Source: Flavobacteriales bacterium
GTDB taxonomy: Bacteria; Bacteroidota; Bacteroidia; Flavobacteriales_D; Sanyastnellaceae
Direction of reading: 5' to 3'
DNA: 40,432 nucleotides
NCBI GenBank assembly: GCA_015665315.1
Contig: JADFAK010000122.1
Span: forward strand, 1-40,432
Below are positions 1 to 40,432 of the stretch, one piece after another. Position numbers and translations under genes: made by a program. Within the stretch, counting starts at the first letter, position 1. Each line of letters starts with the position of its first letter. The notes beneath the pieces are model-generated. The model was not told where the DNA came from. It saw only the letters and a program-made list of their open reading frames with translations, and did no database searches.

Positions 1-1
1 A

Positions 2-352
2 TTTGCTTTCAGTTATTCTGACACGAACCGAGAGACTTTGGAGGCCTATGGAGATTACAAGTCCTTCGATAGAGATTTTAGAGTCAGCAAGGAATTGCTC
101 GAGGAGCTTGGTCAGTTTGCAGCCGAAGAGAGAATCCCTATGGATCGAGCGCAATTTGAGCATTCATCGCATGTACTTGGAATACGATTGAAGGCCCAGA
201 TAGCAAAGAATATTTTTGAAGATGAAGCGTACTACTACGTTGCGCTGGCCGATGACCCAGAATTTATCAAGGCACTAGAGGTAATCCAAGATTATAATCG
301 ATTTTTTGTAGCCGGATTAAAGGAGCAAAAGACCGAAGTGCAAGCTCAATAG
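2..352 (+). CDS. S41 family carboxy-terminal processing peptidase, C-terminal end (partial)
   Basis: The reading frame is open from the left edge to a TAG stop, giving about 116 residues with no start in the window. The fragment has the C-terminal tail seen in Bacteroidota S41 (Ctp/Tsp-type) serine proteases: an acidic/aromatic stretch, then 'LKAQIAKNIFEDEAYYYV' and a helix ending in 'ALEVIQDYN'. These periplasmic proteases cut substrates near their C-termini. The catalytic Ser-Lys part and PDZ domain would lie to the left of the window, so the assignment rests on the tail alone. The next gene, sodA, has its own promoter and is probably not co-transcribed. Confidence 0.6.
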   Translation, partial: FAFSYSDTNRETLEAYGDYKSFDRDFRVSKELLEELGQFAAEERIPMDRAQFEHSSHVLGIRLKAQIAKNIFEDEAYYYVALADDPEFIKALEVIQDYNRFFVAGLKEQKTEVQAQ

Positions 353-368
353 ACTAGGTTGAATTGCC

Positions 369-376
369 TATCTTTG
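369..376 (+). promoter_or_regulatory. Bacteroidota-type -7 promoter element before sodA
   Basis: TATCTTTG is an exact match to TAnnTTTG, 40 bases before the sodA start. No clear -33 TTG is found at the usual 19-21 base spacing, so the call rests on the -7 element and its position. Confidence 0.5.
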
Positions 377-416
377 AGACCCTAATATTTGAATCAATAA
401 CCCTAAAAATAGTACT

Positions 417-1025
417 ATGGCTTTCGAATTACCAGCATTACCTTATGCTTTTGATGCGCTAGAACCACACATAGATGCACGCACGATGGAAATCCATCAT
501 GACAAGCATCACGCAGGATATACCAACAACTTGAACAATGCAATTGCAGGAACCGATTTGGAAGGTAAATCTATCGAGGAGATTCTTCGCGGATTGGACA
601 TGAATAACGGCGCTGTGCGCAACAACGGTGGTGGTTTCTACAACCATTCACTTTTCTGGACTGTCATGTCTCCAAACGGTGGAGGTGCGCCAGAAGGTGA
701 GCTCGCAGCAGCAATCAATACAAGTTTTGGATCGCTAGATGCATTCAAAGAAGCATTCGCAAAAGCAGCGGCAACCAGATTTGGTTCAGGTTGGGCTTGG
801 CTTTGTGTTCACCCAGGTGGAAAATTGGAAGTTTGCTCTTCGGCAAACCAAGACAATCCATTGATGGCCGGTATTGGATGCACTGGAACTCCTGTCCTCG
901 GACTCGATGTTTGGGAGCATGCATACTACCTCAACTACCAAAACAGACGACCAGACTATATCGGCGCTTTTTGGAATGTTGTAAACTGGACTGAAGTTGC
1001 TCGCAGATTTGCAGCAAGTAAGTAA
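417..1025 (+). CDS. sodA: Superoxide dismutase, Mn-type (Fe/Mn family)
   Basis: This 202-residue protein has the usual length of a cytosolic Fe/Mn superoxide dismutase, which converts superoxide to oxygen and hydrogen peroxide. The four metal ligands can be placed: His27 in 'IHHDKHH', His77 in 'GFYNHSLFW', Asp164 and His168 in 'DVWEHAYY'. Metal preference looks like Mn. Gln145 lies in 'ANQDNPLM', the position from which Mn enzymes supply the active-site Gln, and a Gly occupies the N-terminal-domain site where Fe enzymes have Gln. A cambialistic enzyme is not excluded. There is no signal peptide, so it is cytoplasmic. It appears monocistronic, with its own promoter element and a strong terminator immediately downstream. 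Confidence 0.96.
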
Positions 1026-1043
1026 GAACTAAAAATACAACGG

Positions 1044-1082
1044 TCCCGGAATGCCGTTCAGCGGTGTTCTGGGATTTTTTTT
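1044..1082 (+). terminator. Intrinsic terminator between sodA and ispD, abutting the ispD start codon
   Basis: Bases 1044-1056 and 1062-1074 form a 13-bp stem (three G-T wobbles) with a 5-base loop. Eight T residues follow at 1075-1082. The GTG start of ispD begins at the very next base. It fits the classic Rho-independent pattern for ending sodA transcription. Confidence 0.88.
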
Positions 1083-1748
1083 GTGAAAGATTTTGTACTC
1101 ATAGTAGCAGGTGGTGTCGGCAATCGAATGGGAGGTGCTCTGCCCAAACAATTCATGGAATTGAATGGGATGCCTATCATTCTGCGCACAATTCAACGTT
1201 TCAATTCCTTCGATGCCAAACTCAACATTGTCGTTGTCATCCATCCGCAATACATTGACCTCTTTGAAGAGCTGTGCTCGTTCTATAAATCGCCTTTTTC
1301 GGGACAAGTCGTAGCAGGTGGGAAAACACGTTTTGAATCGGTTAAAAAAGGGATAGAAGCATTGCCTGCAAACGCGCATATAGTTGGAGTTCATGATGCG
1401 GTGAGGCCGTTCGTTTCGGAAGAGGTTATAGAAAGGTGCTTTCGCAAGGCCAGAAGCAAAGGCAATGCGGTTCCAGTTGTTCCTGTAGTCGATTCCATCA
1501 GAGAAATTGAGCCAGGGGGGAGTAAAATAGTCGATCGTGCCGCTTTGAGATTGATTCAAACACCCCAATGCTTTGAATATTCCTTGCTCAGAGATGCCTA
1601 TCTGCAAGAAGATCAAGCAGCTTTTACCGATGATGCCAGCGTTGTAGAGGAACTTGGTATTAAGATAAATTTAGTTGACGGCAATCGACTGAATTTTAAA
1701 ATCACCACCCCAGAAGACTTTGAATTGGCCTGCGCAATATGCCCTTAG
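1083..1748 (+). CDS. ispD: 2-C-methyl-D-erythritol 4-phosphate cytidylyltransferase
   Basis: The 221-residue protein is a full-length IspD, the third enzyme of the MEP isoprenoid pathway, which joins CTP and MEP to make CDP-ME. Family motifs are in order: the nucleotide-binding loop 'VAGGVGNRMGG..PKQF' near residue 10, 'VHDAVRPFV' near 102, 'TPQCFEYSLLRDAY' near 160, 'FTDDASVVE' near 180, and the C-terminal 'NFKITTPEDFELA'. The start is GTG. It puts the loop at the normal distance from the N-terminus, and the next in-frame ATG would remove the loop. No Shine-Dalgarno sequence is possible because the eight preceding bases are the T-run of a terminator. The stop codon interlocks with that of the convergent CPBP gene. 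Confidence 0.95.
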   Translation: MKDFVLIVAGGVGNRMGGALPKQFMELNGMPIILRTIQRFNSFDAKLNIVVVIHPQYIDLFEELCSFYKSPFSGQVVAGGKTRFESVKKGIEALPANAHIVGVHDAVRPFVSEEVIERCFRKARSKGNAVPVVPVVDSIREIEPGGSKIVDRAALRLIQTPQCFEYSLLRDAYLQEDQAAFTDDASVVEELGIKINLVDGNRLNFKITTPEDFELACAICP

Positions 1749-2680
1749 TTGGATGAACTATCCATCAAATACTCAGAGTTGATTTTCTTCCAATTACCCT
1801 TTTTGTACAAATAGTAGATTCCGGCCGTTACCAAAACCAAGGAAAGTAAAGCCATAGGAAGGTTGGATACGCTAGCTTCTAAACTATCTTCAGGAGCTTC
1901 CAAGTCGCCATAATAATGAACGCTCAATACCGCCAACGAATTGTTGACGAAATGAGCAAGTACGGCCGACCAGATTGTTCCGGAATAGATAACGAGATAG
2001 CCAAAAACAGCTCCGAGAAGCATTCGTGGGATGAAGCCGTAGAACTGCATGTGAATGGCGCTAAATACGATCGCCGAAACCCAGATTCCTATATGTGCAT
2101 TTCCAAACATTTTGACAATCTGCGATTGGATAACTCCGCGAAAGGCAAACTCTTCGCAAATGGCGGGGACCACGGCGAACAACACAATGTTCAAGAACAA
2201 AGAAGGATGGTCGCCATTTGAGAGCATCAACACGGTTAGTTGATCTGCCATTTCTTGGAAGGGCTTGAGGTTGATTTCTATCCATCCACCTGCTGGAATG
2301 AGCGCTTCATTCAATGCGATCGATTGCTCCATGAACGGGAGCGACGCTAGCATAAGAATTGGAGCAAGAAAAAGCAGTTTGCCTGGTTTGACTAAAAAGC
2401 TATTCACCGATTGCTTCCCGAAAAGGAACATAAATAATAGCGAAGCGCCTAAAAAGCCCAATATCTGGTTGCTGGTTTGAACCAACTTGAGCGCATTTAT
2501 TTGTGCTGGAACGATTTGTTCTAGATCGGCGTGCTGAATATCTGGCACTGAACTGCCGAAAATAATAGGGCTTAAAGCGCTTCCTATCAGGGTGCTGAGG
2601 CCAGTCATCGTCACGAAAAGAGCGATGAAGAACAGCAATCTTAACAGCGGACTGAAAGTACGGAATGCCTTGATGACCAT
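1745..2680 (-). CDS. CPBP family intramembrane glutamic endopeptidase
   Basis: The product is a 311-residue multi-pass membrane protein of the CPBP (Abi/Rce1-like) family. The signature 'CEEFAFRGV' (EExxxR) sits in a membrane segment. Further conserved His residues are seen in 'FSAIHMQFYGFIPRMLLG' and in 'LAHFVNNSLA'. About seven to eight hydrophobic segments are visible. Relatives cleave prenylated or other membrane substrates, but the substrate here is unknown. I chose the ATG at 2680, which gives a normal start ('MVIKAFRTF') before the first membrane helix. The frame stays open further upstream, but that extension runs into the divergent dusB promoter and coding region and looks non-coding. 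The 3' end overlaps ispD by 4 bases. Confidence 0.88.
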   Translation of the reverse strand: MVIKAFRTFSPLLRLLFFIALFVTMTGLSTLIGSALSPIIFGSSVPDIQHADLEQIVPAQINALKLVQTSNQILGFLGASLLFMFLFGKQSVNSFLVKPGKLLFLAPILMLASLPFMEQSIALNEALIPAGGWIEINLKPFQEMADQLTVLMLSNGDHPSLFLNIVLFAVVPAICEEFAFRGVIQSQIVKMFGNAHIGIWVSAIVFSAIHMQFYGFIPRMLLGAVFGYLVIYSGTIWSAVLAHFVNNSLAVLSVHYYGDLEAPEDSLEASVSNLPMALLSLVLVTAGIYYLYKKGNWKKINSEYLMDSSSN

Positions 2681-2698
2681 ATAGCGGCGATGAATTCG

Positions 2699-2707
2699 TA
2701 ATTTTGC
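2699..2707 (+). promoter_or_regulatory. -7 promoter element before dusB
   Basis: TAATTTTGC is an exact TAnnTTTG match, 27 bases before the GTG chosen as dusB start. It lies in the short divergent gap between the CPBP gene and dusB. It also argues against the upstream TTG at 2704, which would overlap the element. Confidence 0.5.
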
Positions 2708-2733
2708 GCCCCAAAGATGCCTATAATAAGCTT

Positions 2734-3738
2734 GTGGTAAAAATTGCAGACATAGAATTACCTGATTTTCCGTTGTTGCTTGCACCAATGGAGGATGTCA
2801 GCGATCCCCCATTTCGTGCGCTATGCAAGAAGTACGGGGCAGATCTGATGTACACAGAATTTATATCTTCGGAAGGGTTAATTCGTGATGCCGCAAAAAG
2901 CGTCATGAAATTGGATATCTACGAGTATGAACGACCAGTGGGTATACAAATCTTTGGCAGCGAAGTGGATTCAATGTTGAAATGCACCGAAATCATTGAA
3001 CGCACTAATCCCAACCTCCTCGATATCAACTATGGATGTCCGGTGAAAAAGGTCGCATGTCGAGGTGCGGGAGCTGGAATTCTTCAGGATATTCCGAAAA
3101 TGGTGTCCATGACGAAACAAATAGTGGAGTCAACATCATTGCCTGTTACAGTAAAAACCAGATTGGGATGGGATGAGGATACCAAGTACATTGTGGAAGT
3201 AGCGGAAAGATTGCAAGACATTGGAATTAAAGCAATTTCAATTCATGGCCGTACACGTAAACAGATGTACAAGGGTGAGGCAGATTGGTCGCTCATCGCG
3301 GATGTAAAGAACAATCCACGAATGACAATTCCCGTCTTTGGAAATGGGGACATCACAACTCCAGAGAAAGCATTAGAGTACAAGAATCGATATGGCGTCG
3401 ATGGAATTATGATTGGTCGTGCCTCCATCGGAAATCCGTGGATTTTCAATGAGATCAAACATTTTCTGAAAACCGGCACGCATTTGGTTCCTCCTTCCAT
3501 CGGAGATAAGGCAAATGCAGCTCGAGAACATTTGACCATGTCGGTTAATTGGAAAGGTGACCGACTAGGAATCGTCGAGATGCGCCGCCATTATGCCAAT
3601 TACTTCAAAGGAATTCCTGATTTCAAGGAGCATCGAATGGCCCTTGTGACAATGGATCATTTGGATGATATTCTAGGTAAATTGGATGAGATCCAAGATT
3701 TGTTTGGGAATCGTGTAATTGACAGCCGTTCGCTCTAA
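2734..3738 (+). CDS. dusB: tRNA-dihydrouridine synthase, DusB type
   Basis: The 334-residue FMN enzyme reduces uridine to dihydrouridine in tRNA. Visible motifs are 'LLAPMEDVSDPPFR' near the N-terminus, 'DINYGCPVKKV..GAGAGIL' with the catalytic Cys about residue 100, 'VTVKTRLGW', 'SIHGRTRKQMYKG', 'VFGNGDI' and 'GIMIGRASIGNPW' (FMN phosphate binding). The start is taken as GTG at 2734, giving 'MVKIADIELPDFPLLL', which matches the usual Bacteroidota DusB N-terminus. A TTG ten codons upstream would overlap the promoter element. The gene converges on the FtsX-like permease gene with a 4-base overlap of the stop codons. Confidence 0.94.
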   Translation: MVKIADIELPDFPLLLAPMEDVSDPPFRALCKKYGADLMYTEFISSEGLIRDAAKSVMKLDIYEYERPVGIQIFGSEVDSMLKCTEIIERTNPNLLDINYGCPVKKVACRGAGAGILQDIPKMVSMTKQIVESTSLPVTVKTRLGWDEDTKYIVEVAERLQDIGIKAISIHGRTRKQMYKGEADWSLIADVKNNPRMTIPVFGNGDITTPEKALEYKNRYGVDGIMIGRASIGNPWIFNEIKHFLKTGTHLVPPSIGDKANAAREHLTMSVNWKGDRLGIVEMRRHYANYFKGIPDFKEHRMALVTMDHLDDILGKLDEIQDLFGNRVIDSRSL

Positions 3739-4955
3739 GCTCCCAACGAGACGAATCGCTTGATTAAGTAGCGGACAAGTGCCAAAGAAAAGGCAAACCC
3801 TACAGCCATCACCGAAAGGATGACCTGAAGAACATCAAACCATTCTACCGACACCGGGTAGTATGGGATCATGGCACCTTCTAGCCGAATGAGTCCAAAC
3901 GATTGCTGTATAAAACAAAGTCCCACCCCAAATGCGATCCCTATCACCGCTCCAATGAAGTAGATGAAAATGCTCTCCAGAACAAAAATTGAATTGATCG
4001 ACGGACGAGTGACTCCCATACTTTGCAAGATGAAAATATCCTTCTTCTTCTCAATTATTAGCATGGTTAATGAGGCCACGATGTTGAAGGCGGCAATGAT
4101 CAATATGAAGAGTAGGATTAGAAAGGTCGCCCATTTTTCTGAAGCGTTGGTCTGATAAATGAGGAGGTTCTTTTGATACCTTGTGCGTACCTTGAAATTA
4201 GGACCGAGCATTGTTTGCAGACTTGCGGCTACAGCGTCAACATCTGCGCCTTCAGTGACAGCTACTTCTAGGCCTGAGATCTCGTTTTCGTAGCCAAATA
4301 GTTCCTTGCAATATGCCACAGGAGCGATGATGTATTTCACGTCCAATTCAGCATTAACCGAATAGACACCGCCTACCATAATTGGTAGTGTGTGAAATGC
4401 TCCTTGCTTGCTCGTTTTGATTTTTTTACCGCGTTTCGGCGCATGAATATTGATGACGGGAGCTTCACCTTCACGAAACCGAATTCCTAGTTCCCCTCGG
4501 ATCCCCCTTCCGATAACACTGTAGTTGAGGTTGTTGTCGCGCAAGACAAATTTCCCTAAATACATCATGGTGTCCAAGGTCGACATTTCGCCGTAGGTAG
4601 GGCTTACTCCTTTGATTGTAGCGACTGTGTTTTGCTCCCCGTAGTTAATCCAAACATCTTCCTCAATAACCTCTGACATCATCCCTACACCGTCGGTCTT
4701 GGCTATGGCCATGTAGTCCAAGGTGTCGATGTCGATAGTCTTCCCTTCGGCAGCGCTAATTGTTATGTCGGCGTCGAAGGAACTAAAGAGGCTGCTGACA
4801 AGATCTTCGATACCATTAAAAGCGCTTAGAATAATTATCATAGCAGCAGTCACACCGGCCACAACGACCATTGAAATCATCGAAATAAAATTGATGATGT
4901 TCTTCGACTTTTTAGAGAAGAAATACCGTCTTGCTATGAAGCTTGTTACGTTCAA
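3735..4955 (-). CDS. FtsX/LolE-like ABC transporter permease
   Basis: This 406-residue protein has the MacB/FtsX permease layout. There is one N-terminal membrane helix after 'FIARRYFFSKKSKNIINFIS', a periplasmic domain of about 220 residues, then three C-terminal helices ('FLILLFILIIAAFNIVASL', 'IFVLESIFIYFIGAVIGI', 'VILSVMAVGFAFSLALV'). The coupling segment 'EKKKDIFILQSMGV' between TM2 and TM3 is characteristic. Homologues work with a LolD-type ATPase in lipoprotein release to the outer membrane. No ATPase is encoded here, so the function is by family. The start follows a good -33/-7 promoter. In many Bacteroidota this gene sits next to rbfA; here a methyltransferase lies between them. Confidence 0.87.
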   Translation of the reverse strand: MNVTSFIARRYFFSKKSKNIINFISMISMVVVAGVTAAMIIILSAFNGIEDLVSSLFSSFDADITISAAEGKTIDIDTLDYMAIAKTDGVGMMSEVIEEDVWINYGEQNTVATIKGVSPTYGEMSTLDTMMYLGKFVLRDNNLNYSVIGRGIRGELGIRFREGEAPVINIHAPKRGKKIKTSKQGAFHTLPIMVGGVYSVNAELDVKYIIAPVAYCKELFGYENEISGLEVAVTEGADVDAVAASLQTMLGPNFKVRTRYQKNLLIYQTNASEKWATFLILLFILIIAAFNIVASLTMLIIEKKKDIFILQSMGVTRPSINSIFVLESIFIYFIGAVIGIAFGVGLCFIQQSFGLIRLEGAMIPYYPVSVEWFDVLQVILSVMAVGFAFSLALVRYLIKRFVSLGA

Positions 4956-5004
4956 GAGTCCGAGGCTACAACTAATTTCCAGCTTAAACTGGTCTGCTGG
5001 CCTT

Positions 5005-5034
5005 CAAAGATAAACTCCCTCTCACCAAATCCAA
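5005..5034 (-). promoter_or_regulatory. Complete -33/-7 promoter for the FtsX-like permease gene
   Basis: On the minus strand TTG (5034-5032) is followed after exactly 19 bases by TATCTTTG (5012-5005), the Bacteroidota -33/-7 arrangement, about 50 bases before the start at 4955. The permease gene can therefore be transcribed separately from the methyltransferase and rbfA upstream. The -33 box overlaps the last codons of the methyltransferase gene. Confidence 0.6.
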
Positions 5035-5844
5035 TTATTGTTTCCATGCCAGTACGACCAATCCAGTTCCGGAAGGATGGGCACCTCTTGCGTCAAGGAA
5101 ATTCAGAACGTAGCAGAATGGGAAAGTGATGAGGTAGTAAAATGGTAAAATGATCAGGAAGAGTTTTGAAATATTCAAAAGTTTCATGGGCCACTTCATG
5201 GAAATACGCCATGATATGGTTCCAGGAGTACCGTATTGATAATGAGCCTTGACCTTGTCAAAGCCAGCCTTCTTGAGTTTGTCCTTGATTTCATCCATGC
5301 CATATCCATCACGCACATGCTCTTCGATAAAGGATGTAGCATCGTCGTCATGGACATCAGAACCACCTTGGTCGGAAGGCGTACTAATGATCAACATTCC
5401 CCCAGACTTCAAACTCGCATGATAATTCTCCATGACCGTTACGTCTTCTTCAATGTGTTCCATTACATCGACACATAGAATCAGATCAAAGGCATTGGGC
5501 TTGCGGAAAGTGACCAAATCGTCAACCTTAAAAAGGACGTTGTCCTTTCCGATTTTGTGGAAAAAAGCGTTGCAGTCGCATACTTGATCTTCTTTCACAT
5601 CGATGGCGAGGATGCAGTTCTTATCACTGAACTTGCTCATGTAGTAGGTGTACTGACCAAAACCAGCACCAGCATCCAATATATGCGCCTTTTCAGGAGC
5701 AGTTTTGCGCCACTTGTTTAATTCGCGATGAACGTGCCAAGCCCTCAATAACAACAAGTCTAAAAGGCGATAAAAGAGTTTTCTGAGTCCCGGGGTAGAG
5801 TTGAAAAAATTCCCCAAGGTTTTTTTAATCGGATCGTAATGCAT
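5035..5844 (-). CDS. Class I SAM-dependent methyltransferase with C-terminal hydrophobic segment
   Basis: The 269-residue protein contains the SAM-binding glycine motif 'ILDAGAGFGQYTYYM' near residue 55, an acidic strand-2 end 'ILAIDVKEDQ', motif 'DLVTF' and the post-II signature 'LILCVDVMEHIEED', with 'LKSGGMLIISTP' following. This is a Methyltransf_11/25-type Rossmann fold. The C-terminus has a strongly hydrophobic run, 'LFLIILPFYYLITFPFCY', that suggests membrane attachment and possibly a lipid or envelope substrate. The substrate cannot be read from sequence. The gene starts 4 bases after the rbfA stop, so the two are probably co-transcribed. Confidence 0.85.
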   Translation of the reverse strand: MHYDPIKKTLGNFFNSTPGLRKLFYRLLDLLLLRAWHVHRELNKWRKTAPEKAHILDAGAGFGQYTYYMSKFSDKNCILAIDVKEDQVCDCNAFFHKIGKDNVLFKVDDLVTFRKPNAFDLILCVDVMEHIEEDVTVMENYHASLKSGGMLIISTPSDQGGSDVHDDDATSFIEEHVRDGYGMDEIKDKLKKAGFDKVKAHYQYGTPGTISWRISMKWPMKLLNISKLFLIILPFYYLITFPFCYVLNFLDARGAHPSGTGLVVLAWKQ

Positions 5845-5848
5845 GTTC

Positions 5849-6187
5849 TTAGTCCTTGAGCAATTGGTCTATTTCTTCAAAATAATCGAGGGAGTCATCG
5901 ATGAAAAATGATAATTCCGGAATTTTTCTCAGCTGTTTCCCAACACGTGAACCCAAAATCTTACGAATTTTCCAGTTCACTGCATTTACCTTGGCCAGTG
6001 CTTCTTTTTTGTCGCTTACCGCCATAAAAGACAAATATATTTTAGCGACACCAAGATCGGAGGTAACCCGCACTATAGTGACGGTTGTAAACATGCCGCC
6101 TAGTAAATTTTGACTCTCTTGTTGGAAGATGAGTGCAAGTTCACGTTTGAGTAAACTTGATATTTTTTCTTGTCGAATACTGCTCAT
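5849..6187 (-). CDS. rbfA: 30S ribosome-binding factor RbfA
   Basis: This 112-residue protein has the length and KH-like pattern of RbfA, which binds immature 30S subunits and helps 16S rRNA 5'-end maturation, especially in the cold. Family features include the N-terminal 'RQEKISSLLKRELALIFQ' helix, 'TIVRVTSDLGVAKIYLSF', 'VNAVNWKIRKILGSRVGKQLRKIPELSFFIDDSLDY' read in two parts (the Ala-x-x-h turn region and the PELxFxxDxS C-terminal signature). It starts the leftward unit and has a -7 promoter element 9 bases before its ATG, so the leader is very short. Confidence 0.95.
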   Translation of the reverse strand: MSSIRQEKISSLLKRELALIFQQESQNLLGGMFTTVTIVRVTSDLGVAKIYLSFMAVSDKKEALAKVNAVNWKIRKILGSRVGKQLRKIPELSFFIDDSLDYFEEIDQLLKD

Positions 6188-6194
6188 TGAACTA

Positions 6195-6203
6195 GCAAAA
6201 TTA
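6195..6203 (-). promoter_or_regulatory. -7 promoter element before rbfA
   Basis: The minus strand reads TAATTTTGC, an exact match to TAnnTTTG plus the frequent following C. Eight bases separate the G from the rbfA ATG, predicting a leader of only a few bases. Confidence 0.55.
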
Positions 6204-6298
6204 CTAAGAATAAGGCATTGGTACTGCTATTTCACCACCGAATATCATTAAAAGGTATTATTGACCTATTACAAAGCGACAGAATCGAAACATTTGGC

Positions 6299-6307
6299 TA
6301 AATTTGC
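6299..6307 (+). promoter_or_regulatory. -7 promoter element before gdhA
   Basis: TAAATTTGC matches TAnnTTTG exactly, about 32 bases before the gdhA ATG, in the divergent gap between rbfA and gdhA. No convincing -33 element is visible at the usual spacing. Confidence 0.55.
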
Positions 6308-6328
6308 GCCCGATTATTTTCAATGTAA

Positions 6329-7690
<1,362 letters not shown>

Positions 7691-7711
7691 GCTATTCTCA
7701 AACGATAATTT

Positions 7712-7745
7712 AAAGGCAGTTCACTTCTAGTGAGCTGCCTTTTTT
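7712..7745 (+). terminator. Intrinsic terminator of gdhA
   Basis: Arms 7713-7725 and 7729-7741 form a 13-bp stem with a single T-G wobble and a 3-base loop, and the downstream T-run continues to 7745. The start is 20 bases after the gdhA stop. Confidence 0.93.
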
Positions 7746-7802
7746 GATTAAAGCCCAATCGGGAATCGACTATCCTTTCAGATGTGCGCTCAATTCTTTA
7801 TC

Positions 7803-7829
7803 TTTAAGCAACCATAAGTATTGCTTAAA
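7803..7829. promoter_or_regulatory. Perfect 9-bp inverted repeat directly before the dockerin-like gene
   Basis: TTTAAGCAA (7803-7811) and TTGCTTAAA (7821-7829) are perfect inverted repeats with a 9-base spacer. They end one base before the ATG at 7831. The left arm overlaps a near-consensus -7 element (TATCTTTA, 7799-7806). It could be an operator or, if transcribed, a hairpin hiding the start codon. Confidence 0.5.
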
Positions 7830-7830
7830 C

Positions 7831-8736
7831 ATGAAAAATCTACTATTCTCCTTGGCGTTGGCCCTAGCACCTGCGCTTTTATTTTCTCAAGAAACATTTT
7901 GGACAGAGGATTTTGGAACTGGTTGTGATGTGGGCCAACTTGCCCCTGTGTACGCCGGACTCAATGGCGCGTGGAACACGACGCTCACTGGTGCCAACCA
8001 AACTGATGCCAATAAATTCTATATCAGCGCTGCCGAAAACGGAAATGCCGCGGGCGCCTGTGGATCAGGTTGTGGAAACGATCGAAGTTTACATATCGGT
8101 AACGTTTTCATCGATGCCATCTTGATTCAAATTCCAGCCGATCAAGGTGCGTCGTACTACGATTCTGGGGCGAGCGGATTGTGCGGATTTATCAATTGTT
8201 CGCAAACCGATATTCGGGTTGAATCGCCAGTGATTGATTGTTCAGGTCATACCGATGTCGTGGTGGACTTCGTTTATTTGGAAGGTGGCAGTGGAACAGT
8301 GGACAATGCGACGATGTGGTATTTTGATGGTACTACATGGAGTCAACTCTCTGACCCGGCCAAAACTTTATGTTGCGGCGGCGCTTGCAATGGCACGAAT
8401 CAGGGAATATGGACAGCTTATTCAGTAGCTCTTCCCGCCTCGGCCAATGAAAATCCGGATGTGAGGATTGGCTTCAGATGGACCAATAACGACGACGGTG
8501 TGGGCACCGATCCTTCGTTTGCTGTTGATGATATCGAAGTCTCAGGTAGCCCGATTGTGATTGCCGCTTGCTATGGCGATTTCAACGATGATGGAATTAT
8601 CAATACGGCCGATCTCCTAATTTTCCTTGGCGACTTCGGTTGCATCGGTGATTGTATTGGTGATTTGAACAACGATGGAATTGTGTCTACTTTAGACTTG
8701 CTTGATTTTCTCGGTGTATTTGGAACGAATTGCTAA
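7831..8736 (+). CDS. Secreted protein with C-terminal dockerin-like (EF-hand pair) domain
   Basis: The 301-residue product begins with a clear signal peptide ('MKNLLFSLALALAPALLFSQ'). I chose this ATG because the 29 codons upstream overlap the gdhA terminator. The body is Cys- and Gly-rich with a jelly-roll-like pattern ending in 'VRIGFRWTNNDDGVGTDPSF' and 'AVDDIEVSG', typical of secreted Bacteroidota beta-sandwich domains. I do not recognise an enzyme. The C-terminal 55 residues hold two dockerin type I-like repeats, 'GDFNDDGIINTADLLIFL' and 'GDLNNDGIVSTLDLLDFL', each with the DxNxDGxhxxxD calcium loop. No type IX sorting domain follows, which is unusual beside its T9SS neighbours. The stop codon interlocks with that of the convergent gene. 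Confidence 0.8.
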   Translation: MKNLLFSLALALAPALLFSQETFWTEDFGTGCDVGQLAPVYAGLNGAWNTTLTGANQTDANKFYISAAENGNAAGACGSGCGNDRSLHIGNVFIDAILIQIPADQGASYYDSGASGLCGFINCSQTDIRVESPVIDCSGHTDVVVDFVYLEGGSGTVDNATMWYFDGTTWSQLSDPAKTLCCGGACNGTNQGIWTAYSVALPASANENPDVRIGFRWTNNDDGVGTDPSFAVDDIEVSGSPIVIAACYGDFNDDGIINTADLLIFLGDFGCIGDCIGDLNNDGIVSTLDLLDFLGVFGTNC

Positions 8737-11690
8737 CGCACAACAGCAAATGTGCTTGATGACCGATCGCCTTTTCCTGTAATCGTAAGCAAATACATTC
8801 CAGGATTCAGATCGTCGATTCCCAATTGTACATGGAACAGACCAGGTTCTTTTGAAAAGGAGTGCGTCATTTTCATTGCCCCGTCCATTTGGAAGATAGA
8901 TATAGAGAAATCTCCCTTTTCAGGATTGTTGTATTCCACATGGATGAATTCCCTTGCCGGATTGGGATACACTTTTAGCGAAGTTTCCGATTTACTTTCT
9001 AACGTAATTTCGAAGCGGTTCATGCATTTGCGCTCGTCGCATATATCCTTGGAGACTGTGCATACAAACCTTGTTGTACTCGATATACCTGCACTATTTA
9101 CGGTCAATTCATTTTCGAAGATGGTGTAGTTGAGGTCGCTTTCATTGATGGGGATTAAGCCCTCGTTTTCTTCGAGATACCATGCGTAATTCAGTCCTTT
9201 TTGGGCCTGCATTGAGAATTCCTCCATATCGTTTGATACTTGAATTGGAGTGGTCATTGTCGCCATGTTTTCTACGCTAAGCGCCAAGTACAAGCCGTCG
9301 GAACCAGTCGAATACAGCACATCTGTGAGATTATCATCGTTGATTTCTTGAAACCACAGCTGCTGAATATTCGCCGAAGCTGCCACGGAAACTGGGGTTG
9401 ATATGATGACGTCTTTATGATGAAGCAATTCCCAAATAGTGATTTCACTTTCCAATGAATGGGCGGTTGCGATTCGTGCCCGTTCAGCGTCATTTGCCTT
9501 GTGCGAAATAAAAATGCTGCCCGCAATTAAAGGTAAAAGTTCCTTGGGATTATCGAAGAACAGTGCATTCTCCTCGCCACGATTTTGCTGGTACCATAGC
9601 CCGTCAGTATCCTTTAAGGTATACACCAGATCTTTCTTCCGATCGCCGTTCAAATCGATGATTTCCAGTTGCTCGATTGGTGATTCAAGCTCGTAAATAG
9701 CACTAATAAATGGCATGGTGTCGGCAGAAAGTCGGTTGAGAACGAGGCTCAAATAGGGGCCTTCATGCTGCACGATTATATCGGGATGGTGGTCTTGGTT
9801 TAAGTCCTCGAGCGCAATTGCCTTCGTCGAATGTTGGAGATTGTAGTGCGCCACTTCGTCCACATATAGCATGCGTTGATTTTCGGTGTTGGACGTGTTC
9901 ATGAGGCTAATTTTATCCGTAAGCTTATTGGAAAAAATGAATTGCTTTTTCGCGCCTTCCTGCATTTTGGCAAAGCCTGCCCAAGCGCTTATTTCCTCGT
10001 CTAGTTGAAGTTCCAGCTGTGTGAATTGAAAATTTTCATGCGCGTTTTGTTGCAGAATAAGTACGTTGCCCGAGGGAAGATTGGTCAGAACGAGATCCAG
10101 AAGACCATCGCCGTTGTAATCGCTTAAGTCGAAATGAGAGTAGGATTTATCCAGTTCAATTTCATGCAATTCTCCCATGTCGTTATCGAGGACAGACTGA
10201 ATATGCAGGGCTGTGTAGTCGGCATTGAAATCTATGAATTCAGGAATACCATCGAGATTTATGTCTTTGATATTGGCTTTATTGATTGGCACTTCGTGCA
10301 AATGTTTGGGCTGCGAATAGGTACTGTAATTGGTCTGATCCACGCAATATTGTTCGGGAGCCAAAGAGCTTGTTGTAGAGAATTGCTTGTGGGTTCCATA
10401 CGGACTAAAACACGAAATTACGACCGAGCAAAAGGAGTTGACGCTCCACTCGTAGGTAGTATTGGGGTTTAAATCATTGGCTTCATAAAAACTAGTATTG
10501 CCCGTATTGCGCCATTCCCAGTCGGCCTGCCCCACTTCCCGAAAACGCAGAATATAATGGTCGATATCGGCTACCGGAGTCCATGCCATCGTGGCCGAAG
10601 TTGACGTGATATCCAATGTGCTAAGTCCGGCTGGCATTTCGCATGGAATGAGTGTTTGAAACACGTGCAATTCGCTGTTGTGCGTCTGCACCCCGTTGCA
10701 GGTCGTAGCAATTTGCCATTCGTAATAGGTGGCTGGTTTCAGCGGAATGATCGAGCCTAAAGTGAATGATGTGTCGGTAAATGCATTGCGGTATTCCCAT
10801 GGATCGTTGCTGTTCCACTTTCGGAAACGGATGCGATAGGCTTCGGCCCCTTCAATCGGATTCCATGTGCAGGTGGTCTTGTACAACTTAATATCTTGAA
10901 CACCAAGGTCTTCGGGTGTGGACCAACAAGTACTTAATTCCTGTGAAATAGGGGAATAATCATCCTCTAGAAGTGCACTTGGGTTGCTAGCAGTGGCATA
11001 GAATAATACATCGTTGAAATCGTGGTCGCAGCTGCCCCATTGCCGATGAATATCCTCAAATCCCAGGACTACTCTCTCGGTCGCATCATCGTACATAGTG
11101 ATGCAATGTTGGCGTAAAGTACTGTCTGATTCGGGGTTGAATTCAGGATTGGAATACACGATATAGGTTGTGTTTTGTACGTCTTCGAGATAATTTTTCC
11201 ATCCTCTAGCGACAAGCGCAAATCCAATGCATTGCCCGGGCAGAAAATTTCCCATACTCACTTTATTGCCGCTCGTCAATCCCCCTCCTGACCCCAGGTA
11301 AGAAGTGTTTGGAAAAATGAGCGTGAGTTCGTCTTCGGCGGGTGCCGTGGTGGGCACATTGTCGGGAGTATAGGTGTAAAACGCCAAGCTGTTGTACCAT
11401 CCCGCTCCTTCGTGTGTGAAGGTGAGGAATAGTTCGGTCGTGTCATGGATGTGCAGCTCAGCCACTTGGTCGGTGAGCAATTGCGGACTATGCTCGGGAA
11501 CGGCCGATTGCTCGGGGAGTGATAAGTTGATGTGTTCCAGGAAGTCTGAAGTGACTTCATCGTTTGGCATGATCAGGTAGTCTGGAACTCCAAGTGAGTT
11601 CCAGCTACCCAATGCATTGAATTGCCCTTTGACGTGGTTGGTTGTAAATAAAAGTGTCAATAAGGCAACTGCAAATGGTTTACAGTGCAT
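8733..11690 (-). CDS. Large secreted T9SS cargo protein: DUF4114, two Fn3 and FG-GAP/VCBS repeats
   Basis: The 985-residue protein has a signal peptide ('FAVALLTLLFTTNHVKG'). Residues about 90-235 resemble DUF4114, ending in the diagnostic 'FEDIHRQWGSCDHDFNDVLF'. Two fibronectin type III domains follow at about 262-350 and 355-440 ('ATYYEWQIATTC', 'TTYEWSVNSFC'). From about 465 to 790 there are repeated calcium-loop segments of FG-GAP/VCBS beta-propeller type ('DINLDGIPEF', 'DYNGDGLLDLVL', 'DLNQDHHPDIIV', 'DLNGDRKKDLVY', 'EINDDNLTDVLY'). The C-terminal 80 residues are a type A sorting domain ('LKVYPNPAREFIHVEY' to 'LNPGMYLLTITGKGDRSS'). Such proteins are exported by the type IX system to the cell surface, often as adhesins. 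The ligand is unknown. Confidence 0.9.
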   Translation of the reverse strand: MHCKPFAVALLTLLFTTNHVKGQFNALGSWNSLGVPDYLIMPNDEVTSDFLEHINLSLPEQSAVPEHSPQLLTDQVAELHIHDTTELFLTFTHEGAGWYNSLAFYTYTPDNVPTTAPAEDELTLIFPNTSYLGSGGGLTSGNKVSMGNFLPGQCIGFALVARGWKNYLEDVQNTTYIVYSNPEFNPESDSTLRQHCITMYDDATERVVLGFEDIHRQWGSCDHDFNDVLFYATASNPSALLEDDYSPISQELSTCWSTPEDLGVQDIKLYKTTCTWNPIEGAEAYRIRFRKWNSNDPWEYRNAFTDTSFTLGSIIPLKPATYYEWQIATTCNGVQTHNSELHVFQTLIPCEMPAGLSTLDITSTSATMAWTPVADIDHYILRFREVGQADWEWRNTGNTSFYEANDLNPNTTYEWSVNSFCSVVISCFSPYGTHKQFSTTSSLAPEQYCVDQTNYSTYSQPKHLHEVPINKANIKDINLDGIPEFIDFNADYTALHIQSVLDNDMGELHEIELDKSYSHFDLSDYNGDGLLDLVLTNLPSGNVLILQQNAHENFQFTQLELQLDEEISAWAGFAKMQEGAKKQFIFSNKLTDKISLMNTSNTENQRMLYVDEVAHYNLQHSTKAIALEDLNQDHHPDIIVQHEGPYLSLVLNRLSADTMPFISAIYELESPIEQLEIIDLNGDRKKDLVYTLKDTDGLWYQQNRGEENALFFDNPKELLPLIAGSIFISHKANDAERARIATAHSLESEITIWELLHHKDVIISTPVSVAASANIQQLWFQEINDDNLTDVLYSTGSDGLYLALSVENMATMTTPIQVSNDMEEFSMQAQKGLNYAWYLEENEGLIPINESDLNYTIFENELTVNSAGISSTTRFVCTVSKDICDERKCMNRFEITLESKSETSLKVYPNPAREFIHVEYNNPEKGDFSISIFQMDGAMKMTHSFSKEPGLFHVQLGIDDLNPGMYLLTITGKGDRSSSTFAVVR

Positions 11691-11871
11691 ATTTTATTCT
11701 ATCGAGATTATTACTGTGCAAATATTACGAAGCGGACAATCTCTGGTCGTCAATCTGGAGGCTAAGCTCATGTCAGTCAATTCCTATTCTGGGAAAAGTG
11801 GTACAAATGGGAAGAAGGGGAGAATGTGGGAATCGATGGAAGTTGGTGCGTGTTGGTGTAAATCGGGCTGC

Positions 11872-11883
11872 TGTGATATCACA
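11872..11883. promoter_or_regulatory. Perfect 12-bp palindrome before the 4-TM/cytochrome c unit
   Basis: TGTGATATCACA is a perfect palindrome ending 8 bases before the -7 element of the 11917 gene, so it covers roughly the -33 position. The TGTGA/TCACA half-sites resemble Crp-family half-sites, but with 2 rather than 6 bases between them. A DNA-binding regulator site is likely; its identity is unknown. Confidence 0.45.
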
Positions 11884-11891
11884 CAATCCCT

Positions 11892-11899
11892 TACCTTTG
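11892..11899 (+). promoter_or_regulatory. -7 promoter element for the 4-TM/cytochrome c/hflX unit
   Basis: TACCTTTG matches TAnnTTTG exactly, 17 bases before the ATG at 11917. Its position shows that the long open frame further upstream is not part of the gene. Confidence 0.5.
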
Positions 11900-11916
11900 G
11901 CATTAAAATTAGACAC

Positions 11917-12381
11917 ATGTTTACAGGATTACTTCACATGCACAGTTTGCTCCGTTGGGTGCTTGTAGTACTAATGGTACTCGCCTTGATCGAAGCATTT
12001 ACAGGAAAATCAGGAAATAAACCATTCGAAGGTAAGTCTCGAAAAGTCTTTCTTTTCACCTTGATTGCACTGCACGTGCAGGTGTTATTGGGATTGGCGA
12101 TGTACTTTATGAGTGATGTTGTTGACGCAGCATTGGCATCAGGGGAAGTAATGAAAAATAGTTCGCATAGATTTTGGGCTGTCGAGCACATGGTTGGCAT
12201 GCTGCTAGGTGCTACACTCATTACCATAGGGTGGTCAAAAGCAAAAAAAGCGATCGACGATGCGGCCAAGTTCAAGAAGATTGCGCTGTTCTATACATTG
12301 GGTTTCATTCTGATCATGGCAACTATTCCATGGCCATTTAGGGAGATTTTTGCAGGAAGATCATGGTTTCCAGGTATGTAA
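11917..12381 (+). CDS. Conserved four-helix membrane protein, possibly cytochrome b-like
   Basis: The 154-residue product begins 'MFTGLLHMHSLLRWVLVVL' and has four evident membrane helices: about 10-28, 43-64, 88-106 and 120-138. His residues near helix ends ('LLHMHSLLRW', 'ALHVQVLLGL', 'RFWAVEHMVGMLLG') are spaced as possible heme or metal ligands. Similar small Bacteroidota proteins are often labelled 'cytochrome b', but I see no strict cytochrome b motif, so heme binding is inference. The open frame extends 100 codons upstream over the promoter and the start of the divergent gene; this extension is low quality and was rejected. The gene overlaps the following cytochrome c gene by 19 bases, supporting a joint electron-transfer role. 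Confidence 0.78.
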   Translation: MFTGLLHMHSLLRWVLVVLMVLALIEAFTGKSGNKPFEGKSRKVFLFTLIALHVQVLLGLAMYFMSDVVDAALASGEVMKNSSHRFWAVEHMVGMLLGATLITIGWSKAKKAIDDAAKFKKIALFYTLGFILIMATIPWPFREIFAGRSWFPGM

Positions 12382-12689
12382 TTGTGGGCTTGGTGCTCTT
12401 ATTGGGTGCCTGCTCCTCTTCGGATGAACAAGGGATTTCCAAGGATCCGAAGGAAGTTGATCTCGTAAAAGCCGAGACCGTTTTTCGCAGTATGTGTGCT
12501 ATTTGCCATGGTGATGATGGAAAACTAGGTTTGGCAGGTGCAAAGGATCTCAGCCAAAGTGAGCTAGAGTTGAACGAGATCAAGGCAATTATCAAATATG
12601 GCAAGGGGAAAATGACCCCTTTTGCCGATCGGCTGTCCGATGAGGAAATAGAAATGCTGGCCGTTTACATTGAAAAGTTCAAGCCATAA
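12363..12689 (+). CDS. Monoheme cytochrome c lipoprotein
   Basis: This short protein (108 residues) has a lipoprotein signal 'VIVGLVLLLGAC' (lipobox Cys at about 17). A single class I cytochrome c domain follows, with heme motif 'CAICH' near residue 45 and a likely axial Met in 'GKMTPFADRLS'. The C-terminal 'LSDEEIEMLAVYIEKF' is the usual last helix. It should be anchored to a membrane on the periplasmic side and shuttle electrons. Its start lies inside the end of the 4-TM gene and its stop overlaps the hflX start (TAATG), so the three genes are translationally linked. Confidence 0.93.
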   Translation: MVSRYVIVGLVLLLGACSSSDEQGISKDPKEVDLVKAETVFRSMCAICHGDDGKLGLAGAKDLSQSELELNEIKAIIKYGKGKMTPFADRLSDEEIEMLAVYIEKFKP

Positions 12690-13912
12690 TGAAAGAATTA
12701 CACGATACAGGGGAAGTGCAGGAGCGATGTGTGTTGGTAGGCGTTGTAACCAGCAAGCAGTCGGCTGAGATGTTGGAGGAGTATATGGCCGAACTGGAGT
12801 TTTTGGCGCATACGGCCGATGCCATTTGCGTGAAAAGGTTTGTCCAAAACTTACCTCAATTGGATCGTAGGACTTTTGTGGGATCTGGAAAAATCGAGGA
12901 GATTGCCGAGTACGTTGAGCTACACGATATAGATATGCTCATTTTTGACGATGAGCTTTCGCCTTCGCAATTGCGAAATATTGAAGAGATCATGAACCCG
13001 GATCCGCTGGCGCTTGATCCAGTGAAGGTGCTTGATAGGAGCAATTTGATCCTTGATATTTTTGCCAAAAGGGCTCGTACCGCTCATGCCAAGACCCAAG
13101 TTGAACTTGCGCAGTATGAATATTTACTGCCGCGATTGACCAACATGTGGTCTCACCTTTCGAAGCAAAAAGGTGGAATCGGCATGAAGGGACCAGGAGA
13201 GAAAGAGATTGAGACAGACCGACGAATTATTCGTGATCGGGTGGCTCTTTTGAAGGAGAAGTTGAAGCACATAGACAAGCAATTGGCCACTCAAAGAGGA
13301 AATAGAGGTGGCATGGTGCGCGTAGCACTAGTTGGCTATACCAACGTGGGTAAAAGCACGGTCATGAATCTACTTTCCAAAAGTGAGGTCTTTGCCGAGA
13401 ATAAGCTATTCGCTACGCTGGATACTACCGTCCGCAAAGTGGTTCTCAATGCCTTGCCATTCCTTTTGGCCGATACAGTTGGTTTCATACGCAAGTTGCC
13501 CCACCAGTTGGTAGAGTCTTTTAAGTCGACCCTGGACGAAACCAGAGAAGCCGATTTATTGCTACATATTGTCGACGTCTCCCATGCTAGTTTTGAGGAG
13601 CATTATGAAGTAGTTGAACGTACTTTGAGTGAAATTGGAACGGAAGGGAAGCCTACCATCACCGTGTTCAATAAGATCGACCAATATACCTTTGATGCTG
13701 ATTCTCCAGAAGGAGTTTCTCTAGAAGCATTGAAGAAAACGTGGATGGCCAAGATTCAGGACGGAGATGTAATTTTTATTTCTGCGTTGGATCGAACCAA
13801 TGTAGATGAGTTTAAGAAATTGCTTTTCGAGCGAGTGAGAGCCATTAATACTGAGCGATTCCCGTACAACAACTATTACTTTGATTGGGATGAAAGTCAG
13901 CAGTCGGAATAA
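12689..13912 (+). CDS. hflX: GTPase HflX
   Basis: The 407-residue protein has the HflX N-terminal domain, including 'RRTFVGSGKIEEIAEYV', 'DDELSPSQLRNIEE' and 'VLDRSNLILDIFAKRARTAH'. The helical linker 'KGPGEKEIETDRRIIRDR' follows. The GTPase domain has G1 'GYTNVGKST' at 216-224, G3 'DTVGFIRKLP' and G4 'NKID'. HflX binds the 50S subunit and splits stalled or hibernating ribosomes, notably after heat stress. Its ATG overlaps the stop of the cytochrome c gene by one base (TAATG), so it is the third gene of that unit, an odd functional partnership. The C-terminus is short, lacking the longer tail of some homologues. Confidence 0.96.
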   Translation: MKELHDTGEVQERCVLVGVVTSKQSAEMLEEYMAELEFLAHTADAICVKRFVQNLPQLDRRTFVGSGKIEEIAEYVELHDIDMLIFDDELSPSQLRNIEEIMNPDPLALDPVKVLDRSNLILDIFAKRARTAHAKTQVELAQYEYLLPRLTNMWSHLSKQKGGIGMKGPGEKEIETDRRIIRDRVALLKEKLKHIDKQLATQRGNRGGMVRVALVGYTNVGKSTVMNLLSKSEVFAENKLFATLDTTVRKVVLNALPFLLADTVGFIRKLPHQLVESFKSTLDETREADLLLHIVDVSHASFEEHYEVVERTLSEIGTEGKPTITVFNKIDQYTFDADSPEGVSLEALKKTWMAKIQDGDVIFISALDRTNVDEFKKLLFERVRAINTERFPYNNYYFDWDESQQSE

Positions 13913-13987
13913 GCCATTCGCACTGATTTGTGAATTACGCCTACCTTTATAGTATTATCCAGTAAACCTCTTCAAAACTCTAGTTGT

Positions 13988-14848
13988 ATGAAAAAGCTCT
14001 TAATTATTGCGGTCGCTTTGTTCGGACTGAACACACTTGTTGCGCAAGATTATGCACCCATGGTAAGCGAAGATCATAGATGGTACGTACGTCAGGGTGG
14101 ATTTATTATTTTCAATTCCGACATGTTTTTGTCGGGAGACACAACTGTTCAAGGCGAGACGTACAAGAAATTCATAGCCATTTTAGACATTGCCCCGAAC
14201 TCACCTTCTTTGGAAGCGTTGATTCGAGAGGATATAGATGAACAAAAGGTATATGTGTACTATCAAGGAGAAGAGAAGCTCCTATATGATTTTGATATGA
14301 CCGTTGGTCAAACGGTGACGGTCCAAGGTTCGCTTTGCGAGGTTGATCTAACGGTGGCCTCCATTGAAACGATTACCATCGATGGGCAAGAAAGAGAAAA
14401 ATACAACTTTGAGGGTGGAGCAAATGAGTATTGGATCGAAGGGATAGGTTCCGAACTGTCGCCACTTAATCCAGGCTTCTACGGATGCAATGTCAGCGAT
14501 GTCGACCCTTGGTTGCGTTGTTTTTACGATGGCGAAGCCCTTCATTTTCAACATCCAAATGTTGTAGAGGATTGTCCAGATTTAATTACATCGACGACGG
14601 AAGTTGATGAAAAAGTATTGGTCGTATTCCCAAATCCAGCTGAAGATATGCTGCACGTCATTACCCCCAATGGGCTCGTGAAGTCGGTCGAGTTGATCAA
14701 TTCACGTGGTCAAGTTGAGCTACAAGAACAGGTATCTCTCACGCATCAATCGCAGGTTGATATTTCAGCGCTGGCCGCTGGCGTGTATCAATTGCGAATG
14801 ACTTGGCAGGATGGATCGGTTAGAGTAAGAACCGTGATCAAGAAATAG
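13988..14848 (+). CDS. Secreted protein with type IX (type A) C-terminal sorting domain
   Basis: The 286-residue product has a signal peptide ('LLIIAVALFGLNTLVAQ'). The middle part (about 25-195) has a pattern common in Bacteroidota surface proteins, with 'YVYYQGEEKLLYDFDMTVGQTV' read as a beta-rich segment and 'YWIEGIGS' later. I do not recognise a catalytic function. The C-terminal about 75 residues are a Por-type sorting domain: 'VVFPNPAEDMLHV', 'VELINSRGQVELQ', 'DISALAAGVYQLRM', ending in basic 'VRTVIKK'. It should be exported through the outer membrane by the type IX system. The nearest promoter candidate is an imperfect -7 element (TACCTTTA, 13942-13949). Confidence 0.88.
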   Translation: MKKLLIIAVALFGLNTLVAQDYAPMVSEDHRWYVRQGGFIIFNSDMFLSGDTTVQGETYKKFIAILDIAPNSPSLEALIREDIDEQKVYVYYQGEEKLLYDFDMTVGQTVTVQGSLCEVDLTVASIETITIDGQEREKYNFEGGANEYWIEGIGSELSPLNPGFYGCNVSDVDPWLRCFYDGEALHFQHPNVVEDCPDLITSTTEVDEKVLVVFPNPAEDMLHVITPNGLVKSVELINSRGQVELQEQVSLTHQSQVDISALAAGVYQLRMTWQDGSVRVRTVIKK

Positions 14849-14869
14849 ACCTTTGTGGTCTAATAGATG

Positions 14870-14904
14870 GGCAGCAGTTCAATTTTATTGGGCCGCTGCC
14901 TTTT
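14870..14904 (+). terminator. Intrinsic terminator after the T9SS cargo gene
   Basis: GGCAGC (14870-14875) pairs with GCTGCC (14895-14900). Beyond one A-C mismatch, a further 7 bp pair (two wobbles) around a TTT loop, and TTTT follows. It is 22 bases after the stop of the 13988 gene. Confidence 0.85.
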
Positions 14905-14950
14905 CGTTGAATATCTCCACCTCTGTGTTGACAAGAGATTTAATTGAAGC

Positions 14951-14981
14951 TTGGCCGACGTAATGCCTTTCTTAGTTTTGC
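14951..14981 (+). promoter_or_regulatory. Complete -33/-7 promoter for the MORN-repeat gene
   Basis: TTG at 14951-14953 is followed after exactly 19 bases by TAGTTTTGC at 14973-14981. Both elements and the spacing match the Bacteroidota consensus. The predicted start lies about 10 bases before the ATG at 14994. Confidence 0.65.
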
Positions 14982-14993
14982 GTTGTAAATAGT

Positions 14994-16589
14994 ATGCACA
15001 TGCAAAAGATTCTTACCGCTGTATTGATTTGTTGTTCCTTATCGGGATTCGCACAAAAACAGCATTTCGTTGATTTTTATGAAGATGGTCAAAAGATGAC
15101 CGAAGGCTTTTATGAGCGCGGAGTAGAACACGGCGTGTGGAAGTCTTACTATGCCAGTGGAAATTTAAGAGATAAGAATCATTACTGGTATGGCAAGCTA
15201 CACGGCTCGGCCAAAGAGTTTTACGACAACGGCCAAATCAAACATGAAGGATACTTTCACCTTGGTCAGCGAGACAGCATCATGCGCACCTGGAATTTAA
15301 AAGGTGTACTGCTTGAAGAAGGGTCTTTTTCGGACGGCGATCGTATTGGAATTTGGAATTATTACCATTCGGCTGATTTACTGTGGATGACTGAAAATTA
15401 TACGGATTCGGCCATGTACCTGCTCGCCTTGAACGATGCTGAGGGCAAAGAGATGATCGTTGACGGCAAGGGAACAAAATTAGAATTCAACGAAGGAGGA
15501 TCACTCAAGCGTGAGACTTCATATCTGGGCGGTCTGCCCAACGGTCCTTATAAAGAGTATTATTCTGGAGGTGAAATCAAAGTTGAAGGTTCTTATTCAA
15601 GCGGGCTAAAAGATTTGACATGGACGGAGTACTATCGAGATGGCAAGCCGAAAAAAATATCAACGTATAAAGTGGGTTCGTTGGATGGCATTTTTGAGCA
15701 GTATTTCCGTGAAGGGCAGCTGGAATTCAAGGGATTGTATGCCAACGGAAAGAAACAAGGCGATTGGAAGTGGTATTTGGAAGATGGGAAGCTCGATATG
15801 GAAGGTCAGTTTGTAGATGATGAGCAAGAAGGAACTTGGACCTGGTGGTATAGCAATGGTAACAAATACTATTACGGAAATTATTCGAAAGGCAAAAAAG
15901 AGGGCGAGTGGAATTTCAACTACTTCGGAGGAGAGCCTTGGAAGAAGGGGAGTTATGCCAACGACATGAAGGAAGGGCATTGGGATTATTGGTTTGAAGG
16001 CGGAGGTGATTTAATGAAAGGATCTTTCCTGAATGACGAAGAAGAAGGAGAGTGGTTCAGTTGGTATGATTCGGGAAGTCAGAAAGACATTGGGTTCTAT
16101 TCTAAGGGAAAAATGAACGGTCCTTGGGTCGGTTGGTATCCGAACAAAGTGAAGACTTACGAAGGTCAATGGACCAACGATTTGAAAACGGGTCAATGGA
16201 GCTATTGGTACGAAAATGGACAAGTTAGAGAAACGGGCAAGTACGATCAAGAAGGCAAGAAGACAGGGTATTGGGAGAGTTACGGTCCGTCAGGAATCTT
16301 GGAGATGAAAGGAGAGTACTCCGAAGGCACTCCTGACGGCGATTGGTTTTACTACTATGGAAATGGAAGCCCTATGCAGTCGCAGTCGTACAAGGATGGG
16401 AAGATGAACGGCAAGGCCTTGTCCTATAATAAGTCGGCCAAAGTCGTGCAAGAAATTAACTACAAGATGGGTAAACGGCACGGTGATTACAAGGTGTACA
16501 ATGATAAGAATGGAAAGTTAGACCTGCATTTCGTGTACGAGAATGGAATGGTGGCCAAGGTTGTGGTGAACAAACGAGCTGGTAAATAA
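14994..16589 (+). CDS. Secreted MORN-repeat (MORN_2/YwqK-like) protein
   Basis: The 531-residue protein has a signal peptide ('ILTAVLICCSLSGFAQ'), then about twenty tandem repeats of roughly 23 residues covering nearly the whole chain. Each has the form G-x-W-x-x-Y/W-x-x-x-G-x-x-x-x-x-G-x-Y, as in 'HGVWKSYYASGNLRDKNHY' and 'DWKWYLEDGKLDMEGQF'. This is the MORN_2 variant found in YwqK-type proteins. The database name 'YwqK family antitoxin' is a family label only; no toxin gene is adjacent. The repeats form an extended beta structure and the protein is expected outside the inner membrane. A second ATG two codons later (15000) is an equally possible start. Confidence 0.87.
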   Translation: MHMQKILTAVLICCSLSGFAQKQHFVDFYEDGQKMTEGFYERGVEHGVWKSYYASGNLRDKNHYWYGKLHGSAKEFYDNGQIKHEGYFHLGQRDSIMRTWNLKGVLLEEGSFSDGDRIGIWNYYHSADLLWMTENYTDSAMYLLALNDAEGKEMIVDGKGTKLEFNEGGSLKRETSYLGGLPNGPYKEYYSGGEIKVEGSYSSGLKDLTWTEYYRDGKPKKISTYKVGSLDGIFEQYFREGQLEFKGLYANGKKQGDWKWYLEDGKLDMEGQFVDDEQEGTWTWWYSNGNKYYYGNYSKGKKEGEWNFNYFGGEPWKKGSYANDMKEGHWDYWFEGGGDLMKGSFLNDEEEGEWFSWYDSGSQKDIGFYSKGKMNGPWVGWYPNKVKTYEGQWTNDLKTGQWSYWYENGQVRETGKYDQEGKKTGYWESYGPSGILEMKGEYSEGTPDGDWFYYYGNGSPMQSQSYKDGKMNGKALSYNKSAKVVQEINYKMGKRHGDYKVYNDKNGKLDLHFVYENGMVAKVVVNKRAGK

Positions 16590-16666
16590 GAGGGTGGAGA
16601 TATTGAGGCGAGACCTACTATAAACATGATTTTCCCCATGATAGTGCCAAAAAAGCAAAAACATAC

Positions 16667-16675
16667 TATATTTGC
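16667..16675 (+). promoter_or_regulatory. -7 promoter element of the rimP-nusA-infB operon
   Basis: TATATTTGC is an exact TAnnTTTG match. Transcription would start near 16679, giving a leader of about 60 bases before the rimP ATG, with a terminator hairpin inside it. Confidence 0.6.
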
Positions 16676-16700
16676 GCTGAAATAGCGAAGTAGTACAGAG

Positions 16701-16726
16701 GAGGGGTGAGCACCCCTCTTTTTTTT
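16701..16726 (+). terminator. Intrinsic terminator (attenuator candidate) in the rimP-nusA-infB leader
   Basis: GAGGGGTG (16701-16708) and CACCCCTC (16711-16718) are perfectly complementary. Read as a 7-bp stem with a GAGC-type tetraloop, they are followed directly by eight T residues (16719-16726). It lies between the operon promoter and the rimP ATG 12 bases further on, too far from the preceding gene's stop (about 110 bases, with a promoter between) to be mainly its terminator. Confidence 0.8.
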
Positions 16727-16738
16727 GATTGCAAGCGC

Positions 16739-17206
16739 ATGATCTCAGAAGAAACCGTCTTATTGTTGATTGAGGAGAAGGTAGAAGGCAGTGCCAACTT
16801 TCTAGTCTCGCTAAAGATTAGCGTTGATAATGTCATAGACATTCTCATGGATGGAGATGATGGATTTTCGATTCAAGATTGTATGGATTTGAATCGCTAT
16901 TTGAATAAAAAGCTGGACAGAGACATTGAGGATTACAATCTCAGGGTCTCTTCTCCTGGGTTGGACCAGCCATTTATGGTGCGCCGACAGTACTACAAGA
17001 ATATCGATCGGGATGTGAAGGTTGAATTGAATGACGCCAGCACAATTGAAGGAAAGCTAGTAGAGGTGGACGACGATAAAATTACGGTACGCACAAGAGT
17101 AAAAGAACGAATTGAAGGTCGCAAGGCCAAGCACTGGGTAGAAACGGATCATGAAATAGAGTATCCTACTATTCAGTCGACAAAAGTTATAATATCATTT
17201 AATTAA
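16739..17206 (+). CDS. rimP: Ribosome maturation factor RimP
   Basis: The 155-residue protein is full-length RimP, needed for 30S subunit maturation. The N-terminal alpha/beta domain includes 'VSLKISVDNVIDILMDGDDGFSIQDCMDLNRYL' (read in two parts), then the family signature 'DYNLRVSSPGLDQPF' near residue 72. The C-terminal SH3-like domain spans about 88-155. I chose the ATG at 16739. The frame is open 11 codons further upstream, but that start would lie inside the leader terminator. It is the first gene of the conserved rimP-nusA-infB order, 10 bases before nusA. Confidence 0.95.
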   Translation: MISEETVLLLIEEKVEGSANFLVSLKISVDNVIDILMDGDDGFSIQDCMDLNRYLNKKLDRDIEDYNLRVSSPGLDQPFMVRRQYYKNIDRDVKVELNDASTIEGKLVEVDDDKITVRTRVKERIEGRKAKHWVETDHEIEYPTIQSTKVIISFN

Positions 17207-17216
17207 TTATATCAAG

Positions 17217-18452
17217 ATGAACGGTGTAAACCTGATCGAATCTTTCTCTGAGTTTAAAGAATTCAAGAGTATTGACAGGGAGACTATGATGAGTATCCTT
17301 GAAGATGTATTTCGCAATATGGTCATCAAGAAATACGGTTCGGATGAGAACTTCGATGTGATTATCAATGTGGACAAAGGTGATTTAGAAATCTGGCGGA
17401 ACAGGGATATTGTCCCTGATGGTGAGATTGAAGATCCTATGACCGAAGTTGAGTTGAGCGAAGCTCTCAAAGTCCAAAGCGATTTCGAAGTTGGGGAAGA
17501 ATTATCAGAGGAGATCCAGTTGCTAGATTTTGGCCGACGAAATATTTTGTCGATGCGACAAAATTTGCAGTCTAGAATTCTGGACCTGGAAAAAGATCAT
17601 ATTTATCAGAAATATAAGGAGCGCGTTGGCGATATCATTACAGGGGAAGTCTACCAGATTTGGAAAAGAGAAATCCTGATTATTGATGATGAAGACAACG
17701 AGCTTATCCTTCCAAAGGATCAACAGATTCCTACAGATCGTTTTAAGAAAGGAGATCAAGTAAGGGCTGTTGTTGCGGCTGTTGACATGAAAGGGAATAA
17801 TCCACAGATTATTCTTTCTAGAACAGCTCCGGAATTCCTTGAGCGTTTGTTCGAGCAAGAAGTTCCTGAGGTATTTGACGGTTTAATTACCATCAAAAAG
17901 ATTGTTCGCGAGCCAGGTGAAAGAGCCAAAGTTGCTGTTGAGTCATACGATGATCGTATTGACCCAGTTGGAGCTTGTGTTGGTATGAAGGGTGCACGTA
18001 TTCACTCGATTGTGCGCGAATTGAAGAATGAGAATATCGATGTAATTAACTATACTGCGAATAGTCAGTTGTTAATTCAACGTGCGTTGAGCCCGGCAAA
18101 GATATCTTCAGTTAACCTCGACAACGAGAATATGAAGGCCGACGTATTTCTTAAGCCAGACCAAGTGTCCTTGGCTATTGGAAAGGGCGGACATAACATT
18201 AAATTGGCCGGTAAATTAACTGGTTATGAAATAGACGTTTATCGCGAATCTGATGCTGACATCGACGATGTTGATTTGGAAGAATTTGCAGATGAAATTG
18301 ATAGCTGGATCTTGGATGCATTGAAAACGATCGGTTGCGATACGGCTCGAAGTGTTTTGGAATTAGATCCAAGCGAATTAGTGAAACGTACTGACCTGGA
18401 AGAGGAAACAGTAAGCGAAGTAGTTCGCATCTTGAAAGAAGAGCTTGAATAG
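17217..18452 (+). CDS. nusA: Transcription termination/antitermination factor NusA
   Basis: The 411-residue NusA has an N-terminal RNA polymerase-binding domain (1-125), an S1 domain (about 135-200, 'VGDIITGEVYQIWKREILI'), KH1 ('DPVGACVGMKGARIHSIVREL' in two parts, near 240-260) and KH2 ('QVSLAIGKGGHNIKLAGKL', near 320). A single helix-hairpin-helix-like tail follows ('ALKTIGCDTARSVLELD'), shorter than the two acidic repeats of E. coli NusA. It binds RNA polymerase and modulates pausing and hairpin-dependent termination. The operon that encodes it carries a terminator in its leader, a natural target for NusA itself. Confidence 0.96.
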   Translation: MNGVNLIESFSEFKEFKSIDRETMMSILEDVFRNMVIKKYGSDENFDVIINVDKGDLEIWRNRDIVPDGEIEDPMTEVELSEALKVQSDFEVGEELSEEIQLLDFGRRNILSMRQNLQSRILDLEKDHIYQKYKERVGDIITGEVYQIWKREILIIDDEDNELILPKDQQIPTDRFKKGDQVRAVVAAVDMKGNNPQIILSRTAPEFLERLFEQEVPEVFDGLITIKKIVREPGERAKVAVESYDDRIDPVGACVGMKGARIHSIVRELKNENIDVINYTANSQLLIQRALSPAKISSVNLDNENMKADVFLKPDQVSLAIGKGGHNIKLAGKLTGYEIDVYRESDADIDDVDLEEFADEIDSWILDALKTIGCDTARSVLELDPSELVKRTDLEEETVSEVVRILKEELE

Positions 18453-18497
18453 GATTACTTTAGCAATAGAGAGAGAATAGTATTACGAAAGCAGTAT

Positions 18498-21335
18498 ATG
18501 ACGAATACCAGTAAAGCAGTTAGACTGAGCAAAGTCGCCCGCGAATTGAACGTTGGTATTGTGACGATCAGTGAATTCCTGGAAAAGAAGGGAATGCCGA
18601 TTGAAACAAATCCCAATACGAAGATTGAACCGGACGTATATGAGCTTTTAATGGGCGCATTTCAAGGTGAAAAAGCTGTCAAGGAGAAATCCGAGCAGAT
18701 TCTCACTCGAACTCGCGAACAGAGAGAGTCTGTCTCTATTGAATCGACTAAGAAAGCTGAGCCCGAAGAAGTGGCGGAACCTGAACCAGTGGCTCCTGCC
18801 CCTGCACCAGCTCCGCCTAAGGCTGAAGAGCCAGCTAAAGTAGAGCCTCCTAAAGTTGAAGAGGAGAAAGCTCCTGTTGCACCTGAAAAGGTGGCTGAAA
18901 AGCCTATTGAGAAGGAAGAAAAAGTAGAGAAGGAAGAGCCTAAAGCCAAAGAAGAAGCCCCTAAAGCTGAGGCCGAGACTCCTGGAGTGCACAAAACCAA
19001 TGTGCCCAAAGCAGAAGTGAAGGTTCTTGGTAAGATGGACCTCGATAAGGCGAAGAAAAAGCCAGCCAAAGCGAAGGAAGAAGAAAAGCCAGCGGCGGAA
19101 GCAAAGGAGCCTGAAGCACCAAAAACTGCCCCTGCCCCTGAAGTTAAAAAAGACACTGCAGCCGAGAAGCCTGAGTTTATCAAAGCGAAAGCTGAGAAGT
19201 TATCAGGTCCGACAGTAGTGGGTAAGATGGTCCTCAAAGAGGAGCCAAAGAGAAAGAAAGGTGGCCCTGTAGCGTCATCCAAGGATAAAGCGGGTGACTT
19301 GTCTAAAGGCAAGCGCAAGCGCAAACGTGTTGCAAAAGTAGATGTGCAACAGCAGACGACCCAACAACGTCGCGCACCAGGCGGAGCAGGTGCTTCCAAG
19401 CCAGGTACCAAGGGACGAGTGGCCAAACCCGAGATTAGCGAAAAAGACATCCAAAAAGAGATCAAGGAAACCCTTGCTCGTCTTAGTGGAAAAGGAAAAT
19501 CAAAATCTTCTAAAAATCGTCGACAGAAACGAGATGATCGTGCTGCGCAAAGTGAGGAGGATTTGGTAAGAGCAGCTGAAGAGCGTCTTATCCTTAAACT
19601 TACTGAGTTTGTGACCGTGTCGCAACTTGCGAGCATGATGGAAAAGTCGGCAACTGATATTATCTCAGCTTGTATGTCCCTCGGAATTTTTGCCTCGATC
19701 AACCAACGACTCGATGCTGAAACTATTTCGATCATTGCCGAAGAGTTTGGTTACCAAGTTGAGTTCGTAAGCTCAGATGTTCAAGAATCTATTCCAGAGG
19801 AAGTAGATGCACCTGAAGATCTGCTTCCAAGACCTCCAATTGTGACGGTTATGGGACACGTAGATCACGGTAAGACTTCGCTGTTGGATTACATACGTAA
19901 GGCCAATGTGATTGCCGGAGAGGCTGGAGGTATCACACAGCACATTGGAGCGTATAGCGTTGTTCTCGAGGATGGTCGGAAGATGACTTTCTTGGATACA
20001 CCTGGTCACGAAGCCTTTACGGCCATGCGTGCTCGTGGTGCTCAAGTAACAGATTTAGCTATCATCGTAATTGCTGCTGATGATGCGGTCATGCCTCAAA
20101 CGAAAGAGGCCATTAGCCACGCGCAAGCAGCCGGCATCCCTATGGTGTTTGCGATCAACAAGATTGACCGCGAAAATGCCAATGCCGACAGAATTAAAGA
20201 AGAACTCTCTGGAATGAACATTCTCATTGAAGAATGGGGTGGGAAGTATCAGAGTCAAGACATTTCAGCCAAAACTGGTTTGAATATCAAGGAACTTTTG
20301 GAGAAGGTATTGCTCGAAGCTGAGTTACTCGATCTTAAAGCCAATCCGAATAGAAAAGCCATAGGTACAGTTGTAGAGTCAACCTTGGACAAAGGACGTG
20401 GTTATGTAACTACACTGTTGATTGAGACAGGGACAATGCGTGTTGGTGATCCAATCCTCGCAGGTCAGTGGAGCGGAAGAGTTCGTTCGATGTTCAATGA
20501 ACGCGGACAAAAAGTAAAAGAAGCCGGGCCTTCGACGCCAGTTTCAATGCTCGGACTATCCGGTGCGCCGAATGCGGGTGATAAATTCCATTTGTTTGAA
20601 GATGAGAAAGAGGCTAGAGTTATTGCTTTGAAACGTCAGCAATTGCAACGTGAGCAAGGTATCCGTGCCCAACGTCATATTACGATGGAGGAAATTGGCC
20701 GACGAATCGCTGTGGGTGAGTTCAAGGAATTGAACTTGGTTGTGAAAGGTGACGTGGATGGTTCTGTAGAAGCACTTACTGATTCATTGGAGAAATTGTC
20801 TACTGAGAAAGTACAGGTGAACGTAATCCACAAAGCTGTGGGTGGCGTGTCTGAATCTGACGTTCTTCTGGCTAGTGCTTCTGATGCAATCATTATCGCT
20901 TTCCAAGTAAGACCTAGTGCAACTGCACGAAAGTTGGCTGAGAAAGAAGGCATCCAGGTTCGCCATTACTCTGTGATTTATGCAGCTATCGATGAGATGA
21001 AAGAGGCCATGGAAGGTTTGCTTTCAGCGAAAATCGAGGAACGCGTTACAGGTACTGCTGAAATCCGCGACATATTCAAGATCTCGAAAGTGGGAACCAT
21101 TGCTGGTTGTTTCATGCTCGATGGAAAGATTACAAGAAAGAGCAAGGTGCGAGTCGTGCGAGATGGCATCGTGATCTTCAGCGGAGTTTTGGGCAGCTTG
21201 AAGCGATTCCAGGATGATGTTAAAGAGGTTACGAAAGGCTTTGAGTGCGGATTGAACGTAGATAAGTTCAACGATATCAAAGAGGGCGACCTGATTGAAG
21301 GATACGAAGAAGTTGAAGTGAAACAGACACTCTAA
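18498..21335 (+). CDS. infB: Translation initiation factor IF-2
   Basis: The 945-residue IF-2 delivers initiator fMet-tRNA to the 30S subunit and promotes subunit joining. A short N-terminal IF2_N-like module ('VRLSKVARELNVGIVTISEF') is followed by about 230 residues of Ala/Glu/Lys/Pro-rich low complexity (about 75-310). A second IF2_N segment lies near 360-400. The GTPase domain has G1 'GHVDHGKT' at 453-460, G3 'DTPGHEAFTAMRARG' and G4 'NKIDRENAN'. Domains II, III and the C-terminal initiator-tRNA domain ('SKVGTIAGCFMLDGKI') complete it. It is the last gene of the rimP-nusA-infB unit. No convincing terminator is visible before the convergent SPOR gene 53 bases on. Confidence 0.97.
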   Translation: MTNTSKAVRLSKVARELNVGIVTISEFLEKKGMPIETNPNTKIEPDVYELLMGAFQGEKAVKEKSEQILTRTREQRESVSIESTKKAEPEEVAEPEPVAPAPAPAPPKAEEPAKVEPPKVEEEKAPVAPEKVAEKPIEKEEKVEKEEPKAKEEAPKAEAETPGVHKTNVPKAEVKVLGKMDLDKAKKKPAKAKEEEKPAAEAKEPEAPKTAPAPEVKKDTAAEKPEFIKAKAEKLSGPTVVGKMVLKEEPKRKKGGPVASSKDKAGDLSKGKRKRKRVAKVDVQQQTTQQRRAPGGAGASKPGTKGRVAKPEISEKDIQKEIKETLARLSGKGKSKSSKNRRQKRDDRAAQSEEDLVRAAEERLILKLTEFVTVSQLASMMEKSATDIISACMSLGIFASINQRLDAETISIIAEEFGYQVEFVSSDVQESIPEEVDAPEDLLPRPPIVTVMGHVDHGKTSLLDYIRKANVIAGEAGGITQHIGAYSVVLEDGRKMTFLDTPGHEAFTAMRARGAQVTDLAIIVIAADDAVMPQTKEAISHAQAAGIPMVFAINKIDRENANADRIKEELSGMNILIEEWGGKYQSQDISAKTGLNIKELLEKVLLEAELLDLKANPNRKAIGTVVESTLDKGRGYVTTLLIETGTMRVGDPILAGQWSGRVRSMFNERGQKVKEAGPSTPVSMLGLSGAPNAGDKFHLFEDEKEARVIALKRQQLQREQGIRAQRHITMEEIGRRIAVGEFKELNLVVKGDVDGSVEALTDSLEKLSTEKVQVNVIHKAVGGVSESDVLLASASDAIIIAFQVRPSATARKLAEKEGIQVRHYSVIYAAIDEMKEAMEGLLSAKIEERVTGTAEIRDIFKISKVGTIAGCFMLDGKITRKSKVRVVRDGIVIFSGVLGSLKRFQDDVKEVTKGFECGLNVDKFNDIKEGDLIEGYEEVEVKQTL

Positions 21336-21388
21336 AACGGAGTGATTGACTAACCATCCTTGATAGAGGAGGTTGAATGGAGGTCCGA

Positions 21389-21940
21389 CTAAGGTCTGTT
21401 TAACTCTGGAAGCTCGATTTCGTCCTTGACAATGTGGGCTTGTGGAAACCTCTCTTTGAATTCTTGCAAGGTCTTCTGAGCTTCGAATTCAGTCCTAAAA
21501 TTCCCAATCCGTACGGCAAAGTTGGGGGCCTTGGACACGAGGTAGCACGATCGTTTGGAGTCTTCCATGATCATTTTGCCTCGCAGTTTCTTAGCTCCTT
21601 CCAGGCTTCCGAAATAAATTTGAATCCGATATCCCTTCAAGGGTATCGGATTTCTTATTGAGCTTCGGTTCAATGAATCCAAAGCACTAGGTCCTGAGAC
21701 CGAAATATTTCCCGGTCGGCGCTCTATCTCCATAGCCGGGATCGAGTCAATTATAGGATCCACAACTGCAATCGAATCTTTTTCGAGCGATTCAATTGGG
21801 TCGGCCTTCCCTTCTTCAGATTCAATTTCTTCAACCGTTTCTTTCTTGAACATGCGCTTCCACCAGTTGTCGTCATTCTGACAAATACCAGATAAACTGA
21901 CTAGAGAAACAAGCGATACTAAAACAATTTTTCGAATCAT
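21389..21940 (-). CDS. SPOR domain-containing periplasmic protein
   Basis: The 183-residue protein has a signal peptide ('VLVSLVSLVSLSGICQ'), an acidic spacer of about 80 residues, and a C-terminal SPOR domain (about 100-175). Domain motifs include 'GYRIQIYFGSLEGAKKLR', 'CYLVSKAPNFAVRIGNF' and 'AQKTLQEFKERFPQA'. SPOR domains bind denuded glycan strands of peptidoglycan, often at the division site. A SPOR gene divergent from the alternative complex III operon is a familiar Bacteroidota neighbourhood. It has its own -7 promoter element 21 bases upstream. Confidence 0.9.
   Translation of the reverse strand: MIRKIVLVSLVSLVSLSGICQNDDNWWKRMFKKETVEEIESEEGKADPIESLEKDSIAVVDPIIDSIPAMEIERRPGNISVSGPSALDSLNRSSIRNPIPLKGYRIQIYFGSLEGAKKLRGKMIMEDSKRSCYLVSKAPNFAVRIGNFRTEFEAQKTLQEFKERFPQAHIVKDEIELPELNRP
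21624..21651. repeat. Long imperfect inverted repeat inside the SPOR gene
   Basis: ATCCGATA (21624-21631) and TATCGGAT (21644-21651) form the outer arms. The inner CCCTT/AAGGG also pair, leaving one bulged base and a very small loop, about 13 bp in all. It lies in coding sequence just before the SPOR domain; on the plus strand it is followed by TTTC only. Confidence 0.45.
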
Positions 21941-21960
21941 GAAATGGAGTTATTACAGGT

Positions 21961-21969
21961 GCAAATCTA
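21961..21969 (-). promoter_or_regulatory. -7 promoter element of the SPOR gene
   Basis: The minus strand reads TAGATTTGC, an exact TAnnTTTG match. The predicted leader is about 17 bases. Confidence 0.55.
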
Positions 21970-22153
21970 GTTTATTATGACATTAATTGTTCCGTTTTAC
22001 AGCATTCGTGCCAAATATCATGGCAAATGTTGCTCACAGTCATGTTTTAGATTTCAACTAGCGATCAAGCGCAATATTGTGCTAAGTCCGTTGACAGTCA
22101 GCCCATAGCGATAACAACCCTTATTTAGAACAATTTTAAATTGAATTCGGTGT

Positions 22154-22171
22154 TGACAAAATTGTGACAAA
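22154..22171 (+). repeat. Direct repeats of TGACAAA, 11 bases apart, upstream of the act-cox promoter
   Basis: TGACAAA occurs at 22154-22160 and 22165-22171, one helical turn apart. They sit about 40-57 bases before the predicted transcription start, where an activator would bind. Confidence 0.4.
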
Positions 22172-22197
22172 CCCCTGCTGAGATTGTTAAATTCCTA

Positions 22198-22206
22198 TAA
22201 TTTTGC
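22198..22206 (+). promoter_or_regulatory. -7 promoter element of the act-cox operon
   Basis: TAATTTTGC is an exact TAnnTTTG match at the head of the respiratory operon. Starts at 22220 and 22247 both lie downstream of it; the earlier in-frame ATG at 22184 does not. Confidence 0.6.
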
Positions 22207-22246
22207 GCGCGAATTTTCTATGATTCCGTACAGAAAAAGATGCACA

Positions 22247-23623
22247 ATGAATAGAGTTCCTTTTGGACGCTGTAAATCAAGGTTTCGAGCAACTATTTTG
22301 CTCTCAATACTGCTTGTCTTTTCGACATCAGTTTTGAAGGCAGGTATTTTCGATGAAGGTGACGCAGCAAATGGTCAAGTCCTTTTTAATGCCAACTGCG
22401 CTTCTTGCCACAAAGTGGACGAGAGTGTATTGGCGGCACCGGGTCTTGGTGGTATAGCAGAGAGATGGGGTTCGTCGGAAGAGATGTTGGTCAAGTGGAT
22501 TATGAATCCAAATGGCGCCATTGAATCAGGTGACCCATATATTAAGTCGTTGATCTCTCAATACGAGGGTTCTTTTGGTATCATGACACCACAACCGGTG
22601 AGTGAGGACCAAATCAAAGACATCTTTGCGTACATCGCAAATCCGCCACCCCCTCCGGGCGATCCAGAAGATACAGTAGCTTGCCCAACAATCCACGATA
22701 ACGATGACGAAGTTTCTAGCGCTGCTGGAATATGGTTCCTTATAATAGGAATACTTTTCTTGATCATTGCTTTGAGCGCGGCTGGGGCCAACAGAAGTTT
22801 GAAAAATGCATCTCTTGAGTCACAAGGCAAAGAGCCACTACCCAATGTTTCGTATACGACATTGGTGATGCAATGGATGTCTAGGAACAAGGCTTTTGTT
22901 TCTGTCATCGGTTTGTTTGCTGTTTGCTACTTTGTTACCGTAAGTTATATAGGTGCGATGGGAATCGGTGTTTATGAGGGCTATGAGCCAGAACAACCTA
23001 TCTGGTTTTCACACGCTGTACATAACTGTGAAAATGAAATCGACTGTGAGTATTGCCACCATTCGGCACGAAAAGGTCGTCATGCGGGAATCCCTTCTAC
23101 TAATGTGTGTATGAATTGCCACAAGGGTATAAAGAAAGGTAGCAAGACGGGAACGGAAGAGATCAACAAAATTTATGCAGCCATCGGGTTTGATCCATCG
23201 ACTGGTGCTTACAAAGAAGACCACGTTGAAGATCCGATCAAATGGGTGAAGGTTCACAATTTACCAGATCACGTATTCTTCTCTCACTCACAACACGTTG
23301 AAGTGGGTGGATTGGATTGTCGTAACTGCCACGGACCAGTGGAGACTTTTATCTCTGGCCGTATTTCTCCTGTTGAGGAGACCAACGCACAGAATATTCC
23401 TGGACTCATAGAGCTAAGCAAGCCAACCCTAACAATGGGATGGTGTATCGAATGTCATAACAAGGCTGAGATAGATCTACAGAGCAGCGATTATTATATT
23501 GAAATGCACGACCGTATGAAGTCGAATGAGCGCGGGCAAGAAGAATTGCGCGCCATATTGGACGACGGAAAAGCTACAGTTAAGGAATTAGGTGGCTGGG
23601 AATGCGCCAAATGTCACTACTAA
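22247..23623 (+). CDS. actA: Alternative complex III, multiheme cytochrome c subunit ActA with fused monoheme domain
   Basis: The 458-residue product has a basic N-terminus and membrane helix ('ILLSILLVFSTSVLKA'). A monoheme cytochrome c domain follows with 'CASCH' and a probable Met ligand in 'FGIMTPQPV'. After a Pro-rich hinge come two hydrophobic segments ('AAGIWFLIIGILFLIIALS' and 'FVSVIGLFAVCYFVTV'), then a five-heme domain with 'CEYCH', 'CMNCH', 'CRNCH', 'CIECH' and 'CAKCH'. That makes six CxxCH motifs. ActA takes electrons from the Fe-S subunit and passes them to the oxidase. The start is uncertain: 22220 gives nine more residues, while 22247 gives a better signal sequence. It heads the operon. 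Confidence 0.93.
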   Translation: MNRVPFGRCKSRFRATILLSILLVFSTSVLKAGIFDEGDAANGQVLFNANCASCHKVDESVLAAPGLGGIAERWGSSEEMLVKWIMNPNGAIESGDPYIKSLISQYEGSFGIMTPQPVSEDQIKDIFAYIANPPPPPGDPEDTVACPTIHDNDDEVSSAAGIWFLIIGILFLIIALSAAGANRSLKNASLESQGKEPLPNVSYTTLVMQWMSRNKAFVSVIGLFAVCYFVTVSYIGAMGIGVYEGYEPEQPIWFSHAVHNCENEIDCEYCHHSARKGRHAGIPSTNVCMNCHKGIKKGSKTGTEEINKIYAAIGFDPSTGAYKEDHVEDPIKWVKVHNLPDHVFFSHSQHVEVGGLDCRNCHGPVETFISGRISPVEETNAQNIPGLIELSKPTLTMGWCIECHNKAEIDLQSSDYYIEMHDRMKSNERGQEELRAILDDGKATVKELGGWECAKCHY

Positions 23624-23641
23624 TAAACCGATTGTTACCCG

Positions 23642-26600
23642 ATGGGAAAAACATCAATTAAGTACTGGACAGGTATCGATGAACTCGAGAACACTCCTGA
23701 ATTTCAGAAGTCTCAACAAAACGAGTTCGTCCAGGATCAATCGATCGATGAATTTTTAGGTGATGATCGCCTAGAAGAAACCAACACTGGGAGAAGAGAC
23801 TTTCTCAAGTTCTTGGGTTTTAGCTTGACTGCAGCTACGCTGGCAGCATGTGAGACTCCAGTTGTGAAGTCTATTCCTTATGTTACTAAACCGGAGGATA
23901 TCACTCCAGGCGTTGCCAATTGGTATGCGTCGACCTATTATGATGGTCAGGACTACGGTAACATCCTTGTGAAGGCTCGAGAAGGTCGACCAATTTTCAT
24001 AAAAGGAAACAAGGAGTTCGGAATATCAGGTGGAGCGATCAATTCGCGCATCAATACATCTGTACTCAACTTGTACAATTCAGCTCGATTGACAGGCCCT
24101 AGGGTTTCTGGTGCTTCTGCTGATTGGGCGAGCTTGGATTCTGCAGTGAAAAAGGAATTGGAGGCTGCTCGCGGCAAGGTTGCAATCATTGCGCCTACGG
24201 TTGCTAGTCCGTCGACAATGAAGGCTATCAATGAGTTCAATGCAGCTTTTGGTGGTAAGCTCGTTCAGTATGATTCCGTGTCGTACTCTGGTGTTCGTGA
24301 TGCTCACAAAGCAACTCACGGCAAAGCTGCGATTCCTTCTTACGACTTTTCAAAAGCAAAGACGATCGTATCTGTCGCTTGTGACTTTTTGGGTACTTGG
24401 ATGTGCTCGAATATGTTTACTGCTCAATACGCGCAGACAAGAAAGCCGGAAGGTGCTTGGATGTCGAAGCATTTTCAGTTTGAGGCCAATATGTCCATGA
24501 CTGGTTCGAATGCAGATGTTCGTGTTCCAGTAAAGGTAAGTCAAGAAGCATTGGTAGTAGCTGCACTTTACAGTGAAGTGACAGGTGGTGGAGTTTCAGG
24601 TTTGGACGAGAATGTTGCAGCAAAGGTGAAAGCCGCTGCTGCTGATTTGAAGGCAAACAAAGGAAATGGCCTGGTGGTTTGTGGAAGCAATGACGTAAAC
24701 GTTCAACGTGTTGTGAATGCAATCAACAAAGCACTTAACAACTACGGATCCACTGTCAATGTCGATCACGCCATGAATCTTTACCAAGGTTCTGAGCAAG
24801 GAATGAAGAATTTGTTGTCCGAAATGAAGTCAGGTGCTGTTAGTGCTGTCATCGTTTACGGTTCAAATCCAGTATACACATGGCCAAACACGGCTGAGGT
24901 AACCGAGGCATTTGCCAAAGTGACCACATCTGTTAGTTTCAATCTCTTCAAAGATGAGACTAGCACTATGTGCAAATATTTAGCACCCGATCACCATTAC
25001 CTTGAGTCTTGGAATGATCTTTCGGCAATCGAAGGTAGAGTTGATTTGGTTCAGCCTACAATCACTCCCCTGTTCAACTCACGATATGCTCAAGAGAGCT
25101 TGTTGACATGGGCAGGCAATGATGCCGATTACTATACCTACCTAAGAAAGAACCACAACGCTTCCTTTACGAAGGAGAACATGCTCAAAGATAAAGCATG
25201 GTACACCGCAGTTCACAACGGAACGATGAAACAAGCTTCGATGCATGTTGAGTCGGCGGTTGAAGAGGTGGTTAGCGAAGTTGTGGCAGAAGCACCTGCT
25301 GTTGAGGCTAGCGGTTCAGTTAGCGATGCTATCGCTTCAATCAAGAGTTCTGCTAAAGGAGGTAAGTGGGAGTTAGCAATGTATCAGTCCCTTGCAATGG
25401 GCGACGGAGCGAATGCTAGTAACCCTTGGCTTCAAGAGTTGCCAGATCCGATTAGTAAAGTGACTTGGGACAACTATGTAGCCATGTCGCCATTGGACTG
25501 CAAAGAGAATGGCATCAATACAACCATCGCTCAGCGAGATGCTGCTAGTTTGGTTACTGTTAGCGCCAACGGATACAGTGTTACGCTTCCAGTTTTTCCT
25601 ACACCAGGACAAAAACGCGGAACCATCGGTATCGCTCTTGGATATGGTCGAGGAGCTGGAGATGTAGAAATTGGAAAGGGCGCCTATGTCGTTGATGGAA
25701 GCGGTCAGTTTGTAATGACCGACGGTGCCAAGACTCCAATTGGAGCCAACGCCATGCCATTTGCTACATGGAGCGGTAACAACGTCAACTACATCAATAC
25801 AGATGTGGCAATTGAGGTGACAGGCGACGAGATGAGCCTGGCAACTACTCAAATGCACAATACCGTAATGGGACGTACTTCGGTTGTTCGTGAAACGACC
25901 ATTGGAGCGTACAAAGCTGAGAAAGACGCCAAGAAGGGAAAGGCCTCTTGGAATAAAGAACATACGCTTGGAGTTCACCATGATGTGAACGGAGACGGCG
26001 AGATTAATTCGCAGGATAGAGAAACGACTAAGAATTTCGACTTGTGGCATGAGCATCCAGTTGAGAATATTGGTCACAGATGGGGAATGACCATCGACTT
26101 GAATTCTTGCATTGGATGTAATAGTTGTGTTTCTTCTTGCCACATCGAGAACAATGTTCCTGTTGTAGGTAAAGACGAGGTGCTTCGACACAGAGATATG
26201 CATTGGATGCGTATCGATAGATTCTTCTCTTCGGAGTTTGAAACACTTGAAGAGACAATGGAGCAAACTGGTTCTGGAGCTATTGGCGCCTATGCCCATA
26301 TGGAGCATCCAGCCGAGAATCCGCAGACAGTTCACATGCCAATGATGTGTCAGCATTGCAACCATGCTCCTTGTGAGACTGTTTGCCCTGTTGCCGCAAC
26401 TACACATAGCAATGAAGGTTTGAACCAAATGGCTTACAACCGTTGCATTGGAACACGTTATTGTGCAAACAACTGTCCGTACAAGGTGCGTCGATTCAAC
26501 TGGTTCAACTATCCGGGATACAAGAAATTCCAAACAGTGAATCCTGCACAGGATGAATTGTCGAGAATGGTATTGAATCCTGATGTTGTTGTAAGAACAC

Positions 26601-26884
26601 GTGGTGTAATGGAAAAATGCAGCATGTGCGTTCAGCGTATTCAAGCAGGAAAGCTTGATGCCAAGAAAGAAGGTGTACCTGTTGCCGATGGAAAGGTTGT
26701 CACAGCATGTGCTGAGGCCTGTCCTACCAATGCAATTACTTTTGGAGATATCAACGACACCAAATCATCGGTTCGCGGAATTTCTGAAAACAACCGAGCT
26801 TATCACGTGCTCGAGGAAGTTGGTGCACAGCCGAACATCTTCTATATGACGAAGGTGAGAAACAAACAGGATAACGAAGCTTAA
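23642..26884 (+). CDS. actB: Alternative complex III, molybdopterin-like/Fe-S fusion subunit ActB
   Basis: The 1080-residue protein starts with the extended Tat leader typical of this family: about 50 residues including '[15 protein letters not shown]', then '[11 protein letters not shown]' (Arg51-Arg52) and a lipobox-like 'LAAC' at 70. Residues about 80-530 resemble the molybdopterin oxidoreductase fold, which in complex III carries no cofactor. After an acidic linker (about 537-552) and a second part comes the ferredoxin domain (about 800-1065), with four Cys clusters beginning '[11 protein letters not shown]' (Cys823), '[13 protein letters not shown]', '[11 protein letters not shown]' and 'CSMC..CAEAC'. 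These hold three [4Fe-4S] and one [3Fe-4S] in known complexes. Residues 781-792 form an EF-hand-like loop just before this domain. Confidence 0.95.
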
Positions 26885-26895
26885 AAAGAGTTCAC

Positions 26896-28272
26896 ATGCA
26901 CAAAGAAGCAGCGATCAGAGAGCCGCTCATTTTAGGGCACAAGACTTACAATGATATAACCAACGATGTTGTTGGTCCCATTGAAGGTCCTGCACCCATG
27001 GGCTGGAAAATATTGATCAGCATTACCGGACTGATTAGCCTTTATGGTATAGGATGTATCATGTACCTTATCGGCACTGGAATTGGTGTTTGGGGATTGA
27101 ACAAGACCGTAGGTTGGGCTTGGGATATTACCAACTTCGTATGGTGGGTTGGAATCGGTCACGCGGGTACCCTCATTTCTGCGGTACTTCTACTTTTTCG
27201 ACAGAAATGGCGAATGGCGATTAACCGATCGGCTGAGGCAATGACGATTTTCGCCGTGATCATGGCAGCCATGTTCCCAGGGATTCACATGGGTCGTATT
27301 TGGGTAGGTTACTGGGTATTCCCACTGCCGAATCAATTCGGTTCGCTTTGGGTGAACTTCAATTCACCACTTCTGTGGGATGTATTTGCGATATCAACTT
27401 ATTTCTCTGTTTCGTTGGTGTTCTGGTACATCGGTCTAATTCCTGATTTTGCCACCATCCGTGACAGAATGATTAAGCCTTTACCTAAAAAGATCTACAG
27501 CATCCTTTCTTTCGGATGGTCAGGTCGCGCAAAGAACTGGACACGTTTTGAGGAAGTTTCCTTGGTACTAGCCGGTATTGCTACCCCTCTTGTATTCTCT
27601 GTTCACTCGATCGTATCGATGGACTTTGCGACATCGGTGGTTCCAGGTTGGCACACGACTATCTTTCCTCCATACTTCGTTTCAGGAGCTGTATTCTCTG
27701 GATTTGCTATGGTACTTACCTTGATGTTGATCATGCGTAAAACCATGAAGCTGGAGGCTTATGTACACGTGAAGCACGTGGAGTACATGAACATTGTAAT
27801 CATTGTTACTGGTTCTATCGTAGGTGTAGCCTATTTGACCGAGCTTTTCATGTCTTGGTACAGTGGAGTTGAATATGAATCATATGCTTTCATAAACCGA
27901 TTCTCCGGACCATATGCTTGGTCTTATTGGATCATGATGACATGCAACGTGATCAGTCCACAGTTGATGTGGTTTAAGAAATTAAGAAGAAGTTTAACCT
28001 TCACCTTTGTTCTCACCATATTCGTGAATATCGGTATGTGGTTTGAGCGCTATGTAATTATCGTGACATCGATTCACCGTGATTACAATCCTTCATCATG
28101 GGGTGAATTCCACGCGACCTTTATCGATATAGGGGTATTCGTAGGAACGATTGGTATCTTCCTTACGCTATTCTTGCTATTTGCTAGGTTCTTCCCAGTA
28201 TTGGCTTTGAATGAGTTGAAGACTATTTTGAAGAGCTCTGGAGAATCGTATAAATCAGACTCTGAACACTGA
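26896..28272 (+). CDS. actC: Alternative complex III, NrfD-like integral membrane subunit ActC
   Basis: The 458-residue protein has about ten membrane helices of the NrfD/PsrC fold, which bind menaquinol at the periplasmic face and may provide a proton path. Characteristic segments are 'WWVGIGHAGTLISAVLLL', 'AAMFPGIHMGRIWVGYW', 'HSIVSMDFATSVVPGWH' and 'HVEYMNIVIIVTGSIVG'. It begins 11 bases after actB, is partner to the ferredoxin domain of ActB, and is paired in the complex with ActF, which has the same fold. Confidence 0.95.
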   Translation: MHKEAAIREPLILGHKTYNDITNDVVGPIEGPAPMGWKILISITGLISLYGIGCIMYLIGTGIGVWGLNKTVGWAWDITNFVWWVGIGHAGTLISAVLLLFRQKWRMAINRSAEAMTIFAVIMAAMFPGIHMGRIWVGYWVFPLPNQFGSLWVNFNSPLLWDVFAISTYFSVSLVFWYIGLIPDFATIRDRMIKPLPKKIYSILSFGWSGRAKNWTRFEEVSLVLAGIATPLVFSVHSIVSMDFATSVVPGWHTTIFPPYFVSGAVFSGFAMVLTLMLIMRKTMKLEAYVHVKHVEYMNIVIIVTGSIVGVAYLTELFMSWYSGVEYESYAFINRFSGPYAWSYWIMMTCNVISPQLMWFKKLRRSLTFTFVLTIFVNIGMWFERYVIIVTSIHRDYNPSSWGEFHATFIDIGVFVGTIGIFLTLFLLFARFFPVLALNELKTILKSSGESYKSDSEH

Positions 28273-28277
28273 AGATT

Positions 28278-28814
28278 ATGGCGGAAAAATTAATTCATGC
28301 AATGTACGACGATGAGCAAAAGCTCCTCGCAGCAGCCAAAGAGCTGGTACATCAAGGTATTCGAGTGAAGGACGTATTCTCACCATTTCCTATCCACGGA
28401 TTGGATCCAATTATTGGTGTGAAGAGAACGCGTTTGGCAATAGCATCTTTTATGTATGCTACTGGTGGAACGACCTTGGCCTTGCTCGGAATGTGGTATT
28501 TCATGATTCACGACTGGCCAATGAATATTGGTGGTAAGCCTTCGTTCTCCTTGATTCAAAACTTACCGGCATTTGTGCCTGTGACTTTTGAGTTCTCGGT
28601 GTTTTGTGCGGCACATGGTATGGCCATTACCTATATGATTAGAAATAAGACGCTACCTGGAATGCCTGCATGCAATCCGGATCCGCGTACGACCGATGAT
28701 AAATTCGTACTTGAAATTGCTGCTTCTCAGAATCACGACCACGATGTTGAGAATTTGGAAGCTGCTCTCAAGCAAACGGATTTGATGGAATTGAGCATTA
28801 AAGAACTTGCATAA
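28278..28814 (+). CDS. actD: Alternative complex III, DUF3341 subunit ActD
   Basis: The 178-residue protein belongs to DUF3341. It has a cytoplasmic ferredoxin-like N-terminal part ('LIHAMYDDEQKLLAAAKEL', 'VFSPFPIHGLD') and two membrane helices near 55-75 and 95-120. A short charged C-terminus follows, with His-rich 'NHDHDVENLEAAL'. ActD is a structural subunit that contacts ActC. The gene starts 5 bases after actC and ends 9 bases before actE. Confidence 0.94.
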   Translation: MAEKLIHAMYDDEQKLLAAAKELVHQGIRVKDVFSPFPIHGLDPIIGVKRTRLAIASFMYATGGTTLALLGMWYFMIHDWPMNIGGKPSFSLIQNLPAFVPVTFEFSVFCAAHGMAITYMIRNKTLPGMPACNPDPRTTDDKFVLEIAASQNHDHDVENLEAALKQTDLMELSIKELA

Positions 28815-28823
28815 GCTATTCTC

Positions 28824-29531
28824 ATGAACAAGAGAAGAACAAATTTATTTATCGTAGCGGCCGCATCCATGATGTTGGCTTCCTGCACAGTGAACGACAA
28901 CAGTCCAGGCTTGGAATTTATGCCAGACATGTATCGCTCGCCAGCAGTTGAAGCATACGTCGACTACGGTATGGATCCTTACAATTTTTCCGATTCGTTG
29001 GCGGTAAGTCAGCGTAACCATCCGTCGGCACGTAAACCTGTTGCTGGGACGATTCCTTACGGGGCGCAAAGCGAATTATCATACGCTATGCCTTATAGTT
29101 ATCCGAACACAACAGAAGGATACGAGGCTTCTGCGGCAAACCGCTCTCCTTTGATTCACAACCAGGAGAACGTCGATAAAGGAAAAGAGATCTATGATCG
29201 CATGTGTATTCATTGCCACGGCAAGAAAGGAGCCGGTGACGGAACTATTTCTGCGAATGGATTCATTTTGGGTATTCCTGCATACGATGGCAAGTTGGCC
29301 GACCTTCCTGAAGGAAAGATGTATCACACATTGACTTTCGGAAAAGGACTTATGGGCTCACATGCTAGTCAGCTATCTTCCAAAGAACGTTGGGAGGTGA
29401 TTGAGTATGTAAAGGTGCTGCAGAACGGCGGTAAGTTGGTAGAAGGCAATGCGCCTGCTACCGAAGAAGTGGAAGTTGCTGAGATAGTGGAAGAGGTTAT
29501 TGAAGAGATTCATGCCCCAGCTGCCCACTAA
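28824..29531 (+). CDS. actE: Alternative complex III, monoheme cytochrome c lipoprotein ActE
   Basis: The 235-residue protein has a lipoprotein signal ('FIVAAASMMLASC', Cys about 21). A long segment contains the family-typical 'FMPDMYRSPAVEAYVDYG', and one cytochrome c domain has 'CIHCHGKKGAGDG' near residue 130 and the likely Met ligand in 'FGKGLMGSHASQLS'. The last about 25 residues are an acidic Val/Glu/Ala-rich tail not needed for the heme fold. ActE is the exposed heme subunit of the complex and a likely exit point for electrons. Confidence 0.93.
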   Translation: MNKRRTNLFIVAAASMMLASCTVNDNSPGLEFMPDMYRSPAVEAYVDYGMDPYNFSDSLAVSQRNHPSARKPVAGTIPYGAQSELSYAMPYSYPNTTEGYEASAANRSPLIHNQENVDKGKEIYDRMCIHCHGKKGAGDGTISANGFILGIPAYDGKLADLPEGKMYHTLTFGKGLMGSHASQLSSKERWEVIEYVKVLQNGGKLVEGNAPATEEVEVAEIVEEVIEEIHAPAAH

Positions 29532-29570
29532 AGAAATGACAAGATTAACGAACAATAATACCCAGGTGCA

Positions 29571-30800
29571 ATGAATTTTGTAATTCCCGGAAAAGTAAAG
29601 ACTTTAAGTTTCGTCCTGATGGCCATTGGGGTAATAGCCATGGTATGGGGATTTCTCCAAGGTGACGGCGAACACGGTGAACATCATCAAAGATGGTGGT
29701 CAAATATGCTTGTGAATGGATTCTACTTTGTAGCCATTTCACTTGGAGCATTGTTCTTCTATACCTTGCAGTACGCTGCTGAGGTAGGTTGGAGTGCCCA
29801 GTTCAAGCGTATTTTTGAAGCAATGTTCTCATATCTACCGATTGGATTGGTCATCGTGTTGGTATTGCTTATTACCGGTCGACTTGGAATGCATCATACT
29901 TGGCACTGGATGGATCAGTCCCTGTATGTGGAGGGGGGTGAGAATTATGATAAGATCATTGCCGGCAAAGGAGCATACTTTTCTGATGCCTTCTTTTGGT
30001 TGAGAACAGTAATCTATGTCGGACTGTTTATTTGGTTTGCCAATTGGTTTAGAAAGAAGTCGCTTCTTGAGGACAAAGAAGGGGGAACAGAATTGCACGT
30101 GAAGCAATTTAAGCGTAGTGCCATTTTCTTGGTGTGCTTTGCTGTATTCTCATCGACTTTGGCTTGGGATTGGTTGATGTCTATCGACACGCACTGGTTC
30201 AGCACTATGTACGGATGGTATGTATTCTCTGGTATGTGGGTTACGTGTATGATTTTTGCAACGATTCTGACTTTGTGGTTGCGTAAGCGAGGTCACTTGC
30301 CTCATATCAATGATTCTCACGTGCACGATTTAACGAAGTGGATGTTTGCCATAAGCATGCTCTGGGCATACCTATGGTTCTGTCAGTTCATGTTGATTTG
30401 GTACGCGAATATTCCAGAGGAAGTACAGTATTATACAACTCGTTTCTTTGACGGACACGGAGGCCTTAGTCCTTACTTGTTCCCATTGGTCATGATGTTC
30501 TTCATCAATTTTGCACTTCCATTTTACATCTTGATAGCTCGTGACGCCAAGAGAAATTCCAACTTGATTGTTGGTGTAGGCCTTTTGATCTTCTGCGCTC
30601 ACTTTGTGGATGTGTACCTACTTGTTATTCCTGGAACTATCCACATGGAGCAGTACCACGGAATCGAGTTTTGGGAGTGGGGAATGTTCGCCGGTTTCTT
30701 CGGACTCTTCTTGTTGGTAGTTATGAAGGCGCTGTCTAAAGCACCACTTATTCCTACGAACCATCCGTTCCTTGAGGAGAGTGAACATCACGAGATATAA
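29571..30800 (+). CDS. actF: Alternative complex III, NrfD-like integral membrane subunit ActF
   Basis: The 409-residue protein has about ten membrane helices, related to ActC but shorter. Recognisable parts are 'GFYFVAISLGALFFYTLQYA', 'WDWLMSIDTHWFSTMYGWY', 'LTKWMFAISMLWAYLWFCQF' and 'RDAKRNSNLIVGVGLLIF'. ActF lacks some quinol-site residues of ActC and is thought to have a structural or proton-path role. It is separated from actE and coxB by about 38 bases each, without promoter or terminator, so transcription should continue. Confidence 0.94.
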   Translation: MNFVIPGKVKTLSFVLMAIGVIAMVWGFLQGDGEHGEHHQRWWSNMLVNGFYFVAISLGALFFYTLQYAAEVGWSAQFKRIFEAMFSYLPIGLVIVLVLLITGRLGMHHTWHWMDQSLYVEGGENYDKIIAGKGAYFSDAFFWLRTVIYVGLFIWFANWFRKKSLLEDKEGGTELHVKQFKRSAIFLVCFAVFSSTLAWDWLMSIDTHWFSTMYGWYVFSGMWVTCMIFATILTLWLRKRGHLPHINDSHVHDLTKWMFAISMLWAYLWFCQFMLIWYANIPEEVQYYTTRFFDGHGGLSPYLFPLVMMFFINFALPFYILIARDAKRNSNLIVGVGLLIFCAHFVDVYLLVIPGTIHMEQYHGIEFWEWGMFAGFFGLFLLVVMKALSKAPLIPTNHPFLEESEHHEI

Positions 30801-30838
30801 TAACAGACTAAGGAAAGAACTAAAAGAATAAGCAAGCC

Positions 30839-32104
30839 ATGATGAAGCTTCTAATTATACTGGTAGTGATTTTGGGAATAGTAGCACTAGCCCAATTAGC
30901 CAAGGTGTATGAACACACCCGAGAACTTCGTAAGACCAGGGAGGAAGACATTTCGTATGCAGATAATCGCATGAACGCCTTTCTTTGGATCTTGTGGATG
31001 ATCGTATTCTTCGGATCAAGTTTGTACTTGATGGTGAAATATGCTCATACCCTCCCGGAATCTGCTTCGGAACACGGAGTAGCCCTTGACCTTCTAATGG
31101 ATGTGAATCTTTGGTTGGTGACTATTGTTTTCTTTGTTGTAAACGGATTGCTTTTTTGGTTTGCTGCGAAGTACTACTATCGCAAAGATCGCCGAGCGAA
31201 GTTCTTTCCACACGACAACCGTTTGGAGCTAATCTGGACGATCGTTCCTTCTGTTGTTTTGGCTTTCATCATTATTTATGGATTGAAAACGTGGAATACA
31301 ATGACGGGCGATGCCTCTGAGGCCGCCATAAAAGTTGAAGTAACCTCCGAGCAATTCAAGTGGTTTGTGCGCTATCCTGGACAAGACAATGTTCTTGGTG
31401 CAGTGAATGTCAACATGATTGATCCGGGCACGCAGAACTTATTGGGAATTATTACTGAAGAGAGTATTCCTGCCCGTATTGAAACAGTTGACGCCAGTAT
31501 TGCTAAGGAAAAGGAGAAAATTGATTCTGCAGCAAAATTGGCCTTGTTGCCAGCCTCTGCTGTTGAAGCGATTGAAGATAAGATTTTCCGACTGGAAAGA
31601 CTCAAACAACGAATTCTTGACATCAAGAACTACGAGGTCAAAGGCGTAAGCGCATGGTCGGCTGGTGCAGATGACATTATCGCAAGCCCTGCTGAATTGC
31701 ACTTGCCTGTGGGCGTTGAGGTCGAATTGAATTTTAGATCGAAAGACGTGATTCACTCGGCGTACTTGCCACATTTCCGTGCACAGATGAACACGGTTCC
31801 TGGTGTTCCGACAAGATTTAAAATGATCCCAACGATAACCACTGCAGAAATGCGGGAGAAGTTGGATGATCCTGATTTTGACTATCTGTTGCTTTGTAAC
31901 AAGATTTGTGGTGTCAGCCACTACAACATGAAGATTCCAGTTATTGTTGAGACAATGGCTGAGTACGAAGCATGGTTGGCAACGCAACCCACTTTTGTGG
32001 CGAGCGAAGAACCAGCGGCTGAAGAGAATGCAACGGAAGAAGTAGCAACAGAGGAAGTAGCAGCAGAGAATGTATCTGCAGAATTAATTACCAACGAGGA
32101 CTAA
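30839..32104 (+). CDS. coxB: Cytochrome c oxidase subunit II
   Basis: The 421-residue subunit II is much longer than the usual 230-300 residues. It has about four hydrophobic segments, the last two ('NLWLVTIVFFVVNGLLFWF', 'IWTIVPSVVLAFIIIYGL') being the normal hairpin. The CuA site is present: His in 'DVIHSAYLPHF' and the loop 'CNKICGVSHYNM'. The subunit II Glu of that loop is Lys, a change common in Bacteroidota. An insertion of about 85 residues (about 200-285) with coiled-coil character ('IEDKIFRLERLKQRILDI') splits the cupredoxin domain. The last about 35 residues are an acidic Ala/Glu tail. No cytochrome c domain is fused, consistent with electrons coming directly from the act complex. 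Confidence 0.95.
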   Translation: MMKLLIILVVILGIVALAQLAKVYEHTRELRKTREEDISYADNRMNAFLWILWMIVFFGSSLYLMVKYAHTLPESASEHGVALDLLMDVNLWLVTIVFFVVNGLLFWFAAKYYYRKDRRAKFFPHDNRLELIWTIVPSVVLAFIIIYGLKTWNTMTGDASEAAIKVEVTSEQFKWFVRYPGQDNVLGAVNVNMIDPGTQNLLGIITEESIPARIETVDASIAKEKEKIDSAAKLALLPASAVEAIEDKIFRLERLKQRILDIKNYEVKGVSAWSAGADDIIASPAELHLPVGVEVELNFRSKDVIHSAYLPHFRAQMNTVPGVPTRFKMIPTITTAEMREKLDDPDFDYLLLCNKICGVSHYNMKIPVIVETMAEYEAWLATQPTFVASEEPAAEENATEEVATEEVAAENVSAELITNED

Positions 32105-32129
32105 TATCCCTATTAAAATCCATTAAGAA

Positions 32130-33887
32130 ATGGCAGGTCACGGACATCACGAAGAAAGCTTCGTTTCGAAGTACATATTCAGTCAGGATCATAAAATGAT
32201 TTCTAAGCAATTCCTTGTTACGGCAATAGCCATGGGAGTTGTCGCAGTTCTGTTATCAGTTCTGTTTAGAATTCAATTGGGCTGGCCGAGTGAGCCGAAT
32301 AGTTTCGTTCACTTTTTTCTAGGCGATCGCTGGGCACCAGGAGGCATTATGTCTGGTGGAGCCTATCTAGCGCTTGTTACCATTCACGGTACCATCATGG
32401 TCTTCTTTGTACTTACGGGCGGACTGTCAGGAACTTTCTCAAACTTGCTTATTCCATTGCAGATTGGAGCTCGAGATATGGCTTCAGGATTCCTGAACAT
32501 GCTCTCGTATTGGTTCTTCTTTGTGTCTTCTGTAATCATGTTGACTTCGCTCTTTGTTGAGACAGGAGCAGCGTCTGCAGGTTGGACCATCTACCCGCCA
32601 CTTAGTGCTTTGCCGCAAGCGATCGCTGGTTCAGGTCTGGGAATGACGCTTTGGTTGGTTTCAATGGTTTTGTTCGTTGCTTCTTCACTCCTTGGCGGAT
32701 TGAACTACGTCGTTACTATCATTAACCTTCGTACCAAAGGACTGACGATGACTCGTCTGCCTTTGACTATTTGGGCTTTCCTCATTACTGCCGTTTTGGG
32801 TGTATTGTCTTTCCCTGTATTGGTATCGGCCGTTGTCCTCCTTATTATGGATCGTAGCTTCGGTACAGCCTTTTATCTTTCGGATATTTACATTGGTGGA
32901 GAAGCGCTAGACGTAACTGGTGGATCGCCAATCTTGTTCCAACACTTGTTCTGGTTCCTAGGTCACCCTGAGGTATATATCGTACTTCTCCCGGCACTTG
33001 GTATTAGCTCACAGGTTATTTCAACCAATTCACGAAAGCCAATTTTTGGTTACCGTGCAATGATTGGATCGATTATGGCCATTGGATTCCTTTCTTTCAT
33101 CGTTTGGGGTCACCACATGTATGTCACCGGAATGAACCCATTCTTGGGTGCCGTTTTCGTATTTACAACTTTGCTTATTGCGATTCCATCAGCTGTAAAG
33201 GCATTTAACTACATCACTACTTTGTGGCAAGGAAATATCCGTATGACACCAGCCATGCTTTTTAGTATTGGTCTGGTTTCAACTTTCGTTACAGGTGGTG
33301 TTACCGGAATCATCTTGGCCGATTCTGCCTTGGATGTTCAGGTGCACGATACCTACTTTGTTGTGGGCCACTTCCATATCGTAATGGGTATGTCGGCCAT
33401 CTTTGGAATGTTCGCCGGTGTGTATCACTGGTTCCCGAAAATGTTCGGCCGTATGATGAACACCAAAATGGGATATGCCCACTTCTGGGTGACCATGGTG
33501 TGCGGTATGGGTGTATTCTTCCCTATGCACTTCATTGGTTTGAACGGTTCACCACGTCGTTATTATGCGTACAGTGAGTTCGAATACTTGAACGCAACGG
33601 TTGACTTAAACGTGCTAATTTCTGTATTTGCCATCATCGGTGGTATTGCTCAGATCATTTTCTTGTTCAACTTCTTCTACAGTGTTTTCCGCGGACAAAA
33701 AGCTTCGCAGAATCCTTGGCAGTCAAATACCTTGGAATGGACTACACCTGTCGAGCATGTTCATGGTAACTGGCCTGGAGCTCTTCCAGTGGTTCACCGT
33801 TGGCCTTATGACTACAGTAATCCTGCTTACGAGGAGGATTTCGTTCCGCAAACGGTTCCTTTGAAGCCTGGCGAAGAAGAACACTAG
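32130..33887 (+). CDS. coxA: Cytochrome c oxidase subunit I
   Basis: The 585-residue protein has about twelve membrane helices and all heme-copper ligands: His in 'HGTIMVFFVLTGG' (low-spin heme), 'FWFLGHPEVYIVLLP' (CuB His with the type A Glu), 'WGHHMYVTG' (CuB His pair) and 'HFHIVMG' (both hemes). The 'HPEVY' Glu and the Asn/Asp pattern near 'RDMASGFLNMLSYW' indicate a type A proton-pumping oxidase. It reduces oxygen to water. It is the last gene of the operon. Subunits III and IV and heme-A synthesis genes are not next to it and must lie elsewhere. Confidence 0.97.
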   Translation: MAGHGHHEESFVSKYIFSQDHKMISKQFLVTAIAMGVVAVLLSVLFRIQLGWPSEPNSFVHFFLGDRWAPGGIMSGGAYLALVTIHGTIMVFFVLTGGLSGTFSNLLIPLQIGARDMASGFLNMLSYWFFFVSSVIMLTSLFVETGAASAGWTIYPPLSALPQAIAGSGLGMTLWLVSMVLFVASSLLGGLNYVVTIINLRTKGLTMTRLPLTIWAFLITAVLGVLSFPVLVSAVVLLIMDRSFGTAFYLSDIYIGGEALDVTGGSPILFQHLFWFLGHPEVYIVLLPALGISSQVISTNSRKPIFGYRAMIGSIMAIGFLSFIVWGHHMYVTGMNPFLGAVFVFTTLLIAIPSAVKAFNYITTLWQGNIRMTPAMLFSIGLVSTFVTGGVTGIILADSALDVQVHDTYFVVGHFHIVMGMSAIFGMFAGVYHWFPKMFGRMMNTKMGYAHFWVTMVCGMGVFFPMHFIGLNGSPRRYYAYSEFEYLNATVDLNVLISVFAIIGGIAQIIFLFNFFYSVFRGQKASQNPWQSNTLEWTTPVEHVHGNWPGALPVVHRWPYDYSNPAYEEDFVPQTVPLKPGEEEH

Positions 33888-33902
33888 AATACAATATTTA
33901 TA

Positions 33903-33938
33903 AAAGGGCTGCCCAATCTTATTGAGGCAGCCCTTTTT
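33903..33938 (+). terminator. Intrinsic terminator of the act-cox operon
   Basis: AAAGGGCTGCC (33903-33913) pairs perfectly with GGCAGCCCTTT (33926-33936), with four more pairs possible in the loop, and the T-run continues to 33938. It starts 16 bases after the coxA stop. Confidence 0.95.
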
Positions 33939-34037
33939 GTTTGCGCCAATATGGGATGCATTGAAAGATTGCCCCATCTCAACAACTGGTTTCTAATAAT
34001 TTGGAGAACTGCTCAATTGTAGCCCGCTGTTTAGCGT

Positions 34038-34045
34038 TTACTTTG
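34038..34045 (+). promoter_or_regulatory. Near-consensus -7 element directly before the 34051 gene
   Basis: TTACTTTG differs from TAnnTTTG at one position and lies only 5 bases before the ATG, so a transcript from it would have little or no leader. Confidence 0.35.
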
Positions 34046-34050
34046 TACTC

Positions 34051-34716
34051 ATGAAATCCATAGGCCGCATCCGTATGTGTCTTGCCCTTGCATTTGCCTT
34101 GTGCTTACAAATTGTAAATGCGCAAACTATAAGCTTGATGGATTCTCTAAGTGCTGCCTTTCAAGAACAACCAAGATTCCAATTCAAACTCGACTCACGT
34201 AATTCCTTCATTACGGGCAATAATGCTTCGGTGATGGGGATAAAGGTCGGACTTGAATTCGGGCAAACGGCATCGATAGGAATAGGGTACAATTGGTTGT
34301 ATACGAAGATGAGGTCTGAACTAATCGATGGAATTGAAGATACTCCCGTGCAAGCCGATATTGTATTTCGCTACATAGCTCCCTACTTTGATTATTCCTT
34401 TTATCACAAGAAAAAGTGGGAAATGTCGATCCCTATTCAGTTTGGTGTGGGAATTTCCCGACTGCAATACACAAATGCTGCTGGGGTTACCACTCGACGT
34501 AATCAAGGGCTCATTGTACTCTACGAACCTTCCATGATACTAGAGTACCTCGCTTTGCCGTTCATTGGCATTGGTGGTGGTGTTGGTTATCGATTGATGC
34601 TGAAGAATAACAAAATGATCGATGAAAGATTCACTGCGCCCACTTACAAACTTTCCTTCAGTTTAAAATTAGGTGTGCTTTACAACCAACTTCGTGTGCA
34701 TGGCTCGCTTCGATAG
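34051..34716 (+). CDS. Predicted outer-membrane beta-barrel protein, unknown function
   Basis: The 221-residue protein has a signal peptide ('LALAFALCLQIVNAQ') and alternating hydrophobic/polar strands typical of small outer-membrane barrels, such as 'MGIKVGLEFGQTASIGIGYN', 'IAPYFDYSFYHKKKWEMSI', 'FIGIGGGVGYRLML' and the final 'YKLSFSLKLGVLYNQL'. I do not recognise a specific family beyond this pattern. It follows the act-cox terminator and precedes ruvB by 15 bases, so ruvB may be transcribed from its promoter. A chaperone or porin function would be guesswork. Confidence 0.75.
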   Translation: MKSIGRIRMCLALAFALCLQIVNAQTISLMDSLSAAFQEQPRFQFKLDSRNSFITGNNASVMGIKVGLEFGQTASIGIGYNWLYTKMRSELIDGIEDTPVQADIVFRYIAPYFDYSFYHKKKWEMSIPIQFGVGISRLQYTNAAGVTTRRNQGLIVLYEPSMILEYLALPFIGIGGGVGYRLMLKNNKMIDERFTAPTYKLSFSLKLGVLYNQLRVHGSLR

Positions 34717-34731
34717 TTTATTTTTGAATTG

Positions 34732-35751
34732 ATGTCAGATTTTGATTTTAGGGAAGAAGCATCTCAAGCTTCTGATAAGGATATAGAAAAGGTGTTGAGG
34801 CCAAAACAATTTGAAGACTTTACCGGTCAGCAAAGTGTGTTGGATAACCTCAAGATTTTTGTGCAAGCTGCCAAGCAACGAGAAGAGTCGTTGGATCATG
34901 TTCTTTTGCATGGCCCTCCTGGTCTGGGTAAAACAACCTTGGCCAATATCATTGCCAATGAAATGGCGGTGGGTATTAAGATTACTTCTGGCCCCGTGCT
35001 GGATAAGCCAGGCGACCTTGCAGGCTTACTTACCAACTTGGAGGAGAATGATGTGCTCTTCATAGATGAGATCCATCGCTTGAGTCCAGTGATCGAGGAA
35101 TACCTGTACAGTGCCATGGAGGATTATTGCATTGACCTGGTAATCGACTCGGGCCCGGCGGCTAGGACGGTCCAAATTGCTCTGAATCCATTTACGCTTA
35201 TCGGAGCCACCACGCGATCAGGATTACTCACAGCTCCCTTGCGTGCGCGTTTTGGGATCAATAGTCGCTTGAACTACTACGACGCAAAAACGCTTACGAT
35301 GATTGTTCAACGTAGCTCTGAGATTTTACAGATTGAGATTGATGAAACAGCTGCCTACGAAATTGCTCGACGAAGTAGGGGTACTCCCCGAATTGCCAAT
35401 TCACTGCTTCGCAGGGTACGCGACTTCGCGCAAATAAAAGGAGACGGTAGAATTGATATGTCTATTACCAAGTCCAGCTTGTCGGCACTCAACGTTGATG
35501 AGCACGGTCTGGACGAAATGGATAATCGCATTCTCAATACTGTCATCGATAAATTCAAAGGTGGTCCGGTGGGATTAACCACCATTGCTACGGCCGTCGG
35601 CGAGCAGGCGGATACCTTGGAAGAAGTATATGAGCCGTTTTTAATTCAGGAAGGTTTTTTAGTGCGCACGCCTCGGGGCCGACAAGTCACTGAGCTGGCC
35701 TATACGCATCTGGGAAAGATTCGAACACCCGATCAATCTAGTTTGTTCTAA
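34732..35751 (+). CDS. ruvB: Holliday junction branch migration ATPase RuvB
   Basis: The 339-residue AAA+ motor drives branch migration with RuvA. Motifs are Walker A 'GPPGLGKTT' at 61-69, Walker B 'FIDEIHRLS', sensor 1 '[18 protein letters not shown]', the Arg finger segment '[18 protein letters not shown]', and the C-terminal winged helix ending '[19 protein letters not shown]'. The start is the ATG at 34732. A TTG one codon before it is less likely. The gene lies 15 bases after the predicted barrel gene and 13 before queG. Confidence 0.97.
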
Positions 35752-35764
35752 ACAACTTGTTGGC

Positions 35765-36697
35765 ATGGGACAGGATCTTGAAACGCGCTCGAAAAGAATA
35801 AAATCCATGGCCCTAGGTCTCGGATTTACGTCTTGCGGCATTTCCCATGCTGAGTTTTTAGAGGATGAAGCTCCCCGACTTGCCAGTTGGCTCAAAAAGA
35901 ACTCCCATGGCAAGATGAGCTATATGGAGAATCACTTTGACAAGCGACTTGACCCACGACTATTGGTTCCAGGAGCGAAAAGTGTGATATCCTTGTTATT
36001 CAACTACCACAATCCCGTCAAGCCAAGTGATCCAGAAGCTCCTAGAATCTCGTCCTACGCTTTAGGTGAAGATTATCACTACGTCATAAAAGACAAGCTC
36101 AAGGAATTGGTCAAGATGATCAAGTTGGAAATTGGCGAGGTCGATGGGCGTGTATTTGTCGATTCGGCACCGGTGCTTGACAAGGCTTGGGCCGCCAAAT
36201 CAGGATTGGGATGGATTGGAAAACACAGCAACTTAATCACGAAATCCCAGGGATCGTTTTTCTTCATTGCCGAACTCATTCTCGACCTTGACTTAATTGC
36301 CGACTCACCGATCAACGATTACTGCGGCACGTGCACTAAATGCATCGATGCTTGTCCGACAGATGCCATAGTGGCTCCGTATGAAGTGGATGGAAGTAAA
36401 TGTATCAGCTACTTTACAATCGAACTCAAAGATGCCTTGCTTCCCAAAGAAATGAGCCAACAATTCGAGAATTGGATGTTTGGGTGTGATATATGCCAAG
36501 ACGTGTGTCCCTGGAATCGATTCTCATTGAAGCACAACGAACCGAAGTTTGAACCAAAGCAAGAGCTATTGGACATGAGTAAGAACGATTGGATCGATCT
36601 TACAGAAGAAACTTTTACGGAAATATTTCGCCGGTCTCCAGTAAAACGTACGGGATACGAAGGGCTGAAACGCAATATTAAACACCTATTTGACTAG
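35765..36697 (+). CDS. queG: Epoxyqueuosine reductase
   Basis: The 310-residue enzyme catalyses the last step of queuosine formation in tRNA, using cobalamin and two [4Fe-4S] clusters. The clusters are visible as '[16 protein letters not shown]' from residue 187 and '[10 protein letters not shown]' from 241. Family motifs '[13 protein letters not shown]', 'YHYVIKDKL', '[25 protein letters not shown]' (in two parts, with the catalytic Asp) precede them. The protein is the short form without C-terminal HEAT repeats. It follows ruvB by 13 bases and probably shares its transcript. Its stop codon interlocks with that of the small minus-strand gene. Confidence 0.95.
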
Positions 36698-36885
36698 GCC
36701 GGTAGCGCGTTAAATGAACCCAAAATGATGTCGCTGTACTTATATCCAAATTGTTTAATGCACCACTCCTTTAATTGAGCGAGCTCTTCCTTCTTGACCC
36801 AACGAATGGATTTTTGAAGTTCTTTCTTAAACAGGATTTTATCGAAGCTGACTTTTATTAAAACTTTCTTGCAGAATTCAAGCAT
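36694..36885 (-). CDS. Small conserved Bacteroidota protein (63 residues), unknown function
   Basis: The small protein '[19 protein letters not shown]' and so on is rich in Lys and aromatic residues, with no signal peptide or membrane helix. Two amphipathic helices are likely ('[19 protein letters not shown]', '[18 protein letters not shown]'). I recall short proteins with this pattern (MLEFCK..VLxKVSFD..LF) from other Bacteroidota, but assign no function. Support comes from a proper ATG, a compact sequence with two conserved-looking Cys, and a stop that interlocks with queG in CTAG. A near-consensus -7 (TATATTTA) lies upstream on the minus strand. Confidence 0.65.
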
Positions 36886-36963
36886 TTTCCACGGGTTTAA
36901 GGTGAAATCTGTTTTCTAAATATACTTATTTTACTTCAGCGGGCCGTGATTTCCAGATTTCAG

Positions 36964-36973
36964 TTGTTAACAA
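36964..36973. repeat. 10-bp palindrome in the intergenic region before the 63-residue gene
   Basis: TTGTTAACAA is a perfect palindrome in a gene-free stretch of 256 bases (36886-37141). It may be a regulator site for the leftward gene, but could be chance. Confidence 0.25.
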
Positions 36974-37051
36974 TCATTCATTGAATAGCTCCCTCTAACA
37001 ACGAGGCCCTCTGCGTCAACGGAATTAATCCATCGATATTGTGAAGTTCGG

Positions 37052-37089
37052 AAAATCGGTCTTTCCTTCCCCATTTATAGGCCGATTTT
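37052..37089 (-). terminator. Possible terminator of hemJ
   Basis: AAAATCGG (37052-37059) and CCGATTTT (37082-37089) are perfect inverted repeats around a 22-base loop, 53 bases beyond the hemJ stop. On the minus strand the right arm ends in TTTT, which could act as a short T-run. The long loop makes it weak. Confidence 0.4.
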
Positions 37090-37141
37090 AGCATCTTTTA
37101 GCAACTGGAAGGCAGACAAGTTACGCCATTGAACAATCGGC

Positions 37142-37684
37142 CTATTCACCTTTTTGCAGGCGATATTTTTTATAGAGTTTGGTGGCCATGGCCAAGATCA
37201 TGGCCAGACCTAAGATGGCAACGGTTCCCCAGATCCAAGAGATCGTATTGCGCTTGACGATGAGAAATACCACGGCTATCAGAATGATGGTAGGTACTTC
37301 ATTCAGTAGGCGGAAAGTGGTTGAGCTGAAAGGGATCGTGTCGTGCTTCAACTTGCGAATGACATACTCACCATATACCTGATACAGGTAAAGAATTCCA
37401 ACAAAAGTAAGTTTAAGGTGCATAAAAGCTTCACTCAAATACCCAGGAAGCTGGATGAGTAATAGCGTGCCGAAAATCAAGGTGAGGATGGCAGATGGCC
37501 AAGTAATAATGTACCACAGCCGTGACTCCATAATTTTATACTGCTTGCTGAGGATTGATTTTTCAGGCTCGTCCTTGGTTTGCGCTTCGGCATGGTATAC
37601 GAACAGACGAAAGATGTAAAATAGTCCGGCGAACCAGGTCACCACAAAGATGATATGTAAGGATTTAAGTATTCCAATATCCAT
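37142..37684 (-). CDS. hemJ: Protoporphyrinogen IX oxidase HemJ
   Basis: The 180-residue protein has about five hydrophobic segments in the HemJ (UPF0093) pattern. It starts with 'SLHIIFVVTWFAGLFYIFRL' followed by 'FVYHAE', and has 'MESRLWYIITWPSAILTL', 'MHLKLTFVGILYLYQVY' and 'LLNEVPTIILIAVVFLIV'. The conserved His near residue 10 and the Lys of 'HLKL' are the residues tied to activity. HemJ oxidises protoporphyrinogen to protoporphyrin, the step before heme; heme demand from the nearby act-cox operon is an obvious client. A -7-like TAATTTCG lies just 4 bases before the ATG. Confidence 0.92.
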   Translation of the reverse strand: MDIGILKSLHIIFVVTWFAGLFYIFRLFVYHAEAQTKDEPEKSILSKQYKIMESRLWYIITWPSAILTLIFGTLLLIQLPGYLSEAFMHLKLTFVGILYLYQVYGEYVIRKLKHDTIPFSSTTFRLLNEVPTIILIAVVFLIVKRNTISWIWGTVAILGLAMILAMATKLYKKYRLQKGE

Positions 37685-37688
37685 GGAG

Positions 37689-37696
37689 CGAAATTA
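37689..37696 (-). promoter_or_regulatory. Near-consensus -7 element directly before hemJ
   Basis: The minus strand reads TAATTTCG, one base from TAnnTTTG, with its G at 37689 and the ATG at 37684. Any transcript from it would be nearly leaderless. Confidence 0.35.
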
Positions 37697-37719
37697 CACC
37701 ACTCCCTGAAAAATGACCG

Positions 37720-37728
37720 TATCTTTGC
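37720..37728 (+). promoter_or_regulatory. -7 promoter element before the thioesterase gene
   Basis: TATCTTTGC is an exact TAnnTTTG match, 16 bases before the ATG at 37744, giving a predicted leader of about 12 bases. Confidence 0.55.
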
Positions 37729-37743
37729 ACAAAGTTTTAAGCT

Positions 37744-38259
37744 ATGATACAAAAGGTAGAAGCCAAAGATACCTTGGCCACGAGTTCGTATATCGTTTTA
37801 CCTGAAAATACCAATACCCTTGGCAACCTCATGGGAGGTCAGCTTTTGAATTGGATGGACATTACTTCGGCCATTTCGGCTCATCGTCATTGCCGAAGAG
37901 TGGTCGTTACTGCGGCGGTGAACAATGTGTCATTTCAGCATCCCATTAAACTAGGAGACATTGTTACCATTGCTGCACAGGTCTCACGTTCCTTCAATTC
38001 AAGCATGGAAGTGTACATCGAGGTGTCAGTGGAGGATCATGTTTCAGGAGCCAAAACAAGATGCAATGAAGCCATGTACACATTTGTGGCAGTTGATCAA
38101 TTGGGAAATCCAATCAACGTTCCTGAATTGATTCCTGGGAATGCGGAAGAACAAAAACGATATGATGGGGCTTTGCGCCGACGACAACTTCGCTTAATTC
38201 TGGCTGGAAAGTTGAAGCCTTCTGACGCAACAGAACTCAAAGCTCTTTTTGAGCAATAA
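37744..38259 (+). CDS. Acyl-CoA thioesterase, hotdog fold (YciA/ACOT type)
   Basis: The 171-residue protein has one hotdog domain with the family signature 'NTLGNLMGGQLLNWMDITSA' (including the Asn and Asp of the active site), 'VVTAAVNNVSFQHPIKLGD' and 'TRCNEAMYTFVAVD'. Such enzymes hydrolyse acyl-CoA to free acid and CoA. Chain-length preference cannot be read. The last about 30 residues ('ALRRRQLRLILAGKLKPSD') are a basic C-terminal helix. The 3' end overlaps the convergent glycosyltransferase gene by 23 bases. Confidence 0.9.
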   Translation: MIQKVEAKDTLATSSYIVLPENTNTLGNLMGGQLLNWMDITSAISAHRHCRRVVVTAAVNNVSFQHPIKLGDIVTIAAQVSRSFNSSMEVYIEVSVEDHVSGAKTRCNEAMYTFVAVDQLGNPINVPELIPGNAEEQKRYDGALRRRQLRLILAGKLKPSDATELKALFEQ

Positions 38260-39247
38260 GGTACAGTGAATTGGCCGCACCGGCTATGCTGTCGGGCGAG
38301 TTGTGGATGATACATCGATTTTCAGATCCGTATTTGCAGCGGTTTCCCAATTTCGAGCAAGGTCGTTTTTTAAGCTTCTTCGGTTCGACAATGACCGAGC
38401 TAGGGTGCGGACGGTAAGGCCCCATGCCAAATTCAGGGACGGTGCATCCCCAAACGGAGACAATGCATTTGCCGAAGGCTGAAGCTATATGCATCATACC
38501 CGTATCCCCCGCAATGACGACCTGCGCCTGGCGAATAAAACTAGCAGATTCCATAACCGTATACTTGCCGCAAGCGTTAAAAACCGTCTCATGTTCGCGC
38601 ACAACTTTGTCGGCAATATCCAAGTCATGCGGACCACCGATTAAGATCACCGGAATATTTATACGTTTAAGTACCTCGCTTAGAAGTCGCGTAGACATTT
38701 TTTTGCCGATATGTGCCGCTCCGATGGCAATGGCGATATAACCCGATCTAAATCTTTCTGGCAATTCGTTGAGATCAATTTCAGACTCGGCGGGAATGTA
38801 AAAATCGAGCCCTTTTCCGTCATCTTCGGTACCAAAGCCTCGTATCGTGTCTAAATAGCGATCGACAATATGGGTGTCGGGCATGCGGTTGATGCCAAAG
38901 TTGACATACAACCACTTCTTAAAATTCAACTTGTGAAAACTAAAGGAGAGTCCGCGCAAGTCGCGCTTCACCATCAACGACCGCACGTTCTTGTGGAGGT
39001 CAATGATGTAGTCGAAGTCCAATTCGCGCAAAGTCTCTATCACTTCGGCGGTTGCCTTCCGAATGCTATGCACTTGCGTGATGTGCGGATTGGATGCAAG
39101 CAAAGGAACGAAGGCTTCTTTCGTTAAGAAGTGCACCTCGGTTTCGCCCTCCAATTGTTCTTTGAGCCGACGAATTACGGGCGTGGTAAGCACGATGTCG
39201 CCAATACTGCTAAAGCGGATAATAAGGATTCGGGTTCTTTGCACCAC
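38237..39247 (-). CDS. Glycosyltransferase family 9 (heptosyltransferase-like)
   Basis: The 336-residue protein has the GT9 layout: N-terminal 'ILIIRFSSIGDIVLTTPVIR', 'DFDYIIDLHKNVRSLMV' near 85, 'IPVILIGGPHDLDIA' near 205, and 'VVIAGDTGMMHIASAFGK', the donor-binding signature, near 250. The C-terminus holds four Cys in 'CSKLGNRCKYGSENRC' and the Cys of 'WGCTVPEFG', as in many LPS core heptosyltransferases. The acceptor is unknown. I chose GTG at 39247; GTG at 39244 is equally good. An open frame reaches 39355, but its extra residues are not of GT9 type and cross the divergent promoter region. Confidence 0.88.
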   Translation of the reverse strand: MVQRTRILIIRFSSIGDIVLTTPVIRRLKEQLEGETEVHFLTKEAFVPLLASNPHITQVHSIRKATAEVIETLRELDFDYIIDLHKNVRSLMVKRDLRGLSFSFHKLNFKKWLYVNFGINRMPDTHIVDRYLDTIRGFGTEDDGKGLDFYIPAESEIDLNELPERFRSGYIAIAIGAAHIGKKMSTRLLSEVLKRINIPVILIGGPHDLDIADKVVREHETVFNACGKYTVMESASFIRQAQVVIAGDTGMMHIASAFGKCIVSVWGCTVPEFGMGPYRPHPSSVIVEPKKLKKRPCSKLGNRCKYGSENRCIIHNSPDSIAGAANSLYLIAQKEL

Positions 39248-39256
39248 GCAAAAATA
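39248..39256 (-). promoter_or_regulatory. -7 promoter element directly at the start of the glycosyltransferase gene
   Basis: The minus strand reads TATTTTTGC, an exact TAnnTTTG match, ending at the base before GTG 39247. If used, transcription would begin at about 39245-39243, at the second GTG. Confidence 0.45.
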
Positions 39257-39359
39257 AACGAATTGGGCAATGTAGCACTCACCATTTTGTGAACGCATGC
39301 ACTTCAACCACAAATTAAAGATTCCCTCCCGCGAATAAGTGCAAGCCGATTGCAAGTCT

Positions 39360-39367
39360 TATTTTCG
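39360..39367 (+). promoter_or_regulatory. Near-consensus -7 element directly before tatD
   Basis: TATTTTCG is one base from TAnnTTTG, with its G at 39367 and the ATG at 39372. A start site 4-5 bases after the G would coincide with the ATG. Confidence 0.35.
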
Positions 39368-39371
39368 CGAC

Positions 39372-40142
39372 ATGATTTTAACCGATACGCACAGTCATCT
39401 CTATTCCGATCAGTTTGACGCCGACTTCAAAGAAGTGTTGGGTCGATGTGAGGAGCAGCAAATTCGCCGAATATTTTTGCCGAATATCGACTTGGCATCG
39501 ATTCCACGTATGCACAAGCTCCAGGAGGATTATCCTGCCCTTTTCTTCCCCATGATGGGATTGCACCCATGTTCCGTAGCGGAGAATTATATGGAGGTGC
39601 TAGACACAATGGAGAACATGTTGCGCGAGGGGAAGTACTGTGCCGTGGGTGAAATTGGCATCGATTTGTACTGGGATAAAACAACCTTGTCTATTCAGCA
39701 AGCGGCTTTTCGCCGACAAGTGGGCTGGGCCAAGGAGTTGGGTTTACCTATTGTTATTCATGCACGCGATTCATTCGATGAGTTGTTTGAGCTCCTGGAC
39801 GAATTGAACGATGACCGACTCACTGGAATTTTTCATTGCTTCACAGGAACTTTGGAACAGGCTCAACGCGTATTGGCCTATGGCGGATTCATGTTGGGGA
39901 TAGGTGGAGTGGTGACCTTTAAAAATAGTGGATTGGACAAAGTCGTGGCTCAGCTACCGCTTGAAAGCTTGGTTTTGGAAACCGATTCACCTTATTTGGC
40001 TCCCCATCCATATCGCGGCAAGCGGAACGAGACCGCTTATTTGCAGTTGGTGGCCCAAAAAGTGGCCGATATACATGAAACGACCATTGAAAAAGTGGCG
40101 GAAATGACAACATCCAACAGCAAGAAAGTTTTTAATTGCTAG
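39372..40142 (+). CDS. tatD: TatD family metal-dependent hydrolase (DNase)
   Basis: The 256-residue TIM-barrel enzyme has the TatD metal ligands: 'DTHSHLYSDQF' (His7, His9), the Glu of 'AVGEIGIDLYWD', 'IVIHARDSFDEL', 'GIFHCFTGTLEQA' and 'LETDSPYLAPHP'. TatD proteins are 3'-exonucleases or 3'-phosphate-removing enzymes acting on DNA. The start is the ATG at 39372 ('MILTDTHSHLY'). An ATG 11 codons upstream adds residues not found in the family. It is divergent from the glycosyltransferase gene and followed after 81 bases by an asparaginase gene, a common Bacteroidota order. Confidence 0.94.
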   Translation: MILTDTHSHLYSDQFDADFKEVLGRCEEQQIRRIFLPNIDLASIPRMHKLQEDYPALFFPMMGLHPCSVAENYMEVLDTMENMLREGKYCAVGEIGIDLYWDKTTLSIQQAAFRRQVGWAKELGLPIVIHARDSFDELFELLDELNDDRLTGIFHCFTGTLEQAQRVLAYGGFMLGIGGVVTFKNSGLDKVVAQLPLESLVLETDSPYLAPHPYRGKRNETAYLQLVAQKVADIHETTIEKVAEMTTSNSKKVFNC

Positions 40143-40223
40143 TTAGAACTGTAAATTATTCGCTAGAATTAGGCGGTTAGAAAAGCGAATCTGCGTAGGT
40201 TCGTCATCAGTAAGAAGAAGGGA

Positions 40224-40432
40224 ATGACCAAGCACAATTCGATATTGATTATTTACACCGGTGGAACCATCGGCATGGTGGCCGATGAGCAATCGGGTAG
40301 CTACTATCCATTCGACGTGCAGGTGCTGTTTAGCCATGTCCCAGAGCTCAGTCAGCTAAAAATCAATCTGGATACAGAGTCTTTCACCGAGCCCATCGAT
40401 TCTTCTGACATAGGTGTTTCGACGTGGATAAA
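40224..40432 (+). CDS. Type I L-asparaginase, N-terminal part (cut by window end)
   Basis: An open frame runs from the ATG at 40224 to the right edge, about 69 codons. It begins 'MTKHNSILIIYTGGTIGM', where 'YTGGTIGM' is the first active-site motif (catalytic Thr) of bacterial asparaginases. The absence of a signal peptide and the continuation 'YYPFDVQVLF' fit the cytoplasmic type I enzyme, which hydrolyses asparagine to aspartate and ammonia. A purine-rich stretch just before the ATG (40212-40223) could act as a ribosome binding site. Confidence 0.88.
   Translation, partial: MTKHNSILIIYTGGTIGMVADEQSGSYYPFDVQVLFSHVPELSQLKINLDTESFTEPIDSSDIGVSTWI

Follow-up and report, generated by a model that had tools for sequence, protein, structure and literature searches.

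A putative attenuator in the leader of the rimP-nusA-infB operon, and its conservation across the Bacteroidota

Terminators in front of the rimP-nusA-infB operon have been described in several bacteria; what follows draws on the accessible parts of the papers cited. The rimP-leader of Naville and Gautheret (2010, PMC2965389) is a terminator hairpin upstream of rimP-nusA-infB that was reported as widespread in bacteria and for which NusA was proposed as the effector. In S. agalactiae, RNA-seq of the 5' element of the same operon revealed premature termination 31 nt after the transcription start (PMC4448216), and in B. subtilis NusA is autoregulated through NusA-stimulated termination in its own leader (PMC12288461, citing Mondal 2016). 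The metY-rimP-nusA-infB operon of E. coli carries two terminators, t1 and t2, upstream of rimP and is subject to feedback by NusA, and its transcripts increase in mutants with reduced NusA termination (PMC6511841). Within the Bacteroidota, F. psychrophilum was reported to carry a structured element 5' of rimP that lacks an Rfam match and is also present in other genera of the Flavobacteriaceae (PMC9723704). Searches of the openly licensed literature gave no phylum-wide description of this leader and, judged by title and abstract, no further paper among those listed that describes it in Bacteroidota, and PMC8060035 contains no occurrence of ylxS or of nusA autoregulation.

Here, we analysed a stretch of 40,432 nucleotides from a Flavobacteriales bacterium (contig JADFAK010000122.1; the window), in which rimP, nusA and infB follow a short leader (Table 1). 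A sequence-only reading of the window had placed a -7 promoter element, a perfect hairpin, eight T residues and the rimP ATG in this order, and in a check of the sequence each was found where it had been placed; the base that follows TATATTTG is a C, which had been counted into the -7 element. The consensus that the element follows, TAnnTTTG, is the one printed for F. psychrophilum in the accessible text of PMC9723704. The upstream promoter box, GTGCCA at 16644, is a poor match. The same reading had proposed that a transcript would meet a full terminator ahead of any coding sequence, and this agrees with the leader RNA of ~47 nt predicted from a putative start near 16680. The rimP ATG occupies 16739-16741, and 12 nt separate it from the end of the T-tract. 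An in-frame GTG at 16706 lies inside the hairpin and lengthens rimP to 166 aa in the mechanical list of open reading frames, so that automatic annotation could misplace the rimP start at this codon.

Table 1. Features of the rimP leader and of the neighbouring genes in the window
Feature	Position	Strand	Basis or remark
MORN_2 repeat protein, 531 aa, directly upstream of rimP	14994-16589	+	Domain match
-7 promoter element TATATTTG	16667-16674	+	Sequence; Bacteroidota consensus TAnnTTTG
Predicted terminated leader RNA, ~47 nt	16680-16726	+	Start inferred from the -7 element
Terminator hairpin GAGGGGT-GAGC-ACCCCTC, 7-bp GC-rich stem	16701-16718	+	Sequence; left arm GAGGGGT 16701-16707, loop GAGC 16708-16711, right arm ACCCCTC 16712-16718
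T8 tract completing the intrinsic terminator	16719-16726	+	Sequence
rimP, 155 aa, first operon gene	16739-17206	+	Pfam RimP_N 1.4e-08
nusA, 411 aa	17217-18452	+	NusA_N, S1, KH domains
infB, 945 aa, IF-2	18498-21335	+	

The window leader shares with the rimP-leader, as the latter is described in the accessible text, a short G-rich/C-rich hairpin with a T-stretch just upstream of rimP and no larger conserved element. Specifically, (i) the hairpin lies upstream of rimP, which heads an operon that also holds nusA and infB, (ii) a G-rich 5' arm is followed by a C-rich 3' arm and then by the T-stretch (16701-16726), (iii) the 12 nt between terminator and gene start fall within the 4-130 nt of the rimP-leader, and (iv) the leader holds no larger conserved element or antiterminator, in line with the general form. 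Compared with the motif GGGc(...)gCCC, taken from the accessible text and without the published logo, GGG and CCC are present and the innermost pair is T-A instead of c-g. Unlike in the rimP-leader, the C-rich arm comes first in some Bacteroidota families; moreover, the main text of PMC2965389 has no occurrence of 'bacteroid' or 'flavobacter'. The S. agalactiae element is similar in that its terminator lies a few tens of nucleotides past the start and in that NusA feedback was suggested there, but termination was seen by RNA-seq in that organism whereas it is predicted in the window. In E. coli, the final hairpin before rimP is GGGC-TTTAG-GCCC followed by T7; that leader has two terminators and a gene for tRNA-fMet upstream, whereas a single hairpin and no tRNA gene are present in the window. 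The F. psychrophilum element belongs to the same phylum and the same gene, and we liken it to the window leader by its description in the accessible text and not by sequence or structure. In total, the kind of leader that we describe is already known and named.

The folding data are in agreement with this assignment. The leader RNA of ~47 nt folds into one hairpin at -16 kcal/mol, and equally stable folds were obtained with 3/200 shuffles; the longer stretch 16680-16760 is less unusual overall (-21.6, z -1.69, equally stable shuffles 13/200). Within the 155-nt region, the best hairpin with a T-tract reaches -14.8 kcal/mol, a value that none of 300 dinucleotide shuffles matched, while -8 was reached by 13 of these 300. 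Among 20 terminator-like sites between 8 and 27 kb, the hairpin has the most stem pairs (11). The hairpin is retained in both the minimum-energy and the centroid structure of 16680-16760, with no antiterminator seen, and the order alignments revealed no conservation of the leader spacer across the window's order as a whole; the remark that no antiterminator partner is obvious therefore stands. Separately, a string, CGCTTTnGGYAC, lies between the -7 element and the hairpin in 10 loci over three sets (L004, L007, L024, L031, L038, L041, L045, L053, L055 and L080), nine of them in the order. A known Rfam element as the identity of the leader was rejected: Rfam covariance models gave no match in the window at the gathering score, whether riboswitch, T-box or other leader, and the three sub-threshold matches (E 1.2 to 5) concern eukaryotic RNA families in every case and lie away from the hairpin.

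The sequence-only reading had named conservation of the hairpin in close relatives as a check. We searched 80 genomes of the window's order, including the window's own, and found rimP in 77 of them at 78 places, of which 77 were taken. All 77 loci have a -7-like element with a GC-rich hairpin and a T-tract 11 to 34 nt downstream of it in a lenient test (at least 5 pairs, at least 3 GC pairs, at least 4 T in 8), and so the check came out in favour of the hairpin. The exact TAnnTTTG precedes the hairpin in 74 of the 77, and a stricter folding test was passed by all 76 loci with sufficient upstream sequence. Genome-wide, the pattern GAGGGG-N(3-6)-CCCCTCTTTTT occurs at 34 places in the 80 genomes, 25 at rimP and nine elsewhere; thus, the exact string GAGGGG...CCCCTCTTTTT is enriched at rimP yet is not exclusive to it. 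Hairpins with this string distant from rimP were seen in G004 (four places) and G027 (two places), and these are perhaps ordinary terminators.

Beyond the order, we scored a hairpin that has a dG of -8 or lower and is followed by a tract rich in T (5 or more in 8) within 150 nt upstream of rimP. A scan with a NusA alignment gave a named Bacteroidota set, the best 80 named loci among the matches listed, of which 76 had rimP and 75 were usable; within this selection, 69/75 have the terminator. In a phylum set of 74 genomes sampled from 118, 73 had rimP and 71 of these have it. Over all sets, 216 of the 224 Bacteroidota loci tested carry a terminator upstream of rimP (213 of 221 distinct upstream regions), counts that take in close relatives and are not independent events. 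The sequence-only reading had suggested that logic like that of E. coli may have evolved in this lineage; a lineage-specific origin finds no support in view of the 216/224 loci and of the accessible text of PMC2965389, in which the leader is printed as widespread in bacteria. In six of the 74 named loci scanned, among the matches listed, a tRNA-Gln (TTG) gene lies upstream of rimP on the same strand (L092, L095, L099, L101, L110 and L111), an arrangement that recalls metY (tRNA-fMet) before rimP in E. coli.

Eight loci fall below the cut-off. The terminator of L217, at -7.8, is just short of it, and no hairpin was found in the rimP leaders of L118 and L191. By eye, the remaining five retain the hairpin with a T-tract that is interrupted or displaced (L125, Butyricimonas; L140, L147 and L148, Chitinophaga; L153, Bacteroidales), and a shift of mechanism in these leaders is possible. 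They also lend some support to the idea that the hairpin acts within the full-length mRNA, on translation or mRNA stability, and not on the end of transcription. We consider a role of this kind improbable: a T-rich tract directly follows the stem in 216/224 loci, and the distance from the hairpin apex to the start codon varies widely, from 9.5 to 132 nt in 180 loci.

The argument from conservation is made by comparing rimP leaders with the starts of other genes and with shuffled sequence, and conservation far exceeds these controls. Per-pair covariation counts were set aside because the finders demand pairing and such counts are no independent test; MAFFT alignments, moreover, shift the left arm out of register where the loop length differs. 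In the same dG test, 19/248 other gene starts from the order and named loci score, as do 39/448 shuffled leaders. With a simple-stem test, a terminator alone is present in 146/152 rimP leaders versus 10/247 other starts, and the full arrangement with an exact -7 element in 135/152 versus 0/247; the control set takes in operon-internal genes, and loci that are related do not count as independent. The 17 rimP leaders without the full arrangement comprise five with tRNA-Gln upstream and no exact -7 element between the tRNA and the hairpin (L092, L095, L099, L101 and L111), three with a one-base variant of the -7 element (L018, L052 and L053), three in which the element is too distant from the hairpin or beyond the tested stretch (L021, L088 and L090), and six without a scored terminator.

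The MORN-repeat gene has the same orientation as rimP, with 149 nt between its end and rimP, and the hairpin could accordingly be read as its ordinary 3' terminator. Across the phylum the data speak strongly against this: among 213 loci with an upstream ORF of at least 100 aa, 99 have this ORF on the opposite strand (orientation called mechanically), and 97 of the 99 still bear the hairpin and T-tract before rimP. In addition, a promoter element lies between the MORN-repeat gene and the hairpin in the window. We rejected this explanation, which we regard as highly improbable. In 180 loci, the distance from the -7 element to the hairpin apex is 34.4 on average (sd 7.3) and that from the apex to the start codon 34.3 (sd 13.8), which points to a closer tie of the hairpin to the promoter than to the start codon, in a comparison that is biased that way because the nearest -7 element within 75 nt was taken and start distances up to 150 nt were admitted. 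The 180 loci are those with an exact TAnnTTTG within 75 nt upstream; the other 36 of the 216 terminator-bearing loci, chiefly outside the window's class, are without one, and the linkage of promoter and hairpin appears from these sequences to be less well supported outside this class.

The stem offers a different kind of evidence. The G-rich arm is the 5' arm in 75 of the 76 order loci scored (one is even) and in 69/69 scored named loci, drawn from the best 80 among the matches listed. Of the 71 phylum-set loci scored, 50 have the G-rich arm on the 5' side and 16 on the 3' side, and five are even. The C-rich arm comes first in seven families (f22, f23, f25, f28, f34, f35 and f39), none of which belongs to the window's class; for L215 (f33), the sixteenth such case, the scored hairpin differs from the obvious one, whose G-rich arm comes first. 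Among the stems that replace one another are GAGGGGAC/GTCCCCTC, AAGTGGGG/CCCCACTT, TCGCCC/GGGCGA and TAGCCCG/CGGGCTA. Because stem sequence and arm polarity vary across the phylum, it appears to be termination rather than one sequence that is conserved. Structure and T-tract persist as the sequence changes, which fits selection for termination and agrees poorly with a single sequence-specific reader for the whole phylum. Within the window's class, the stem sequence is much more uniform than across the phylum, and a local contact is possible there. We did not treat arm polarity as proving a specific binder: the reverse-polarity pattern has no match in the 80 genomes, and the G-first bias may thus be general to terminators here. 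One could join these observations and suppose that sequence turnover and arm swaps mean that the controller reads termination and not an RNA motif, that the GAGGGG...CCCCTC-type stem, nearly fixed in the window's class, may mark a clade-specific NusA contact and that Chitinophaga-like lineages with a broken T-tract have gone over to strictly factor-dependent or hairpin-only control; we regard this combination as unlikely.

Combining the folding data with the conservation data, we suggest with high confidence that the feature is a leader attenuator of the rimP-nusA-infB operon. The terminator, its conservation and, in the window and its order, its position after a promoter element are taken from sequence comparison; from these we infer the transcription start, termination in the cell and a role of NusA in setting terminator efficiency. 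In this model, RNA polymerase, starting ~20 nt ahead of the hairpin, would reach the intrinsic terminator after ~47 nt, and rimP, nusA and infB would be transcribed only by those complexes that read through. Since nusA is a member of the operon headed by the leader, NusA made from it would most likely increase termination at the leader site and close a negative feedback loop.

That NusA is the main controller seems probable by analogy with the systems described above; unlike in B. subtilis, for which the accessible text reports NusA-stimulated termination, NusA dependence of the window leader is proposed by this analogy. According to the accessible literature, B. subtilis terminators that require NusA or NusG tend towards weak hairpins or broken U-tracts. 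The window stem is GC-rich, its hairpin-plus-T-tract has -14.8 kcal/mol, and its tract is T8; accordingly, the window leader is not assigned to these terminators. With a strong hairpin and eight uninterrupted T, it might work without NusA.

Alternatively, the attenuator may respond to another input, namely RimP, IF-2, NusG, cold-shock proteins as antiterminators, or effects of growth rate on polymerase speed, and the evidence for the terminator would be identical. In B. subtilis, intrinsic terminators are a target of NusG as well, as reported in the accessible part of that literature. For cold-shock proteins, there are three cold-shock-domain matches in the window's genome, and antitermination by the CspA family was proposed for the E. 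coli operon (Bae 2000, cited in PMC6511841); in the accessible text of PMC6511841, however, no sign of relevant read-through events was reported for E. coli after cold stress. The changing stem sequence and arm polarity make one sequence-specific binder acting phylum-wide less likely. We hold such other inputs to be the less likely solution, and favor an attenuator with feedback by NusA as the best explanation as a whole, with a probability of roughly 0.6.

With the census presented here, the rimP-leader attenuator now takes in 216 of the 224 loci tested in Bacteroidota, and conserved termination is set apart from conserved sequence. If control by NusA holds in Bacteroidota, the arm swaps would make a sequence-specific reader less likely, and feedback on nusA by termination in the leader would span Gram-positive, proteobacterial and Bacteroidota lineages.
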